From: Okeania sp. SIO2B3
GTDB lineage: Bacteria > Cyanobacteriota > Cyanobacteriia > Cyanobacteriales > Microcoleaceae
Direction of reading: 5' to 3'
Length of the DNA stretch: 64,000 bases
NCBI RefSeq assembly: GCF_010672525.1
Contig: NZ_JAAHGH010000005.1
Span: 372,672 to 436,671 of the forward strand
The notes under the pieces are model-generated. The model was not told where the DNA came from. It was given only the letters and a program-made list of their open reading frames with translations, and made no database searches. A program made the translations under genes and the position numbers. Below, in pieces: positions 1 through 64,000 of the stretch (position 1 is the first letter of the stretch; every line of letters begins with the position of its first letter).

Positions 1-259
1 AACATTGCTGAAAGCCTAGCTCTCAAAGGGCTACTTTACTCCCAGGCGTATGATACAGTAATGTTAGTTGAAATATGCGACCCCCTGTTACATTAGGCAA
101 AGTGTTCCGAAAAGGTCAAAATATGCGAACCTACGGTAACGTAAAGATTTTCATTTTAAAACAGCCAATGAATTGTTATCAAAATCCGAAGTTATCGCCC
201 ATGTAGACGCGGAGCGGCGCGCCGGAGGCAAACTTAAATATTAAAGGGCAAGCATTGAC
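1..259. other. Left-edge stretch without a recognisable gene
   Basis: No open frame here resembles a known protein. A GC-rich short repeat around 205-230 (GACGCGGAGCGGCGCGCCGG) looks like one of the small dispersed repeats of filamentous cyanobacteria. The tnpB relic that follows probably once extended into this stretch, but I cannot align it. Confidence 0.4.
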
Positions 260-540
260 CAGTTTGAGTAAATCAATTAACAATGCTGGATGGGGACAAT
301 TCCTAACTATTTTAACTGTCAAAGCCGAAAATGCTGGAGGTGAAGACTATAGCAGTAAACCCCAAAAATACCAGCCAAGATTGCTCAAACTGTGGGAAAA
401 AAGTCGATAAAGAATTAAACATACGAACTCATTGTTACCCACATTGCTGTGTTGTAATAGACCGCGACTTGTTTGCGTTTGCGCAGCATCCCGTAGGGAA
501 GCATGACAAACGGAAATGCAGCGATAAATATAAAAAATAG
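260..540 (+). pseudogene. tnpB: tnpB 3'-end relic (IS200/IS605 group), copy 1
   Basis: The first part reads [20 protein letters not shown] and the second [18 protein letters not shown], both typical of the C-terminal third of TnpB, the RuvC-like RNA-guided nuclease of IS605 elements. The first CxxC of the zinc finger is clear. The two parts lie in different frames because there is one extra base near 335-338. A short palindromic repeat (GCGCAGCATCCCGTAGGGAAG, 480-500) replaces the end of the last RuvC motif. No N-terminal two thirds is present. A sister relic with the same frame break lies at 33166-33465 on the other strand. Confidence 0.85.
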
Positions 541-655
541 GGCGGGCCCATACGTCCTTAAAGCACGCGCTTGCCCGATGCAATGGCAGGGCTACGAAAC
601 GAGAGAGCTTACACAATGCGCGCCAGCGAGCGTGTGGGAGTATGTCACAAGTATT
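541..655 (+). mobile_element. Right end of the IS605-type element, copy 1
   Basis: About 110 bases directly after the tnpB stop match, with mismatches, the bases after the tnpB relic at 33166. Shared blocks include CCTTAAAGCACGCGCTTG, CTACGAAACGAGA and CAGCGAGCGTGTGGGAG, ending near ATGTCAC. In this family such a conserved 3' flank holds the transposon right end and the guide-RNA (omega RNA) scaffold. That assignment is by analogy. Small open frames here are not genes. Confidence 0.6.
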
Positions 656-1009
656 TTAACACTAGACCTATGACTAAATGTAAGCTACTCAATAGCCTAC
701 AAAAATTGTGGCAGATAAGAGCTAGGCAGTTTAACCTGTGGATGAAAAATGACTCACGAAATTTATAGAGAAAGATTAATCACTCTCGCTTCCTTGTGAT
801 AGAGAGAAGCAAAAAGTTATTTATTGTTAAAAGAAAGGGTGGAAAAAGAGGTACTTAATGAGGAATATATATATTAAAAATAGTTTAAAAATCCCCTATT
901 AGCGACAGCTATTTTGAGGAGTTGATACTACTAAATCCCATTGAAAGAGTGTAAAAGTATCAAAAAATACATTTATTTTGATATCAGCAGCTACTAAGGA
1001 ATAGGTAAT
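656..1009. other. Upstream region of ppc
   Basis: AT-rich DNA without a gene. An AAGGAATAGG stretch 5 to 14 bases before the ATG at 1010 contains a Shine-Dalgarno-like AAGGA, which supports that start. I see no convincing sigma-70 promoter. Confidence 0.4.
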
Positions 1010-4000
1010 ATGAGTTCACTACTACAGTCAGAACAGACAACACTAAAACAAGGGGTTAAAAATGCCCCGACTAAAACTTCAGGTCTGTTTCTGAGTAATC
1101 GAATTAAAATAATTGAAAATTTGTGGGAATTAGTTCTAGAGCAAGAGTGTGGCCAAGAATTGGTAAGTATACTCCAGAAAATGCGCTCGGTTAATTCTCC
1201 AGAAGGACAAGCTTTTAACTTTCTAGATTCAGAAATTGTACAACTTATTGAACAGTTAGAACTCAAAGATGCAATTAGGGCAGCTCGAGCTTTTGCTATA
1301 TATTTTCAGCTAATCAATATTGTTGAACAACATTATGAACAAAAAATTCAACAGTTAGCCTATTCTAATAACAAAGGTCTGGGACAACTAATCTTTAAAG
1401 ACGATGAAGCTAAGGATGGTGAAGCTTGTTCATTGCGAGTTGGAAGTATTCCAGTATGGAGCGATAACAGAAGTAAACCTGAAGGAGAGGGGACATTTCA
1501 TTATCTATTTCCCCTATTGCGGACTCTGAACGTACCATCTCAATTAATTCAACGATTAATTGATAACTTAGATATCCGTCTAGTGTTTACAGCACATCCT
1601 ACAGAAATTGTACGTCATACAATTAGAACAAAACAGCGACGCATTGCCAAAATTTTCCAACAGCTCGATCTAGTAGAAGAAAGTTTGTCAGAATTTTCTG
1701 TAGATGGAGCACAGGAAAATTCTGTGGTTTCATCCTGGGAAACAGAATCTCTCAAGGAACAGTTAACAGAAGAAATTCGTTTGTGGTGGCGTACAGACGA
1801 ACTACACCAATTTAAACCTACTGTACTTGATGAAGTAGAAACGACTCTTCATTACTTTGAAGAAGTGTTGTTTGAAGCTACTCCCAAACTATACCAAAGG
1901 TTTAAGCAAGCTCTGCATAATTCTTTCCCTTACTTAAAACCACCTACTTTCAATTTCTGTAAGTTTGGGTCTTGGGTGGGAGCTGACCGCGATGGTAATC
2001 CTTTTTGTACACCAGAGGTGACTTGGCAAACAGCTTGCTATCAACGTAAGATAGCGTTAGATAAGTATATTGATATTGTCGATTCCCTGATCGAACTTTT
2101 AAGTTTGTCGTTGCATTGGAGTGATGTTTTACCAGAACTGCTGGACTCCTTAGACCGCGACCAATTGCAAATGCCCGAAGTATATGACCAGTGGGCAATT
2201 CGCTATCGGCGAGAACCCTATCGGTTGAAGTTGTCTTATGTGAGAAAGCGTTTGGAAAATACTCGCGATCGCAACTGGCGCTTGTATAATGGTGATTCCC
2301 TCCAAAGACAAATGGAAGTTCTCTCCCAACGTCGAGAAACAGCAGCAGTTTATCGTTCTGGTGCGGAATTTCTAGAAGAGTTACAACTAATTCAACGTAA
2401 CTTGATCGAAACTGGTTTAAGCTGTAGTGACTTGGAAAATCTCATTTGTCAGGTTGAAATTTTTGGCTTCAATTTAGCACGACTAGATATCCGCCAGGAA
2501 TCTTCCGTCCATGAGGCTGTGATTAATGAAGTTACTGAATACTTACAAATTCTGCCTAAACCCTATATTGAAATGTCAGAAGCAGAGCGTACTGAGTGGC
2601 TATCAACAGAATTGCCTACTCGTCGCCCACTAATTCCTGCAGAACTACCTTTTTCTGAGAGAACTTGCGAAATCATTAACACTTTCCGAATGTTGCGACA
2701 GCTACAGGTAGAATTTGGCCCAGAAATTTGCCAAACTTACATTATTAGTATGAGTCGTGATGTCAGCGATATGTTGGAAGTATTGTTGCTAGCACAAGAA
2801 GCAGGACTTTATGACCCGGCAACTGGTGCAAGTGAGATTCAGGTGGTGCCTCTATTTGAGACGGTGGAAGACTTGAGAAACGCTCCCAGGGTAATGCACG
2901 ATTTATTTGAATTGCCTTTGTATCGGGCAGCACTTGCTGGTGGATATAATCAATTACAAGAACCAGCAGACTCTCAAATGCAATCTGAGTTAAAGACTCT
3001 TTATTTGCAAGAAGTGATGCTTGGTTACTCAGATAGTAATAAAGATTCTGGGTTCCTCAGTAGTAACTGGGAAATTCATAAAGCTCAAAAAGCTTTACAT
3101 AAAATTGGTGAGGAATATGGTATCGCATTGCGGATATTTCATGGACGCGGTGGTTCGGTAGGACGTGGTGGTGGTCCTGCTTATAAAGCGATTTTGGCTC
3201 AACCTGGTAAGAGCATTAGTGGGCGGATTAAGATTACTGAACAAGGTGAGGTGCTGGCGTCTAAATATTCTCTACCTCAGTTGGCAATGTATAACTTAGA
3301 AAATGTTACTACTGCAGTTATTCAAGCTAGTTTACTACATACAGGGTTTGATGAAATTGAAACCTGGAATGACATTATGGAAGAGTTGGCAGTGCGATCG
3401 CGTACTCATTACCGACATCTGATTTATGAACAAGAGGACTTGGTAGAATTTTTCTATCAAGTTACCCCGATCCAAGAAATTAGTCAGCTACAAATTAGTT
3501 CTCGTCCAGCTCGGAGGAAAAATGATAAAAAGAAGACAATTTCTGGTTTACGGGCAATTCCTTGGGTGTTTAGCTGGACTCAAAGTCGCTTCTTACTGCC
3601 TGCTTGGTATGGAGTAGGAACTGCTTTACAAGAATTTGTGCAAAAGCAACCAGAAGAACACCTGAAACTTTTCCAGTACTTTTATCTGAAATGGCCATTT
3701 TTTACTACAGCAATCTCAAAAGTAGAGATGACTCTAGCGAAGGTAGATTTACAAATGGCTCATTATTATGTCCGAGAATTATCTAATCCAGAAGACCGGG
3801 AAAGATTTGAGGCGTTGTTTGAGCAAATTTCTACTGAATATAAGCTAACGCGGGATTTAGTTTTACAAATTTCTGGCCATCAACGACCTTTAGATGGAGA
3901 GCCAGATTTGCAGCGTTCTGTGCAGTTGCGGAATGCTAATATTGTTCCTCTAGGTATGTTGCAGGTAGCTTTGTTGAAACGCTTGCGTCAGCATGATACA

Positions 4001-4105
4001 GGTACGCCAGGAGTAATTCACTCTCGCTATAGTAAGGGTGAGTTGTTACAAGGTGCTTTGTTGACTCTTAATGGTATTGCTGCGGGAATGCGGAATACAG
4101 GTTGA
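1010..4105 (+). CDS. ppc: Phosphoenolpyruvate carboxylase
   Basis: This cytosolic enzyme adds bicarbonate to phosphoenolpyruvate to make oxaloacetate, the main anaplerotic reaction of cyanobacteria. At 1031 residues it has the usual cyanobacterial length. Visible motifs are VFTAHPTE with the catalytic His at residue 196, [17 protein letters not shown], the mobile loop [14 protein letters not shown] with its His at about residue 711, [20 protein letters not shown], and the family C-terminus GMRNTG. An AAGGA ribosome-binding site precedes the ATG. The reading frame is intact and the gene stands alone, with relic DNA upstream and a purine-rich repeat downstream. Confidence 0.98.
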
Positions 4106-4260
4106 GAAAGAGTGTGGGGAATAGGAGAGTAGGAGAGTAGGGGAGTAGGGGAGTGGGGGAGTAGGGAACAAAAGCAGTCGAAGGAAAGAGCGCGGACATA
4201 TCAAAAGCTTAATTTTCCTTCTTTCTTCTTCCTTCTTCCTTCTGCTATAGCTTAGTTAAA
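4106..4260. repeat. Purine-rich simple repeat after ppc
   Basis: Runs of (GGGGAGTAG)n at 4120-4165 are followed by a CTTCCTTCTTCC tract ending CTGCTATA. The same pyrimidine tract with CTGCTATA occurs at 36544-36632 (inverted) and 48350-48406, so it belongs to a dispersed repeat type. Confidence 0.7.
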
Positions 4261-5088
4261 TTAGACTTTCTGAGCAATCTGAAGTGCAGATAAGTAGGAA
4301 AGGTTAATGATATTGCCATAATATTTTTTTAAAGTTGTACTCAAATTTTCAAATAAAGTATTACGTTGCTTTGCATCCATTGCTATATAAGGTGATAAGG
4401 TGCTTAAAAGTGCTAGATAATCATCAATATCATAAGTTACTTCACATATTAATTCTTCGGAAACTAAGTTTTGAAACTTACCAGAGTCAATAACCGCATT
4501 CCCTATACTACTAATATTTTTTCGATGAGTTGCGATCGCTTCATACCCTTTTAAATCAGATGTACAGCTCTGATAAACTGAATCTAATAATTCCTGATAA
4601 ATATCTTGACTTGGTTGGGGTGGAGTATTCCAAAGTAAAACTAAAAAGCCATTGGTTTTTAAAACGTCAGCAGTTTTAGCATAACGAAATTCAGACGATA
4701 CCCAGTGAAAAGAAGTAGCAGCAAGCACTACATCAAACTGATTCTTTTCTAATTCCCACTCTTCAAAAGTAGTATTGATGGTTTTCACTCTTTGATAGTG
4801 AGCACAATTTTTCACAGCTATTTTATAAGATTCTGAATTTGGTTCTACGCATACCATAGAAAAACCAAGATCGGCAAAGCTAGTTGTTGCTGTTCCTGTA
4901 GCACATCCTATTTCTAAAATCTTAGTATTAGAAGAAAGTTGGGCTATTTCTACGACACGGTTGACTAATGATTGGGGATAACGAGGTCTAGTTCTATCGT
5001 AAGCATCTGCTATTTGGCCATACCAATTGGATTTCTGTTCCAGGTTAAAGTCTTGATACCAGTTATTTTTTGGTGAGGAATCAGACAT
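4261..5088 (-). CDS. Class I SAM-dependent methyltransferase
   Basis: The 275-residue protein has the Rossmann-type SAM-binding motif I ILEIGCATGTATT at residues 57-69, followed by the acidic motif II (VCVEPNSE) about 20 residues later and a motif like VVLAATSFHWV. The family transfers methyl groups from S-adenosylmethionine, and the closest general type is the UbiE/Methyltransf_11-like group. The substrate cannot be told. The N-terminus contains YGQIADAYDRTRPRYP, common in this group. It lies convergent with ppc, with no operon partner. Confidence 0.85.
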   Translation of the reverse strand: MSDSSPKNNWYQDFNLEQKSNWYGQIADAYDRTRPRYPQSLVNRVVEIAQLSSNTKILEIGCATGTATTSFADLGFSMVCVEPNSESYKIAVKNCAHYQRVKTINTTFEEWELEKNQFDVVLAATSFHWVSSEFRYAKTADVLKTNGFLVLLWNTPPQPSQDIYQELLDSVYQSCTSDLKGYEAIATHRKNISSIGNAVIDSGKFQNLVSEELICEVTYDIDDYLALLSTLSPYIAMDAKQRNTLFENLSTTLKKYYGNIINLSYLSALQIAQKV

Positions 5089-5287
5089 AATTGTTTTAAA
5101 TATTAATATTTTTATTTTAGATTAGCCTTATAATAATCGGTAAAATGTCAAGATTGTGTAAAAGTTTGGCTAATATATATTAGTGAAACATCTTGCTTTA
5201 TAAAAACTTTATCTACACCCCAAATCCCTTTAGTCAAATATTAACAATGATAAAAACTTTGTTGTCTTAGTTGTCCTAATTCCATAC

Positions 5288-6555
5288 AAAAAAACCCAGC
5301 CAGTTTTGGCCAGGAATTATTAATCAGGGTGTATCTTATGAAATTATATTTTTACATACATTGCGACAAAATCAAGAAAATTTGTTAAATAAAAAAACCT
5401 CCACCAATTACGGTGGAGGCTATCTATCAGGGTGCATCTACCATTTCTTTTTCCCATATTCTTATCCTTAATCCGGGAATTATCAATTTGATTTTCTGTT
5501 GTTTTTGTGCAAAAAAAACCTCCACCAATTACAGCGGAGGTTATCCATCAGGGTGCATCTACCATTTCTTTTTCCATATTCCTCATACTTAATCCGGGAA
5601 TTCTCAATTTAATTTGAGAGTGTTTTACTGTCAAAAAAAAACCTCCACCAATTATGGCGGAGGTTGTCTATCAGGGTGCATCTACCATTTCTTTTTCCAT
5701 ATTCCTCATACTTAATCCGGGAATTCTCAATTTAATTTTCTACTGTTTTTGTGCAAAAAAAACCTCCACCAATTACAGCGGAGGTTATCTATCAGGGTGC
5801 ATCTACCATTTCTTTTTCCCATATTCCTATACTTAATCCGGGAATTCTCAATTTAATTTTCTGTTGTTTTTGTTCCAAAAAAAACCTCCACCAATTACAG
5901 CGGAGGTTATCTTATCAGGGTGCATCTACCATTTCTTTTTCCCATCTTCCGATACTTAATCCGGGAATTATTAATTTGATTTTCTACTGTTTTTGTGCAA
6001 AAAAAAACCTCCACCAATTATGGCGGAGGTTATCTATCAGGGTGCATCTACCATTTCTTTTTCCATATTCCTCATACTTAATCCGGGAATTATCAATTTA
6101 ATTTTCTGTTGTTTTTGTGCCAAAAAAAAACCTCCACCAATTAAGGCGGAGGCTATCCATCAGGGTGCATCTACCATTTCTTTTTCCCATCTTCTTATCC
6201 TTAATCCGGGAATTATAAATTTAATTTGAGAGTGTTTTAGTGCCAAAAAAAAACCTCCACCAATTAAGGCGGAGGCTATCCATCAGGGTGCATCTACCAT
6301 TTCTTTTTCCCATCTTCCTATACTTAATCCGGGAATTATAAATTTGATTTTCTGTGGTTTTACTGTCAAAAAAAAACCTCCACCAATTACGGCGGAGGCT
6401 ATCCATCAGGGTGCATCTACCATTTCTTTTTCCCATCTTCCGATACTTAATCCGGGAATTATAAATTTGATTTTCTGTGGTTTTACTGTCAAAAAAAAAC
6501 CTCCACCAATTAAGGCGGAGGCTATCCATCAGGGTGCATCTACCATTTCTTTCTC
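5288..6555 (-). repeat. Tandem array of ten 122-bp units plus one diverged unit
   Basis: The core CCTCCACCAATTA (plus strand) recurs at 5398, 5519, 5642, 5763, 5885, 6008, 6131, 6254, 6377 and 6500, a period of 121-123 bases, with the intervening sequence conserved. A diverged unit lies at 5288-5338: it shares ATCAGGGTGTATCT but has a different stem (GCCAGTTTTGGC core). On the minus strand each unit holds arms CCTCCGCC and GGTGGAGG around a six-base loop, followed by 7-9 T. Apparent open frames across the array arise from the repeat itself, because 123 is divisible by three. Confidence 0.97.
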
Positions 6556-6570
6556 AAGGTCATTGAAGCA
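5288..6570 (-). ncRNA. Candidate multicopy small RNA encoded by the array
   Basis: Inference. In units 2-10 the stem carries changes that would be A-C mismatches in plus-strand RNA but are G-U wobbles in minus-strand RNA, so pairing is kept only for leftward transcription. Three linkers carry a perfect minus-strand TATAAT (plus-strand 6212-6217, 6335-6340, 6458-6463). Initiation just past it would give an RNA of roughly 80 bases ending at the next hairpin and U-tract. A TTGACA lies 23 bases upstream of two of these TATAAT boxes (plus-strand 6335 and 6458), which is too far for a standard promoter. The design resembles the tandem-repeat-encoded NsiR1 RNA of Anabaena, but no sequence similarity is claimed. 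Confidence 0.4.
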
Positions 6571-6596
6571 TTCTGGAAAATTCTGAAAAATTTTTT

Positions 6597-6704
6597 ATAT
6601 AGCACTACGCAAATAGTCAGCGGACATTTATAAATGCTCAAAGTTAGTTAGGAATTACTTCTGACTTCTGGCTTATGACTTTTGACTTGCGCGTAGCGCT
6701 ATAT
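6597..6704. mobile_element. Short inverted-repeat element, family A
   Basis: The ends ATATAGCACTACGCAA and TTGCGCGTAGCGCTATAT are imperfect inverted repeats. A second copy with the same ends and the internal GGACATTTATAAATGCTCAAA lies at 17815-17934. About 108 bases with no coding capacity, it is MITE-like. Confidence 0.8.
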
Positions 6705-6716
6705 TTCTCGATAGTT

Positions 6717-7490
6717 CTATTGATGTCGATGGACCATGGTTGCATTGGCCTGGTCTGTGGGTACTACCAATAGTTCGCTGATATTGACATGGGGCGATCG
6801 CGTAACGCAGAAAAATACCAAATCTGCTATATCATCTCCCGTTAATGGTGTCAAGTCTTTGTAAACATTTTTAGCTTTTTCTGTGTCCCCATGGAATCGG
6901 ACATCGCTAAATTCTGTCTCTACTAAACCTGGTTGAATTTCGGTTACTCGCACGGGAGTTCCTAGTAAATCCTGTTTTAACCCCTCAGAAATTGCTCTAA
7001 CAGCAGCTTTAGATGCACAATAAACATTACCTCCGGGATAAGCAGCACGACCAGCAATAGAACCAATATTAACCACATGACCTTGACTACGATTAACCAT
7101 TCCTGGCACTACATAGCGAGTCATGTATAGTAATCCTTTAACATTAGTATCAATCATTTCTTCCCAATCGTTGAAGTCCCCAACATGGAGTTTATCTAAA
7201 CCACGACTTAAACCAGCATTATTAATTAAAATATCAATATTTTTCCAAGGGTCAGGCAAAGAATTTATTGCTGATTCTACTGCTAGGCGATCGCGTACAT
7301 CTAGCTTTAATAAATAAGTTTTACACTGGAATTTTTTAGTTAATTCATCAGCAAGTTTTTCTAGTTTTTCTTGGCGACGAGCAGCCAAAATTAGATTTGC
7401 ACCTGCTTGAGCAAATACATTGGCACAAGACTCTCCAATACCACTACTAGCACCTGTAATTAAGACTATTTTATCCTCAACAGAAATCAT
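6717..7490 (-). CDS. Short-chain dehydrogenase/reductase (SDR family)
   Basis: This 257-residue classical SDR has the nucleotide-binding motif TGASSGIG (residues 12-19), NNAG (90-93), and the catalytic set N116, S144, Y157 and K161 (YCASK). Arg38-Arg39 after the second strand suggests NADP(H) preference, as in YdfG-type 3-hydroxy acid dehydrogenases, which it most resembles. The substrate is unknown. Its 3' end faces the hairpin array, so transcription of this gene would run into the array in the orientation in which the hairpins resemble terminators. Confidence 0.9.
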   Translation of the reverse strand: MISVEDKIVLITGASSGIGESCANVFAQAGANLILAARRQEKLEKLADELTKKFQCKTYLLKLDVRDRLAVESAINSLPDPWKNIDILINNAGLSRGLDKLHVGDFNDWEEMIDTNVKGLLYMTRYVVPGMVNRSQGHVVNIGSIAGRAAYPGGNVYCASKAAVRAISEGLKQDLLGTPVRVTEIQPGLVETEFSDVRFHGDTEKAKNVYKDLTPLTGDDIADLVFFCVTRSPHVNISELLVVPTDQANATMVHRHQ

Positions 7491-7780
7491 ATTTACTATT
7501 CTATAAATTTATCAATTTGATTTAATTATTTACACTATTAGGCTAATAGCTGATAGCTGAATGCTTACATTAGACATCTCCTCCAAAAGAGGGGATAGGG
7601 GATAGGGGATAGGGAATAGAGGGAAATAATTGATAATTTCTGTACGATAATTGATTTTATTTTTGATTTAACGAAGCTCAAATCCCCTACTTCCCCTCCC
7701 CTCCACCGGAGGGGTTAGGGGTGGGTTAACTTCTGACTTCGTTAATATTTCTTCCCTCCTGAGGACTGAGGACTGACTCC
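7491..7780. repeat. Repeat-filled gap with half of a family B element
   Basis: TAGACATCTCC at 7571 is one end of element family B; the partner end is not seen. Next come (GGGGATA)n and, at about 7690-7730, the dispersed block CCCCTCC...GGAGGGGTTAGGGGTGGG. Nothing coding. Confidence 0.6.
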
Positions 7781-8626
7781 TTAGAACTTATCCAAAACTC
7801 TTAAACGATGGGTACTAATAGTAATACCTCCTTTTCGCATCAAAACTGCTGATAACCATCGATCTTGATAATTTTCTGTAGCCTCACCAATTTTAAAAAT
7901 CCCCCCAGAAGGCAATAGTTCTAATTTAAAATTAGCAGACTCAAGATTATAAGAATTTTCATTAATTGGTTCTTCCCAAGCAGCTCCTAACATAATTTGT
8001 TCGCCCAAAGGTTCTGCAACAATCACATCAAAATTATACTTTTCACCTACTTCTACTTCTTCTGGTAAATTGATATTAATAGTAGGTGGATTTTTGCCTG
8101 ATGTAAGTTGATTACGCTCGGCTAAAATTTCTTGTTCAACAATTTTTTTATCTTCATAACGCTGTTTAGAAGTAATAGTAGACTTTAATTTTATATTTCT
8201 ATTGTTCATTTGCTGAATACCAGTAATGTAGGTAACAGTTTCAGCCACAATTGCATCGCCATCTGTTTCCCAGGATTTTACTTCCGTACGATATTTAACT
8301 GATTGATAAAGTTGCCAGAATTTAGATAAAGCTTCTGACAAATTTTCCCGATTTAAACCATCAGAGTTCGTAAAGTCATTACTATAGAAATCCATTACAT
8401 CATCTAAGTCTTGACGACTGGCAGCTCGATCGATTTTTTTCAAAAGTTCGGTCAGTTCATCAGGGGTTTTATCTCGGTCTTCAGCTAAAGTCAAATTAGG
8501 AGATAAAACTATTCCAGAAGAAACAGTTAAACCCAGTAAGAAAGAACTCAATAATGTTGTTAATAATTTCTGAAATTTAATCAAAAATTTGCTTTGGGAG
8601 CGACATAAGATTTGAGAAATAATCAT
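7781..8626 (-). CDS. Secreted NTF2-like protein, function unknown
   Basis: The 281-residue protein starts with a basic segment and a hydrophobic stretch (LLSSFLLGLTVSSGIVL), which looks like a signal peptide or N-terminal anchor. Residues of about 50-170 (LLKKIDRAASRQDLDDVMDFY onward) resemble the SnoaL/NTF2-like fold with its early Y and W positions. The C-terminal third is a beta-rich domain that I do not recognise. It is divergent from murG, with about 240 bases between the starts. No catalytic residues can be assigned. Confidence 0.7.
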   Translation of the reverse strand: MIISQILCRSQSKFLIKFQKLLTTLLSSFLLGLTVSSGIVLSPNLTLAEDRDKTPDELTELLKKIDRAASRQDLDDVMDFYSNDFTNSDGLNRENLSEALSKFWQLYQSVKYRTEVKSWETDGDAIVAETVTYITGIQQMNNRNIKLKSTITSKQRYEDKKIVEQEILAERNQLTSGKNPPTININLPEEVEVGEKYNFDVIVAEPLGEQIMLGAAWEEPINENSYNLESANFKLELLPSGGIFKIGEATENYQDRWLSAVLMRKGGITISTHRLRVLDKF

Positions 8627-8865
8627 TTTTAACTTATAAAAGTTGTTAGTTAAAGATTTGTTGGTTGCCAGAACCGAATTCTATGGCCATAAGTTTTATT
8701 TTTGCCGAATGTTACCACTTTAAGGACTGATTATGAAATATTAGACCTTCTGCAAAACTGAAAGTTAGATAAATTACAATACACAAATTATCAATTTTTA
8801 TTACTGTGGCCTTTTGATTTAAGATTTTTGACTTATTTCATTGTTATACCAGGGAGAAAGAAACC

Positions 8866-9930
8866 TTGACCAATACACCAATTAAATTGTTAATCGCGGC
8901 AAGTGGCACTGGCGGACATTTATTTCCAGCGATCGCCACTGCTAACCAATTAAAGGATTATCAGATCGAATGGTTAGGAGTACCTAATCGTCTAGAAACT
9001 AAGTTGGTCCCATCCCAGTATCCTCTCCATACTATATCAGTTGAAGGTTTTCAGCAGAAATTGGGCCTGGGGACTATAAAAATTTTGAGTGGACTTATTG
9101 GCTCTATTCTACAGGTAAGACATATACTTAAACAGGGAAACTTTCAAGGATTGTTTACTACTGGCGGTTATATTGCTGCTCCGGCCATTCTTGCTGCTCG
9201 TTCCCTGGGTTTACCAGTTATTCTCCATGAGTCTAATGTTTTACCTGGGAAGGTGACACGCTGGTTTAGTCGTTTATGTAATGTAGTGGCAGTGGGTTTT
9301 GAGGAAGGGGCAAAATATCTTCCTAATGGCAAGACAGTTTATGTAGGTACTCCTGTCAGAGAGCAATTTTTGTCCCCACAAGTGTTAGATATACCTATTC
9401 CAGATAATGTCCCTGTGATTGCAGTTGTTGGGGGTTCTCAAGGAGCAGTTTCTGTTAACCAATTAGTGAGAGAATGTGTTCCTACATGGGTTGATGCTGG
9501 TGCTTGGATTATTCACCAAACTGGGGAAAATGACCGAGATGCTTTTAGTGTAGAATATCCCCAATATTTTCCCATGACATTTTATAATAATATGGCTGGT
9601 TTATTTCAGCGGGCAAATTTAGTGATTAGTAGAGCAGGAGCAGGTACTTTAACAGAGTTAGCAGTTACTCATACACCATCTATTTTAATTCCTTATCCTT
9701 ATGCTGCTGATAATCATCAAGTTTATAATGCTAATGTATTTGTAAATCAGGAAGCAGCAATAGTTTTTACTCAATCAGAATTAACTTCAGATAAACTTCA
9801 AACAGTAGTTTTGGAGTTATTAAATTCACCAGAAAAACTGGAAAAAATGAATCATGGTTCGGAAAAATTAGCAGTAAATGATAGTGCTAAAAGATTAGCA
9901 AATTTAGTCGATCAATTATTAAGATGTTAA
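8866..9930 (+). CDS. murG: UDP-N-acetylglucosamine--undecaprenyl-PP-MurNAc-pentapeptide transferase
   Basis: MurG adds GlcNAc to lipid I to make lipid II for peptidoglycan, at the inner face of the plasma membrane. The 354 residues match the family length. The glycine-rich loop AASGTGGHLFPA is at residues 11-22, a second motif GGSQGA follows at about 190, and the donor-binding ISRAGAGTLTEL at about 255. The best start is a TTG preceded by GGGAG about ten bases upstream, because no ATG lies before the conserved N-terminal strand. It is alone, with no mur neighbours. Confidence 0.96.
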   Translation: MTNTPIKLLIAASGTGGHLFPAIATANQLKDYQIEWLGVPNRLETKLVPSQYPLHTISVEGFQQKLGLGTIKILSGLIGSILQVRHILKQGNFQGLFTTGGYIAAPAILAARSLGLPVILHESNVLPGKVTRWFSRLCNVVAVGFEEGAKYLPNGKTVYVGTPVREQFLSPQVLDIPIPDNVPVIAVVGGSQGAVSVNQLVRECVPTWVDAGAWIIHQTGENDRDAFSVEYPQYFPMTFYNNMAGLFQRANLVISRAGAGTLTELAVTHTPSILIPYPYAADNHQVYNANVFVNQEAAIVFTQSELTSDKLQTVVLELLNSPEKLEKMNHGSEKLAVNDSAKRLANLVDQLLRC

Positions 9931-10080
9931 AGTTATCAAAAAAATTCAGATAAAATTGCTGTAGGAATAGAGAATTTAGCAGGAATAGAAAGTACCAATA
10001 AGTTAACAAATTTAGTGCTTCAAGAATTTAGAATTACCTCTTCTTAATAAATAAGAGGATTGGTTAAAAGGATTTCTTTT

Positions 10081-10180
10081 CTTCTCTTGGTCGATGGTCG
10101 GCCTGCGAGGAGAACTCGTCATCCCTCGACCGCTTTTTTCTCCATGAATGGAGAGGCTTTATACCTGAATTTTTCGGTAA
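10081..10180 (+). mobile_element. Dispersed repeat family F, copy 1
   Basis: It begins near CTTCTCTTGGTCGATGG, contains CGACCGCTTTTTTC and ends TTTTTCGGTAAA. Related copies lie at 30590-30690 and 41941-42058 in the same orientation, and at 24719-24812 and 51666-51745 inverted. No open frame; probably a MITE-like or small dispersed repeat. Confidence 0.7.
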
Positions 10181-10239
10181 AATCTTCCACAGTAAATTAG
10201 TCTATAATTAAAGGTTCATTGAGGTTTTCAAGGATAGCT

Positions 10240-12294
10240 ATGTGGTATGAATATTTATGGCTAAAGTTGAGAAAAGTAGCAAGAAGTGAACGAAAATATC
10301 GCTCTCTAGCAACAAAGAATCGTTTGATTTTTCCACTAAGGAGAAAAACAGCTCAAAGACAAATTATTCAAATATTAATAATTGCTTTTTTGCTACCTTT
10401 ATTATTTTTTATAGTACCAGCTTGGGGGCAATCTACTTCTACTAACAAGAATTTCAAAACAGCTCCAGTAGAGCTTAATGGTCAAGCCTTATTTCAAGTA
10501 GCAGGTAATGATCAGACAAATTTGACGGCTGCTAAACGGGCTGAAATCATCAGTTCAAAATTAGAAGATATCTTAAACTCAGGTGAATCTATAGAAGTAG
10601 ACATAGACAAGCAAAATAAAGAAACAATTCTGCGTGTTAATAGTAACTATCTTCTTACAGTAACTGCAATAGATGTCAAAGGAAGAATGAAGATAGAAGA
10701 GCAAGCAGTAATCTGGAAATATAAAATTGAAGAAGCTTTGGAATTAGCTCAAATAGAAAGTCAGCCACGTTATATTTTCAAAGTATTAATCATCAGTATT
10801 ATTCTAATTTTAACTGCTTTTGCTCTAGAGTTTTCTTATCGTTTTTTTGAATTCAAAATCAGCAATTTATTTGAAGAAAGATATCCTCAATTTGTCAATT
10901 ATTTACCTACAATTTTGCCATTAACAGGAATTGCTGTTAGAGTCATAGTCTGGATAGTAGTTGTCTTCTATATAACCGATTTAATACCATTAATTCGAGA
11001 CTATCGTAATCAAGTATTAAATATTTTAATCGAGAGTTTTACTTCTCCTATTTTTACTCTAGGCAGCAAAGGTTTTTCCATTTTAGACATAATGTTTTTA
11101 GTCGGATTAACCATCGCAATGTGGAAAGGAGTAGGATATTTTATTAAAATCTTCAGAGCTAAAATTATTGGATTAACAGGAGCAGAGCAGAGCGTTCAAG
11201 ATACAGTTAGTTTCTTAGTTCAGTATGGCTTGATTTTCTTAGGTCTACTCATTATTCTGCAACTTTGGGGTGTAGATGTTAGTTCTTTAGCAATTATTGC
11301 TAGTGTTCTTGGTGTAGGTATCGGTTTTGGTCTACAGAATATTGCTAACAATTTTATGAGTGGCATTATTCTAATTTTTGAGCGACCTATTCAAGTAGGT
11401 GATTTTATTGAAGTAGGTGATTTAGAAGGTACTGTTAAGCGGATTGGTTTACGCAGCACTTACATTACTACTTTAGATAAAATTTCTTTAATTGTTCCTA
11501 ACTCTCGTTTTCTAGAAAATGAAGTTTTAAACTGGAGTCATAACAACCCAGTTTCTCGGATAAAAATTCCCATAGGAGTTGCTTATGGTTCTGAAATTAA
11601 GTTAGTTAGAAAAGCTATTTTAGAAGTAGCTAAAAGTCATCCAAAAGTATTATTAAATCCATCACCAGATGTTTGGTTTCAAGAATTTGGTGATAGTTCT
11701 CTAAACTTTTATTTGCTTGTTCACATTAAAGAACCTAAGCAAAAAAGTAAGCTCAAGAGCGAACTAAATTATCGTATTGAAGCAAGTCTAAGAAAATATG
11801 GAATAGAAGTTCCTTTTCCTCAGCGAGATTTACATTTAAAATCCCCAGAAATAGAGCAAATGATTCAGACTTGGATGCAGAAAAATACTCCCCAACCTGT
11901 AGAACTTTATTATCCTGATAGTTTTGTACACAAACTGGAAAGCAAAATTTCTGATTTAGAGCTAGATGAAGAGGAGCATTTAACTGTATCAACCATAGAT
12001 AATATCAACAGTGAAATTCTTAATAATAATATAGATATAGATACCTTGATTAAGGAAATGCGTGGTTCTCATGGAGTAGCAATAAAAGACCGCCGACATC
12101 GGTGGGGTATTTACCAAAAATGTTTTGTTGGTTCTGAGGCAGTAAAATGGTTAATGAAAACTCAAAATTTGAATTTACAAGAAGCAATTTCTATTGGTCA
12201 ATTATTAATTGATCGTGGGTTAATTCATCATGTCTTAGATAGACATGGTTTTAAAAATGAATATCTTTTTTATAGTTTTTATGAAGAAGAATAG
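10240..12294 (+). CDS. MscS-family mechanosensitive channel with C-terminal DEP domain
   Basis: The ATG at 10240 has AAGG seven bases upstream. The alternative TTG at 10219 would add seven residues. A hydrophobic N-terminal segment (IIAFLLPLLFFIVPAWG) is a signal or anchor, followed by a soluble domain and several membrane helices. The MscS core includes LGVGIGFGLQNIANNFMSG (pore helix), then ERPIQVGDFIEV and the beta domain with VPNS. Residues of about 600-680 (IKDRRHRWGIYQKCFVGSEAVKWL ending GFKNEYLFYSFYE) match a DEP domain, a membrane or protein-binding module. The channel would relieve osmotic downshock; the DEP tail suggests regulation of gating or location (inference). Confidence 0.9.
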   Translation: MWYEYLWLKLRKVARSERKYRSLATKNRLIFPLRRKTAQRQIIQILIIAFLLPLLFFIVPAWGQSTSTNKNFKTAPVELNGQALFQVAGNDQTNLTAAKRAEIISSKLEDILNSGESIEVDIDKQNKETILRVNSNYLLTVTAIDVKGRMKIEEQAVIWKYKIEEALELAQIESQPRYIFKVLIISIILILTAFALEFSYRFFEFKISNLFEERYPQFVNYLPTILPLTGIAVRVIVWIVVVFYITDLIPLIRDYRNQVLNILIESFTSPIFTLGSKGFSILDIMFLVGLTIAMWKGVGYFIKIFRAKIIGLTGAEQSVQDTVSFLVQYGLIFLGLLIILQLWGVDVSSLAIIASVLGVGIGFGLQNIANNFMSGIILIFERPIQVGDFIEVGDLEGTVKRIGLRSTYITTLDKISLIVPNSRFLENEVLNWSHNNPVSRIKIPIGVAYGSEIKLVRKAILEVAKSHPKVLLNPSPDVWFQEFGDSSLNFYLLVHIKEPKQKSKLKSELNYRIEASLRKYGIEVPFPQRDLHLKSPEIEQMIQTWMQKNTPQPVELYYPDSFVHKLESKISDLELDEEEHLTVSTIDNINSEILNNNIDIDTLIKEMRGSHGVAIKDRRHRWGIYQKCFVGSEAVKWLMKTQNLNLQEAISIGQLLIDRGLIHHVLDRHGFKNEYLFYSFYEEE

Positions 12295-12690
12295 CAGGGT
12301 TTAACAATTAATAATGAATAATGAATAATGAATAATTAAAGAAGGCAGAAGGAAAAATCTAGTGTTGTGTGAGTTTTAAACTTTTGGGTGGTGGTGCTTT
12401 GTCCGGCAATGTTTGTTACCAGAGACGGCAGTGGGAGCATCTTGCTCCCGTGCCTAGTATTCCTTTTGCTCCCGTGCCTAATATTTCTTTTGCTTCCGTA
12501 CCTGATATTCCTTTTTACTGTATACGTATTTTTTTACTGTATACCATGACTACCAAAAAAAGAGGATGTATAGCAATGAACGCTCAGGTATTTACAATGT
12601 CCAGCTCAAAGTGCAGCCTAGAAAAGGTATACAAAAAATAATGTGTAAATATGCCAGCGCACATTGCTATATTTACAGCAGCTTCCGAAG
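12295..12690. repeat. Repeat-rich gap with three 24-base direct repeats
   Basis: A 24-base unit of the type GCTCCCGTGCCTAGTATTCC starts at 12444, 12468 and 12492, preceded by a hairpin GGGAGC/GCTCCC. A (AATAATG)n run lies at 12308-12336. The open frames read here are out of any conserved context and low in complexity; I do not call genes. Confidence 0.7.
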
Positions 12691-12835
12691 TTATCAAAAT
12701 AACATGGATCTAAGACCCCACCTTTCAAGGCGTAATATTTTTGAAGCCTTGCTCAAATCCCTTATTTCCACTCCTGGGAGGGGTTAGGGGTGGCTTAACT
12801 TCTGACTTCTGACTTCTAACTTCTGACTTCTTGAA
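12691..12835 (+). mobile_element. Dispersed repeat family G, copy 1
   Basis: It starts TTATCAAAATAA, then a GGATCTAAGACCCC-type block, AAGGCGTAATATTTTTG, CTCAAATCCC, and (ACTTCTG)n. The same family is inserted in ybeY (45473-45572) and in a Uma2 gene (60351-60465). This copy also contains a GGGAGGGGTTAGGGGTGG block at about 12775-12794. Confidence 0.75.
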
Positions 12836-12900
12836 GAGGTATACTAATCGCGGGCAAGATGCCCGCACTACAAACGTTAAATTGTTAATATCTGTACCTC
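12836..12900. mobile_element. 65-bp inverted-repeat element, family D, copy 1
   Basis: The ends GAGGTATA and TGTACCTC are inverted repeats. An internal hairpin GCGGGCAAGATGCCCGC follows the left end. A copy of exactly the same length lies at 40532-40596. Confidence 0.8.
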
Positions 12901-12942
12901 TTATGCAAGGAATTTGCTCCCCTACTTCCCCGCTCCTCTACT

Positions 12943-14841
12943 CTAATGAACTACACCAGAGTGACCTTCTATATTTCCTACTGGTTCAAATATTCCACCC
13001 AGATACTTTGCTAAAAATTCCTCGGCGATCGCGTAAAAATGTAAACGATTTTCTGGACGAGCAAAACCATGTCCTTCATCTGTATATAGTACATATTCGA
13101 TCGGTTTACCCGCATCTTCCATTGCCTTAACAATTTGCGTACTTTCTGACTCTTTCACCCGTGGGTCATTTGCCCCTTGACCTATTAACAGAGGTTTCTC
13201 AATTTTATCTACAAAAAATAGAGGCGATCGCGACTGCAAAAATTCTGCTTCAGTTTCTAAATTTCCCACACGATGGAAAAATACTTTCTTCAAAGGTTCC
13301 CAATAAGGAGGAATAGTTTGCATTAAAGTGATCAAGTTACTCGGTCCGACAATATCCACGCCAGCAGCAAACACTTCCGGGGTGAAAGTCAACCCTGCCA
13401 AAGTTGCATAACCACCATAAGAGCCACCCATGATAGCAACTTTATCCTTGTCAGCAATACCCTTTTCAACTAACCAGTTAACTCCATCAATTAGATCGTC
13501 GTGCATTTTCGCTCCCCATTCCCGGTTACCAGCATTGAGAAAATCTTTACCATAACCAGTCGAACCCCGGAAATTAATCTGTAAGACGACATAACCTCGG
13601 TTAGCTAACCACTGAGTTTGCGATCTATAACCCCAGGTATCTCGCGCCCATGGTCCCCCATGAACTAAAAGCACTGCTGGTGCTGGTGTTGGAATACCTA
13701 CAGGTTTAGTCAGATAACCATGAATAGTTAGACCATCTCTAGCAGTGTACGAAATAGGTTCCATTGATGCCAACTGTACACCTTCGAGTTGCGGTTGGTT
13801 GCTAAAGAGGAAAGTTATAGTTTTAGCAGTGCGGTCGTAAGTATGATAATAAACAGGTCCGTCATCAGTAAAATAAGCTACCAACCAATTTTTGTCTTCT
13901 AGGGTACGACTAACGATGCGAAACTCACCTTTGTGCGCTTGCTTGAGAAATTCAAAATCTGCAGCAATGCTATCATCTAGAATTTGCCATTCTAATTTAT
14001 CTTTGTAGAAACCCACTGCTTCAATAGCACGAGTAATAGGATGAGTTAAAGTGCCACTAATGTCATATTGAGAGTCTTCAGCAATTACTTTTTCTTCGCG
14101 AGTAGCAAGATCGACGGCAAGTAAACGTATGGCATTAGCATCATGGTTAGCTGATATATATAGAATTTTGCCATCATTGGAGAAGAAACTCGGGCCTCCT
14201 TCTTCATCTGGCCCCCAGTGACGCATAGTTTTCCAAGATTTTTCTGTGGTGTCGCGATACAGTAAATCCGAACCTCCATCCTCTGTAATGGTTGCTGCAG
14301 CCAGGATTTTAAATTTGGCATCAGCAGTCCAAGCAACAATATTACCTGGGTTATGGGTGTCAAATTCTACTGCACCATTATTGAGGTTGATACGGTAAAC
14401 ATCGAAGTTTTGAGGATTTTTCAGGTTCAGACCCACCAATATTTGGTCGGGGAAATTACGATCTAAATCTATTATTTGTGCTTTGACTCCCTGGAATGGG
14501 GTGAGGTCGCGCACCATATTTGATTGAATATTGACTTGATAGAGATGATAGTTTTCATCTCCATCAGCATCTTGAAGATATATTAGTTGGTCTTCGTTGT
14601 AAGTCCAGAAATACATCCGAATGCCTCTTTTTTTGTCAGCGGTGAGTTGGCGGTCGTCTTCTTTGCCTATTGTTCGTACCCATATTTGCAAGACATTTTT
14701 CTCATCTGGAGCAATGTATGCAAGATATTTGCCATCGGGGGAAAGTTTGGGACTGGTACGTTCGGGGTTGCCAAACAAAATTTCACGGGGAATAAGGGGA
14801 GGGAGTTTGGTTGTAATTTTTTCTGCAGTTGTTGTAGTCAT
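12943..14841 (-). CDS. S9-family prolyl oligopeptidase-like serine peptidase
   Basis: I start at the ATG at 14841 (632 residues, MTTTTAEKI). A longer reading to 14952 would run into a dispersed repeat and add an unlikely leader. The first 370 residues form WD40/TolB-like propeller repeats (SPDGKYLAYIAPDE, FSNDGKILYIS). The C-terminal alpha/beta hydrolase domain has the nucleophile GGSYGGY (Ser474), GANDPR (Asp559) and DEGHGF (His591). The family cleaves short peptides or acyl-peptides. No signal peptide is seen with this start, so it is probably cytoplasmic. No partner gene is adjacent. Confidence 0.92.
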   Translation of the reverse strand: MTTTTAEKITTKLPPLIPREILFGNPERTSPKLSPDGKYLAYIAPDEKNVLQIWVRTIGKEDDRQLTADKKRGIRMYFWTYNEDQLIYLQDADGDENYHLYQVNIQSNMVRDLTPFQGVKAQIIDLDRNFPDQILVGLNLKNPQNFDVYRINLNNGAVEFDTHNPGNIVAWTADAKFKILAAATITEDGGSDLLYRDTTEKSWKTMRHWGPDEEGGPSFFSNDGKILYISANHDANAIRLLAVDLATREEKVIAEDSQYDISGTLTHPITRAIEAVGFYKDKLEWQILDDSIAADFEFLKQAHKGEFRIVSRTLEDKNWLVAYFTDDGPVYYHTYDRTAKTITFLFSNQPQLEGVQLASMEPISYTARDGLTIHGYLTKPVGIPTPAPAVLLVHGGPWARDTWGYRSQTQWLANRGYVVLQINFRGSTGYGKDFLNAGNREWGAKMHDDLIDGVNWLVEKGIADKDKVAIMGGSYGGYATLAGLTFTPEVFAAGVDIVGPSNLITLMQTIPPYWEPLKKVFFHRVGNLETEAEFLQSRSPLFFVDKIEKPLLIGQGANDPRVKESESTQIVKAMEDAGKPIEYVLYTDEGHGFARPENRLHFYAIAEEFLAKYLGGIFEPVGNIEGHSGVVH

Positions 14842-15287
14842 ATTTTGGTTGAATATTTGATTTACTGAAGTTGCATAGTAGGCAACAGGGAACAGATTGA
14901 AAAACATTTCTCTGTCTAAAGATCGGCGTTGCTGATTCTGGGTATGATGCAAGCCCCCCTAACCCCCCAATTTTGGGGGGAATAAAACTCTAAAAGTCCC
15001 CCTTGGAATCCCCCTCCCGTCCCCTTGGAATCCCCCTCCCGTCCCCCTTGGGAAGGGGGAAGCCAGAAGATGCTTCGCTTTTGAACGATGGGGGATGCGC
15101 GGGGGCGTGGACCAGAACCAAACAATCGCGCATTCATACTTCAATTCAGCAACGCCCAAAGATTATTATCAGTCTCTGTCCTAACTGCTCTAGCTATTGC
15201 TATACATTTTTTATTGTATAGCTTACTTTACAATTCGTAATATTCGGATAAAATATATTATGTAGTGTAAACCCTCCTTGACTATTT
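14842..15287. repeat. Gap filled with GC-rich dispersed repeats
   Basis: It contains CCCCCCTAACCCCCCAATTT at about 14956, with its inverted GGGGGG, and several CCCCCTCCCGTCCCC tracts up to 15060. The blocks GGCGTTGCTGA (14924) and TTCAGCAACGCCC (15146) are inverted relative to each other and recur at 42454. No gene recognised. Confidence 0.7.
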
Positions 15288-15953
15288 ATGTTACTGCAAG
15301 CTAATCAACGCATGAAGTTAGACGACTCTGACGATCGCCTGTTTTATTCTTACCCTAGGTTTGTTACTCATGTAGATGAAGGGTTTATTGACCAGTTGAC
15401 AAATTTATATCGCGATCGCCTGAAACCAAACACTCGAATTTTAGATATGATGAGTAGTTGGGTTTCTCACTTACCACAGGATATAGAATTTGCTCATGTT
15501 GAAGGCCATGGTATGAATGAGGAGGAGTTGGCTAAAAATCGTCAATTAAATCATTACTTTGTTCAAGATTTAAACAAGGATTTAAAACTACCTTTTCCTG
15601 ACAAAGATTTTGATGCTGTTGTTAATTGTGTTTCTATTCAATATTTGCAATATCCTGATGCTATATTTTATGAGATTTATCGAATTTTGAAACCAGGTGG
15701 CATAGCAATTATTAGCTTTTCTAATCGAATGTTTTATCAGAAGGCTATTAGTGCTTGGCGAGATGGTTCGGAAACTTCAAGAGTAGAGTTAGTCAAGCGT
15801 TATTTTGACAGTGTAAAAAGTGCGAATGAAGTTCCAGGTTTTAGTCAAGTAGAAGTAATTTCTCAAAAGTCAAATGTACCTAGTTTTTTGCAGATGTTAG
15901 GTTTTGGAGGAGGCGATCCTTTTTATGCTGTAATTGCCTACCGTCAAGTTTAA
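15288..15953 (+). CDS. Class I SAM-dependent methyltransferase, Methyltransf_11 type
   Basis: The 221-residue protein has motif I replaced by TRILDMMSSWVSHLP, with no GxGxG loop, but a clear later part: LPFPDKDFDAVVNCVSIQYL and EIYRILKPGGIAIISFSNRMF. It belongs to a group of cyanobacterial and plant proteins annotated as methyltransferase-like. The non-canonical glycine loop makes the catalytic role uncertain. There is no good ribosome-binding site; an ATG at codon 12 (MKLDDSDD) is an alternative start. Confidence 0.78.
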   Translation: MLLQANQRMKLDDSDDRLFYSYPRFVTHVDEGFIDQLTNLYRDRLKPNTRILDMMSSWVSHLPQDIEFAHVEGHGMNEEELAKNRQLNHYFVQDLNKDLKLPFPDKDFDAVVNCVSIQYLQYPDAIFYEIYRILKPGGIAIISFSNRMFYQKAISAWRDGSETSRVELVKRYFDSVKSANEVPGFSQVEVISQKSNVPSFLQMLGFGGGDPFYAVIAYRQV

Positions 15954-16049
15954 TATTAGGTGGTAATTTTTAGGGGGTTATTTAGTAAGTTAAATAAGTA
16001 TTTTTCATAGGTAAAAATCAATTTTTTGTACTTATATTGTCTTTACTAT

Positions 16050-16676
16050 CTAACTCCTACCCTCTAATATTTTTTCTTTTCTTGCCAACAAAATATTAAA
16101 CTCAGAAATCATTTTACTTATATAAGGGCGATCATAACCATTGATATAGTAAAGATAAACTTCCTTTGGGTCATCAAAGTAATAGCGAAATGGTATTTCA
16201 TGTCTCGTGAATCCGAATTTATTAACATATAGTTTTCCTGGAGTTGGCCAAAAGCCAGTTCCCCAAGCATAACCTCCCTTTTCTAATAAACTTTCGTAAG
16301 TTAGTCTAAACAATAATAAAATCACTATTGAAAATCTGTACTTTTTCCCAACTGCTAACCTCGTTATTTCTACTGCCAGCTCGTCTTTCTGAATAAAATC
16401 TAACAGTGAGTTATAGTGTTCTAGTTCAAACTTTCCATTCAATCTCTTGCAAATTCTCAAACACCCCACCAAGGTATTTTCTTCAAAAACACCCAATCTA
16501 GTAGCGACAGCATCGTAGTCATCCCATAAAACTTTTCCTTGTGGTAGGTCTTTGATATGCAAACCACTTGGATTATCTGGTTTAATTTCCCATTTTTGTT
16601 CTTTAACTAGAACTTCATAAGTTAGTTTTTTAGCTTCAATTATTTCTTGTTCATCAGTTAAAATTCTAGCTTCCAT
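16050..16676 (-). CDS. GNAT/LuxI-like acyltransferase (autoinducer-synthase fold)
   Basis: The 208-residue protein lines up with the acyl-homoserine-lactone synthase superfamily: W29 for LuxI Trp34, D52xxD55 for Asp45/Asp48, an Arg at 74 in VGCLRI, and E103xxR106 in VEITRLAV for the Glu/Arg pair. LuxI Arg24 and Phe28 correspond to T19 and L23, so the acyl-SAM pocket is not fully kept. Relatives include LuxI, FeeM N-acyl amino acid synthases and exosortase-associated acyltransferases. An amine acyltransferase using acyl-ACP is plausible; the product is unknown. The next gene on the same strand, 110 bases upstream, encodes an EF-hand protein. Confidence 0.7.
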   Translation of the reverse strand: MEARILTDEQEIIEAKKLTYEVLVKEQKWEIKPDNPSGLHIKDLPQGKVLWDDYDAVATRLGVFEENTLVGCLRICKRLNGKFELEHYNSLLDFIQKDELAVEITRLAVGKKYRFSIVILLLFRLTYESLLEKGGYAWGTGFWPTPGKLYVNKFGFTRHEIPFRYYFDDPKEVYLYYINGYDRPYISKMISEFNILLARKEKILEGRS

Positions 16677-16788
16677 TATTGAATTATTATTCAGCTTTTT
16701 ACCTAATATTTATGGATATATACTAGAGAAAAATTCCCCCATTCGGGATTATCTAATGAGGGAGTAGTAGTAGGATTAATTTCTTAAA

Positions 16789-17331
16789 TTAGTAAGGACC
16801 AAAAAATAAATTTCCGGGGGCATCGGGGTCATCGCTCTGATGAAATTGCTGTACCAATACTACAAATTCGTCTTTAGTTATACCGCCGTCACCATTTAGA
16901 TCTAACTTAGGAAAAACTTCTACAGCTAACTCTTCAGGAATTCGCCAGCTTTGGAAAAAAGTTCTGTATTCTTCCACACTAATCACCCCATTTCCATTAA
17001 GATCCAATAACTCAAAAATCTGATTTGCTAGGTCAATAACTGTTTGGTACATATCTGAGTTATTGATGCGACGCTCGCCATGTTCGAGCCATTCTGCTAA
17101 CTCGACTTTACCATTATTATTTTTATCCGCATCTTTTCGCAAATGTTCCCAGTCTTCCATAAACTTTCCATGGAGTCGATCATATTCAGGTGTTCCTTGA
17201 GTTAAATTACGAGCTTTAGCAACATTCTGGAATATTGCCTCAAAATCCTCTTTTTCTACTACACCATTTCCATTGGCATCATAGACTTGAAACAGGCGTA
17301 TCCATTTTTTTGTTTGTAATTCGGTGAGCAT
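16789..17331 (-). CDS. Four-EF-hand calcium-binding protein (calerythrin-like)
   Basis: The 180 residues contain four EF loops: DANGNGVVEKEDF, DKNNNGKVELAEW, DLNGNGVISVEEY and DLNGDGGITKDEF. All have Asp at loop position 1 and Glu at position 12, so all should bind calcium. Spacing and length match calerythrin/sarcoplasmic-type proteins, and the protein is soluble with no signal peptide. A calcium sensor or buffer is the likely role. It shares the same N-terminal KKWIRLFQVYDA and C-terminal DAPGNLFF signature as both halves of the double-length gene at 18651-19730, so the two are paralogues. Confidence 0.92.
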   Translation of the reverse strand: MLTELQTKKWIRLFQVYDANGNGVVEKEDFEAIFQNVAKARNLTQGTPEYDRLHGKFMEDWEHLRKDADKNNNGKVELAEWLEHGERRINNSDMYQTVIDLANQIFELLDLNGNGVISVEEYRTFFQSWRIPEELAVEVFPKLDLNGDGGITKDEFVVLVQQFHQSDDPDAPGNLFFGPY

Positions 17332-17814
17332 ATTTTTGTTTCTTATGGCAAGAATAAACTATACGCCAATTATTTTATGTAGACAATGATTAAAATGTCA
17401 AGAAATAAATTTCTGGCATCCACAATCTCATTTTTTTTCAGTTTTTTTTAATATCTATAGCAATCCTATTTTATTCGTGTCAAAAATCTTACTGTTTTTT
17501 AGGGAATAGGGAACAGGGAACAGTGAACAGGTAAGAGTTTCAGTTTTTTTATCTAATTTTTGATTTGTCGCAACCAATTTAGGATTGCTATATATTAATA
17601 AATAATACCAATTCTCTATGAAGCTGCGCTTAATAAAAGATGACAACTATCAGTAAAGTTCTAGCCTGGGTCAGAATGTTAAGAATTATTAAGCGCATTG
17701 TTACAGAGAAATGGTATAAGAAGTATATATGAACGGATGCTATACATAATATAAAGTGACAATTTCTAATTTATCTACCGATATCTAACAAAATAAGTCT
17801 ATTGAATGCTGGTT
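17332..17814. other. AT-rich gap downstream of the secreted-protein gene
   Basis: It contains a short GGGAACAGGGAACAG run (17504-17530) typical of the dispersed low-complexity repeats in this genome. No gene or clear regulatory signal is visible. Confidence 0.4.
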
Positions 17815-17934
17815 TATAGCACTACGCAAATAGCTTAGGACATTTATAAATGCTCAAACTCAGTCAGATATTACTCTTAACTTTTAACTTTTAATTTTTA
17901 ACTTTTGACTTTTGTACTTACACGTAGCGCTATA
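17815..17934. mobile_element. Short inverted-repeat element, family A, copy 2
   Basis: The ends TATAGCACTACGCAA and CGTAGCGCTATA match the copy at 6597-6704, as does the inside (GGACATTTATAAATGCTCAAA). It differs mainly by extra (CTTTTAA)n in the middle. Confidence 0.8.
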
Positions 17935-18056
17935 TGTGTGCCAAATTTAATTCTGGTACTTTTATAGTGTGATAAATACGGAAACAAAAATTTGAGTTTG
18001 AAGAATTAATTAGGAAAGACAATACACCACTAAAACAAATAAAGAAAGAGAAAAAT

Positions 18057-18473
18057 ATGAATATCAAAGCTATTGCTCTGGCATCTGTTATTGGTTTATC
18101 TACTCCTGCGATCGCAGATATTACCTTAAATTCTCATAGTGTTTCTGCAATGCCTACCGATTTTGTCCGTCCAACTGGAGCTTTCATGGATAATAGCGAA
18201 AATTGGGTTGTTTGGCTGAAATTAGATGAGTTCGGAAACTATACCTATGAAGCTCTAGATCGAAAAACTGGCGGTTCTCTAACTTTGAAAAATGCTTCTA
18301 TTAGAGGGAACAGGAAACGTTATACTTATATCTTTAGAAACGGAAGTCACAAATATATTATTGCTCACCGACCTAAAGACCCGTCAATTATCCGCCTGAC
18401 TGTTGTCAACCCACAAGGATATGTAATATTAAACCGCCTGATGGAAAAGGTTGGTAATGATTGGGATGTCTAA
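18057..18473 (+). CDS. Small secreted protein of unknown function
   Basis: 138 residues with a signal peptide (IALASVIGLSTPAIA, cleavage likely after Ala-Ile-Ala near residue 20). The mature part is beta-rich with WVVWLKLDEFGNYTYEALDR and a basic patch GNRKRYTYIF. A good purine-rich site (AAAGAAAGAGAAA) precedes the ATG. I do not recognise a family. It stands alone between repeats and the EF-hand genes. Confidence 0.75.
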   Translation: MNIKAIALASVIGLSTPAIADITLNSHSVSAMPTDFVRPTGAFMDNSENWVVWLKLDEFGNYTYEALDRKTGGSLTLKNASIRGNRKRYTYIFRNGSHKYIIAHRPKDPSIIRLTVVNPQGYVILNRLMEKVGNDWDV

Positions 18474-18543
18474 AAATATTGGTAGGGACAGGAGCCAGAA
18501 TCCAGAAGTCAGGAGGAATGGGAATTATAATTAATTTTCCTAT

Positions 18544-18649
18544 TAGACATCTGGTAAAAATCAAAAATAAAATCAGTTCTTATCCATAAATTATCAATTA
18601 TTCCTCCCTGTTCCCTGTTCCCTGTTCCCTCTTTTGGTGGAGATGTCTA
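18544..18649. mobile_element. Inverted-repeat element, family B, copy 2
   Basis: The ends TAGACATCT and GGAGATGTCTA are inverted repeats around AAATCAAAAATAAAATCA and (TTCCCTG)n. Other copies are at 55195-55306 and 59389-59423, with a half copy at 7571. The right end stops two bases before the stop codon of the EF-hand gene. Confidence 0.8.
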
Positions 18650-18650
18650 T

Positions 18651-19730
18651 TTAGTAATAAGCAAAAAATAAGTTTCCAGGAGCATCAGGGTCATCGCTAC
18701 GATAAAATTGCCGCACTAATTTTAAGAATTCTTTTTTAGTTATACTGCCATCACCATCTAGATCTAACTTGGGAAAAATTTCTATAGCTAAACCTGGAGG
18801 AATTCGCCAGCTCCAATAAAAAGTTTTGTACTCTTCCACCCCAATAACCCCATTTCCATCAATATCCAATAACTCGAAAACCCGATCTGCTAGGTCAACA
18901 ACTATTTGGTATATATTTGGACTATTGATCCGACGTTGATTATATTTGAGCCATTCTGCTAGCTCAATTTTACCGTTTCCATTTTTATCCGCATCCTTTT
19001 GCAAATATTCCCACTCTTCCATAAACTTTCCATAGAGTTGTTGGTATTGTGGCATTTCCTGAGTTAAATTACGCGCTCTAGCAAGATTATGAAATATTGC
19101 TTCAAAATCGTCTTTTTCTACTGCACCATTTCGATCTGCATCATAAACTTGAAACAAGCGCGTCCACTTTCTTTTTTGCAGTGTGGTAGTATAGAAAGCA
19201 AAAAGTGAGTTTCCGGGAGCATTAGGTTCATCACTACGATGAAATTCCCGTACTAATTTCAAGAATTCCTTTTTAGTTATACTGCCATCACCATTTAGGT
19301 CTAACTTGGGAAAAATTTCTATAGCTAAATCTGGAGGAATTCGCCAGCTCCAATAAAAAGTTTTGTACTCTTTCACACCAATAACCCCATTTCCATCGAT
19401 ATCCAATAACTCGAAAACCCGATCTGCTAAGTCAACAAGTATCTGGTATATATTTGGATCATTGATACGACGCTCGGCGTGTTGGAGCCATTCTGCTAGC
19501 TCAATTTTACCGTTTCCATTTTTATCGGCATCCTTTTGCAAATATTCCCAATCTTCCATAAACTTTGAATAGAGTTGCTGATATTGTGGCATTTCCTCAG
19601 TTAAATTACGCGCTCTAGTAAGATTATGAAATATTGCTTCAAAATCGTCTTTTTCTACTGTACCATTTCGATCGGCATCATAGACTTGAAACAAGCGCGT
19701 CCATTTTCTTTTTTGCAGTGTGGTAAGCAT
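18651..19730 (-). CDS. Eight-EF-hand protein, in-frame tandem duplication
   Basis: The 359 residues consist of two nearly identical 179-residue modules. Each starts TTLQKRKWTRLFQVYDADRNG and ends with NAPGNSLFAFY or DAPGNLFFAYY. Each module holds four canonical EF loops (DADRNGTVEKDDF, DKNGNGKIELAEW, DIDGNGVIGVKEY, DLNGDGSITKKEF types). The join has no linker: the second module follows directly with its initiator Met-Leu lost. DNA of the two halves is also nearly identical, so the duplication is recent. It is related to the single-module gene at 16789. Function is probably calcium buffering or sensing. Confidence 0.93.
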   Translation of the reverse strand: MLTTLQKRKWTRLFQVYDADRNGTVEKDDFEAIFHNLTRARNLTEEMPQYQQLYSKFMEDWEYLQKDADKNGNGKIELAEWLQHAERRINDPNIYQILVDLADRVFELLDIDGNGVIGVKEYKTFYWSWRIPPDLAIEIFPKLDLNGDGSITKKEFLKLVREFHRSDEPNAPGNSLFAFYTTTLQKRKWTRLFQVYDADRNGAVEKDDFEAIFHNLARARNLTQEMPQYQQLYGKFMEEWEYLQKDADKNGNGKIELAEWLKYNQRRINSPNIYQIVVDLADRVFELLDIDGNGVIGVEEYKTFYWSWRIPPGLAIEIFPKLDLDGDGSITKKEFLKLVRQFYRSDDPDAPGNLFFAYY

Positions 19731-20017
19731 AATTTCTGTTTCCTCCAGTGAAAGTAGATTAAATTTTTTCTACTTCTGAATAATAATTCTATATTTGATT
19801 ACTATCTCCCTACCTCCCCATTACTAAAGATATATAGCAAACTTTTTGAGATTTGATATTACTATGAGGTTCATTGTTACATAAATAAGTATCATAAAAT
19901 GTTTAAAAAGTCAATCAAATAAAGGCAACAAATGTGCTATAAAAAGAAAAGGGAGTTATTTTAAATCCCTAACTGTAAAAAAAATAATTTGACTAATACC
20001 ATCCATAATTAATTATA
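19731..20017. other. Divergent intergenic region between EF-hand gene and glcE
   Basis: AT-rich, with no repeat family recognised. It should hold promoters for both genes, but I cannot single out a convincing pair of boxes. Confidence 0.3.
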
Positions 20018-21352
20018 GTGATTTCCCAAGAAAATACATTTAACATACAAGAATTAGAAACTATTGTCAGCAAAGACAATATTAGTTTGTGGCAAGATAT
20101 AGACCAAACAAAAAAACAACAAATCTTACAGGCGATCGCTCCCGACACTACCATCAACTGCATCGTCTATCCAGAGACTCAAGTACAACTCTCTACGATA
20201 GTTACTTGTTGTGCTAAAAATAATTGGGCAATATTACCTTGTGGTAGCGGTAGCAAAATTCATTGGGGAGGGTTAATGAAAGTAGACCCAACTACTCACA
20301 AACAAGGAATAATAGTTGTTAGTAGCGATCGCCTCAACCACCTCATCGAACACGCTGTTGGTGACTTAACTGTTACTGTGGAACCTGGGATGAAATATGC
20401 AGAATTACAGGAAACTTTAGCAAAAACAGGTCAATTTCTCGCTATCGACCCTGCTTATCCAGAAACTGCTACTATTGGCGGTATCATTGCCACTGCTGAT
20501 ACAGGTTCCCTTCGTCAACGCTACCGGGGTGTACGAGATATGCTACTGGGTATAAGTTTTGTGCGCTCGGATGGAAAAATTGCTAAAGCGGGAGGAAGGG
20601 TAGTTAAAAATGTGGCAGGTTACGATCTAATGAAATTATTTACAGGTTCTTATGGCACATTAGGTATCATTAGTCAAGTTACTCTGAGAGTTTATCCTCT
20701 ACAACAAGCATCCGGTACTGTTGTTTTAGTAGGAGAAAAAAATAACATTGCCAAAGCAACTCAAACTTTATTATCTTCAGCATTAACACCTGTTGCTATT
20801 GACTTACTTTCTACTAATTTAGTTGAACAATTAGACTTAGGTAAAGGTGTGGGATTAATGGTTAGATTTCAAAGCATAATAGAGAGTGTTGAAGAGCAAT
20901 CTAATCAATTATTAAAAGTGGGAGATAGCTTAGGTTTAAATTCCACCCGTTACCATGATTATGAAGCAGAATTATGGCAAAAATTAAAACAACAAATCTG
21001 GCATTCTCAGCAAAATACAGAAATAATTTGTAAAATAGGAGTTATTCCTACGGAAGCTGTAGAAACTTTAGAGCGAACAGCACTAGAAACAGGTTTCGGA
21101 TTAATTCATGCAGGTAGTGGTTTGGGAGAATTAAAATTTAATTCTGTTACTCCTGAAACTCTTCTTAAATTACGGCGTTGGTGTGAATCTAAAGGTGGAT
21201 TTCTCACAGTTTTAGCAGCACCATTAGAGACAAAAGAAAAACTAGATGTTTGGGGTTATCATCAGAATGGTCTTGAGATAATGCGCCGAATTAAACAACA
21301 ATTTGACCCACAAAATATTCTTAATCCTCATTCTTTTGTTGGTGGGATTTAA
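20018..21352 (+). CDS. glcE: Glycolate oxidase/dehydrogenase FAD-binding subunit GlcE
   Basis: 444 residues starting at GTG. The FAD_binding_4 domain is clear: VYPETQVQLSTIV, then LPCGSGSKIHWGG, VTVEPGMKYAELQ, DPAYPETATIGGIIA and GRVVKNVAGYDLMKLFTGSYGTLG. The C-terminus RIKQQFDPQNILNPHSFVG is typical of the family. With GlcF and GlcD it oxidises photorespiratory glycolate to glyoxylate, or it acts in a related lactate or glycolate dehydrogenase. glcF follows on the same strand but 3.8 kb away; glcD is not in the window. Confidence 0.9.
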   Translation: MISQENTFNIQELETIVSKDNISLWQDIDQTKKQQILQAIAPDTTINCIVYPETQVQLSTIVTCCAKNNWAILPCGSGSKIHWGGLMKVDPTTHKQGIIVVSSDRLNHLIEHAVGDLTVTVEPGMKYAELQETLAKTGQFLAIDPAYPETATIGGIIATADTGSLRQRYRGVRDMLLGISFVRSDGKIAKAGGRVVKNVAGYDLMKLFTGSYGTLGIISQVTLRVYPLQQASGTVVLVGEKNNIAKATQTLLSSALTPVAIDLLSTNLVEQLDLGKGVGLMVRFQSIIESVEEQSNQLLKVGDSLGLNSTRYHDYEAELWQKLKQQIWHSQQNTEIICKIGVIPTEAVETLERTALETGFGLIHAGSGLGELKFNSVTPETLLKLRRWCESKGGFLTVLAAPLETKEKLDVWGYHQNGLEIMRRIKQQFDPQNILNPHSFVGGI

Positions 21353-21433
21353 AAGGCAATAAAGGTTAATTAGTTGCCAGTTAATAAGAATCAGTAGTTG
21401 ACTGACACAGCCAATATTAGTGCCAAATTTTTA

Positions 21434-21487
21434 GGATGCATTAGACAGACTGTTAAATGCCTTTCACAATCTGTCGTAACGCACCAT
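21434..21487. repeat. Imperfect palindrome between glcE and a secreted protein
   Basis: The arms GCATTAGACAGACTGT and ACAATCTGTCGTAACGC face each other around AAATGCCTTTC. It could be a bidirectional terminator for the converging genes or a small dispersed repeat. No long T-tract follows. Confidence 0.5.
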
Positions 21488-21584
21488 TTCTAGACATAAC
21501 TATATTTTATTCAAATAAATATATAATTATATCTAACTTTGTCTAATTATTTCAAGACTGCTAATAGCCCAACTCTTTACCTAA

Positions 21585-22013
21585 TTACTGTGGTGGAATA
21601 TTCTTCCATGAAAGTGTAAATGGCATGGGATATCCTGGGGCAATTGGGTAGAGATCGTTACAGACCTGGCCCTGAGATTTATATAGTGGATTAAAAGTGT
21701 ATGTCGCTGTTGCTGCTAGATTTAGTTGTGCTGATACCTCCGTATCAGGAATGTCCATATTGTAAAAGATTTTTGGGGGTGGATAAATCTGTGGGACAGG
21801 GGTACCAGGAGGGAGAGCAATCTTAATTTCTGCCAAGTCATATCCTGGCAGAGGTACTTCCTGACAGTCCCCAGGATATACTGTGGTGTAACAAGTAGGT
21901 GCTGAAGACTTATCGCATGCTGCTGGTTGTGCACTAGCATTAGATACATTCGTGGCCAATGCTACCGTCAAGGCTATGAGCAGACAAGCAACGATTTTCA
22001 GAGCTTTTTTCAT
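21585..22013 (-). CDS. Small secreted cysteine-containing protein
   Basis: 142 residues with a strong signal peptide (KKALKIVACLLIALTVALAT, cleavage near ASA-QP). The mature part has four cysteines (ACDKSSAPTC, GDCQEV and VCNDLYP) that could form two disulfides, and is rich in Pro, Tyr and Thr. No family recognised. The start is supported by AGAAAG six bases upstream. Confidence 0.75.
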   Translation of the reverse strand: MKKALKIVACLLIALTVALATNVSNASAQPAACDKSSAPTCYTTVYPGDCQEVPLPGYDLAEIKIALPPGTPVPQIYPPPKIFYNMDIPDTEVSAQLNLAATATYTFNPLYKSQGQVCNDLYPIAPGYPMPFTLSWKNIPPQ

Positions 22014-22538
22014 TACTTTCTTGATCCTTGTTTATTTTTTTTGTCAAGCTTGTTCCATCCTTAAGACGAACTTACTCGGCTTTTTCTGACAACTTTCCTA
22101 TAAGTTTTTCAGTACTTGAATAATATATCTAAACTTTTGTCGAAGACAATAGGCAATAGGCAACAAATAAAAGACAACAGGAAATATAAAATCTCAATGA
22201 TTTTTAGCTTAGACCTCTCCAAAAATACCGATTTGAAAACGGTTGTTTATTTTCTATGCAATTCAATAGCCAATTAAAAAATGAGAAATCTTCTGGCTCT
22301 AATATCATGTCCGGTTGAATAGTTACACTTTGGAGGAGGTAAGGCAGAAGGCAGGAGGCAGGAGGCAGAAGCGGTCAGACCCCCGATCGTATCTTTGTCG
22401 GCGATTCAGTTTTTTTGCCAAGAGTCAGGAGATAGAGGGAAGGTATAAGGGAAAAAGGTTAAAAAATACTCCCCATCTCCCCATCTTCTCATCAATCTTT
22501 GGTAGGAAACATTAACGTATTTCATATAAGATCGGGTT
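22014..22538. other. Gap with half of a family C element and low-complexity DNA
   Basis: ATATCATGTCCGGTT at 22302-22316 is one end of element family C; no partner end is found. (GGCAGAAGGCAGGAG)n follows. The open frame at 22315 is made of this repeat and is not called. Confidence 0.5.
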
Positions 22539-24497
22539 CTATCTAACTTGAAAATCATTAGCTACTAAATCTGGACTGCCGTCTAATGTAGCAAATTGAG
22601 CGCCACTACCAAAACCATCTGCAGTGCCGTTAGTATTATAATACAACGCTCCACTAGCAGAGTTGTAAACAATTTCAGCCTCAGTAGTTGCAGCATCACC
22701 TTCACTAGAAACAATCGCAAAATCATCTTCAGATAAACCAATACCAGGAGAACTATCTAGAGCACTAAAGGTTCTCAAGTCTAGTAAAATGATATCTTGC
22801 CCACTATTAAAATCATTAATTTGGTCTATACCTATATCTTGAGAATCAAACTCTTCGTTGGTGTTAAAGATAAATCGGTCTATGCTAGCTCCACCATTTA
22901 ATTCATCGTTTCCAGGGCCACCATTGAGGCGATCGCGACCTTGACCACCATTGAGAGTATCATTACCGCCTCCACCAATCAATATATCGAACCCAAGGCG
23001 ACCTTCTAAAACATCATTACCATCCTGGCCGAATAGACTATCGTTTCCATTAGCACCAATTAGATTATCGTTACCATCACCACCAACAATTTCATCGTTG
23101 CCTCTTCGCCCGTTTAATAAATCATCTCCGGCAAAACCAACAATTTCATCGTTACCAGTACCTCCAAAAATATTGTTGTCACGGTTATCCCCATTAAAAA
23201 CCACATCCTCTTGAGGAATTACAGTATCCAAATCTTCTAAAATAACTTGTCCGCGCAATTCACCACTCGGATTATTTTCTGTGTGCACATTAAGATAAAC
23301 TTCTCCTGACTCTACTGCTGCAACTTCAGTTTCATCCAGAGTAAAACTACCAGAGAAGAAACCTTCACCAACACCATCAGTTTCAACCACAGTCAAGTTG
23401 CGTAAAATATCACCATTCTCACCAAGTCCACCCAAATGAAGGTGAACTGAACTTTGAGGGTTTCCCTCTGAGTCCTCGGAGGGTCCGACATTCAACAAAT
23501 CACTTGATACAACGGCAAAACCACCGGATATATTGAGAGTATTGCCAGAGAGAGCCGCATAAAAAGATCCTGAACCGTCGCTAGGCGCGACTGGATCGAC
23601 TTGTTGAACAGTTGATATCGGTAAAAATGTTACTAGATCGTCTCCTGTTGGGTTTGTTTCGTTGAGCAGAACCTGAGTGCGTAATTCTCCACTCTGATTA
23701 TTGTCTGTATGCAGGTTGATGTACAAATTCCCTGACTCAGCAGCTACTACTTCATCGGGACTTAAAGTAAAATTACCAAAAAATCCACCTGACCCATCAC
23801 CATTATCAATTACATCGAAGTTACGAATAATTCCACCATTAGAATTAGCTAATCCCTGATGCAGATGAATGGCGCTCTGAGAATTTCCTTGTGAGTCTGT
23901 ATTGCCAACTGGAAATAAATCGCTTGATAAGTCTGAAAAAGTTCCTTGTATTAATAAGTTATCACCAATTAAAATTGCATCTACTATTCCTTCTGCGGGG
24001 GTATCTGCTACTGGTGGTACCTCAAAAGCTTCTGACATGGGCAACCCTAGACTTACTGCTACTTCTAGATCGTCTAAAAAAATTACCTGTCCTCGTAGCT
24101 CTCCACTTTGATTATTATCTGTGTGCAGATTTATATACAACTCGTTTGCTTCTGCTGCTTCTGTTTCTGCATCTGTGAGAGTAAAAGCGCCATTAAATGT
24201 ACCGGAACTATTACCATTATCAATTACATCTAAGTTGCGGATAATACCTCCATTCTGACCGGCTTCAGCCTGATGAACATGAATTGGGCTTTGAGGGTTT
24301 CCCTCTGAGTCTACTGCTCCTACAGGAAATAAAGGACTTGATAATCCGCTAAAACCTCCCTCTATGAGTAATGTATTCCCTGGTAAAAAAGCATTGAAAT
24401 TTCCTGAAGCTGGACCATCTGCTATTGGGGGAACTTCTTGTTCTTCTGACATTGGTAAAGAAAGCCCCAAGAAGTTGTCAAATAGATAAGTAGTCAT
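22539..24497 (-). CDS. Secreted protein with three CHRD domains and RTX calcium-binding repeats
   Basis: Three CHRD domains of about 140 residues fill residues 10-425. Each carries variants of LSLPMSEEQEVPP, SPIHVHQAEAGQNGGIIRNL and LYINLHTDNNQSGELRGQV, with the HxH and LHT motifs. Residues of about 440-560 are RTX nonapeptides (GGTGNDEIVGF, GGDGNDNLIG, GGGGNDTLNG), which bind calcium in a parallel beta-roll. The C-terminal segment (FNSGQDIILLDL) is typical of type I secretion substrates. There is no N-terminal signal peptide, in agreement with type I export. An extracellular structural or adhesive role is likely; no transporter genes are next to it. Confidence 0.9.
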   Translation of the reverse strand: MTTYLFDNFLGLSLPMSEEQEVPPIADGPASGNFNAFLPGNTLLIEGGFSGLSSPLFPVGAVDSEGNPQSPIHVHQAEAGQNGGIIRNLDVIDNGNSSGTFNGAFTLTDAETEAAEANELYINLHTDNNQSGELRGQVIFLDDLEVAVSLGLPMSEAFEVPPVADTPAEGIVDAILIGDNLLIQGTFSDLSSDLFPVGNTDSQGNSQSAIHLHQGLANSNGGIIRNFDVIDNGDGSGGFFGNFTLSPDEVVAAESGNLYINLHTDNNQSGELRTQVLLNETNPTGDDLVTFLPISTVQQVDPVAPSDGSGSFYAALSGNTLNISGGFAVVSSDLLNVGPSEDSEGNPQSSVHLHLGGLGENGDILRNLTVVETDGVGEGFFSGSFTLDETEVAAVESGEVYLNVHTENNPSGELRGQVILEDLDTVIPQEDVVFNGDNRDNNIFGGTGNDEIVGFAGDDLLNGRRGNDEIVGGDGNDNLIGANGNDSLFGQDGNDVLEGRLGFDILIGGGGNDTLNGGQGRDRLNGGPGNDELNGGASIDRFIFNTNEEFDSQDIGIDQINDFNSGQDIILLDLRTFSALDSSPGIGLSEDDFAIVSSEGDAATTEAEIVYNSASGALYYNTNGTADGFGSGAQFATLDGSPDLVANDFQVR

Positions 24498-24718
24498 TAT
24501 TAATCTCTGTCATTTTTCAGTATGGTTAATACTAAACTATGATAGTCATATTTATTTTAAATATAAAATTTTTTTGGTATATAATTCTTACTTTTTGCAA
24601 ACAAATATGACGGGTTGTCATATTTTGATAACTATACTCAAAAATTACATTATTTATAGGTAAATTCTCTACAACAAGTTTGTTTTATTAAGTATTATTA
24701 AATGCTATAATCAAAATT
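24498..24718. other. AT-rich region upstream of the CHRD/RTX gene
   Basis: No gene; probably holds the promoter of the CHRD/RTX gene on the minus strand, but no boxes are convincing. Confidence 0.3.
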
Positions 24719-24812
24719 TACCGAAAAATTGTGGTTTAAAGCCTCCCCTTTTAAGGGGATAATAAATAAAAATTTTCTTTTGAGTCAATCCTCTTCTTTT
24801 CCAGGAGAGGTA
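24719..24812 (-). mobile_element. Dispersed repeat family F, inverted copy
   Basis: TACCGAAAAATTGTGGTTTA at the start is the reverse complement of the right end of the copies at 10081 and 30590; CCTCCCCTTTTAAGGGG follows. A (ATTCATT)n run (24818-24845) and short GTTTGCG...AGGGAAGCG repeats (24988-25060) fill the rest of the gap to glcF. Confidence 0.7.
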
Positions 24813-25145
24813 ATTATTCATTATTCATTATTCATTATTCATTATTGAAAAGTGGGCTAGTAGTTGCTCTCTACTATGTAAGCATTCAGCCGTCAGCCAT
24901 CAGCCATCAGCTATTGTTTTTGGTTTTAGATAAAGTTTATTAATTAACGCCAAATTAGAGCTTACTAAACTCATCTGAGTCTTATTGCTGTTTGCGTAAC
25001 ATCCGGCAGGGAAGCGCTGACTTCTAATAGCTGTTTGCGCAGCAGTCCGTAGGAAATGCTTACCTACTATTGATCGATTGACAAAAAGACTGATGTATAG
25101 CACGATCAATTAAAGTTAGTATCAACAAATATTTAAACATAAGAT

Positions 25146-26549
25146 ATGCAGATAAAAGACATAAACACCGAAAATGATCGAGCAATTCCTGCAAAAGAAA
25201 GCAACTTTTTACAGCAAAATCCACATTTAAAATCTTTAACAGATAACCCTAGTTTTGACTCTCAAAAACCACCATCACCCGAATTAATTGATGCTTGTGT
25301 TCATTGTGGGTTTTGTTTGTCAACCTGTCCGAGTTATAGGGTAATTGGTAAAGAAATGGATTCTCCCAGGGGCAGAATTTATGCTATGGATGCTATTAAC
25401 AAAGGAGAAGCACCCCTCAATGAAACTACTTCCCAACATTTTGATACTTGCTTAGGTTGTCTTGCCTGTGTAACTACTTGCCCATCTAATGTTAAATATG
25501 ACAAATTAATTGCTGCAACTCGTCCGCAAGTAGAACGAAATATTAAACGTTCATTACCTGACAAATTTATTCGCAATCTTATCTTTAATATTTTCCCATA
25601 TCCTCAGAGATTACGACCATTACTTGTTCCTCTATTAGCGTATCAAAAATTAGGATTCCAGAAATTTTTTCGTGCTACTGAACTGCTGAAAAAAATATCC
25701 CCCAGATTAGCAGCAATGGAATCTATTTTACCGGAAATTACTGCTGATTCTTTCCAGGATAATTATCCTACTGTTATCCCTGCTCAAGGAGAAAAACGTT
25801 ATCGAGTGGGTTTGATTTTAGGTTGTGTACAAAGAATATTTTTCTCACCAGTTAATCAGGCAACAATTCGAGTTTTAACTGCTAATGGTTGCGAAGTTGT
25901 GATTCCTAAAAGTCAAGGTTGTTGTGCTGCTTTGCCAGAACATCAAGGGCAAACAAAACAAGCTCATACTTTGGCAAAACAAATGATAGATAGTTTTGCA
26001 AATACTGGTGTTGATGCTGTTATTATTAATGCTGCAGGTTGCGGTCATACTCTGAAAGAATACGGCAATATTCTCCAAGATGATTCAGAATATTCTGACA
26101 AAGCAAAAGAGTTTTCTAGTAATGTTAAAGACGTGCAAGAATTTTTAGCAAATGTGGGAGTAACAGCTAAACTTTCTCCTTTAACTGAAGAGGAAGAATT
26201 GAGCATAGTTTATCAAGATGCTTGTCATTTATTACACGGTCAAAAAATTAGTTTGCAACCCCGAGAACTATTACAAAAAATTCCTGGAGTGAAGTTGCGC
26301 GAACCAATAGATGCTTCTTTGTGCTGTGGAAGCGCTGGAGTTTATAATATGTTGCAACCGGAAATAGCTGATGAGTTGGGGCAACAAAAAGTAGAAAATT
26401 TGTTGAATACAGGTGCAGAATTAATTGCTTCTGCTAATCCTGGATGTTCTTTGCAGATTAAAAAGCATTTAGAATTGCAGGGAAAGAAAATGATTTTAAT
26501 GCATCCAATAGAATTATTAGATTATTCAATTCGAGGAGTTAAGTTATAG
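25146..26549 (+). CDS. glcF: Glycolate oxidase/dehydrogenase iron-sulfur subunit GlcF
   Basis: 467 residues. Two [4Fe-4S] motifs: C51, C54, C57, C61 and C102, C105, C108, C112. Two CCG domains follow: GCVQRIFFSPVNQ...GCCAALPEHQG and QDACHLLHGQ...CCGSAGVYNML. The protein takes electrons from the flavin subunits during glycolate oxidation and passes them on, probably at the membrane. Same strand as glcE; the spacer holds two minus-strand genes, so the two are not one simple transcript. Confidence 0.94.
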   Translation: MQIKDINTENDRAIPAKESNFLQQNPHLKSLTDNPSFDSQKPPSPELIDACVHCGFCLSTCPSYRVIGKEMDSPRGRIYAMDAINKGEAPLNETTSQHFDTCLGCLACVTTCPSNVKYDKLIAATRPQVERNIKRSLPDKFIRNLIFNIFPYPQRLRPLLVPLLAYQKLGFQKFFRATELLKKISPRLAAMESILPEITADSFQDNYPTVIPAQGEKRYRVGLILGCVQRIFFSPVNQATIRVLTANGCEVVIPKSQGCCAALPEHQGQTKQAHTLAKQMIDSFANTGVDAVIINAAGCGHTLKEYGNILQDDSEYSDKAKEFSSNVKDVQEFLANVGVTAKLSPLTEEEELSIVYQDACHLLHGQKISLQPRELLQKIPGVKLREPIDASLCCGSAGVYNMLQPEIADELGQQKVENLLNTGAELIASANPGCSLQIKKHLELQGKKMILMHPIELLDYSIRGVKL

Positions 26550-26666
26550 AAAAAGTGGAAGATTTTTCCCATTTATAAGCAATACCAAGGGCAATTGATG
26601 TTTGTGACAAATAGTATCAGCAAAGAAGAAGTAATAAACAAATTGGTATAAGTTAATTTAGACATG

Positions 26667-26690
26667 GAGAGCGATCGCTCTCTTTTTTTT
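26667..26690 (+). terminator. Rho-independent terminator-like hairpin after glcF
   Basis: GAGAGCGATCGCTCTC is a perfect palindrome with a HIP1 octamer at its centre, followed by eight T. It lies 118 bases after the glcF stop. Confidence 0.75.
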
Positions 26691-26908
26691 CACACAAATC
26701 TTAACGACATGACCACCCATTGCAAAATAAACCAAAACTGTATTAGGTTCAAGAATATTGACTGATCAAGATTTTGATGAGACTATTGGCTAAAAATTAT
26801 TTAGATTTTATATTCCCTGTTGCCTGTTGCCTTGGAAAAAAATTGGATATGCTGAACAGCTGATTAAACTTTCAAGCTTAAAAGTTCCTGCATCAGACTA
26901 GCAATCAC

Positions 26909-27394
26909 TTAAATGTACAGATAAGGTAATATCTCTACAAGCAAAATTAGCATCAGCATTATGCAATTGAATAGCAAAAAGCTATTAACAAAAAAGTCTA
27001 TGTTAATTCCAAAATGGAATAGATTATTTGCACTAAATGTTTCTGTAGCAAAAGAAGAAGTTAATACCTTTTGATTATTGCTAACGAATAAATTGCTCAT
27101 AGAATAATTATTAGTATTACTTACCTGAGAAGCAAATCCGAATTCTACTGGGGATAGAAATCTGTTATCCAAATCAAAGTCAGCATTTGGACTTGGCGAC
27201 AGGTCTAGAGTTAGTTCTGTAATTTCTGTTTCATCAGGATATTCATTAAAGTCAACCTGAAAAGAATTGTTTTGCTCCAATAAAGAATTAGTTTCAACAA
27301 TTTTCTGAGCTACAGCAGCTTCTACTATTCCTGTTGATAAGGCGATAATGGCTGTTCCTACCGTAGTTAAAAATAGTTTTTTTGCAGTTATCAT
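26909..27394 (-). CDS. Small secreted protein, C-terminus possibly frameshifted
   Basis: 161 residues with a signal peptide (LFLTTVGTAIIALSTGIVEA). The mature part (NNSFQVDFNEYPDETEITEL, SPVEFGFASQVSN) is acidic with no family that I recognise. The last 30 residues (FLLFNCIMLMLILLVEIL) are strikingly hydrophobic. Another frame at the same place reads LHNADANFACRDITLSVHL, so the hydrophobic tail may be the product of a frameshift rather than a real anchor. Confidence 0.5.
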   Translation of the reverse strand: MITAKKLFLTTVGTAIIALSTGIVEAAVAQKIVETNSLLEQNNSFQVDFNEYPDETEITELTLDLSPSPNADFDLDNRFLSPVEFGFASQVSNTNNYSMSNLFVSNNQKVLTSSFATETFSANNLFHFGINIDFFVNSFLLFNCIMLMLILLVEILPYLYI

Positions 27395-27735
27395 TCAAGT
27401 TTTCTGTTATTTCTATTTAAGGGTTTGATCGATTACTAAGTACACCTAATAAATTAAGAATTGCAAATTTATCAAAGATTTGTCTAGAGGGTTGATGTCG
27501 TCTTTACCAAATCTTGATAATTTAAAACTGAATAAATACTGCTATAAAAAGCTGTACAGACCCTGCTGTAGGTATTACAACAATTTGTTGATTATTTCTA
27601 ATATATGAAGATTTTGTAAAGTATTAATAGTTGAAAAAGAAATTTGTTACTTATACAATGCCTTTAAATTGTAGTTAATTAATGTGACTTCTTATAACCT
27701 CAACCTATCTCAATCATTAGTGATTTCTATATTAC
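27395..27735. other. AT-rich gap
   Basis: No gene, repeat family or clear signal seen. Confidence 0.3.
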
Positions 27736-29028
27736 TCAATCTAACAATAAACTCTCAGGACCACCAGAAGGTTCATCCCTAATCATATTCTCCAACTCAA
27801 ACGTATACAGTTTATAAATATCATCAACAACATCATTAGGGTCATCAAACACATCTTCACTTGCGTCAAATTCTACTTGACCACTACTACTAGCAACTTC
27901 TAGATTTTGAATGTATGTGATACCAGCTTTTATCACTTCAGCTCTAGGTAACTCTCGTCTGAAAGCCAAATCAAAATTAAACTCTTTAAGCAAATTCTCA
28001 AAATAATTAACATTTTGCCCACTGCTATACCGCTTTTGCAACTTATTAAAATCAAGACTCTCACCACCTGAAATATTATCCGAATCAGAACTAGAATCAG
28101 ATTCACCTCCTGCCTCAATACTCCCGCCACATAAAGGTTTGCTCTGACTACCTAATCCATGACTGCCAACTACACGACCATTACTATCAAATACAGGTCC
28201 CCCACTCATACCAGCAGCAGTTTTATCAGTGTAAAAAATACTATAACCCAGATGCTCGGGATTGGGGTTAATCTTTCCCCTCACTAAACCCCAAGCTAAA
28301 CGACGTTGTCTGCGAGCTACTCTGTTACGACATCTTCCTGTCTGCGGGTCTTGCTCTTTTTCTGGGTCAGGCCAACCGGAAATATATACTCTATCATTGA
28401 TATTGACACTATCTGGGTCTCCTAGAGGAGCAACTGTATAACTTTTTGGGCTTTCAAAGGTGACGATCGCTAAATCTATACCTCTTATTCGATCTGTTCC
28501 AATACTGCGGTCAACTATATCTGTACCTGCAATAAAGCGATCGCGACAGCCAAATCTTACCAATACTGTTAATTTAGGATTACCTTTTAGAGGACACCCC
28601 CGATGGTCATTAACGTTTTTAACAATATGAACTTTCCCATCATAAGTTCTAATTCCATAATAAGGAGTACCCCCCAACTTCTGCCAATAATGTTTACTAT
28701 CAAGGTGTTTTTGTAGAAAATTATGAGCTACAGTTAAGACATAATATTTATTTCCTGTTTTAGCAATAATTACTCCTGAACCTGGATTCCAAATCCCTGA
28801 TTTTTGTAATGGGTTATTACGATTTTCTTCTAAATCTTGTCGTAATTCAGGGGTTAATGCCGGAGCTATTAATACAGTTGTTTGTCGAGCTATAGAATTA
28901 ATTTCTGCTATAGAAAGTTGAGCGATCGCAGGAGTTGCTCCTAGCAAACCAAGCAATATCCCACCTAAAAAAATAGATAATTTTTCGACTTTTTTGCTGA
29001 AAAAATATACCATTTTTACTACTTGCAC
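27736..29028 (-). CDS. Secreted trypsin-like serine protease, paralogue 1
   Basis: 430 residues; the frame opens with GTG, and an ATG at codon 6 (29013) may be the true start. The signal peptide ends near ATPAIAQ. The S1 triad reads TVAHNF (His102), IRGIDLAIV (Asp185) and AAGMSGGPVF (Ser275). A 120-residue C-terminal tail contains an acidic Ser-Asp stretch and ends DEPSGGPESLLLD. It lies directly downstream of a second paralogue on the same strand (58 bases between), so the genes are probably co-transcribed. Targets are periplasmic or extracellular and unknown. Confidence 0.88.
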   Translation of the reverse strand: MQVVKMVYFFSKKVEKLSIFLGGILLGLLGATPAIAQLSIAEINSIARQTTVLIAPALTPELRQDLEENRNNPLQKSGIWNPGSGVIIAKTGNKYYVLTVAHNFLQKHLDSKHYWQKLGGTPYYGIRTYDGKVHIVKNVNDHRGCPLKGNPKLTVLVRFGCRDRFIAGTDIVDRSIGTDRIRGIDLAIVTFESPKSYTVAPLGDPDSVNINDRVYISGWPDPEKEQDPQTGRCRNRVARRQRRLAWGLVRGKINPNPEHLGYSIFYTDKTAAGMSGGPVFDSNGRVVGSHGLGSQSKPLCGGSIEAGGESDSSSDSDNISGGESLDFNKLQKRYSSGQNVNYFENLLKEFNFDLAFRRELPRAEVIKAGITYIQNLEVASSSGQVEFDASEDVFDDPNDVVDDIYKLYTFELENMIRDEPSGGPESLLLD

Positions 29029-29085
29029 CTACTAAATATTTTTCTTTCATTCAATGCACTCTGATTTTCTTACGCTTAAACTTTA

Positions 29086-30495
29086 TTAGTCTAACAATAA
29101 ACCGGGTGATTTATCTTTTATAAGAGTGTCTAAATCAAAATTAAAGAGTTCATAGATATTTTCTATCGTATCATTAGGGTCTTCAAAACCGCCCTCATTT
29201 GCTTCATTTGGGTCGATAAATTCAGACTTTTTGTCTATGCCACTTTCAGGAGAAGTTGGAATATTAGGAACTTGTTTTATTTCTGATTCAATTAGGCTTT
29301 TTGAAGGAGCTTCTAATTGAAAAGATAAATTCATACCAACCTGTGTAATTAATTGTTGAGAATAATCAACATTTTGGGCACTACTATACATCCTTTTTAA
29401 GATTGAATTATTATCCTGCTCTAATAAATCTGAATTATTTTGGTTGTTATTTGAATCCTTTTCTAAGTTATTTTGAGGTTCAGATTCGTCAAATATTTCC
29501 CAATCATTTTGTGCCTGATGTTTTTGATTTTGTGGCCAAGTATTTTGAGATTTAAATGCACTATAATACTGCCAATTATTTTCTGCTTGTAATGAATCTT
29601 TTGAAGTAGAATTATTATTAGATATTGGTTGATATATTTGCCCACAAATAAGTTTATTCGCTGAACCTCGTCCGTGAATTCCAACTACTTTACCATCACT
29701 ATTAAACACAGGACCACCACTCATTCCAGGACGAGTATGGTCTGTATAATATAAGCTATAGCCATTATCTTGTTCAGTAACAGCAGTAGAAGCTTGTAAT
29801 TGTCCCCATGCAAGACGTCTTTGCCTTCGAGGTGCAGGATCTTTACAAATTATTTTTCCTTCCGCATCTAGTTGTGGAGTTCCATCAGGTTTCAGTTTCG
29901 GTTCTGCTTCAATTTTCGGCCAACCAGAAATATAAACTTTATCTCCCTCTTTTAATTGACTAGCATTTCCTAAGGAAGCAACAGGATAATTCTTTTCACT
30001 TTCAAAACTAACTATTGCTAAGTCATAACCATTTATTTTTTGACTTTCAAAACAACCAAATCTTACCAAAGCAGCTTCTAAGTTTTGATTTTTTATTCTT
30101 CTGAAAAAGTCACCATTACATTTCTTACCATCATTTATTTCTGTAACCTGATGAACTTCTCGTTTGTCTCTGTCGCTTGTTACTATACCATAATCTGTAT
30201 CTTCAGCTATCTGTTTTTGACTAAAGTTATGAGTTACTGTCAATACATAATATTTTGTATCTTCTTTTGCAATAATTACCCCAGAACCTACCGTCCATTT
30301 TTTTACAGGTTTTCTATCTAACAAATCATCGATTTCTTCTTTCGTTAATTTAGGAGCAATTAGAACAGTAGTTTGTTTAGCTATAGAATTAATTTCTTCT
30401 ACTGTTAATTTTCTAGGAACTGCATCTACCCCACTACCAAGACTGACAATAAATCCAGTCATAGAGGCAGTAAATATATGTCTTATTTTAATCAT
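29086..30495 (-). CDS. Secreted trypsin-like serine protease, paralogue 2
   Basis: 469 residues with a signal peptide (IFTASMTGFIVSLGSGVDA). The triad reads TVTHNF, INGYDLAIV and RPGMSGGPVF. Compared with paralogue 1, the linker after the protease domain is longer and rich in Asn and Gln (QNTWPQNQKHQAQNDWEIF). The tail ends DTIENIYELFNFDLDTLIKD then SPGLLLD, clearly homologous to the end of paralogue 1. The shared PND..IY.L tail may be a sorting or interaction signal (inference). Confidence 0.88.
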   Translation of the reverse strand: MIKIRHIFTASMTGFIVSLGSGVDAVPRKLTVEEINSIAKQTTVLIAPKLTKEEIDDLLDRKPVKKWTVGSGVIIAKEDTKYYVLTVTHNFSQKQIAEDTDYGIVTSDRDKREVHQVTEINDGKKCNGDFFRRIKNQNLEAALVRFGCFESQKINGYDLAIVSFESEKNYPVASLGNASQLKEGDKVYISGWPKIEAEPKLKPDGTPQLDAEGKIICKDPAPRRQRRLAWGQLQASTAVTEQDNGYSLYYTDHTRPGMSGGPVFNSDGKVVGIHGRGSANKLICGQIYQPISNNNSTSKDSLQAENNWQYYSAFKSQNTWPQNQKHQAQNDWEIFDESEPQNNLEKDSNNNQNNSDLLEQDNNSILKRMYSSAQNVDYSQQLITQVGMNLSFQLEAPSKSLIESEIKQVPNIPTSPESGIDKKSEFIDPNEANEGGFEDPNDTIENIYELFNFDLDTLIKDKSPGLLLD

Positions 30496-30589
30496 ATTTT
30501 TTTACACCTATTCAAAAAAAATTGTGCCATTTCAGTTATCAGTTATCAATACTTCTGCAATAAGGAAGCTTGACATCAGGAATATTCTC

Positions 30590-30690
30590 TTTTCTCTTGA
30601 TTTCATAGAAATGGCTAGGAAACCTCGCCATCTCTCGACCGATTTTTATCCCTTTAAAAGGGAAAGCTTTAGACCACAATTTTTCGGTAA
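30590..30690 (+). mobile_element. Dispersed repeat family F, copy between protease genes
   Basis: It runs from TTTTCTCTTGATTTC through CTCGACCGATTTTTATCCC to CACAATTTTTCGGTAAA, matching the copies at 10081 and 41941. It sits in the 206-base gap between protease paralogues 2 and 3. Confidence 0.7.
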
Positions 30691-30701
30691 ATATTTTTTT
30701 C

Positions 30702-31574
30702 TTATTCTCTATCCAACCTCCCCATCTTTCCTACTTCAAAATTATTAATATTCGTCTTGACTATCTCTGCAAAATCATCCCGTTGATTCAACTTAGCAAT
30801 AGGAATTGCCCAGCTAGCACTAAGCAATTCATCAAGTAGCTCTTGTGATGGTTGACTACCATCAGAAAATCGATAAGCATCAAAGCCACCAAAAGCATAT
30901 TTTGCTCGACCAATAATTCCAACTAACTCACCATTTTTATTCAAAACTGGCCCCCCACTCATCCCAATTTCAATCTCATTACTCATGCCAATTTTATAAC
31001 CTCTCTCCAAGGATAAATTAAGTAGATGAATAACCTTACCCTTAGTCAAATTATATGGTTTAATTCCTAAATCTACAGTAGTAACTAAATTTACTTCCTT
31101 CCTTTCATAGTTAGGAAATCCAGCCACATAAACTTGTTCTCCTAAACTTAAGTTAAAATTAGCATTGACAACAGCAACTTTATACTCATTATTTGTGGAA
31201 AATTTAACTATTGCCAAATCCAAATCTTTAAAATTAAATCTAGTATCTTTGTGAGCAGAATATTCCTTTCCATCTACAGTTAAAACTGCCAATTTATTTT
31301 CTTGATTTGAATCAAGTACATGAGCGCAAGTTAGAACAAAATACTCAGTTCCTTTCCGAGAAATAATCACTCCCGAACCAGCAATATTTTCTCCTAATAA
31401 TCTAACAGTCACAGGTCTAGAGATCGCCTCTACAGTAGGATTATTCTTAATAGTAGAAACAGAAGCTGCCTGAATTAGCGGAAGATTAACTCCTTCAGGG
31501 GTTGATGCTACCTGAGAAAGACAAAGTTCCAAAAAAGTTGGAATAATTGCCATTAAACTTATCAATTGTTTCAT
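30702..31574 (-). CDS. Secreted trypsin-like serine protease, paralogue 3
   Basis: 290 residues, the short form without the long acidic tail. The N-terminus is hydrophobic (LISLMAIIPTFLELCLSQVAS) and probably exported. The triad reads TCAHVL, FKDLDLAIVKF and GMSGGPVLNKNG. The C-terminal 60 residues (SWAIPIAKLNQRDDFAEIV) differ from the other two paralogues. It lies 61 bases after the COP23 gene on the same strand. Confidence 0.88.
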   Translation of the reverse strand: MKQLISLMAIIPTFLELCLSQVASTPEGVNLPLIQAASVSTIKNNPTVEAISRPVTVRLLGENIAGSGVIISRKGTEYFVLTCAHVLDSNQENKLAVLTVDGKEYSAHKDTRFNFKDLDLAIVKFSTNNEYKVAVVNANFNLSLGEQVYVAGFPNYERKEVNLVTTVDLGIKPYNLTKGKVIHLLNLSLERGYKIGMSNEIEIGMSGGPVLNKNGELVGIIGRAKYAFGGFDAYRFSDGSQPSQELLDELLSASWAIPIAKLNQRDDFAEIVKTNINNFEVGKMGRLDRE

Positions 31575-31635
31575 TTGAGTTAAAGGGAGTTTCTTTGTCC
31601 CTAAAATTTTTGTTTAACAATTATCATTTCAAACC

Positions 31636-32439
31636 TTAAAACTCCCGATTTTCCATTTTTTTTTGTTCTTCTATAACTTGATCAATCAACTTTTCCATAT
31701 CCACCTCTAGCATTTTTTCCTGATTCACTGATGATGCTTTCAACCCATCAATAACTGACAATTTTTCTACCCATTCAAGGCTTTGATTTTCCACATTTTC
31801 AGCATCGCTACTTTCAATTATTAACGCAGCACTAGCATTACCTTTGAGAGAACTTACTAAATTCATCAGAATTTTACCGTTCGTACCTCTATTATTACTT
31901 CTCAGAGTCCACAATAAATTACTAGAATTACAACTTCCTGCTTGAGCAGCACAAACTACGGCCGCACCATTAACAACTCCTTCACTTAAAGGAGGCATAT
32001 TTGGTTTTCCTCCCCTCAGAAAATGCTGATTAAATCTATCTGTAACTGCCTGGCAACGAACTTCTGGAGTATACTTGTCACCAAATTCTACCGAACCTGT
32101 CTGTGTCCATTGAATTAGAGGTCTTTTAGTCGCTTCCTTCCAGGATGTAACTATTTCACCCTGACGACTACGACGTGCTTGATATACAACTAGCGCAGTT
32201 TGATTTTCTGGCGTACAATCAAATTCATATTTGTATGCGTAACGGCGACTGTAACGTATCTTTTTAGGGTTGACTGAACGAGTGGGACTATTATCTGCCT
32301 CATCATTAGATGTACTAAGTTGAGCAACTGTAGTATTTAAGTTTGTGAGTTGGGCAAAACTGGACTGTACTTTGATCAATAGGAGTTGAGTAGCGATCGC
32401 TACTGCACAAACCATAGGTAATATTTTTTGGTGTTCCAT
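31636..32439 (-). CDS. COP23-family secreted protein
   Basis: 267 residues, signal peptide ending near SSFAQ. The domain matches COP23, named after a circadian-oscillating protein of Cyanothece-type cyanobacteria: DCTPENQTALVVYQARR, PLIQWTQTGSVEFGDKYTPE, then CQAVTDRFNQHF and LLWTLRSNNRGTNG. Conserved cysteines (CTPEN, RCQAV, VVCAAQAGSC) are present. The tail is acidic (MLEVDMEKLIDQVIEEQKK). First gene of a probable four-gene run with the three proteases. Biochemical function unknown. Confidence 0.88.
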   Translation of the reverse strand: MEHQKILPMVCAVAIATQLLLIKVQSSFAQLTNLNTTVAQLSTSNDEADNSPTRSVNPKKIRYSRRYAYKYEFDCTPENQTALVVYQARRSRQGEIVTSWKEATKRPLIQWTQTGSVEFGDKYTPEVRCQAVTDRFNQHFLRGGKPNMPPLSEGVVNGAAVVCAAQAGSCNSSNLLWTLRSNNRGTNGKILMNLVSSLKGNASAALIIESSDAENVENQSLEWVEKLSVIDGLKASSVNQEKMLEVDMEKLIDQVIEEQKKMENREF

Positions 32440-32512
32440 AATGAATATTTCCTAGCATATAGTTCAGCAAAAACTTTAAGTTTGCTGTTTTTTCATCCTT
32501 CCTTTCTCTTTT

Positions 32513-32800
32513 CTATTCTTCAGGAAGTTCGTTTTCCTCATCAAATTTTTTGCTTTCTTGTTCAATAATGGCATCAATTATATTTTCCATGTTAACTTCT
32601 GAAGGTACTTCTTCTATTTTTTCATCATCTTGACTTTCCATAATTATGCTACTACTCGCTTCACCTCGAAGTGCGCTCAGTAGTTATCTAATAATTTGAC
32701 CATTGGAATTTTGCTTGTCATTTTTTAGAGCCCACAGAACATTATTTTGATTACAACCTCCCATTTGCCTAAGCGCTGGGCAAGGGATAGGAGTAAGAAT
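32513..32800 (-). pseudogene. Truncated COP23 pseudogene
   Basis: The frame reads GGCNQNNVLWALKNDKQNSN, then a stop, then LLSALRGEASSSIIMESQD and ends with an acidic tail (DAIIEQESKKFDEENELPEE). Each segment aligns with the intact neighbour (SCNSSNLLWTLRSNNRGTNG, LVSSLKGNASAALIIESSD). The N-terminal half is missing and further stops lie upstream of about 32790. A duplicated COP23 gene has therefore decayed here. Confidence 0.85.
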
Positions 32801-32815
32801 TTAGGGATTAACAGA

Positions 32816-33057
32816 GGATATTGTTTGGAGCAATATCCCACAAACTAAATATAGCAAATACCTAACTAAATTTTTCTGATATTAATTTTTATGGAAAACT
32901 GATTACACTTTCAATTTCCAGATGACAGTTGTTTAACATCCAGTCCACTTATATCAAATCTGTTGGCTTCGGAGTAATATAATTTCGTCGATCGTCATAC
33001 AATATGGTAGGGGCGAATGGCCATTTGCCCCTACCAATGTTATAGAAATATAGATTG
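32816..33057. repeat. Gap with dispersed repeats
   Basis: ATATCAAATCTGTTGGCTTC at 32950 recurs inverted at 40612-40646. GTAGGGGCGAATGGCCATTT at 33008 is a palindromic dispersed repeat with relatives at about 40414-40480 and 61145-61185. Confidence 0.65.
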
Positions 33058-33165
33058 TGACATCTCCCACACGCTCGCTGACACTATAGTGTGGGCTTCT
33101 CGTTTCGTAGTCCCGGTATCCCGTCGGACAAGCGCGTGCTTTAAGGATGTCTGGGCCTTACCGCC
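33058..33165 (-). mobile_element. Right end of the IS605-type element, copy 2
   Basis: On the minus strand this segment reads CCTTAAAGCACGCGCTTG, CTACGAAACGAGA, CAGCGAGCGTGTGGGAG, matching 541-655 on the other strand. It abuts the tnpB relic. Confidence 0.6.
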
Positions 33166-33465
33166 CTATTTTTGATATTTATCGCCGCATTTCTTACGGA
33201 ATGCTTCCCTACGGGATGCTGCGCAAATAGCAAACAAGTCGTAGTCTATTACAATACAGCAATGCGGACAAGAATGAGTTCGTATGTTTAATTCTTTAGG
33301 GACTTTTTCCCCACAATTTGAGCAGTCTTGGCTAGTATTTTTGGGGTTCACTGCTATGGTTTTCCCCTCCAGCATTTTCCTCCTGCGGAGGAGCTGCGCT
33401 AACAGCTTTGACAGTTAAAATAGTTAGAAATTGGCCCCCCGCGTCGTTAATTGATTTACTCAAAC
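33166..33465 (-). pseudogene. tnpB: tnpB 3'-end relic, copy 2
   Basis: The same part of TnpB as at 260-540: [19 protein letters not shown], then [18 protein letters not shown] and the second zinc-finger pair HSCPHC. A short repeat of the type GTTAGCGCAGCTCCTCCGCA is inserted at about 33383-33408, and another (CCTACGGGATGCTGCGCA) replaces the end. The extra base at GGAGGGGAAAACC breaks the frame at the same position as in copy 1. Confidence 0.85.
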
Positions 33466-33743
33466 GGGTTTTTGCCAGTCCTTCGGATTTGATATTAACC
33501 ATGAAAAATATTAAAAAATATGGATTATTTCTACTATTTTGCAGGATATATGTTATATATGAAAATTCTGAATAAATATGTAATCTAATTTTGATTATTG
33601 TTTAAATTATTTAGTCAAAAAAAGCAAAAAACTTGATAGTCTCCATAATGCTGTAAGTCTTATGCACAGAAGAATATAGCTTTTTTAATCAGTAAATTAC
33701 TTTTGATAAAGTGTAAACAAATGTTACAATATTGGAGTTAAAA

Positions 33744-33784
33744 CGGTTTAACCGCTTGACATTCCCTAAAAGAGTAGTTAATGT
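33744..33784 (+). promoter_or_regulatory. Sigma-70-type promoter with adjacent palindrome
   Basis: TTGACA (33756-33761), a 17-base spacer and TAATGT (33779-33784) form a good promoter 36 bases before the ATG of the ribbon-helix-helix gene. The perfect palindrome CGGTTTAACCG (33744-33754) abuts the -35 box and may be an operator, perhaps for the gene's own product (inference). Confidence 0.65.
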
Positions 33785-33819
33785 AATATACATACCCGGG
33801 TAAACAAGTTGACTGTCAT

Positions 33820-34170
33820 ATGCAAGACAAGCAAAAAGTAACATTATACATCAAACCAGAACTGCATCGCAAGCTCAAAATCAGGGCAGCAGTTGACTCG
33901 GAACCAATGTCATCAATAGCAGAAAGAGCTATCCTTTTCTATCTGGAACACCCAGAGGTGGTTGATGAAACAAGTTCAATGTATGGACAAACCCACCGGG
34001 TATACACTTGTCCAGAGTGTACGAGTTCAGTTGTAATGCGAGAAGGAGAACTGGCCTCCCTAAACAATCAGCCAAGTGTATTGGCAGACCAAAATATTCC
34101 AGTTAAGGAAACCCCAGAAACAGAAAAATCCAAAGCTCAACCGGGAGAGCAAGAGTTAGTTCCCTGCTGA
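33820..34170 (+). CDS. Ribbon-helix-helix DNA-binding protein
   Basis: 116 residues. Residues 6-45 (KVTLYIKPELHRKLKIRAAV then EPMSSIAERAILFYLEHPE) have the beta strand and two helices of the MetJ/Arc/CopG fold. A CPEC motif at about residues 65-68 (VYTCPECTSS) has no second pair. The C-terminus is disordered and rich in Pro and Glu. Probably a DNA-binding regulator or a plasmid/antitoxin-like protein. No toxin gene follows; a tnpB relic and ycf46 come next. Confidence 0.72.
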   Translation: MQDKQKVTLYIKPELHRKLKIRAAVDSEPMSSIAERAILFYLEHPEVVDETSSMYGQTHRVYTCPECTSSVVMREGELASLNNQPSVLADQNIPVKETPETEKSKAQPGEQELVPC

Positions 34171-34199
34171 TGAATGTAGAAACGACTACATCTGAAAGA

Positions 34200-34345
34200 C
34201 TAATTTGAATGCTAGTTTAAACCTAGCTATGGCGGTCAGTAAGAGCTACGCTCCGCGTTCCGCGAACGACCGTGACAGCTTGTGGACTGGGGAGTGCCGA
34301 CACTTCCAGGTTGAAGCAGGAATAGAACAGATAACTGTAAATTTT
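34200..34345 (+). pseudogene. tnpB: tnpB extreme 3' relic with right end, second type
   Basis: It reads NASLNLAMAVSK, the last RuvC motif of TnpB, interrupted by a palindromic repeat (AGCTACGCTCCGCGTTCCGC), then DSLWTGECRHFQVEAGIEQ. The segment GGAGTGCCGACACTTCCAGG then TTGAAGCAGGAATAGAACA resembles the end of the relic at 36860-37594 (CTGCCGACGGTCTCAGTGG, AAGCAGGAATTAAACA), so it is a right-end/guide-RNA region of the same type. Confidence 0.7.
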
Positions 34346-34434
34346 ACAGATTATTGTAAGCTTCTAAGAACGGTAGCAAGCATAAACTCAATTAAGCCGT
34401 AATCAACTGTACCGTTTCTATACGATCGAGGACT

Positions 34435-35952
34435 ATGAAAGAAGAAATTAACATTCTCATCCAAGCTCAATATCCTCTGATCTACCTCGTGACATCCGAG
34501 GAAGAACGGTCAGAGCAGGCAATTGCAGCTATAGCTCAACTTAAGCCCCAGTCTCAGAAAAGAGTATTTCTTTGGACAGTAACTCACGGAATAGTGGAGT
34601 ACGGTCAAAGCAAAAACACCACTCAGCATAATACAGTCTCACCAGAGGCAGCTATAGAGTGGGTAATCAGGCAGCGAGATACTAGCAATAACGCTGGAAT
34701 ATACATATTCAAAGATCTACATCCATTTATTGACTCACCGCCAGTTACTAGGTGGTTAAGAGATGCGATCGCTAGTTTCAAGGGCACAAATAAAACAATT
34801 ATATTGATGTCCCCAGTACAGAATGTTCCGATAGAACTAGAAAAGGAGGTAGTTGTACTTGACTTTCCACTACCAGATATGAAGGAGTTGAATAAAGTCC
34901 TGTCACAACATCTAGGGAAGCGTAACATTTCCACAGAGACAAGGGAAAAGCTCCTCAAAGCAGCTTTAGGTCTTACAAAAGATGAGGCTGAAAAGGTATA
35001 TCGCAAAGCTCAAGTAACAGCAGGACGTCTAACTGAACAAGAGGTTGAGATTGTACTGTCTGAGAAAAAGCAGCTAATCAAGCGTAACGGCATATTAGAG
35101 TACATCGAAGAGGATGAAACTATTAATGCTGTAGGTGGGCTAGAGGAACTTAAACACTGGTTAAGACAACGTTCTGATGCTTTCACAGAGAGAGCTAGAG
35201 AATATGGCCTACCTCAGCCAAAAGGTATGTTAATCCTGGGAATACCTGGATGTGGGAAATCTTTAATAGCAAAGACTACATCTCGCCTGTGGGGTTTACC
35301 GTTATTGCGCTTGGATATGGGACGGGTCTACGATGGTTCAATGGTAGGACGTTCTGAAGCTAATTTACGAAATGCTCTAAAAACAGCCGAGTCAATATCA
35401 CCAGCCATACTATTTATAGATGAATTGGATAAAGCTTTTGCTGGTAGTACTGGTTCCGCAGACTCTGATGGAGGTACTTCAAGTAGAATATTCGGTTCAT
35501 TCCTGACTTGGATGCAAGAAAAAACTTCCCCAGTATTTGTGATGGCAACTGCCAACCGAGTAGAACGTTTACCGGGAGAGTTTTTGCGTAAAGGTAGATT
35601 TGACGAAATTTTCTTTGTAGATTTACCAAACAAACAGGAACGTCAAGATATCTTCAAGATTCACCTAGCAAAAAGACGTCGAGAAATTGAACGCTTCGAT
35701 CTCGATCAATTATCTAATGTTTCCGAAGGCTTTTCAGGTGCAGAAATAGAGCAAGCCATAGTCGCTGCTATGTATGAGGCATTTGCTCAAGATAGAGAAT
35801 TTACACAGCTAGATATTATTGCCGCGATTAAATCTACACTACCGTTGTCGAAAACCATGACAGAGCAGGTGACTGCACTACGAGATTGGGCAAGACAACG
35901 TGCGCGGCCTGCTGCATCTTCAGTCGCCGAGTATCAAAGACTGGAGTTCTAA
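34435..35952 (+). CDS. ycf46: AAA+ ATPase, Ycf46 family
   Basis: 505 residues as in Ycf46 of cyanobacteria and red algal plastids. The N-terminal half (ILIQAQYPLIYLVTSEEERS) is the family-specific domain. The AAA module has Walker A LGIPGCGKSLIAKT, Walker B AILFIDELDKAFAG, sensor 1 MATANRVERLP and arginine finger region GRFDEIFFVDLP. GAGGA precedes the ATG. The precise role is not settled; regulation of CO2 uptake and photosynthesis has been proposed for the family. Next to ycf35, a known type of neighbour. Confidence 0.95.
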   Translation: MKEEINILIQAQYPLIYLVTSEEERSEQAIAAIAQLKPQSQKRVFLWTVTHGIVEYGQSKNTTQHNTVSPEAAIEWVIRQRDTSNNAGIYIFKDLHPFIDSPPVTRWLRDAIASFKGTNKTIILMSPVQNVPIELEKEVVVLDFPLPDMKELNKVLSQHLGKRNISTETREKLLKAALGLTKDEAEKVYRKAQVTAGRLTEQEVEIVLSEKKQLIKRNGILEYIEEDETINAVGGLEELKHWLRQRSDAFTERAREYGLPQPKGMLILGIPGCGKSLIAKTTSRLWGLPLLRLDMGRVYDGSMVGRSEANLRNALKTAESISPAILFIDELDKAFAGSTGSADSDGGTSSRIFGSFLTWMQEKTSPVFVMATANRVERLPGEFLRKGRFDEIFFVDLPNKQERQDIFKIHLAKRRREIERFDLDQLSNVSEGFSGAEIEQAIVAAMYEAFAQDREFTQLDIIAAIKSTLPLSKTMTEQVTALRDWARQRARPAASSVAEYQRLEF

Positions 35953-36112
35953 AAGCTTTCTCCTGGTACAAACAGGAGTAAAGGCTAGTAATGGATAAAG
36001 TTACTAGCAGTGCCTAAAAAAAACCACCTTGACTCGATATCAACTTAACGATTCTGAGCAGTGGTAACTTTTCATAAAAACCGTTGTTGTTTCTGTTTTC
36101 AGTTTTAAAATT

Positions 36113-36118
36113 AGGAGG
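36113..36118 (+). promoter_or_regulatory. Strong ribosome-binding site of ycf35
   Basis: AGGAGG followed by AAACTCGA and ATG, eight bases of spacing. It is by far the best Shine-Dalgarno sequence in the window and suggests high translation. Confidence 0.85.
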
Positions 36119-36126
36119 AAACTCGA

Positions 36127-36480
36127 ATGTCTCACTTCAGCACACTGCGTACCAAGATCACTGATTCTGAAATTTTAAAAGCTTCTCTGCGTGACTTGGG
36201 CATCACAGTTAAAACTAACGCTGATGTTCGTGGCTACAATGGCCAACGTGTACGTTCAGATATCGTTGCTGTTCTCGAAGGTGAATATGATTTAGGTTGG
36301 TCTTCCAACAGTGATGGTTCTTTTGACCTGATCGCTGACCTCTGGGGTGTTGCTAAAAAGCACAATCAAACTGAGTTGATCAACTCCATCAATCAGAAGT
36401 ATGCCGTTAATAAGACTTTAGCCGCTGTTAAGCAACGCGGTCTGCAAAACGCTAATGTCAAGTTGGTTGTGCAGAAGTAA
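36127..36480 (+). CDS. ycf35: Ycf35 family protein (DUF1257)
   Basis: 117 residues, full family length: MSHFSTLRTKITDSEILKAS, GYNGQRVRSDIVAVL, YDLGWSSNSDGSFDLIADLW. The family occurs in cyanobacteria and plastids; its function is unknown. It follows ycf46 by 174 bases on the same strand, and a strong terminator follows it. Confidence 0.95.
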   Translation: MSHFSTLRTKITDSEILKASLRDLGITVKTNADVRGYNGQRVRSDIVAVLEGEYDLGWSSNSDGSFDLIADLWGVAKKHNQTELINSINQKYAVNKTLAAVKQRGLQNANVKLVVQK

Positions 36481-36504
36481 TTTATTTGCGCGTTCCCAAG
36501 TTTG

Positions 36505-36538
36505 CGGGTTAACCAAGATCGGGTTAGCCCGTTTTTTT
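36505..36538 (+). terminator. Strong intrinsic terminator after ycf35
   Basis: The arms CGGGTTAACC and GGTTAGCCCG form a ten-pair stem with one G-T pair, loop AAGATCG or similar, followed by seven T. It lies 25 bases after the stop codon. Confidence 0.9.
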
Positions 36539-36859
36539 AGTTATTTCGGCAGAAGGAAGAAGGAAGAAGAAAAAATATTGCTTTGTCTGAGTGTTAAGCT
36601 TTTGAACTGTCCTAACTTTTCCTTCTACTGCTATATTAATTAAATTAAGTTTGCAACAAACAAAGAATAATGATAAAATAGTAATCTTTTGATCTAATCA
36701 AACTTACTAGAGAAAGTTAAGAATAAAAACATAATGTTGCTTAACTCAAAAACTCCAGTATGATAGCTGTAGAGTATTGACTTAATCAAATAATAACGAC
36801 ATAATACATGAAAAAGCATACTATTGGCCAGACTGCGCTCATGCATATATGAAATCTAT
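36539..36859. repeat. Gap with GAAGGAAGAAGG-type repeat
   Basis: GCAGAAGGAAGAAGGAAGAA, then AGCTTTTGAACTGTCCTAAC and TTTTCCTTCTACTGCTATAT. The same set in inverse order is found at 48305-48406. No gene. Confidence 0.6.
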
Positions 36860-37594
36860 TTATTGGTATTGTCAAAACCTATGAGCCAATTGAAGCAACT
36901 ACCAAGAAAATAACTATTAGTAGAAAAGCTGACGATTGGTACTTAAGCTGTAGTTTTGAATTTACACCTACTTCAACGCCTAAGAATGCTGAAGTTGTAG
37001 GTGTTGACTTGAGGATAAAAACATTAGCAACTCTAAGTACAGGGAAAGTATTTGAAAGTGTAAAATCTTACCGCTCCTTTGAAGCTAAACTTTCCAGACT
37101 ACAATACCTGAACCGCAATAAAATCATTGGTTCAGCTAACTGGAGGGGGGCGCAACTTCAGCTAGCTAAGTTGCATAGACAAATAGCTAACATCCGCAAA
37201 GATGCACTTCATAAACTGACAAAATACGCAAGCCTTGAACCACGGCAGTGTAGTAATTGAATATTTGAATGTTAGTGGAGAATGTTAACTAACCATAACC
37301 CACGCCCATCCCCTCCCGGGAGGGGAGCTAGAGGGGTAGGTGCAGGCCAAGGATTTTATGAGTTTCGGAGACAGCTTGAGTATAAGTGCCAATGGTACGG
37401 TTGTGCCGCTCTGAATAGTAGATAGATTTTTTCCATCATCAAAGACTTGTTCTAACTGCGGTCACGTTCAAGATATGCCAGTAAATCTAAGAACTTATGA
37501 TTGCCCAGAATGTGGCTTATCAATAGATAGAGATTTAAACGCAAGTATTAATTTGAGGGATGCGGCCAGCTCGACTGTCAATGCCTGTGGATGA
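36860..37594 (+). pseudogene. tnpB: tnpB pseudogene, second type
   Basis: The reading begins in the middle of TnpB (GIVKTYEPIEATTKKITISR), passes the first RuvC motif VVGVDLRIKTLATLSTG, then LNVSG near 37266. A dispersed CCCCTCCCGGGAGGGG repeat (about 37288-37345) interrupts here. The protein resumes GFYEFRRQLEYKCQWYGCA, shifts frame, and ends DRFFPSSKTCSNCGHVQDMP, YDCPECGLSIDRDLNASINL. Both zinc-finger pairs and the last RuvC motif are kept. The N-terminus is missing. Confidence 0.88.
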
Positions 37595-37645
37595 GTAACT
37601 GCCGACGGTCTCAGTGGAAGCAGGAATTAAACATCTAATTCGTCA
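37595..37645 (+). mobile_element. Right end of the second-type IS605 relic
   Basis: CTGCCGACGGTCTCAGTGG and AAGCAGGAATTAAACATC directly after the stop resemble 34292-34340. Probably a right-end and guide-RNA remnant. Confidence 0.5.
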
Positions 37646-37723
37646 CTGTTTGTGACGTTTTGTATCAGTTTTATAGAGCAGCAGTTTAATAACATCAAGA
37701 TACGACAAAGATAACTAATTTTC

Positions 37724-38407
37724 ATGCAGACAGAAGCTTTCAGTGAGCTTTTTCCTCTGTTTAAGGGAGCAAACCCAGAAACCTTGGAATGGCTACTCTC
37801 AGTTGCAGTAAAACACGAATATCCCTCAGATAGAGTAGTTTTAATGGAAGATGCTTGGGGTAATGCAGTTTACTTCGTGGTATCCGGTTGGGTCAAAGTC
37901 AGACGCAGATTGTCCTCTGACAACTCAGTGACACTGGCTATTCTAGGGAGAGGAGATTTTTTTGGAGAAATGGCTATTCTAGATGAGTCACCACGCTCAA
38001 ATGATGTCGTTGCCTTATCACCAGTACGTTTGATTAGTATTTCAGCCCAAAGATTTATTCAAACTCTCTTCAAAGACCCTCAGCTACATCATCGAATGCT
38101 TCAACTTATGGTCAAGCGTCTCAGGCAAACAAACATTCGTTATCAACTGCGTCATAGACCCCCTGCCGTAAAACTAGCTAATACATTAGTTGAATTAGCA
38201 GAAAATTACGGTCAGACTACAGAAAAAAACTGTGAAATATTTAATGTTCCTGACCAAGATTTAGCTGATGTCACAGATATAAAAATCGAAGAAACTAGCA
38301 AAATCATGGAAAAACTACAGACGAAGGGGTGGATTAATAGAGATACAGAATATCAAGTAATTCAATTACTTAATCTCAAACATTTAATGCATTTAGCAAG
38401 TCAATAG
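37724..38407 (+). CDS. Crp/Fnr family transcriptional regulator
   Basis: 227 residues. Residues 15-120 form a cyclic-nucleotide-binding-type beta barrel (VLMEDAWGNAVYFVVSGWVK, GDFFGEMAILDESPRS). The FGEMAIL phosphate cassette is well kept, so cAMP or another nucleotide may bind. The C-terminal winged helix (VPDQDLADVTDIKIEETSKI then MEKLQTKGWI) binds DNA. It is not NtcA by sequence. Start ATG without a strong ribosome-binding site. Targets unknown. Confidence 0.88.
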   Translation: MQTEAFSELFPLFKGANPETLEWLLSVAVKHEYPSDRVVLMEDAWGNAVYFVVSGWVKVRRRLSSDNSVTLAILGRGDFFGEMAILDESPRSNDVVALSPVRLISISAQRFIQTLFKDPQLHHRMLQLMVKRLRQTNIRYQLRHRPPAVKLANTLVELAENYGQTTEKNCEIFNVPDQDLADVTDIKIEETSKIMEKLQTKGWINRDTEYQVIQLLNLKHLMHLASQ

Positions 38408-38552
38408 ACTAGATTAATAATAATGTTTCAAACATTAAAATTTTAATCGAAAGTTTTGTCTGAAAAATAATATTAATTAATATGTGATGAACTAAGAGAA
38501 AATATATATACTAAAATCAAATGGAAATAGTTCATATTAAAAATAAATAACC

Positions 38553-40352
38553 ATGACTGAAGCTAGAACAGTATCCCTCAGTCCCACAATTAAAAAATCA
38601 GCAATTCAATATCAAGTATTTATGCCTCATCCAGAATCTCATCTGTTTGAGGTTAGTTTGCGTGTCAAACTTGAACAACTATCTCCTTCACTACAAAAAG
38701 ATCGAAAACTGGATTTAAAGATGCCTGTATGGACACCAGGTTCTTACTTAGTTAGAGAATATGCTAAACATTTGCAAGATTTTTGTGCTTATAGTGAAAA
38801 TGAATGTTCTTTACATTGGAAAAAGCTGAGTAAAAATCATTGGCAAATAGAAACTTCAGGAACTTCTGAAGTAATAGTACAGTACAGGATATTTGCAAAT
38901 GAATTAACAGTACGCACTAATCATTTAGACTCTACACATGGTTATTTTAATGGTGCAGCTTTGTTTTTTGAGATTCCTGGAGCTGAGAAAAATTCGATTT
39001 GGATAAAAATTATTCCACCTAAACCTGATTGGAAAGTAGCGACTTCTTTACCAGAAATTCCAGGTTCTGATAATACATTTGAGGCAGTAGATTTTGATAC
39101 TTTAGTAGATAGTCCTTTTGAAATAGGTACTCATCAATTATATCAATTTGAAGTACAAGGAAAAGCACATCAGTTAGCTATTTGGGGAACAGGTAATGCG
39201 GAACCAGAAAAGTTAATTCCAGATATTAAAAAAATTATTGATGTGGAAGGAAAGTTTTTTGGTGGTTTACCTTATGAAAAATATCTATTTTTATTGCATA
39301 TATCTGGACAGGGGTTTGGTGGTTTAGAGCATAAGTTTAGCTGTACTTTAAATTATCCTAGATTCAGTTTTAGGAGTAAGGAAAAACGTGACCGCTTCAT
39401 GCAATTAGTTGCCCATGAATTTTTTCACTTATGGAATGTTAAGCGTATTCGACCTAAAGCTCTAGAAGTATTTAATTATGAGCAGGAAAATTATACTCCT
39501 TCTCTATGGTTTTGTGAGGGTACAACTAGCTATTATGATTTATTAATTCCTTTGAGAGCTGGTGTTTATGATGCTCAAACTTTCTTACAAGGATTAGGAA
39601 AAGAAATTACACTTTTCCTAACAACAATAGGACGAAAGGTACAGCCTCTAAGTGAGTCTAGTTGGGATGCTTGGATTAAACTTTATCGTCGGGATGCTAA
39701 TAGCAATAATTGCCAGATTTCCTATTACTTAAAAGGAGCGATGGTATCTTTATTGCTCGATTTGTTAATTAGGGAAAAACATGAAAATAAATCTTCACTG
39801 GATGATGTAATGCGCCAAATGTGGGAGCAGTTTGGTAAACCAGAAATAGGCTTTACTCCCGAACAACTGAAAAGTGTAATTGAAGAGGTAGCAGGAGTAA
39901 ATTTGGATGATTTCTTTGAGAGGTATATTCATGGTGTAGATGAGTTGCCTTTTGATGAGTATCTCAAGCCTTTTGGATTACAACTTCAGAGAGAAGACAA
40001 TAAATGGCCTAATTTAGGTATGAATGTCACCACTAAAAATGGCAAAGAAATAATTAAATTTGTCGAAGCCCAAGGGCCAGCACAGTTAGCGGGATTGGAT
40101 GCGGGTGATGAGTTATTGGCAATAGATGGTTTTCGGGTAAGTGCTGATAAATTGAGCGATCGCCTCAAAGATTATCAACCAGGAGATTCGATTGAAGTTA
40201 CGGTTTTTCATCAGGATCGACTTCTGACCCATAAGGTAACTTTAGCAGCTCCTAGTCCTAGTCATTACCAAGTAGTACCATTTAGCAGCACCACACTCAA
40301 ACAATTAGAAAATTTTGCAGGATGGTTAGGGACGTCATTGGATTCTATTTAA
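38553..40352 (+). CDS. M61-family glycyl aminopeptidase-like metallopeptidase with PDZ domain
   Basis: 599 residues. The beta-rich N-terminal domain (VSLRVKLEQLSP, MPVWTPGSYLVREYAKHLQD) is typical of M61. The zinc site is HEFFH (His288, Glu289, His292), with the third ligand in WFCEGTTSYY. A C-terminal PDZ domain includes GPAQLAGLDAGDELLAIDGF. No signal peptide is seen, so it is probably cytoplasmic. The family cleaves N-terminal Gly or Ala; substrates here are unknown. Confidence 0.93.
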   Translation: MTEARTVSLSPTIKKSAIQYQVFMPHPESHLFEVSLRVKLEQLSPSLQKDRKLDLKMPVWTPGSYLVREYAKHLQDFCAYSENECSLHWKKLSKNHWQIETSGTSEVIVQYRIFANELTVRTNHLDSTHGYFNGAALFFEIPGAEKNSIWIKIIPPKPDWKVATSLPEIPGSDNTFEAVDFDTLVDSPFEIGTHQLYQFEVQGKAHQLAIWGTGNAEPEKLIPDIKKIIDVEGKFFGGLPYEKYLFLLHISGQGFGGLEHKFSCTLNYPRFSFRSKEKRDRFMQLVAHEFFHLWNVKRIRPKALEVFNYEQENYTPSLWFCEGTTSYYDLLIPLRAGVYDAQTFLQGLGKEITLFLTTIGRKVQPLSESSWDAWIKLYRRDANSNNCQISYYLKGAMVSLLLDLLIREKHENKSSLDDVMRQMWEQFGKPEIGFTPEQLKSVIEEVAGVNLDDFFERYIHGVDELPFDEYLKPFGLQLQREDNKWPNLGMNVTTKNGKEIIKFVEAQGPAQLAGLDAGDELLAIDGFRVSADKLSDRLKDYQPGDSIEVTVFHQDRLLTHKVTLAAPSPSHYQVVPFSSTTLKQLENFAGWLGTSLDSI

Positions 40353-40741
40353 TAGAGCAGGCAACAGGCAACAGGCAACAGGCAACAGGCAATAGTGGAA
40401 AAAGTCTATATTGTAGGGGCGTTTTGCTCCGCAACATGTAAAGCGCCAGCTTTGCGTTAGCAAATGGCCATTCGCCCTTACAGACAGATTGTGTAATGCT
40501 TAACGGAATTGACAGCGTATTTCATATTAGTGAGGTATATCAGTCGCGGGCAAGATACCCGCACTGGAAACACTTTACCATTCTTATGTGTACCTCATTT
40601 ACCTTTAATCTGCTGTATATTACTCCGAAGCTAACAGATTTGATATAACAATCTAGTTGGAAAACTCATTATTGAAGGCTACACAATGGTAACTTAATCA
40701 TTCATGTGATGCACCATCTGTACGGGTGAAGGGCCGTTCAC
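40353..40741. repeat. Gap with several dispersed repeats including family D copy 2
   Basis: (GGCAACA)n at 40364-40391, then a TAGGGGCG...CCATTCGCCC block at 40414-40480. The 65-bp family D element lies at 40532-40596 (GAGGTATA ... TGTACCTC with GCGGGCAAGATACCCGC inside). ATTACTCCGAAGCTAACAGA at 40619 is inverted relative to 32950. Confidence 0.75.
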
Positions 40742-41866
40742 CTAAATATAGTGGTTGTGCGTAAGTCCTGAACACAATATTTTGAGAGTAGCTTCCATAA
40801 TATCTGTAGTTTGACCTGAAACTGTGTATACTAAAGCTTCGCGATAAACCCGTTGTGCTCCATGATTTTTGTGATTAGCTGCGCCACTAGAAACAGTAAC
40901 AGCAGCAGCAGTACAACGCTGGGCTAAATTAATAGCTGTTGCTCTGAGGTGGAGTTTTTCGGCAAAATCAGTATCAGGATTTTTATTGGCTTCTTCTATG
41001 TCATTTCGACATTGATAGACCTGATTTTGTAAGGAAGAAATTGCATCTGGAATAAAAGGAAGAGGTTTAGTTTTTGATGTTGCTTTCATAATATCTATGC
41101 CTGCTAAAGCACATCCTAAAGCAAAAGCACTAAAAGCGAGAACTTTTTGTCGATCGCTATTGTGAATCCAATTTACAGGTTTGATAGAAACTATCTGCTC
41201 ATCAGGTAGAAACCAATTTTTTACTGTAGCACTAACAGTATTAGTTGAAGTCATAGCGCATAAAGGCATTATTTCTGAGAAAGTAATACTACCATTTAAT
41301 TTAGTGGTTTCAATCAAAGGAAGAATGCCAAAAACTGCTCTGCCATCAGGTAATTTTGCTGCAAGAATAAATTCCTGAAATATACTCCACCCAGTTATCC
41401 AAGGAACAATTCCTTCTATATAGTATCCACCTCTAGTTGGAGAAGCTTTTACAGGTGGTTCTCCAGAACGTCTGAGTTGAGAAAAGCCTATTCCTAACAA
41501 GATTTTGCCGTGACTTAAATGAGGTAAATATTGTTGTTGTAATTGAGTGTTTTGACTTGATGCTAACATTGCTGCTGCACTTTGATGTTGAGTTTGGAGA
41601 AAAGCTAATGCACCAGAATATCTTGCTATGAGTAATTGATAGTTAAAAAATTCTTGTTGATTTAATTCTAGACCACCCCACTTTTGCGGAATTTTTAATG
41701 CTAATAATCCCGATTTTCCTAGAGTCATTAAAGCTGTTTTTAATGTTTCTTGATCCCTATCTATTTCATTAGCTAGGGGAGCTATAATTTTTTGTAAAAT
41801 TGAAGTTTCTATTTGCTCTATATTTAGGATAGTTTCCGAGTTTTTCGGTGGGGATGATATGGTCAT
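40742..41866 (-). CDS. Acyl-CoA dehydrogenase-family flavoprotein
   Basis: 374 residues with the ACAD layout: an N-terminal helical part (LGKSGLLALKIPQKWGGLEL), a middle domain (LLGIGFSQLRRSGEPPVKAS, GGYYIEGIVPWITGW) and a C-terminal helical bundle (ATAINLAQRCTAAAVTVSSG). The catalytic base cannot be placed with confidence. Several relatives are flavin-dependent monooxygenases or sulfur-assimilation enzymes rather than beta-oxidation enzymes. No beta-oxidation genes are nearby, so I give only the family. Confidence 0.82.
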   Translation of the reverse strand: MTISSPPKNSETILNIEQIETSILQKIIAPLANEIDRDQETLKTALMTLGKSGLLALKIPQKWGGLELNQQEFFNYQLLIARYSGALAFLQTQHQSAAAMLASSQNTQLQQQYLPHLSHGKILLGIGFSQLRRSGEPPVKASPTRGGYYIEGIVPWITGWSIFQEFILAAKLPDGRAVFGILPLIETTKLNGSITFSEIMPLCAMTSTNTVSATVKNWFLPDEQIVSIKPVNWIHNSDRQKVLAFSAFALGCALAGIDIMKATSKTKPLPFIPDAISSLQNQVYQCRNDIEEANKNPDTDFAEKLHLRATAINLAQRCTAAAVTVSSGAANHKNHGAQRVYREALVYTVSGQTTDIMEATLKILCSGLTHNHYI

Positions 41867-41940
41867 TTCAGTTATCAGTTAACAGTTAACAGTTATCAGT
41901 ACTTTCTGCAATAAGAAGGTTTGAATATACAGGATTTTAC

Positions 41941-42058
41941 TTCTCTTGGTCGATTTGATATGGAGAGGAAACCTCCCTATCCCACCCTACGGGAAGCTAC
42001 GCTAACGACCGCTTTTTATTCCCTGAATAAGGGGAAGGCTTGAAACTTTTTTTGGTCA
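41941..42058 (+). mobile_element. Dispersed repeat family F carrying a nested short repeat
   Basis: TTCTCTTGGTCGATTTGATA, CGACCGCTTTTTATTCCCTG, GGGGAAGGCTTGAAACTTTT as in copies 1 and 2. A palindromic repeat CCTACGGGAAGCTACGCTAA (41982-42006) sits inside it, so this is a repeat inserted in a repeat. Confidence 0.7.
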
Positions 42059-42228
42059 TAGACAAATTATCAGTAGATTTTTATGTATTATATCAGAATT
42101 AATTTTATTGGTTAATTTTAACAAAATAATTACGGTTGAAAAATCATATTTATCGACTTAATAAATTATTTATTATGAACAACAAGGAGAAACAGTTACC
42201 CCTCGAAGAAATCAAAAATTTTCCTCTG

Positions 42229-42393
42229 ATATCATGTCCGGTAGCATCGGTATTGTATAGCAAAGGTAAGGAAGAAGGGAGAGGGAAGAGGGAAGAGAAA
42301 AGAGGGAAGAAGACTATTGAGCAAGAAAAACCTAAATTTCCTGTAGATATTCACTCTTAGGTTTACACGGGACTATACCAACGGACATGATAT
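42229..42393. mobile_element. Inverted-repeat element, family C, copy 1
   Basis: The ends ATATCATGTCCGGT and ACGGACATGATAT enclose 165 bases with a GGGAAGAGGGAAGAG tract. Another copy is at 59260-59388 and a single end at 22302. The open frame running through it is not considered a gene. Confidence 0.8.
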
Positions 42394-42409
42394 GAATAGC
42401 GATCGCTAT

Positions 42410-42431
42410 CTGAAGTATTCGAGTACTTCAG
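42410..42431 (-). terminator. Hairpin downstream of pabA/trpG
   Basis: The arms CTGAAGTA and TACTTCAG form an eight-pair stem with a six-base loop, about 40 bases past the stop of the gene at 42472. No good T-tract, so a stabilising hairpin is equally possible. Confidence 0.45.
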
Positions 42432-42471
42432 TTTAACAAATTCATAGCTCAATTCAGCAACGCCCAAATTT

Positions 42472-43065
42472 CTATAACCCTAACCCTTCCAAAAAATTTC
42501 TCAGTAACAACTTTCCAGAATTAGTTAAAATACTTTCTGGATGAAATTGTACACCCTGAATATGAGGATAATTTTTATGTCTAACACCCATAATAGTTCC
42601 ATCCTCAACCCATCCCGTAATTTCCAATACTTCAGGACAACTTTCTTTATCTATCACTAAACTATGATATCTTGTAGCAATTATGGGATTATCTAACCCT
42701 TCAAAAATACCTACTCCGTGATGATAAATTTCAGAAGTTTTACCGTGCATTAATTCTGGGGCAGCAACAATTTTTCCTCCAAATACTTGACCAATACTTT
42801 GATGACCAAGACACACCCCGAATATAGGTAAACTTGCTCCTAATTCTTTAATTAATGCTTGAGAAATTCCGGCATCTTCAGGGCGACCAGGACCTGGAGA
42901 AATAACCACTCCATCAGGTTTCAAATCATTAATTTCTGCCAAAGAAATTTGATCATTACGGTAAACTTTAATATTAGCTGCAACTGCTAATTCTGCACCC
43001 AATTCACCTAAATATTGTACTAAGTTGTAGGTAAAACTATCGTAATTATCTATAACTATAATCAA
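42472..43065 (-). CDS. trpG: Anthranilate/aminodeoxychorismate synthase glutamine amidotransferase subunit
   Basis: 197 residues, class I glutamine amidotransferase. It has NYDSFTYNLVQYLGE, the nucleophile elbow GVCLGHQ (Cys85) and HPESIL (His175, Glu177). It supplies ammonia to chorismate for tryptophan (TrpG) or folate (PabA) synthesis, often both. In many cyanobacteria it lies directly after ybeY and dgkA. Here the three remain in that order on the minus strand, but 1.3 kb of repeats and transposon remains separate dgkA from it. Confidence 0.95.
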   Translation of the reverse strand: MIIVIDNYDSFTYNLVQYLGELGAELAVAANIKVYRNDQISLAEINDLKPDGVVISPGPGRPEDAGISQALIKELGASLPIFGVCLGHQSIGQVFGGKIVAAPELMHGKTSEIYHHGVGIFEGLDNPIIATRYHSLVIDKESCPEVLEITGWVEDGTIMGVRHKNYPHIQGVQFHPESILTNSGKLLLRNFLEGLGL

Positions 43066-43336
43066 AGCTTTTTACTCCTTCATTCCCTGGATATATTAAA
43101 TCTCTCAATCAATGAGCGATCGCTCATTTTTATGATTAGTTATTTTGACAAAGAATTTCTCAAGTATAAGATTCAGAAGACTAAAGTTATACTACTGAGC
43201 TAAAGATCAAGATTGCAACTAAAGCACAAAAAAACACTATTGTATTATTACAATTCTAGCTTTATTAAACTTATGCAAGAAGTATTTATCAGTCAACTTC
43301 CAAAATACTTTGATTATAGTTAGAGGTCTACTCCAT

Positions 43337-43620
43337 TGACATCCTCCCCGGCCTTTAGGCGCGGGGGTTCCTACCTAGCCGTAGCTCTTTAGCGAGTTGA
43401 CGTCTCACAGGCTGCTGCACCCACCCCTCTTGCTCCCCTCCCGGGAGCGGATGGGGGTGGGTTACGCTTGCCTCCACGTCCGCGCACGAGTCTCGGAATG
43501 CCCTCCCGCGACAAGAGCAAAAATTCTTATGGGTATAAATTTTGTGCTTTCAAGGAGCGAACTGCTCATTGACCTGAAAGCCTCCCAAGTTCAGCTCTCA
43601 ACTTAAGGAGTTTCGACAAA
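43337..43620 (-). mobile_element. tnpB: IS605-type tnpB tail and right-end hairpin
   Basis: On the minus strand, 43372-43337 reads GAACCCCCGCGCC, TAAA, GGCCGGGGAGGATGTCAA. This is the classic right-end hairpin of IS200/IS605 elements. Upstream on the same strand the frame REGIPRLVRGRGGKR is a typical C-terminal tail of a TnpB. A GGGAGGGGAGC...GGGGTGGGTGCA repeat is inserted between tail and hairpin (about 43413-43465). The rest of tnpB is absent. It is a different IS type from the other relics. Confidence 0.75.
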
Positions 43621-44384
43621 CATCTTCTTTTAATCAGTATTTATGAGACAAGGCGGGTTTATAAACCAATTTTAATATAACATAAAAAGTCATAATATGA
43701 AAAGTCGCCCGCTTATGGGCGAGGCTTTAAACCCAATTTTATGGTAAAAATTGTTTTTACTGTGAAAAGTCAGATACTTTGATAATGGCAAAAACTTATA
43801 TAGTAATACCATTTTCAAAAAATATTGCTACATTGGCTATTCAAGATGTTATACCAATTTGAAAAAAGAATGTTACGAATAATAAGTGCAATAAAAATAT
43901 TTGGCAGGGAATGTCCCTTTGACAAGAAAGATAATTTATGACCTAAAAACTGTTATTGAAGCAATTCCCATACGACTCCTGACTCCTGAATTCCCCTCCC
44001 CTCCTGGGAGGGGTTAGGGGTGGGTTGGTCGGGGGAGGGGCGAGGGGTGGGTTGACTACTAAGAAATAGCCTAACTATTTGTAGCAAATATTTATCAAAT
44101 TGGTATTAGGTGTTAGGTGGTAGGTGGTAGGTATAATCAATAAAAAGTGAAGATTTTTCAATTCCGTTAAGCATCTATATTTTACTGTAACAATCTTTCT
44201 TGAATTTGGTATAATTTCATTTGAGTTGGGTAAAGAACCCCCTTTTAGACAACAGGCAATAGGCAAAAAGGTTTACCGGACTTTTTACTGTTAATAAATA
44301 ACCAACTCTTGTTTGAAATTTCATTAAATCTCAACTTAAAATCTCAAACCTTGCACCCCATTTAATCAATCAAAGTGATAATTT
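43621..44384. repeat. Long gap of repeats between the IS remnant and dgkA
   Basis: The dispersed block CCCTCCTGGGAGGGGTTAGG with GGGGTGGGTTGG is at 43993-44055, and (GGTGGTAGGT)n at 44110-44130. The rest is AT-rich without a gene. The open frame at 44075 is not supported by anything. Confidence 0.5.
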
Positions 44385-44894
44385 CTAGCTACTAAAAGTA
44401 CCAATAACCAGACTTAATAATGGAGGTAAAATCAGATAACTTGCGATAAGTAATGCGACAATAGCTGAAATTAAAACAGCACCCGCAGCACAATCTTTAG
44501 CAATTTTAGCTAACTCATGGTAACTCTTTTTAACTGTTAAATCTACCACAGATTCAATAGCAGTATTCAGTAATTCCATAGCCATAACTAATCCAATAGT
44601 TAATACAATAACTGCTGTTTCTATTGGTTTTAACTCTAATAAAATACTCAAACTAACAGCAACAATACCAATGAAAGTATGAATCCGAAAATTACGTTGA
44701 GTCTGGAAAGCATAAGACAATCCTGCCCAAGCATATTTGAAGCTAATTAAAAGACTATTTGCTACTTGCCAAGATAATTCTCTATTAGGTTTAACTGTAC
44801 TTTTAGAACCCTTTATTTTGGGAGCAGAAGAATTTTTCGATTTGTGTATAAAAGTGGCTTCATTGTAAGATATTGATGACTCGTTCAGTTTCAT
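44385..44894 (-). CDS. dgkA: Diacylglycerol/undecaprenol kinase family protein
   Basis: 169 residues. A basic N-terminal stretch of 50 residues precedes the family core: FKYAWAGLSYAFQTQRNFRI, the helix AVIVLTIGLVMAMELLNTAI, ESVVDL, and AKDCAAGAVLISAIVALLIA. Three membrane helices; the NTAIE...D motif holds the metal and substrate residues. It phosphorylates diacylglycerol or undecaprenol in the inner membrane. Downstream of ybeY by 103 bases on the same strand. Confidence 0.92.
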   Translation of the reverse strand: MKLNESSISYNEATFIHKSKNSSAPKIKGSKSTVKPNRELSWQVANSLLISFKYAWAGLSYAFQTQRNFRIHTFIGIVAVSLSILLELKPIETAVIVLTIGLVMAMELLNTAIESVVDLTVKKSYHELAKIAKDCAAGAVLISAIVALLIASYLILPPLLSLVIGTFSS

Positions 44895-44997
44895 AATTTA
44901 TCCACCTCAGTTCAATTTAATAAATAAGGGCCAGATAATCAAAGACTTTCTCGACTAATAGTCTATCTAAAAAGTTCAAAAGTTACCCTAAGTCTTG

Positions 44998-45651
44998 TCA
45001 ATTTTCTAGAATGATTTGTTTCTCAATAGTAATTCCCACAGCATTAAGCAAAAATAATTGCTGTTTGATCATTTGTTGCCAACTCTGTTCGTCAAGATGA
45101 TCCCATCCAAGTAGGTGTAGAAAACCATGGGCCGCTAGCCAAGCTAATTCAGTTGTTAATGAATGTTCCCGTTGTCTAGCTTGCCGAAGGGCCGTCTCAA
45201 CGGAAATTACTATATCACCCAGATATAGTTGTAAATCAGAATCTATGACTTCTGGAATTGGAACATTTACTTCCAGAGCAGCAAAGGCTAAAACATCTGT
45301 TGGTTGATTCTGATAACGATACTGATGATTAAGGATTTGAATTTCGCCATCCCCGGTCAGACGTAGACTAAGTTCGTAATTTTCAGCAAGTGGAATATCT
45401 GGTTGTAGAACTTCTAGCCATTTCCGAAACCAATATGCCCAATTTTCAGAAGATATGGGATAAAGTTTGTCCTTATCAAAATAATTGGGTCTAAAACCCC
45501 CCCTTGATTGGCGAAATGTTTTTGGAGGGGGGTTTAAATCCTCCTGACAAAAACAACTTCTGACTTCGTTAACATCCTGGACTTTTAACTTTTCTACTTC
45601 TGAGGTCGAGGATGACCAGAAATAATCCTGAATACTCACTTCTAGATACAA
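44998..45651 (-). CDS. ybeY: Endoribonuclease YbeY with a repeat-encoded insertion
   Basis: 217 residues. The zinc site HGFLHLLGWDH gives His175, His179 and His185. Also typical are LSLRLTGDGEIQILNHQYR and QPTDVLAFAALE. YbeY matures 16S rRNA 3' ends and takes part in ribosome quality control. Residues of about 27-58 (NEVRSCFCQEDLNPPPKTFR and on to RGGFRPNYF) come from a family G repeat (45477-45572, 96 bases, a multiple of three). The repeat lies between the N-terminal strand and the helix before WAYWFRKW. The frame remains open, so the host protein probably carries a 32-residue extra loop. Confidence 0.93.
   Translation of the reverse strand: MYLEVSIQDYFWSSSTSEVEKLKVQDVNEVRSCFCQEDLNPPPKTFRQSRGGFRPNYFDKDKLYPISSENWAYWFRKWLEVLQPDIPLAENYELSLRLTGDGEIQILNHQYRYQNQPTDVLAFAALEVNVPIPEVIDSDLQLYLGDIVISVETALRQARQREHSLTTELAWLAAHGFLHLLGWDHLDEQSWQQMIKQQLFLLNAVGITIEKQIILEN
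45473..45572 (+). mobile_element. Dispersed repeat family G inside ybeY
   Basis: It starts TTATCAAAATAATTGGGTCT, contains TTTTTGGAGG and ends ACTTCTGACTTCGTTAA. It matches the copies at 12691 and 60351 in order and spacing of blocks. Confidence 0.8.
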
Positions 45652-45690
45652 CCGTCAAATCCTCCTTTCCGCTCAAAAATGTGATTTAAG

Positions 45691-45900
45691 TTATCGTGTT
45701 AGATAAGCAAGGCCAACTAAGATACCTACAAGTCCAATGGTTGTCAGGGCAAAATGTTTGAGTGATTGACCTCCTTTTCTCACCATATTCCTCATGGCCA
45801 GTTTGACATAACTGGGTTTTGGTTCAGTTGTGGAAGTATTAGTTTCTTTCTGTGTCTGTGTTTGTCTGGAGTCTGGAGTTGATGAAGATAAATTACTCAT
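45691..45900 (-). CDS. DUF3285 single-span membrane protein
   Basis: 69 residues from the ATG at 45900 (MSNLSSSTPDSR); the TTG three codons earlier is less likely. After a Ser/Thr-rich N-terminus comes PSYVKLAMRNMVRKGGQSLK and one membrane helix (FALTTIGLVGILVGLAYL). The family is confined to cyanobacteria and plastid-bearing lineages and its function is unknown. It lies upstream of ybeY on the same strand. Confidence 0.85.
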   Translation of the reverse strand: MSNLSSSTPDSRQTQTQKETNTSTTEPKPSYVKLAMRNMVRKGGQSLKHFALTTIGLVGILVGLAYLTR

Positions 45901-46332
45901 AAAAATCAATATATTTCAATATATTTACAGTTTTCTAGTAGTTGTTGTTTCTCTCAAGCTGAGTTTTAAATTTTTGATAAAGTCGATACTACTATAACAA
46001 TAATATTACTTCTTGTGCCTATACATCGACTCTTGATTATTTGTTAATCAAATTTTCTGCCTTATAGCTTAAATGTGTTGATGAAAAAGTTACTCTTGAT
46101 CATAATTGACAAATAGATCGAGTCAAAAATTAGATTTTTTTCAGGAACAGTGAATAAAGGACATATAGATGAAATAGTTCTGCTGTGAATAATAATTATT
46201 AATTATTGGATTACTGGTAGTTTAGAAGTTTCTTGTATCGAGTCAAAAATATCCGATCGTTGGGTTAATTTAGAAATTCATCTATTTGAGAGGAGAAAAT
46301 TAGGCGATCGCCATTCAACTTTATCGCAGTTG
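45901..46332. other. AT-rich gap
   Basis: No gene or repeat family recognised. A HIP1 site lies at 46303. Confidence 0.3.
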
Positions 46333-47304
46333 CTAATTATTTAATCGCTGTTCCTCTATAGGTTTAAGATCGAAAAAAGTGTCAAAAATTTTCTCTCCTG
46401 TCTGATTAATTCTAGTTTGTAAATTATCTAGAAACTCGTGTAAACCAGTTTGAATTATTTCCTCTATTGTTAAATAGTCTAACTCAGAACATAAACGACC
46501 CAATACTTTTTCTACTGGATGTTTTTTCATACCTTGAGTTACTCCAATAATTTGATAGAGCGATCGCTCTGTTGCACTTAAACAATATTGAATTGAGCGG
46601 GGAAATTCTCGGTCTAATATTAAAAATTCTACTATTCCATTGGGGGTAATTCTATGTTGTTGACGTTTACGATACATTTCATAAGCACTTGCTGACTTTA
46701 ATAATGCCATCCATTGCACTTCATCTAGTGGAGTTCCAATATCTTTAATTGAAGGTAAAAGAATATAGTATTTAACATCAAGAATTCGGCTAGTTTTATC
46801 AGAACGTTCTAGAAATCGCCCCATTCTGCCAAAATGCCATGCTTCATTGTGACTCATAGTAGCATCCATGATGCCTGAAAATAAATGTCCGCCCATTTTT
46901 ACCTTCTCAAAAAATTCTGGTAATTCAGAAGTTTTTAAACCACTATTAGCAACATCTTTTACCATTAAATAAAATGAGTTAACTTGCTCCCACATTTCTG
47001 AGGAAATAATTTCCCGAATGGAACGAGCATTTTCTCTAGCTAGACGTAGACATGAAATAATAGAGTTAGGGTAGTCACGGTCAAAAGTAAGAAATTGGAT
47101 TACATTTGCTTCTGTTACTTCACCATAGCGTTGTTGAAATAAAGGTAAATCTCCAGTAGTAATAACTATAGGTTGCCACTGTTGAATTACACCAGGAGAA
47201 TCTAATAGTAGATTGAGATTTACATCAACAAATCGGGCAACATTTTCTGCCCTTTCAACATAACGATTTAGCCAGTAAATTGAATTTGCAACGCGACTTA
47301 ACAT
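46333..47304 (-). CDS. Alpha-E domain protein (DUF403)
   Basis: 323 residues, nearly all helical: MLSRVANSIYWLNRYVERAE and NVARFVDVNLNLLLD are the diagnostic start. Further conserved parts are ARENARSIREIISSEMWE and HFGRMGRFLERSDKTSRILD. The family almost always occurs with the circularly permuted ATP-grasp protein found upstream here, sometimes fused to it, and is thought to modify peptides or small molecules. Substrate unknown. The two genes are split by a tandem array. Confidence 0.93.
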   Translation of the reverse strand: MLSRVANSIYWLNRYVERAENVARFVDVNLNLLLDSPGVIQQWQPIVITTGDLPLFQQRYGEVTEANVIQFLTFDRDYPNSIISCLRLARENARSIREIISSEMWEQVNSFYLMVKDVANSGLKTSELPEFFEKVKMGGHLFSGIMDATMSHNEAWHFGRMGRFLERSDKTSRILDVKYYILLPSIKDIGTPLDEVQWMALLKSASAYEMYRKRQQHRITPNGIVEFLILDREFPRSIQYCLSATERSLYQIIGVTQGMKKHPVEKVLGRLCSELDYLTIEEIIQTGLHEFLDNLQTRINQTGEKIFDTFFDLKPIEEQRLNN

Positions 47305-47375
47305 AATTAATAAGGAAGAATAAAGAAGAAAGAAGGAAGAAGGAAGAAGGCAGAAGGCAGAAGGCAGAAGGAAAA

Positions 47376-48296
47376 ATTAATTAATCAATACCCATAAATA
47401 AACCTTTTAGTTCCTATCTTAATTTTCCTAATTTTCTACATTTTGTACAAGTAAAATTTTCTGTTAATGCCAGAAGGAAGAAGGCAGAAGGAAGGAGGAA
47501 AAATTAATTAATCAAAACCCAGAAATAAATCTTTTAATTGCCATCTTAGTTTTCCTAATTTTCGACATTTTTTACAAGTAAAATTTGCTGTTAAAGCCAG
47601 AAGTAAGAAGGAAGAGGGAAAATTAATTAATCAAAACCCACAAAGAAATCTTTGAATTGCCATCTTAATTTTCCTGATTTTCGACATTTTTCACAAGTAA
47701 AATTTGCTGTTAAAGCCAGAAGTAATAAGGAAGAGGAAAAATTAATTAATCAAAACCCACAAAGAAATCTTTGAATTACCATCTTAGATTTTCCTGATTT
47801 TCGACATTTTTCACAAGTAAAATTTGCTGTTAAAGCCAGAAGTAATAAGGAAGAGGAAAAATTAATTAATCAAAACCCACAAAGAAATCTTTGAATTGCC
47901 ATCTTAGATTTTCCTGATTTTCGACATTTTTCACAAGTAAAATTTGCTGTTAAAGCCAGAAGTAATAAGGAAGAGGAAAAATTAATTAATCAAAACCCAC
48001 AAAGAAATCTTTGAATTGCCATCTTAATTTTCCTGATTTTCGACATTTTTCACAAGTAAAATTTGCTGTTAAAGCCAGAAGTAAGAAGGAAGAGGAAAAA
48101 TTAATTAATCAAAACCCAGAAAGAAATCTTTGAATTGCCATCTTAATTTTCCTGATTTTCGACATTTTTCACAAGTAAAATTTGCTGTTAAAGCCAGAAG
48201 TAAGAAGGAAGAGGAAAAATTAATTAATCAAAACCCACAAATAAATCTTTGAATTGCCATCTTAATTTTCCTGATTTTCGACATTTTTCACAAGTA
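47376..48296 (-). repeat. Eight-unit tandem array between ATP-grasp and alpha-E genes
   Basis: ATTAATTAATCA starts units at 47376, 47503, 47622, 47741, 47861, 47981, 48100 and 48219. The periods are 119-120 bases, except the first (127). Inner units are almost identical and the outermost at 47376 is the most diverged. Each unit contains TTTCGACATTTTTCACAAGT and TTTGCTGTTAAAGCCAGAAG. In the operon direction the units read TCEKCRKSGKLRWQFKDFF before a stop. Two units (4 and 5) have an extra base that breaks this, so coding constraint is doubtful. Confidence 0.95.
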
Positions 48297-48444
48297 TAGG
48301 AGTCGAAGAAAAGGTTAGGACAGTTCAAAAGCTTAAAGCTTAGACAACGTAAGATTTTTCCTTCTTCCTTCTTCCTTCTTCCTTCTTCCTTCTTTCTTCT
48401 GCTATAAAATTTTCTGTGAAAAATCCCTCTATTAGATGATACAT
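48297..48444. repeat. GTTAGGACAGTTC ... CTTCC repeat downstream of the ATP-grasp gene
   Basis: AAGGTTAGGACAGTTCAAAA, GCTTAAAGCTTAGACAACGT, then (CTTCCTT)n and CTGCTATA. The inverse of this arrangement is found at 36544-36632. Confidence 0.65.
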
Positions 48445-49878
48445 TTATTCTGATAAAACCCAAGTATCTTTACTACCTCCACCTTGGGAAGAATTAACAA
48501 CTAAAGAACCTTTTTTCATTGCCACTCTAGTCAGACCACCAGGGTGAACATAAATTTCTTTACCATATAAAATATAAGGTCGTAAATCAACATGACAACC
48601 TTCAAATTTATTGTCTATTATAGTTGGGACTCTAGATAAAGATAGAGTTGGTTGAGCAATATAATTCCGTGGATTAGCTTTAATTTTTTCTGCAAATTCT
48701 GCTCTTTCTTCAACAGTTGATTGAGTTCCTACTAACATCCCATAACCACCAGCTTCATTTGCAGATTTCACCACAAGTTTATCCAGGTTTACTAACACAT
48801 GGTCTAACTGTGTTTTTTCCCAACATAAATAAGTAGGAACATTAGGTAAAATTTGCTCTTCATCAAGATAATAACGAATCATTTCCGGCACATAAGCATA
48901 AATAACTTTATCATCCGCTACACCAGTTCCCAAAGCATTAGCAAGGGCAACATTGCCATTACGGTAAACTTCCATTAATCCAGGTATTCCTAACAAAGAT
49001 TCAGGATTAAAAGCTAAGGGATCGATAAAATTATCATCCATACGTCTATAAATAACATCAACTCGCTGCAAACCTTTAGTAGTTCGCATTTGTACATATC
49101 CATCTACAACTACTAAATCTCTACCTTCAACCAATTCAACTCCCATTTGTCTAGCTAAAAATGAATGTTCAAAATAGGCCGAATTATAAACACCAGGAGT
49201 CAAAACCACAACAGTAGGATTTGATAAATAAGAAGGTGCTAAATTTAGTAGAGTTTCTAATAAATAACCGGGATAATTATCAACAGGTCTAACTCCTAAA
49301 GTCGCAAAAATTTGGGGAAATGTACTTTTCATTACCCGTCGATTTTCTAAAACATAAGATACACCAGAAGGGCAGCGTAAATTATCTTCCAATACATACC
49401 ATTCACCATTTTTATCCCTAACTAAATCTGTCCCTGTAATATGACACCAAATTCCTGACGGTGGTTTTAAACCTATACAAGGTTTGAGAAATCCAAAAGC
49501 AGAATTAATTAACTCTCTAGGAATAATTCCATCTTGAAGAATTTTTTGTTCTCCATAAATATCTGCAATAAATAAATTTAGAGCATGAATTCTTTGCTTC
49601 AAACCTGTTTCTAAAAAATTCCATTCAGACACAGAAATTATACGCGGTACAACATCAAAAGGAAAAATACGTTCTGTACCTTGACTATCACCATAAACAT
49701 TAAAAGTTGCTCCAAGTTTTACCATAGCGACTTGTGCAGCTTTTTGTCGCATCAATAGTTCACCTACAGAAAGAGAATTAATTCTTTCTATCAATAATTG
49801 AGCTTCTGGACGAGGTTGATTTTTACTGATGAAAAGTTCATCGTAAAATTCCCCCGGTGTATAAGAATCAAATTGCAC
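48445..49878 (-). CDS. Circularly permuted type 2 ATP-grasp protein
   Basis: 477 residues with [68 protein letters not shown] and [12 protein letters not shown]. The family (DUF404/DUF407) is an ATP-dependent ligase type, partner of the alpha-E protein. It is frequent in bacteria but its product is unknown. It would be the first gene of the two-gene unit; the tandem array lies between them. Confidence 0.93.
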
Positions 49879-50037
49879 TATTTTTATTTATAATTTATCA
49901 ATTACTTAATGATGGTTAAATTTTAATTATTATATAAGTAAGTGTAAAATTTACATAATTGATTAACAATTATTATAAGTAAAATTGTTATCATATATAC
50001 AATTAAATTAAGTGCAAATAATGATTGACTAAAAATT

Positions 50038-50568
50038 ATGGCTTACAAATGCAATCTTAGTAATGGCCAACAAGTTTATATTGAAAATCAGGGAATGCAA
50101 ACTGTGGTCACTGTTTATAGTGGTAGTCCTGGTCAACAACAACAAGCAAGTACAGGGTTTCAAACAGGTAAATGGACTGTAGTGCCCACTTTATTTAAGA
50201 CTGCTAGTGGAGTAATTTTGCGAATAGAGTCGGAACAGGGACAATCTTTTGTTCAGTTGCAGGCCGGTGGAATAAGTACCATAAATGGGACGCCTACTTT
50301 GAGTGATGCCGAAGTCTTATCCCTTCAAAAAGTAGAGGCAACACCCAGCACAAGTATGCCACCAATGGAACCGATGAAACCAATGGAACCGATGAAAATG
50401 GGCGATATGGAAATGAAGATGAACCCAATGCAGATGCGGATGGGTAATATGTCGATGGAAATGGGGTCAAGTTCCCCTGCAACTTCTGGGAAGCGTTTTT
50501 GTCCCCAATGTGGTGCTCCTGTACAAACAGGCGATCGCTTTTGTTCTAGTTGTGGTTATCAGTTGTAA
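50038..50568 (+). CDS. Zinc-ribbon protein with methionine-rich linker
   Basis: 176 residues. The N-terminal 100 residues are a beta-rich domain (YKCNLSNGQQVYIENQGMQT, TGKWTVVPTLFKTASGVILR). Residues of about 103-142 are a Met-rich run (MPPMEPMKPMEPMKMGDMEM and KMNPMQMRMGNMSMEMG). The C-terminus has two CxxC pairs (FCPQCGAPVQTGDRFCSSCG) forming a zinc ribbon. Met-rich MxM motifs can bind Cu(I), but low-complexity drift is an alternative. Function unknown. Confidence 0.82.
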   Translation: MAYKCNLSNGQQVYIENQGMQTVVTVYSGSPGQQQQASTGFQTGKWTVVPTLFKTASGVILRIESEQGQSFVQLQAGGISTINGTPTLSDAEVLSLQKVEATPSTSMPPMEPMKPMEPMKMGDMEMKMNPMQMRMGNMSMEMGSSSPATSGKRFCPQCGAPVQTGDRFCSSCGYQL

Positions 50569-51009
50569 TTTTAGTCTTGAAGTTTGATTGGATAAGATAT
50601 ATTAAGTTTCCAGGGACTCTTTTTTTTGCTCTCTAAAAGTATTAGTAGACAGGGTGAGGAAATAGAACCTAGTTTACTCATGATTATAGATAATTCAATA
50701 GTTGTATCATATTCGGTCAAAACTTATTTAGGCGCGTAGTTCCCTTAAACGTGCCTACAAGCAAAGACTTTTTTATAATTAATTATTTCAATTATGATAT
50801 TACTTATATTAACCAAGGGCGAAGGATATTTTCTATCAAGAATAGACGATTTTGATGATAATTGCTTTTGTCAAAACTTATTTATATAATTGAGCAATAA
50901 AATAAATCATTATTATTGCTTTTTTTCTTACTTCTTTCTTTCCTAAACTATTTATAAGACTCTTTTTTATAAAATTATATATAATGAAAAATAATCAGGA
51001 AAATACACA
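50569..51009. other. AT-rich gap
   Basis: No gene or repeat family recognised. AATCAGGAAAATACACA before the ATG at 51010 gives AGGA as a possible ribosome-binding site. Confidence 0.3.
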
Positions 51010-51276
51010 ATGAAAATTGATATTGATATAATGACTCGCTATTTACATAGAATGCGAAATCAACCAGGATGGGCTTCTTTAAACGAAGTCGCGACATCTA
51101 TGAATATGGATAGAGCTACATCTAGACGCTACACGAAAACAGCAGAAGAATGGGAATTAATTGAGCGTCAACATTTAGAAAATCAGCCTACTCAAATTCA
51201 AGCAACTCAGAAATTAATAAAATTAGAACCTGGAGAAGTCCGAAAAATTGTACAGGCAAATTGCCAAGATTTTTAG
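51010..51276 (+). CDS. Small helix-turn-helix-like protein
   Basis: 88 residues. The central part (GWASLNEVATSMNMDRATSR then RYTKTAEEWELIERQ) looks like a winged-helix DNA-binding unit of the transcription-factor type. No partner domain. AGGA nine bases before the ATG. I do not know the family. Confidence 0.6.
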   Translation: MKIDIDIMTRYLHRMRNQPGWASLNEVATSMNMDRATSRRYTKTAEEWELIERQHLENQPTQIQATQKLIKLEPGEVRKIVQANCQDF

Positions 51277-51665
51277 TTTTCTGGAAGAAGGAAGAAGGAA
51301 GAAGAAAGAAGGAAGAAGGAAGAAGGAAGAAGGAAGAAGAAAGAAAGTGTTTAGTTATCTGGGAGAGAAGGAAAAATCTGGTTTTGTATGAGTTTTATAG
51401 AGGTTTTCAAATAGATAGACTACAGTGGTCAAAGGATTCTTTTACTGCCTACTGTCTATTTCCTACTTCCTAACTTCAAATAATTTTGTAGTCTACTTAA
51501 ATAAAAAGCGCTGTAAGCTTTTGATATTTCCTAACAGTAATTTTGCTTCGGCAAACTATAAATTGTTTAAGGCTATATTACGACCGATAGGAAAGCAATC
51601 TAAAATCCTAGTTTTTCCTACCTCATGCTTCAACAATTAATAATTAATAATTAATAATTAACAAT
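51277..51665. repeat. Purine repeat and fragments of other elements
   Basis: (GGAAGAA)n at 51285-51345. At 51541-51575 the bases read FASANYKLFKAI, a fragment of a PIN-domain gene like the one at 52360. It is joined to CGATAGGAAAGCAATC (51585 on), part of element family E (full copy at 55341). (TTAATAA)n ends the stretch. Confidence 0.65.
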
Positions 51666-51836
51666 TACCGAAAAATTGTGGGTATGCGCCGACCCTTTTA
51701 AGGGGATAAAAAAAGAACATATTCCACATTTGAAGCCTCCTTATTGCAGAGGTACTGATAACTGTTAACGCAGTTCCTCCGACAGGAGGCTAACTGATAA
51801 CGCAGTTCCTCCGGAGGAGGCTAACTGATAACTGAA
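51666..51836 (-). mobile_element. Dispersed repeat family F, inverted, with small tandem repeats
   Basis: TACCGAAAAATTGTGGG and CCCTTTTAAGGGGAT match the copy at 24719. The repeat AACGCAGTTCCTCCG...GGAGG occurs twice at 51767-51825; it is the same type as the insertion in the tnpB relic at 33385. Confidence 0.7.
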
Positions 51837-51854
51837 ATTACCTCTGCTTGAAAA

Positions 51855-51964
51855 GAATCATAATTTGCTAAAGATTTAGCAGAGGCAGGATATAAATCAA
51901 GAGAGGATATAGTGAATTTAGTACGAGAAGTGAGACAGGAAATTTCACAAGAACGTCACTAACG
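51855..51964 (+). pseudogene. Antitoxin 3' remnant
   Basis: The frame AKDLAEAGYKSREDIVNLVR, EVRQEISQERH ends in a stop at 51961-51963. This ending is typical of antitoxins paired with PIN-domain toxins in cyanobacteria. A stop precedes it and no start remains. The toxin pseudogene follows. Confidence 0.6.
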
Positions 51965-51998
51965 TTATTAAATTTGATAATACTTTGAAATTCAAAAA

Positions 51999-52452
51999 AT
52001 GACTGTTTCTCCTAGTCGTATATTTTTTGATACTAATGTTTATATTATTGGTTTCGCTGCTCCAGAAAGTAATTAGTTTAGATGTCTTCAATGGGCTAGT
52101 TTAGGCATGAAACAATCTTCATTAATTGAAGTTGTAATTTCAGCAAATATTGCTTGAATAAATTTTGCGAGTGGCGAAACTTCTGCGAAATAAAGATTGG
52201 GGTGGAGAAATAGTCGATAAAATTTGGCAAGATTTTCAAGTTTTTTATGTTCTAGTGGATGAAGATGAACTAGAAATAATTGAAAATTCAGGTAATATTC
52301 CTAGAGAGGATGCAGGAGTTTATTTAACTGCTAAAACAGGTAAATCTCAATGTTTTGTGTCGGCAAACTATAAATTAGTTAAGGCTATTGTAGAAGAAAC
52401 TGGAGAGTTTGAGTGTCTAACTCCTGAAGCTTTTGTTAATAAGTATGTTTAA
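51999..52452 (+). pseudogene. PIN-domain toxin pseudogene (VapC-like)
   Basis: It starts MTVSPSRIFFDTNVYIIGFA with the first acidic PIN residue in FDTN. Two stops follow (after APESN and near SANIA). The frame then changes to one reading ILRVAKLLRNKDWGGEIVDK, IPREDAGVYLTAKTGKSQCF, VSANYKLVKAI. Another codon (TAA before ILRVAK) looks like a CAA turned into a stop. The protein family cleaves RNA; this copy cannot be made. Confidence 0.82.
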
Positions 52453-52563
52453 TATCATGTTCTGTAGAACAGTTATAATCATGCTCGTAGTTGGACTTTA
52501 GTCCTAATATAAATGTTGTCAGAGGCTCAAGCCCTACCACTACAAACCATGTACTTTATAATA

Positions 52564-55122
52564 TTAGTTATTCCCATACAACTTTTCTTTACCACCTAAC
52601 GAATATTGCCAAATTACAACTACTGCCCAATGAATAATTACCATAACCCACAAACAACCAGTTAATTGATAAGCTACTGTACATACTAATCCTAAAATTC
52701 CTGTCAATTTCAAAAAAATCGGTTTCATAAAAGTTGGGTTTCCCTGGGGATGAAAAGTTAGAGCATTAATTGGATGATAAATAATAAACAAAAATAAACT
52801 TAATGCTGCCCAAAAACACCAAATAATAGTTGAAACCTTCTCGGTGGGATGAGGCAATAAGAAAACTCGAAATATTAACTCTTCCACAAAAGCTGGAGTA
52901 AAAAACGCCACTACCAAACCCTGAAATAATTCTTTGAGGTTGCCAAAACCTCGACTTACTCGTAAAAATCTAGAATTAAAGCCTAACGGTAAAGCGATCG
53001 CTCCATAAACCAATAACGTCATCCCAACAACAAACCAATCTTGACCTTTCATCAGACGAGAAGCAGATATCAAACGCTCAATCAATTTTGAAATTAGAGG
53101 AAACTGCCCAAACGCAACAGTCGGTGCCACTGGTTCAATATCTGGGTCATATCCTCCCACCTGGTTAGTGCGGAGAAACCATAATTCTGCACCACTTTCT
53201 AGGAAAATAGTGCTAACTTCATCGTGAGCGCGACGAGGCATCATCGATCGCCAACTCAAAATACTGTTAACAATACTAATCTCATTCACAAACCCATTTC
53301 TCGCATTTATCCCTGCCAAATATTCAGCATTTTTCTGCCAGTCTGGGCGCACAACACCCCTCGGAACTAAAGCCTTTTCCAGTTTTTTCCCCAAAGACAC
53401 AAGTTGTTGAAACCTTAATGTTTGCGGGTCGTCGGGATGAGATGTTAGCCAGGTTTGAATTTCTGGTGTAGAATAAAATTTATTCTCAATACTTCTAATG
53501 GCAATAAAAAGTGCTTGACTAGAATCTTGAACACAAGAAGTTGCCGGACTCACTCTTGCTACCCCCGTTCCATCCCCCGTGCGGTAACGAGCTGTCATTA
53601 TTTGTAACTGATACATTAATTCCCGCAAGGGTGAGAGGATGACACCACCAAAATCATAATCTTTAAGTGCGTCTAATTTGACAACTATATCCGAGACTGG
53701 GCGAGTACCTAACCATCCTTTTTCCAAATTTCCCATATAATTTTCCCAACTATGGGTACCGGAAATTATGCCGTTGGAGTTTTGGGCGTAAATTTGTTGG
53801 TATTTGATGTCAAATTGTAATTCGTTGGTAAAAGTATCTCGCACTACTTGAGCTAAACCGTAAGAAAAATGTCCGGTAACTGTTCCTACGAATACGGGTT
53901 CGCTTTTTTCTCCACCAATACCTCCGAATAGATGAATGACTAAAGCATAATCTCCTTCTTTTAGAAGAGAGTGGGGAGTAGGTAGGGACGTTGCATGCAA
54001 CGTCCGTACAGAGTGGGGAGGAGAAAGTTTATCCACTTTACTTCCTTCTTCCTCAATAACTAATACACTTTGAATACTACCTTTACGACTTTCAGTATTT
54101 TGCCAATTTTGGCGGCCTATATATTTGATACCTGCTGTTTTTCCCTGGATAGTTTGTTCCGGTTGTAATTGAAAGAGCGATCGCGGCTTTATTGCTTGAA
54201 CTGTAAATATTCCTTCTCTGTCTTTTGCTCCATAAATATACCAACCTGCTTTCCCTGCTGGAGAGTCTGTTATTCCTTGGGGTGTTGATTGAAATAAGTT
54301 ATTAGGTAGGAGTGGTTGTTGAGGAATGCGGATAATTTCTGTTGCACCGTCGAATTTTTGGGTAGTGGGGTTGTAGTGACGTACTTGGAAAAGTTCGCTG
54401 GTGCATGGTTGGTTTCCAGGACAATTTTCTGGAGTGGCGTTTGTGGTTGCCGTGCCCAGGATATCAACTAATGCGTAATAACGTCCGGTAATTTGCATGG
54501 GTTCCAGAATAGTTTCCAGAATAGGGGAACCTCCTTCGTTGGTTGTAATTTTGACATTTTCCAGACCAACTATCATATCGTCGTTAGGTCTAGCTCCGGC
54601 GAGAGATGTTAACGGACCGACTTTAGTTAAACCATTGAGGCGAGTAGGTAAGACGCTGCCATTGTTACTCCTGTTTTTAGCTGCTTGAGAAAATTGAATA
54701 TCTTTCGTAACAGTTTCGACAAATGTTTGTGTTAATGGTTGTTGACTCCATTGCAAAGGCAGTATTTCCCCCTCTAAATTTTTAGCTGTTTCTGGAGCGT
54801 TATAGATTTCTATCCATACCCAGTCTTGTTGGTTACTTGGTGGTGGGGTGTCAGGTTTTGGCAGAATGAGTCGCCCTACCCAGGTTGCAGTTGGGCGGTA
54901 GAGTTGGTTGTTAATAGTTTGTTGGAGTGGGTAATAACTGGGTTGGTTGAATGGTATTTGACTGGTAATGTCGTACTTTGATGGTTTTTTTGTTTGGGCG
55001 AAGGTGGGGGAAAGTAAGCAGAAGGTGAGGGAAATTAGAAAAACTATAACGATCCAGTTTCGGGTTAGGGAGAGGTAAGACTTTGAGGGTTTGTTAAAAA
55101 TAATAGTAGGCCAATTAATCAT
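52564..55122 (-). CDS. CPBP-family intramembrane protease with large N-terminal domain
   Basis: 852 residues. A signal anchor (WIVIVFLISLTFCLLSP) leads a soluble region of about 640 residues (RPTATWVGRLILPKP, QDWVWIEIYNAPETAKNLEG, FFGG-type loops) that I do not recognise elsewhere. The C-terminal 200 residues are membrane helices with the glutamic protease motif FVEELIFRVF (Glu747, Glu748, Arg752) and FIIYHPINALTF. CPBP proteins (Rce1/CAAX type) cut within membranes. The large exoplasmic domain may bind substrate (inference). Confidence 0.88.
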   Translation of the reverse strand: MINWPTIIFNKPSKSYLSLTRNWIVIVFLISLTFCLLSPTFAQTKKPSKYDITSQIPFNQPSYYPLQQTINNQLYRPTATWVGRLILPKPDTPPPSNQQDWVWIEIYNAPETAKNLEGEILPLQWSQQPLTQTFVETVTKDIQFSQAAKNRSNNGSVLPTRLNGLTKVGPLTSLAGARPNDDMIVGLENVKITTNEGGSPILETILEPMQITGRYYALVDILGTATTNATPENCPGNQPCTSELFQVRHYNPTTQKFDGATEIIRIPQQPLLPNNLFQSTPQGITDSPAGKAGWYIYGAKDREGIFTVQAIKPRSLFQLQPEQTIQGKTAGIKYIGRQNWQNTESRKGSIQSVLVIEEEGSKVDKLSPPHSVRTLHATSLPTPHSLLKEGDYALVIHLFGGIGGEKSEPVFVGTVTGHFSYGLAQVVRDTFTNELQFDIKYQQIYAQNSNGIISGTHSWENYMGNLEKGWLGTRPVSDIVVKLDALKDYDFGGVILSPLRELMYQLQIMTARYRTGDGTGVARVSPATSCVQDSSQALFIAIRSIENKFYSTPEIQTWLTSHPDDPQTLRFQQLVSLGKKLEKALVPRGVVRPDWQKNAEYLAGINARNGFVNEISIVNSILSWRSMMPRRAHDEVSTIFLESGAELWFLRTNQVGGYDPDIEPVAPTVAFGQFPLISKLIERLISASRLMKGQDWFVVGMTLLVYGAIALPLGFNSRFLRVSRGFGNLKELFQGLVVAFFTPAFVEELIFRVFLLPHPTEKVSTIIWCFWAALSLFLFIIYHPINALTFHPQGNPTFMKPIFLKLTGILGLVCTVAYQLTGCLWVMVIIHWAVVVIWQYSLGGKEKLYGNN

Positions 55123-55194
55123 TATTTTGAAATACTGCGACTATTATGATGTTAATTGATCTAAATACTTGTGTAGTAATTATGGGCAATAATA

Positions 55195-55306
55195 TTAGAC
55201 ATCTCCAGAAAAGAGGCAACAGGCAACAGGCAACAGGCAACAGGGATAGAGAATTGATAATTTATGGATAAGAATTGATTTGATTTTTGATTATTGGAGA
55301 TGTCTA
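55195..55306. mobile_element. Inverted-repeat element, family B, full copy
   Basis: The ends TAGACATCTCCA and TGGAGATGTCTA are perfect inverted repeats. Inside is (GGCAACA)n and TAAGAATTGATTTGATTTTT. 112 bases. Confidence 0.85.
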
Positions 55307-55340
55307 TTAGACAGAGGCTAAAATGCTTACTATAATTCTT

Positions 55341-55431
55341 AGGACTTACGCAATACAACGTCTTTTCGTCATTGCGACTGATAGGGAAGCAATCTCAAAT
55401 CCTAGTTTTTCGTACCTCATGCGTCAGTCCT
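55341..55431. mobile_element. Inverted-repeat element, family E
   Basis: The ends AGGACTTACGC and GCGTCAGTCCT are inverted repeats; 91 bases with CGTCATTGCGAC and AGCAATCTCAAATCCTAG inside. A partial copy lies at 51577-51628. Confidence 0.8.
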
Positions 55432-55530
55432 GATTCTTACTTTTGACTTTTGACTTTTGACTTTTAAATTCCGTTGACTTACTTTTGATTTTTGACTTTT
55501 GAATTATTAATTTGAATTCCGTGAAACGGT

Positions 55531-56301
55531 ATGACAAGATTTATCCATGACCAATTCGCTAAAGATTATTTAGAAGAATTATTATCCCAACTAGGAGAAT
55601 GTCAAATTCCTCTAGAAATTCGCAGTGAAGTTAGACAAGTAGATGTATTTTTTGTACCATCAACTCAACCAAAAACTTCACCATAAGCATTAGGTTTATT
55701 AGGAAAATTAGCTACAACAATTTGTTTATTTGAACCCTTTAGAAATCCTGTAACAATTGATGAAATTCGGAGTTGTTTACTTAAATTATTAGAGGTAAAT
55801 ACAGATTTTATCCGTCGAGCAAATCGGGAAAATACCCGTCTGAATGAAAATAATTATCCGAAATTATGGATATTAACACCTACGGCATCAAAGACAATAT
55901 TAGAGGGTTTTGGTACTAAAAGTGATGATGAAAATTGGAGTCCAGGAATTTATTTATTACCTGAATATTTCAGAACAGGATTAGTAGTAATTCATCAATT
56001 GCCAAAGACATTAGACACTTTATGGTTAAGAATTTTGGGCAGAGGTAGAGTACAGCAAGAGGCAATTGACGAATTAGAAGCATTGCCACCAGATAATCAA
56101 TTTCGGTTAAATGCTTTGTTGTCATTATCATCTTTGCGTAGTAACTTAGAAGTAAGTTCAGAATTAGAAGAACAAGATAGGGAGTTAATTATGCGTTTAT
56201 CACCACTATTATTAGAACAATTAGAAACTGCTAAACGAGTAGAGCGTACTGCGGTTATCGAAAATTTGTTGAGATTAAGGTTTAATTCTTTAGATGAATA
56301 A
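55531..56301 (+). pseudogene. Rpn/PDDEXK-like gene with a single in-frame stop
   Basis: From MTRFIHDQFAKDYLEELLSQ to the stop at 56301 the frame is open except for one TAA at 55684-55686 (KTSP-stop-ALGLLGKLATTI). The protein of about 256 residues has EIRSEVRQVDVFFVPS, where an acidic and a lysine-poor strand resemble the PD-(D/E)XK core of Rpn-type nucleases common in cyanobacteria. The single lesion suggests recent inactivation or an assembly error. Confidence 0.75.
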
Positions 56302-56315
56302 CTCAGAGGAATTAT

Positions 56316-56754
56316 TCAACCAATGTCGTCATTATCTCCAGAGGAATTTCTTCCTTTTAACTGTAAATCATTGGTTAAAAAAGCCTCAAATTTTGATTGA
56401 ATAGCAACAGCAATTTGTAAAGAATCAGTTAATGATAAATTATACTTTGCTCTTAATTTGCGCCGCCAACTTGCCGATGTCTTCATCAATGAGTATAAAG
56501 TTAATATTTTCTCCATAAACAATTAAATCAATAAAATCCTGAGCAAGTGCTATTAACCCTAATTTGTAAGGATGTACTAAACACTCAGACAAAGTGATTG
56601 TAGAAGTAACTCCCAAAAGTAAACCTTCATCTATTCCATCAAAAATAGCTTCAGTTAGTTGATAATAATTGGGGTGATTTTCTACATAGTAAATAATTGG
56701 CGCAGTATCTAAAAATAGTTGCCTAACCCCTTGAATGACATTATTAATTTTCAT
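56316..56754 (-). pseudogene. PIN-domain toxin pseudogene with one-base insertion
   Basis: It starts MKINNVIQGVRQLFLDTAPI with LDTA as the first acidic site, and reads to IGKLAAQ. An extra A in CAAATTAAGAG (about 56456-56462) shifts the frame. Without it the protein would continue LRAKYNLSLTDSLQIAVAIQ and AFLTNDLQLKG, a complete PIN domain of about 145 residues with its last acidic residues. The antitoxin gene overlaps its start by 11 bases. Confidence 0.85.
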
Positions 56755-57007
56755 AATTATTGCGGATAATTTTTTCACGGTTTTCTGTGGCTTCTTGACG
56801 AGTTCGAGAAACCCATTCTTGAGCATCTTCTCCTACTAATGGATAAGTTGCTTTTCCTTGAATGTCACGCCATTTACGCCGAGTTTTAGGGGTTGAATCA
56901 TCATTTATTTGAAGATTATTTGATAAATAACGCATTAATTGAAGTTTTTCTTCAATGTTTAACTCTTCTGATTTACTGATTAACTCATTTAATAATTCTT
57001 GAGACAT
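56744..57007 (-). CDS. Antitoxin of the PIN-toxin pair
   Basis: 87 residues: MSQELLNELISKSEELNIEE, KLQLMRYLSNNL, RKWRDIQGKATYPLVGEDAQ, then EWVSRTRQEATENRE. This form (helical start, basic W-R centre, tail RTRQE) is typical of cyanobacterial antitoxins that precede PIN genes. A GGAGG lies near 57020 just upstream of the ATG (AGGTATCATTC spacer). It overlaps the broken toxin by 11 bases, so it is an orphaned antitoxin. Confidence 0.78.
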   Translation of the reverse strand: MSQELLNELISKSEELNIEEKLQLMRYLSNNLQINDDSTPKTRRKWRDIQGKATYPLVGEDAQEWVSRTRQEATENREKIIRNNYEN

Positions 57008-57102
57008 AATGAATGATACCTCCTTTCAATTTTTAATCTAAATGTTAATCCATAAACTAACAATTTCACCCACTACCACTGTACCAATCTTAACTATAAT
57101 AA

Positions 57103-59121
57103 TCAACGAGTTTTTTTCACCTTAGATGAAGAATGCCAAGCTTGATAAAATTCTGGGTAGGGGAGAGTTTGGGCACAATTCCAGATTACTTTGTAGCATT
57201 CCTTGGAGCGATCGCTACTATCTCTGTCACCTTTTGCTGATAAGTAGCCTTTTAAGGATGTGACGACTTCTGCCATCTTCTCTTCTGCTAAGATTTTCCC
57301 TAAAGTTTCTGCTGCTTGCCTACGAATCTCTGCATCAGAAGTAGACCCCAAAAACTGCACTAAAGCATTAATCGCATATTCATTGCTGGGGTCAATTTGC
57401 CCTAAGCTTGATGCTGCTTGCATACAAGTCTGAGCGTCGGAGGTAGACTCCAACAATTGCACTAAAGCGTTAATCGCATTCTCATTACCTGTACCAATTT
57501 GCCCTAAGCTTGATGCTGCTTGCATACGAGTCTGAGCGTCGGAGGTAGACTTCAACAATTGCACTAAAGCATTAATCACATATTCATTACCTGTACCAAT
57601 TTGCCCTAAGCTTGATGCTGCTTGCATACGAGTCTGAGCGTCGGAGGTAGACTCCAACAATTGCACTAAAGCATTAATCACATATTCATTGCTGGGGTCA
57701 ATTTGACCTAAGCTTGATACTGCTTGCCTGCGAGTCTGAGCGTCAGAAGTAGACTCCAACAATTGCACCAAAGCATTAATCGCTTTCTCATTGCCCGTGC
57801 CAATTTGCCCTAAGCTTGATGCTGCTTGCCTGCGAATGTTATTAGAATCAGTAGACTCCAACAATTGTACTAAACCATTAATCGCTTTCTCGTTACCCAT
57901 GCCAGCTTTCCCTAAGTTTTCTGCTATTAACAAGCGCATATGATCATCAGAAGCAGACCTCAACAATTGCAGGGAAATATCAATCAAACCCTCATAAGGA
58001 CTCCAAAAAAATGCTGGACTAATTAATGCTGGATTAACTGCGGAGTAAGATTTTGATGACTTTTTCTGGAGATATTTATTGACATTTTGGGTACTTAGTA
58101 AAACAGCCTGAGTTTCTGTTTTAATTTCATTATTACCCCAATCAACTACTTTCTTGACTATTTGATCACTTTGGCTGCATTTGCGAAATTCAGCAATTCC
58201 ATCAGCAGCAAGAAAATAAGCCATATTTTCATAAAAACCTCTATCTACTGTCCTTATCAAAAAGTTGCGACACCCATCCTTAAAGTTAGTTAAAGCTATA
58301 ATAAATCCCTCTTTCTCTTCCTTCTTAATATCCTCTCGCCCCAACCACAACAAAATCACCTGCTTCCACTGCGGCTCAAAAATTCGGTAACGTTTACCCT
58401 TCACAGGTTTATTTTTGTGGGTGCGAGGCAAGAAAAAATCCCAATCATCGATCGCCAAAGCAGCAAAATATTCCTCAAACGTGAGATGAAAAAAAGCATA
58501 CACTTTTTCAGTGGGCGACTCTACTGCCACCCCCACATTATTCAGCCAGCCAATTTGCAACGCCAGATAAAACAGAGAATTTTCATCATCAGCATTTCCC
58601 AATATCTTCTCAATAAAATCTTTGCGCAACGGGGAGCGATCGCCACTAGAATCAATATCCTCTTTCGCCAACCTACCCAACGCCAAATTTAATTCCCGTC
58701 GCTTACTTTTCTCAATTGGAAAGCGATCGCTCTTCGAGCAATAAAACTGTTCCACCAACTGACCATACAATTTCGCCTTCGTCTGCTGCTGAAAATTTAG
58801 GATTTTTTCTATTTCTTCTGAAACCTCATTGATTTTAGGATGAGGATTAGCTTTTGTTGCTGCTGCTAATTCCTCCATTGTCTGAGCTACATCAGGATTA
58901 GTTGCTGCCCCCAGCATTTCCAAAATGGCCTGACAATAATCCAAAGGTTGCTCGGAAACTTGTTCAATAGCCGTCACAGTATCGGGAGATTCTTGTTTCA
59001 AATATTTCATCAACTTAGCACTTTTATCCCAGACCACCTGCCCAATATTTTCTCCTGTTTTTTCCAAAGCTTTTGTCCCCAATACAGCAGCTAGCGCCAT
59101 TACAATAGTAATAGGTTCCAT
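57103..59121 (-). CDS. NACHT-HEAT type protein lacking the NTPase core
   Basis: 672 residues. Residues 1-110 are an N-terminal domain (MEPITIVMALAAVLGTKALE) common in cyanobacterial NACHT proteins. Residues 118-290 match the region normally found after the NACHT ATPase: KAKLYGQLVEQFYCSKSDRF, LNLALGRLA, EKVYAFFHLTFEEYFAALAI, YRIFEPQWKQVILLWLGRED. No Walker A or B lies between them. Residues 400-640 are HEAT repeats of 34 residues (INALVQLLESTSDAQTRRQA types) with near-identical DNA. Antiphage or signalling ancestry is likely; an ATPase role is not. Confidence 0.85.
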   Translation of the reverse strand: MEPITIVMALAAVLGTKALEKTGENIGQVVWDKSAKLMKYLKQESPDTVTAIEQVSEQPLDYCQAILEMLGAATNPDVAQTMEELAAATKANPHPKINEVSEEIEKILNFQQQTKAKLYGQLVEQFYCSKSDRFPIEKSKRRELNLALGRLAKEDIDSSGDRSPLRKDFIEKILGNADDENSLFYLALQIGWLNNVGVAVESPTEKVYAFFHLTFEEYFAALAIDDWDFFLPRTHKNKPVKGKRYRIFEPQWKQVILLWLGREDIKKEEKEGFIIALTNFKDGCRNFLIRTVDRGFYENMAYFLAADGIAEFRKCSQSDQIVKKVVDWGNNEIKTETQAVLLSTQNVNKYLQKKSSKSYSAVNPALISPAFFWSPYEGLIDISLQLLRSASDDHMRLLIAENLGKAGMGNEKAINGLVQLLESTDSNNIRRQAASSLGQIGTGNEKAINALVQLLESTSDAQTRRQAVSSLGQIDPSNEYVINALVQLLESTSDAQTRMQAASSLGQIGTGNEYVINALVQLLKSTSDAQTRMQAASSLGQIGTGNENAINALVQLLESTSDAQTCMQAASSLGQIDPSNEYAINALVQFLGSTSDAEIRRQAAETLGKILAEEKMAEVVTSLKGYLSAKGDRDSSDRSKECYKVIWNCAQTLPYPEFYQAWHSSSKVKKTR
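57280..57900 (-). repeat. 102-base coding repeats (HEAT units)
   Basis: Six successive 102-base units within the NACHT-HEAT gene, the inner ones almost identical. They encode NE-(K/Y/N)-(A/V)-INALVQLLESTSD with conserved Asn and Gln positions. Recent tandem expansion. Confidence 0.85.
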
Positions 59122-59259
59122 AATTTTCAGCTTCCTAAAATTAGACTCAGATTAAGTTAATTACTTAGATAATATTCTAAACTATTCCAATGTAGGTTGG
59201 GTAGAACGAAGTGTTAGCGGAGCTTATCCGTAGGATAAACCCAACAAAGTTTTATTATT
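59122..59259. other. Short gap upstream of the NACHT-HEAT gene
   Basis: Contains GTAGGTTGGGTAGAACGAAG and GTTAGCGGAGCTTATCCGTA, a short dispersed repeat. No gene. Confidence 0.4.
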
Positions 59260-59388
59260 ATATTATGTCCGGATAATTAGTAATAAAAACACTTCTTTCT
59301 CCTGGTACATTACTTACCCTCCTGGGAGGAGTTAGGAGTGGGTTGACTCCTCCTTAATTATTTATAAATTTTCAACCGGACATGATAT
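59260..59388. mobile_element. Inverted-repeat element, family C, copy 2
   Basis: The ends ATATTATGTCCGG and CCGGACATGATAT are inverted repeats; 129 bases, with CCTCCTGGGAGGAGTTAGGA inside. It abuts the family B element at 59389. Confidence 0.8.
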
Positions 59389-59423
59389 TAGACATCTCCA
59401 GATTTGATTTTTGGAGAGGTCTA
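59389..59423. mobile_element. Minimal 35-bp family B element
   Basis: TAGACATCTCCA, a core GATTTGATTTT, and TGGAGAGGTCTA. It is an internal-deletion form of the 112-base element at 55195. Confidence 0.75.
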
Positions 59424-59484
59424 TTGTTGGGTTTCGTTCCTCAACCCAACCTACTAGATTCTGTTAATTACCTCACTTTTGAAG

Positions 59485-59815
59485 AAAGCGATCGCTCTAG
59501 AAAAGTTAAGGAAAATATCTGTAATTTTTTTTTTCGGTGAAGTATGCTAATGAAAGAGACTATACCATCATTAACTTTAATACCCAATCGATAATTTCCT
59601 ACTCTAATCCGATAGTATTCTGCCTCACCTTTTAACTTTTTTATATTTCTAATTTTCGTTAGAGGATATCTGACAAAGTTGTTTAATACTGAATTTTGCC
59701 CCCCTAGCCCCCCATAATTGGGGGGAACAAGAATCCATTAGCTGGTAAAATTCCCCCAAAATTGGGGGATTTAGGGGGCTTTTTCTAAACTCAACATTCA
59801 TAGCTTTTTCTTGAG
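59485..59815 (-). pseudogene. RelE-type toxin pseudogene split by a repeat
   Basis: The start reads MNVEFRKS, then a GC-rich repeat (about 59697-59782, CCCCCCTAGCCCCCC and its inverse), then LTKIRNIKKLKGEAEYYRIR, VGNYRLGIKVNDGIVSFISI, LHRKKKLQIF. This is the RelE/ParE fold core with its YYRIRVG...YR motif. The part between the start and LTKI is mostly lost, so the toxin cannot be made. The antitoxin remnant precedes it on the same strand. Confidence 0.8.
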
Positions 59816-60005
59816 AATTTTGAAGATTTGTTCCCGACTAACTATTTCAGTATTTTCACCTTCTTGAATAGTTTTTTCCATTAAAATATCTTCTAATAAA
59901 TCTGCTAAAAATTCATAAAATCACTCTTGTTTTTCTTGCAGTAACTCCATAATTGCTACTTTCAACAATTCTTTCAATTTTGTTTCATATATAGTAATTT
60001 AAGCC
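59800..60005 (-). pseudogene. Antitoxin remnant of the RelE pair
   Basis: The frame TKLKELLKVAIMELLQEKQE, stop, FYEFLADLLEDILMEKTIQE, GENTEIVSREQIFKILKKKL has one TGA in the middle (about 59920). The lay-out matches helical antitoxins of RelE-type pairs in cyanobacteria. No ATG is clear at its start. Confidence 0.65.
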
Positions 60006-60105
60006 ATATTTTTTTTGATAATTATTTACAGTAATTATAACAATAATAGCAATTATAGCAGATTTAATGATAATATATAAGCAATTAATTTAACTAAAAG
60101 AAATT

Positions 60106-60819
60106 ATGATCGCTCAACCCCAAGATTATCAAAAAATGACCCCTGAAGAGTACCTAGAATGGGAAGCTAAACAAGAATTTCGCCATGAATATATAGATGG
60201 AAAAATTTTACCTATGACAAGAGAAACTATTCCTTATAATGATATTGTTCTCAATTTATGTAGTACTTTATATCCCTCTGTTCATCAAAAAAGTTGTCGA
60301 ATTAATCTGTTAGAGGTGAAAGTTAAGGATGGTAAAAATAGTCGTTATTTTTATCAAAATAATATGGGTCTAAAACCCCGCCTTTTAAGGCGTAATATTT
60401 TTGGAGAGTTGCTCAAATCCCCGTTACAAAAATAACTTCTGACTTCTGACTTCTGACTTCGTTAACCCGATCTAGTTATTACTTGCAATGCTGACGATTT
60501 AAAATCTCATGACTTTATCGAACATCCTACAGTAATTATTGAAATTCTTTCCCCCAGTACGGAAAAATATGATCGCGGCGATAAGTTTAAATATTATCGT
60601 CAAATTCCCAGTTTGCAAGAATATGTTTTAGTAGACTCAAAATCAATATCTGTATCAATATCTGTAGAAATTTATCAACGTAGCGAGGGAAAAATTTGGC
60701 ATTATTCTGCATATACAGAAGGAGAGTCAATTACATTATCCAGTATTGAATTTACTTCTGCTATTGAAGTTTTATACGAAGGAGTTAACTTTGAAACTGA
60801 TACTACCGAGCAACAATAG
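60106..60819 (+). pseudogene. Uma2-family nuclease gene interrupted by a family G repeat
   Basis: The first part (60106-60354) reads MTPEEYLEWEAKQEFRHEYI, DGKILPM and ends NSRYFY. The second (60466-60819) continues [56 protein letters not shown]. Joined, they make a full 200-residue Uma2 (DUF820, PD-(D/E)XK) protein. The 111-base insert preserves the frame but brings a TAA at 60433-60435. The first piece alone lacks the active site. Confidence 0.9.
60351..60465 (+). mobile_element. Dispersed repeat family G inside the Uma2 gene
   Basis: TTATCAAAATAATATGGGTC, AACCCCGCCTTTTAAGGCG, TAATATTTTTGGAGAG, CTCAAATCCCC and (ACTTCTG)n ending CTTCGTTAA. The inserted part between RYFY and PDLV codons is 60355-60465. 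Confidence 0.85.
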
Positions 60820-61263
60820 GTGGTGGTGCAGAATAATGCTAGATACAGTGTGGAGAGTGTGGGGACCCACCCCTAACCCCTCCCAGGAGGGGAAGAAATT
60901 AAAAAATATATATCTTCACTATTACGCGAGCAGGACAACCCAACAATAAACATGGTGCTGCATTATCATGGTAGTGCATTTTGACAACTTCTCAGCTTCA
61001 GCACTTTTATTCAGATTAAGTTAACCTTAAATAATATCCTAAAACACCTCTATTAATCGGGGCAAAATTAAAAAGCCAACCTAGTGCAGAATGGCGGAAA
61101 TAACTGGTTACAAAATCCAAAAACAATTACAAATCAATACTTTTGAGGGCGTTAGCGGAGCTTGGCGCTAGCCAATGCCATTCGCCCCTACGACTTTTGA
61201 CTTCTGCATAGCGACACTAGCTTTCAATTCTTAATTGTAGACTCGACCTTAAATCTGAACTAT
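60820..61263. repeat. Repeat-bearing gap before the LptF/G gene
   Basis: CACCCCTAACCCCTCCCAGG (60870) is a copy of the dispersed CCCTCC block. GGGCGTTAGCGGAGCTTGGC and GCCATTCGCCCCTACGACTT (61145-61195) are another. No gene. Confidence 0.6.
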
Positions 61264-62442
61264 ATGGAGCGCAGTATCTCAAAATCTTTATTCTTCCTAC
61301 AAAGACTGGAACCCAAAATTTCAGTCATGGACCGCTACATCATTACAGAATTAATTGGGCCATTTCTCTTTGGTGTAGGATTATTTTCATCTATCGGGGT
61401 AACAGTAGGGGCAATGTTTGAGTTAGTCCGAAAAGTTACAGAATCTGGACTACCTATTTCTATTGCTCTTCAGGTATTTCTATTAAAAATGCCAGAATTT
61501 ATTGGTTTGGCATTCCCGATGGCAATGGTGCTATCTACTCTCATGGTTTACAGTCAGATGTCTAGCAATAGTGAGATAGTTGCTCTCCGTAGTTGTGGCA
61601 TTAGCGTCTATCGAATGGTGGTACCTGTGGTCATAGTCAGTCTGACGGTAACTGGTTTAACTTTTGCCCTAAATGAGGTAATTGTACCTAATGCTAATTA
61701 TCAAGCATCTCTGACTTTAGAAAGAACTCTAGACCGAGAAGATCCTCCTTTTCGGGAAGAAAATATTTTCTATCCAGAATTTGGCAAAGTTGAGCGGCCA
61801 GACGGAAGCAAGGAAGATACCTTGACTCGTTTATTCTATGCCGAAAAGTTTGATGGTAAGTATATGAAGGGAGTAACTATTATAGATCGTTCCCAATATG
61901 GGGTTGACCAAATTGTGTCTTCTGAGTCAGCAACTTGGAATCCAGCAGAAAATATTTGGGACTTATTTAATGGGACTATTTATATTGTATCTCCAGATGG
62001 TTCCTACCGTAATATTGTTAAGTTTGACCATCAAGAATTAAAACTTTCTACGGCGCCTTTAGATTTAGCAGGTAAGAGACGTACTTATCAACAGATGAAT
62101 ATTCCTCAATCTTATGAATATTTGGAGTTAATGCGACTGAGTGGAAATCATCGGAAAATTGTTAAAACTCAGGTCAGAATTCAACAAAAATTTGCTGTAC
62201 CTTTTGTGTGTTTGGTTCTGGGTTTAGTAGGAGCAGCTTTAGGAATTAGACCTCAAAGAAATGCCAATAGAGGTACTAGCTTTGGTATTAGTGTGATAAT
62301 TATTTTCGGCTACTATTTACTTTCTTTTCTGACAGGAGCAATGGGGCAAAAAGAGGTTTTGACTCCTTTTTTGGCTGGATGGCTACCCAATTTTCTAGGT
62401 TTTGGAGTGGCTGTATTATTGTTAGTAAGAGCCTCTCGTTAA
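61264..62442 (+). CDS. LptF/LptG-family permease
   Basis: 392 residues of the YjgP/YjgQ type: membrane helices at about residues 25-60, 75-95, 105-135 and three more after residue 300, with a periplasmic beta-jellyroll domain between (SSESATWNPAENIWDLFNGT). The start could also be the ATG at 61327 (MDRYIITELIGPF), where the usual family homology begins. These proteins move lipopolysaccharide from the inner membrane with LptB and LptC. No lpt neighbours are in the window. Confidence 0.92.
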   Translation: MERSISKSLFFLQRLEPKISVMDRYIITELIGPFLFGVGLFSSIGVTVGAMFELVRKVTESGLPISIALQVFLLKMPEFIGLAFPMAMVLSTLMVYSQMSSNSEIVALRSCGISVYRMVVPVVIVSLTVTGLTFALNEVIVPNANYQASLTLERTLDREDPPFREENIFYPEFGKVERPDGSKEDTLTRLFYAEKFDGKYMKGVTIIDRSQYGVDQIVSSESATWNPAENIWDLFNGTIYIVSPDGSYRNIVKFDHQELKLSTAPLDLAGKRRTYQQMNIPQSYEYLELMRLSGNHRKIVKTQVRIQQKFAVPFVCLVLGLVGAALGIRPQRNANRGTSFGISVIIIFGYYLLSFLTGAMGQKEVLTPFLAGWLPNFLGFGVAVLLLVRASR

Positions 62443-62827
62443 TGAATTCAGAAGTCAGAATTCAGAAGTCAGAAGTTGTTTTTGTAACAGGAATTTCTTA
62501 AGTATGAATTCAGAACTTAGAAGTTCAATTATTACTTGATTTTTATTATTTTGCTCAAACCAGAAAAAAAAACAAAAAATTTAACTAATAACTGATTAAA
62601 AGGTAGGGTTTTAGACTAAACTATGTTGATAGTTAAAAGTAGGGTATGCAAATCTTGAGCAATTAAAGATTAAGGGTAATTCAAGTAACATTTACCTATC
62701 TTGTTATTCTTTGGTACGATTTTTTTTCATGTCATTTATTTATTGATAGAAGTAGCACTGAAAGACTCTGCTCTGAAGACTATGATTTATATGAAACTAG
62801 GTTAATCTAAAATATTGTAGCTTTTTG
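62443..62827. other. AT-rich gap after the LptF/G gene
   Basis: Begins with (GAATTCAGAAGTCA)n at 62444-62475. Nothing else recognised. Confidence 0.4.
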
Positions 62828-63202
62828 CTAAGACCTGCAAAATATAGGTGGGTCTGGTAATATGTGAAGATTCACTGCCCCTCCCCAAGAATTTAATTTT
62901 CCTTTATTACAACCACCTGTTACTCCTTTTGCTTCTAATGCTAAAGTATGGGTTCCTTTTGTAATAAAACCTAGATCCTTTTTTACAGATTTATAATTAT
63001 CTATCTGATATTCTTCACGTCCTTTGAGTCTGTTATCAACATAGAAATAGATTATAATCGGACCACAATGACCAGGAGGGACGATATATTCAGCGTATAA
63101 TATTCCATCTTCCTTTACTTCTATTTGTTCTTCGCGACGAGGTGTACAAAGTTGACCATTGCTTGTACATTCTATTCTTTTATTCCCTAATTCCTGAAGC
63201 AA
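62828..63202 (-). CDS. Small beta-rich exported protein, 5' end damaged
   Basis: The displayed frame starts at a TTG. Upstream in frame lies VIIAALIAAIGQYCSQSNAT, a membrane or signal segment, preceded by ATG AAA TCT TGA at 63301-63290, so a stop sits at codon 4. The main part (YAEYIVPPGHCGPIIIYFYV, GFITKGTHTLALEAKGVTGG) looks like a secreted beta-sandwich. Its 5' end lies in the first unit of the 350-bp duplication, which probably replaced the real start. Confidence 0.5.
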   Translation of the reverse strand: MLQELGNKRIECTSNGQLCTPRREEQIEVKEDGILYAEYIVPPGHCGPIIIYFYVDNRLKGREEYQIDNYKSVKKDLGFITKGTHTLALEAKGVTGGCNKGKLNSWGGAVNLHILPDPPIFCRS

Positions 63203-63410
63203 TTTTATCTCTTTAGTAGCATTTGATTGACTACAGTATTGACCAATTGCTGCTATTAATGCAGCTATTATTACTGCAGTATTATTTCTTCAAGATTTCA
63301 TTAATGAAGTCAAAAGTAATAACTTACAATAAATTGGAAAAAATGATTCAGACTAAACAACGATTGGCAATCATATTATGTCTTATAACGTCGCTAATCT
63401 ATAATCAAAT

Positions 63411-63623
63411 ATGACAAATCCTTTAATATCCAAATTAAGAATTAGTAGATTTTTATCGATTTTACATAAAAATTTGATAAATCGAAGCTGGATATTTTGG
63501 TTTGGTTTAAGTTTAGCTATTGTCTTAATTTATGGTTTTGAATCTCTAAAAGTATCCTTCCAAAGTGAATATTTTATCCAAGATGATGCACGACAACATA
63601 TATTTTGGATGCGTCGTTTTTAG
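63411..63623 (+). pseudogene. Truncated start of a large membrane-protein gene, copy 1
   Basis: 70 residues: MTNPLISKLRISRFLSILHK, one helix (WIFWFGLSLAIVLIYGF), then YFIQDDARQHIFWMRRF and a stop. With one more T in the run of five the frame would continue LDAELFPQDFINEVKSNNLQ. The QDDARQHIFWM...LFPQDF motif is the start of large multi-span proteins in cyanobacteria. So this is a 5' fragment closed by a frameshift. Confidence 0.7.
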
Positions 63624-63760
63624 ATGCAGAATTATTTCCTCAAGATTTCATTAATGAAGTCAAAAGTAATAACTTACAATAAATTGGAAAAAATGATTCA
63701 GACTAAACAACGATTGGCAATCATATTATGTCTTATAACGTCGCTAATCTATAATCAAAT

Positions 63761-63973
63761 ATGTCAAATCCTTTAATATCCAAATTAAGAATTAGTAGAT
63801 TTTTATCGATTTTACATAAAAATTTGATAAATCGAAGCTGGATATTTTGGTTTGGTTTAAGTTTAGCTATTGTCTTAATTTATGGTTTTGAATCTCTCAA
63901 AGTATCCTTCCAAAGTGAATATTTTATCCAAGATGATGCACGACAACATATATTTTGGATGCGTCGTTTTTAG
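63761..63973 (+). pseudogene. Truncated start of the membrane-protein gene, copy 2
   Basis: Identical to copy 1 except at codon 2 (Ser for Thr) and a few silent bases. It ends with the same five-T run and stop. The sequence after it (63976 on) again starts LDAELFPQDF in the alternative frame; whether an intact gene or another copy follows lies outside the window. Confidence 0.7.
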
Positions 63974-64000
63974 ATGCAGAATTATTTCCTCAAGATTTCA

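Follow-up and report, generated by a model that had tools for sequence, protein, structure and literature searches.

The minus strand of the 64,000-nucleotide stretch of Okeania sp. SIO2B3 DNA analysed here (hereafter the window) carries between positions 5286 and 6545 an array of ten units, each about 122 bases long, and an eleventh, divergent one, and there is very little doubt that these units are tandem genes for the small RNA NsiR1. Taken together, the data make it fairly probable that the NsiR1 encoded by the array acts in trans and that a locus elsewhere in the genome, C157, is its partner, in a lineage that is not known to form heterocysts.

The Rfam model for NsiR1 (RF02399) matched ten out of ten units with 54.8 to 59.4 bits, the gathering score being 39. 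The matches lie, all on the minus strand, at 6492 to 6545 (unit 1, the promoter-proximal one, 55.8 bits), 6369 to 6422 (unit 2, 55.3 bits), 6246 to 6299 (unit 3, 55.8 bits), 6123 to 6176 (unit 4, 55.8 bits), 6000 to 6053 (unit 5, 59.4 bits), 5877 to 5931 (unit 6, 55.4 bits), 5755 to 5808 (unit 7, 56.6 bits), 5634 to 5687 (unit 8, 59.1 bits), 5511 to 5564 (unit 9, 55.1 bits) and 5390 to 5443 (unit 10, 54.8 bits). These positions, along with the repeat delimited in the window by Tandem Repeats Finder (5391 to 6552, period 123, 9.5 copies, 90% matches), bear out the initial annotation, which had described ten minus-strand units made of a hairpin and a T-tract. It had also proposed RNAs of about 80 bases, and this length has to be revised, since the Rfam model gives approximately 54 to 60 nt. 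Each predicted RNA consists of a conserved 5' region, for which the model holds a stem of three base pairs at most, followed by a 3' hairpin and a U-tract, and with these predicted ends it fits the NsiR1 form of around 60 nt. The most conserved part of the units is the 5' stretch AGATGCACCCTGAT, rather than the terminator stem; all ten Rfam-matched units share it unchanged, and unit 11 departs from it at a single base. Anabaena NsiR1 had been offered as a parallel, and the relationship holds, but it goes beyond a parallel, as the units are themselves NsiR1 according to the covariance model.

The array is flanked upstream by an ORF resembling short-chain dehydrogenases (SDR; 6717 to 7490) and downstream by a methyltransferase-like ORF (4261 to 5088), both on the minus strand and both labelled from their sequence; the latter is also present in the related loci L068 to L071. 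Of 74 related loci, 22 have the NsiR1 seed and a T-tract downstream of an SDR-like gene; among the remainder, several contigs stop early. In a search that may have omitted this genome's own records, the closest named relatives of a gene near the array belong to Okeania sp. SIO1I7 (98%), SIO2C9 (93%), O. hirsuta (90%) and SIO3B5 (90%). Other repeats were noted in the window: a second tandem array at 47347 to 48296 (period 119, 7.9 copies, 93% matches), a 350-base direct repeat (2.1 copies, 98%) that occupies 63275 to 64000 and reaches the window end, and numerous 7-base short tandem repeats.

The stem of the units is a real RNA hairpin. Its 3' arm, GGTGGAGG, is identical in all ten units, while the 5' arm appears as CCTCCGCC in six of them, CCTCCGCT in three and CCTCCACC in one. 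With a constant 3' arm and a 5' arm in three forms, every change keeps pairing in minus-strand RNA as G-U, U-G or A-U (according to the alignment, A-U replaces G-U in unit 10), and nine of the ten units show A-C mismatches on the plus strand, so that the strand specificity of the stem changes pointed out initially is confirmed. Only two of the eight stem pairs vary within the ten units, and covariation was evaluated on a broader set: 47 sources yielded 175 matches, and the 150 best of these were aligned, with 107 distinct copies among them. Here, 92.5% of stem cells are paired, compared with 76.2% after shuffling, in an alignment that was fitted to the structure and is therefore biased in favour of pairing. 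Double changes were found in nine of ten pairs (shuffles average 6.2, and 10 out of 500 reach nine), and 150 cells changed on both sides, versus 42 in shuffles; when the partner columns were slid by one to three positions, double-change cells fell to 24 or fewer. The covariation over the 107 distinct copies upholds the idea that selection has acted on a minus-strand hairpin.

Unit 11 (5286 to 5340, minus strand) contains AGATACACCCTGAT and ends in T7. It had been singled out as an outlier with a different stem that still pairs, and indeed its fold is CCUGGCCA/UGGCUGGG, two of the pairs being wobbles; this fold, taken alone, is unremarkable (z -1.75, with 14 of 200 shuffles as good). The unit scores below the Rfam gathering score for RF02399. 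Its status as a copy comes from model R1, built from the other copies without unit 11, which matched it with 26.6 bits and a rough E value of 0.0011. In L068, L070 and L071 units of this type reappear, promoter-like sequence included, and L073 has one with a changed stem; a TATAAT-type -10 element, read from the sequence at 5343 to 5348 on the minus strand, is kept in these four loci. In L069, the last copy of the array is of the ordinary kind. Three more NsiR1 genes above the cut-off are present in the same genome, a single one at C240 and two together at C112, and they combine different terminator stems with nearly the same 5' region. Regarding gene neighbourhoods, the tandem NsiR1 pair with like stems (L010:8925-9165) has a tmRNA gene on one side and, on the other, an ORF whose end is PEP-CTERM-like (a label read off the sequence), and the single NsiR1 gene with another stem (L009:5295-5350) is found between two unrelated genes. 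Weak NsiR1 matches were not trusted, as the E. coli control genome also gives matches below the cut-off.

A DIF1-like box, CCCGGA, precedes units 2 to 10, that is, nine of the 11 units in the window; units 1 and 11 lack it. The boxes, in the upstream sequences on the minus strand, are at 6456-6451, 6333-6328, 6210-6205 and 6087-6082 for units 2 to 5, at 5965-5960, 5842-5837, 5721-5716 and 5598-5593 for units 6 to 9, and at 5472 to 5477 for unit 10. For a wider comparison, 204 distinct units from this and related loci were collected, allowing up to two mismatches to AGATGCACCCTGAT with ACCC fixed, and the 22 without a T-tract were set aside. The exact seed is present in 152 of the remaining 182, an identity that is partly due to selection because units were chosen by their match to AGATGCACCCTGAT. 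The motif [TC]CC[GT]GA starts between -50 and -38 before AGATGC, nearly always at -38 or -39, in 156 of these 182 units, which are related and not independent, and in shuffles it was found in 0.9 on average and in four at most; the strict form TCCGGA appears in 71 of the 182. In HetZ- and HetR-dependent promoters of Anabaena, DIF1 (TCCGGA) is centred near -35, according to the cited part of that work (PMC7377430). The boxes of nine of the 11 units sit at about this position and constitute putative promoters. Each unit would then be transcribed separately under HetR/HetZ-type control, and the copy number would therefore set the dose.

This genome encodes HetR (PF03574), whose distribution was compared with that of NsiR1. 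Among 59 relatives, this genome included, 46 have both, two only NsiR1 and 11 neither; the two with NsiR1 and without HetR are G031 (81% complete) and G042 (99% complete). In a class-wide set of 291 cyanobacterial genomes, which includes this one and shares some with the 59 relatives, NsiR1 was found over the cut-off in 148 of 150 genomes with HetR and in four of 141 genomes without it (G070, G085, G153 and G298), the figures at E ≤ 0.001 being 150 of 150 and 10 of 141. The association over the 291 genomes gives a Fisher's p of 1e-75, uncorrected for shared ancestry. In G042 (loci L075 and L272), which belongs to another family, there is no PF03574 match, and 11 NsiR1 matches, several of them beside a hetF-like ORF, were observed together with a sponge-like locus. 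Okeania is placed in the Microcoleaceae, Oscillatoriales. It has been reported that hetR and patX are present in filamentous cyanobacteria that never form heterocysts, and in the section cited their functions there 'remain a mystery' (PMC11298460).

A genome-wide search for the complement of NsiR1 led to C157 (L249:2740-3380). Fifteen complement loci were inspected (L053 to L067), including L063, which is unit 11 itself, and only C157:3129 (L058) is located within 30 nt before an ATG. Those in L055, L060, L062, L064, L065 and L067 were discarded as lying at the edge of a dispersed repeat, and several other near-perfect complements as being inside or antisense to ORFs; three further wobble matches were recorded in L230, L234 and L247. 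The dispersed repeat has the edge GGGTGCATCTC, continuing as GAATAAAGCCAAAAATTTAT, with some 10 nt like the NsiR1 complement. The plus strand of C157 holds a small ORF, 66 codons long and hydrophobic at its start, which opens at 3149 immediately after AACAGGGTTCATCTACTACT. Three of these small proteins were searched against Pfam and NCBIfam and no family was found at E ≤ 0.1. Pairing of the ribosome-binding site of the small ORF with NsiR1 was calculated at -24.2 kcal/mol. None of 260 control start-like windows, which are first candidate ORF starts rather than verified ones, does as well (best control, -21.1), nor does any of 1000 shuffles; the energies at C157 in this genome are selected, because it was a search for complements that revealed the locus.

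Conservation of the site was then considered in other genomes. C157 DNA has matches in 22 of 44 genomes, and 19 of the 22 have the locus; the other three match only briefly, to one part. One of these (L273) was fetched, has no sites and was dropped, so that 19 of 20 fetched loci were kept, and the short-match genomes G006 and G015 were left out. The 19 loci represent 19 genomes, eight genera and two families, this genome included, and all of them keep an NsiR1-pairing site at the small ORF despite differing letters, for example AACAGGGTTCATCTACTACTATG in L254, ATCAGGGTCATCATCATG in L266, ATCAGGGGCATCAAAATG in L268 and ATCAGGGGCATCTCATG in L272. None of 300 shuffled RNAs paired as well in 16 of 17 tested loci, and one of 300 did in L264, the NsiR1 form used for several genera being that of Okeania and not the genome's own; two further loci were scored separately. 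Genome G010 has an NsiR1 gene as well as a C157-type locus. Only four of the 291 class genomes yielded the small protein, one of them weakly (E 0.006). It is therefore lineage-specific or too short to find, and such a partner cannot explain the conservation of the seed in all HetR lineages.

Divergent to the small gene, about 250 nt of the minus strand of C157 are conserved; they hold no ORF of 40 codons or more and end in a hairpin and a T-tract, a terminator situated past a gene labelled queE-like from its sequence. The RNA predicted from this region carries a tandem series of sites complementary to NsiR1, in many cases spaced by 16 nt. Complementary stretches of at least 7 nt number 75 in the 19 loci, against 3.6 with shuffled NsiR1 (maximum 10 in 300); there are 51 exact ATCAGGG copies and 75 within one mismatch, versus 5.4 in shuffles. 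In L266 to L271, ATCAGGG occurs at 0, 16, 32 and 64 (the last being ATTAGGG in L268), with ATCGGG, read from the sequence, at 48, and in L272 ATCAGGG is at 0, 16 and 51 and ATCAGGT at 32. Loci L254 to L264 have two exact ATCAGGG each plus one-base variants, with spacings of 16 to 59 nt, and in nine of the 12 loci L254 to L265 one of the sites is 14 nt long (GTTATCCATCAGGG) and reaches into the part of NsiR1 that follows the seed. Three ATCAGGG within 100 nt are present in eight of the 19 loci (L265 to L272; L275 and L276 are the same genomes again), and no such group was found on either strand of 3.99 Mb of other sequence, in which overlapping loci were counted repeatedly. The looser criterion of four 7-mers in 250 nt is also satisfied in five of 19,558 overlapping windows of relatives, and the argument consequently relies on phasing and conservation, not on the bare count. 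The terminator stem covaries modestly (two pairs with double changes, with a whole-fold covariation term of -0.29) and is not evident in L269 and L270. No Rfam match was obtained with L249 at E ≤ 0.1. We also considered the plus-strand repeats of C157 as a mimic of NsiR1 and rejected this option, given that the ATTAGGG variants keep wobble pairing with NsiR1 only if the RNA is the minus-strand one, a strand argument based on few independent events and in which ATCAGGT (13 cases) loses its last pair.

Several other explanations were weighed. The units could be nothing but serial terminators between the SDR and methyltransferase genes, one of the two readings first proposed, and the succession of hairpins and T-tracts in the same direction as both neighbours would agree with it. 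Nevertheless, the conserved 5' stretch, the promoter-like box at a fixed distance before units 2 to 10 and in 156 of the 182 units compared, and the presence of the same RNA outside arrays, at C240 and C112, make this hardly credible; it is the other reading, small RNAs that start inside each unit, that is supported. The array could also be an ordinary one, as in Nostoc PCC 7120, with NsiR1 repressing hetF through antisense pairing and, in trans, regulators like HetP; the complements at C157 would then be due to chance. In that strain, 12 tandem NsiR1 copies lie next to hetF, as stated in the cited portions of two reports (PMC9045159, PMC8406250). As far as those portions go, the array described here resembles that of PCC 7120 in sequence, fold, tandem layout, individual promoters with the DIF1 motif and divergent edge copies, and differs from it in the host, without heterocysts, in its location, next to an SDR gene and not near hetF, in that neither a site complementary to hetF nor the HetP family was found, and in an edge copy without the DIF1-like box. 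A position next or antisense to hetF is the context of PCC 7120 and does not define the NsiR1 family; it is absent here. The shared RNA family and DIF1-like promoters speak for an ordinary array, and so do the HetP-like start regions that pair well with NsiR1 in five of 20 loci of relatives (L212, L214 to L216 and L229; 0 or 1 of 200 shuffled RNAs as good), with ORF and start chosen by script, which leads us to think that different lineages may use different targets. In a Calothrix genome, the NsiR1 array adjoins a CHAT-like ORF that we take to be HetF from its published position next to nsiR1, and the hetF-like ORF of this genome, on contig C46 and thus off the contig of the array, is its relative. 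Its region from -600 to +90 differs from the 14-nt complement by at least six mismatches (ungapped), and between -300 and +60 pairing is no better than in shuffles, 299 of 300 being as good, and it was rejected as a target in this genome; perfect complements upstream of hetF do exist in L171, L172, L188 and L193, where NsiR1 genes lie in that position. HetP-like genes were likewise rejected as targets here, since the family (NF037966) gave no match at E ≤ 0.001 in five Okeania genomes (19 of 44 genomes overall match). All this makes the ordinary-array explanation improbable.

Slightly less remote, and still unlikely, is that only the site at the small ORF is a true target and the minus-strand RNA of C157 has another job, for instance as a structured leader or antisense RNA. 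Its 5' half is conserved without likeness to the NsiR1 complement, and in the consensus fold of 11 loci a long-range intramolecular pairing uses one of the complementary sites. Against this stand the ATCAGGG repeats phased by 16 nt in two families, and the 14-nt GTTATCCATCAGGG, which in nine of the 19 loci is complementary to NsiR1 beyond the seed. Bacterial sRNA sponges are RNAs with sRNA-complementary sites that titrate the sRNA. The C157 RNA would share both traits, and it differs from sponges in general in opposing several short sites, partly spaced by 16 nt, to a multi-copy sRNA array, and in that the putative sponge is divergent to the putative target. Our preferred reading, in which the C157 locus would work as both target and sponge of NsiR1, is to our mind evenly balanced between right and wrong, judging from the sequence comparisons.

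The mechanism that we infer, including transcription, control by HetR in this host, repression and titration, would be as follows. HetR/HetZ-type activation of many DIF1-like promoters would produce a pulse of NsiR1 whose dose depends on copy number. The RNA would act in trans through its ACCCUGAU region, covering ribosome-binding sites of the AUCAGGG type and blocking translation, and one of the genes repressed would be that of the small secreted protein at C157, whose ribosome-binding site is nearly the complement of NsiR1. The divergent C157 RNA would titrate NsiR1 via its tandem sites and thereby set a threshold, and synthesis of the protein would be turned off once NsiR1 exceeds it.

An NsiR1-like RNA in a non-heterocystous genus has already been published: RNA162 of Limnospira indica PCC 8005, a 57-nt sRNA, is likewise encoded by a filament former without heterocysts, and the cited part of its description, unlike the case presented here, names no array, target or partner RNA (PMC8400943). 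In the literature searched, as far as the texts consulted extend, no NsiR1 array, target or sponge was found described outside heterocyst formers. NsiR1 tracks HetR almost without exception across 291 genomes, and its two published targets do not track into Okeania. A broader proposal, towards which we are tentative and lean slightly to the negative, is that in Microcoleaceae, and in one or more families besides, a HetR/DIF1 circuit older than the heterocyst, with NsiR1 as its RNA output, drives a dedicated module. Its elements would be the multi-copy array, a natural sponge with 16-nt-phased sites and, divergent to the latter, an unannotated small secreted protein whose ribosome-binding site would be the point of repression. 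The present results would place one concrete RNA, and one candidate target with its decoy, downstream of HetR in non-heterocystous organisms; if the proposal is true, filaments that form no heterocysts would have in this module a switch that governs cell state by titration.
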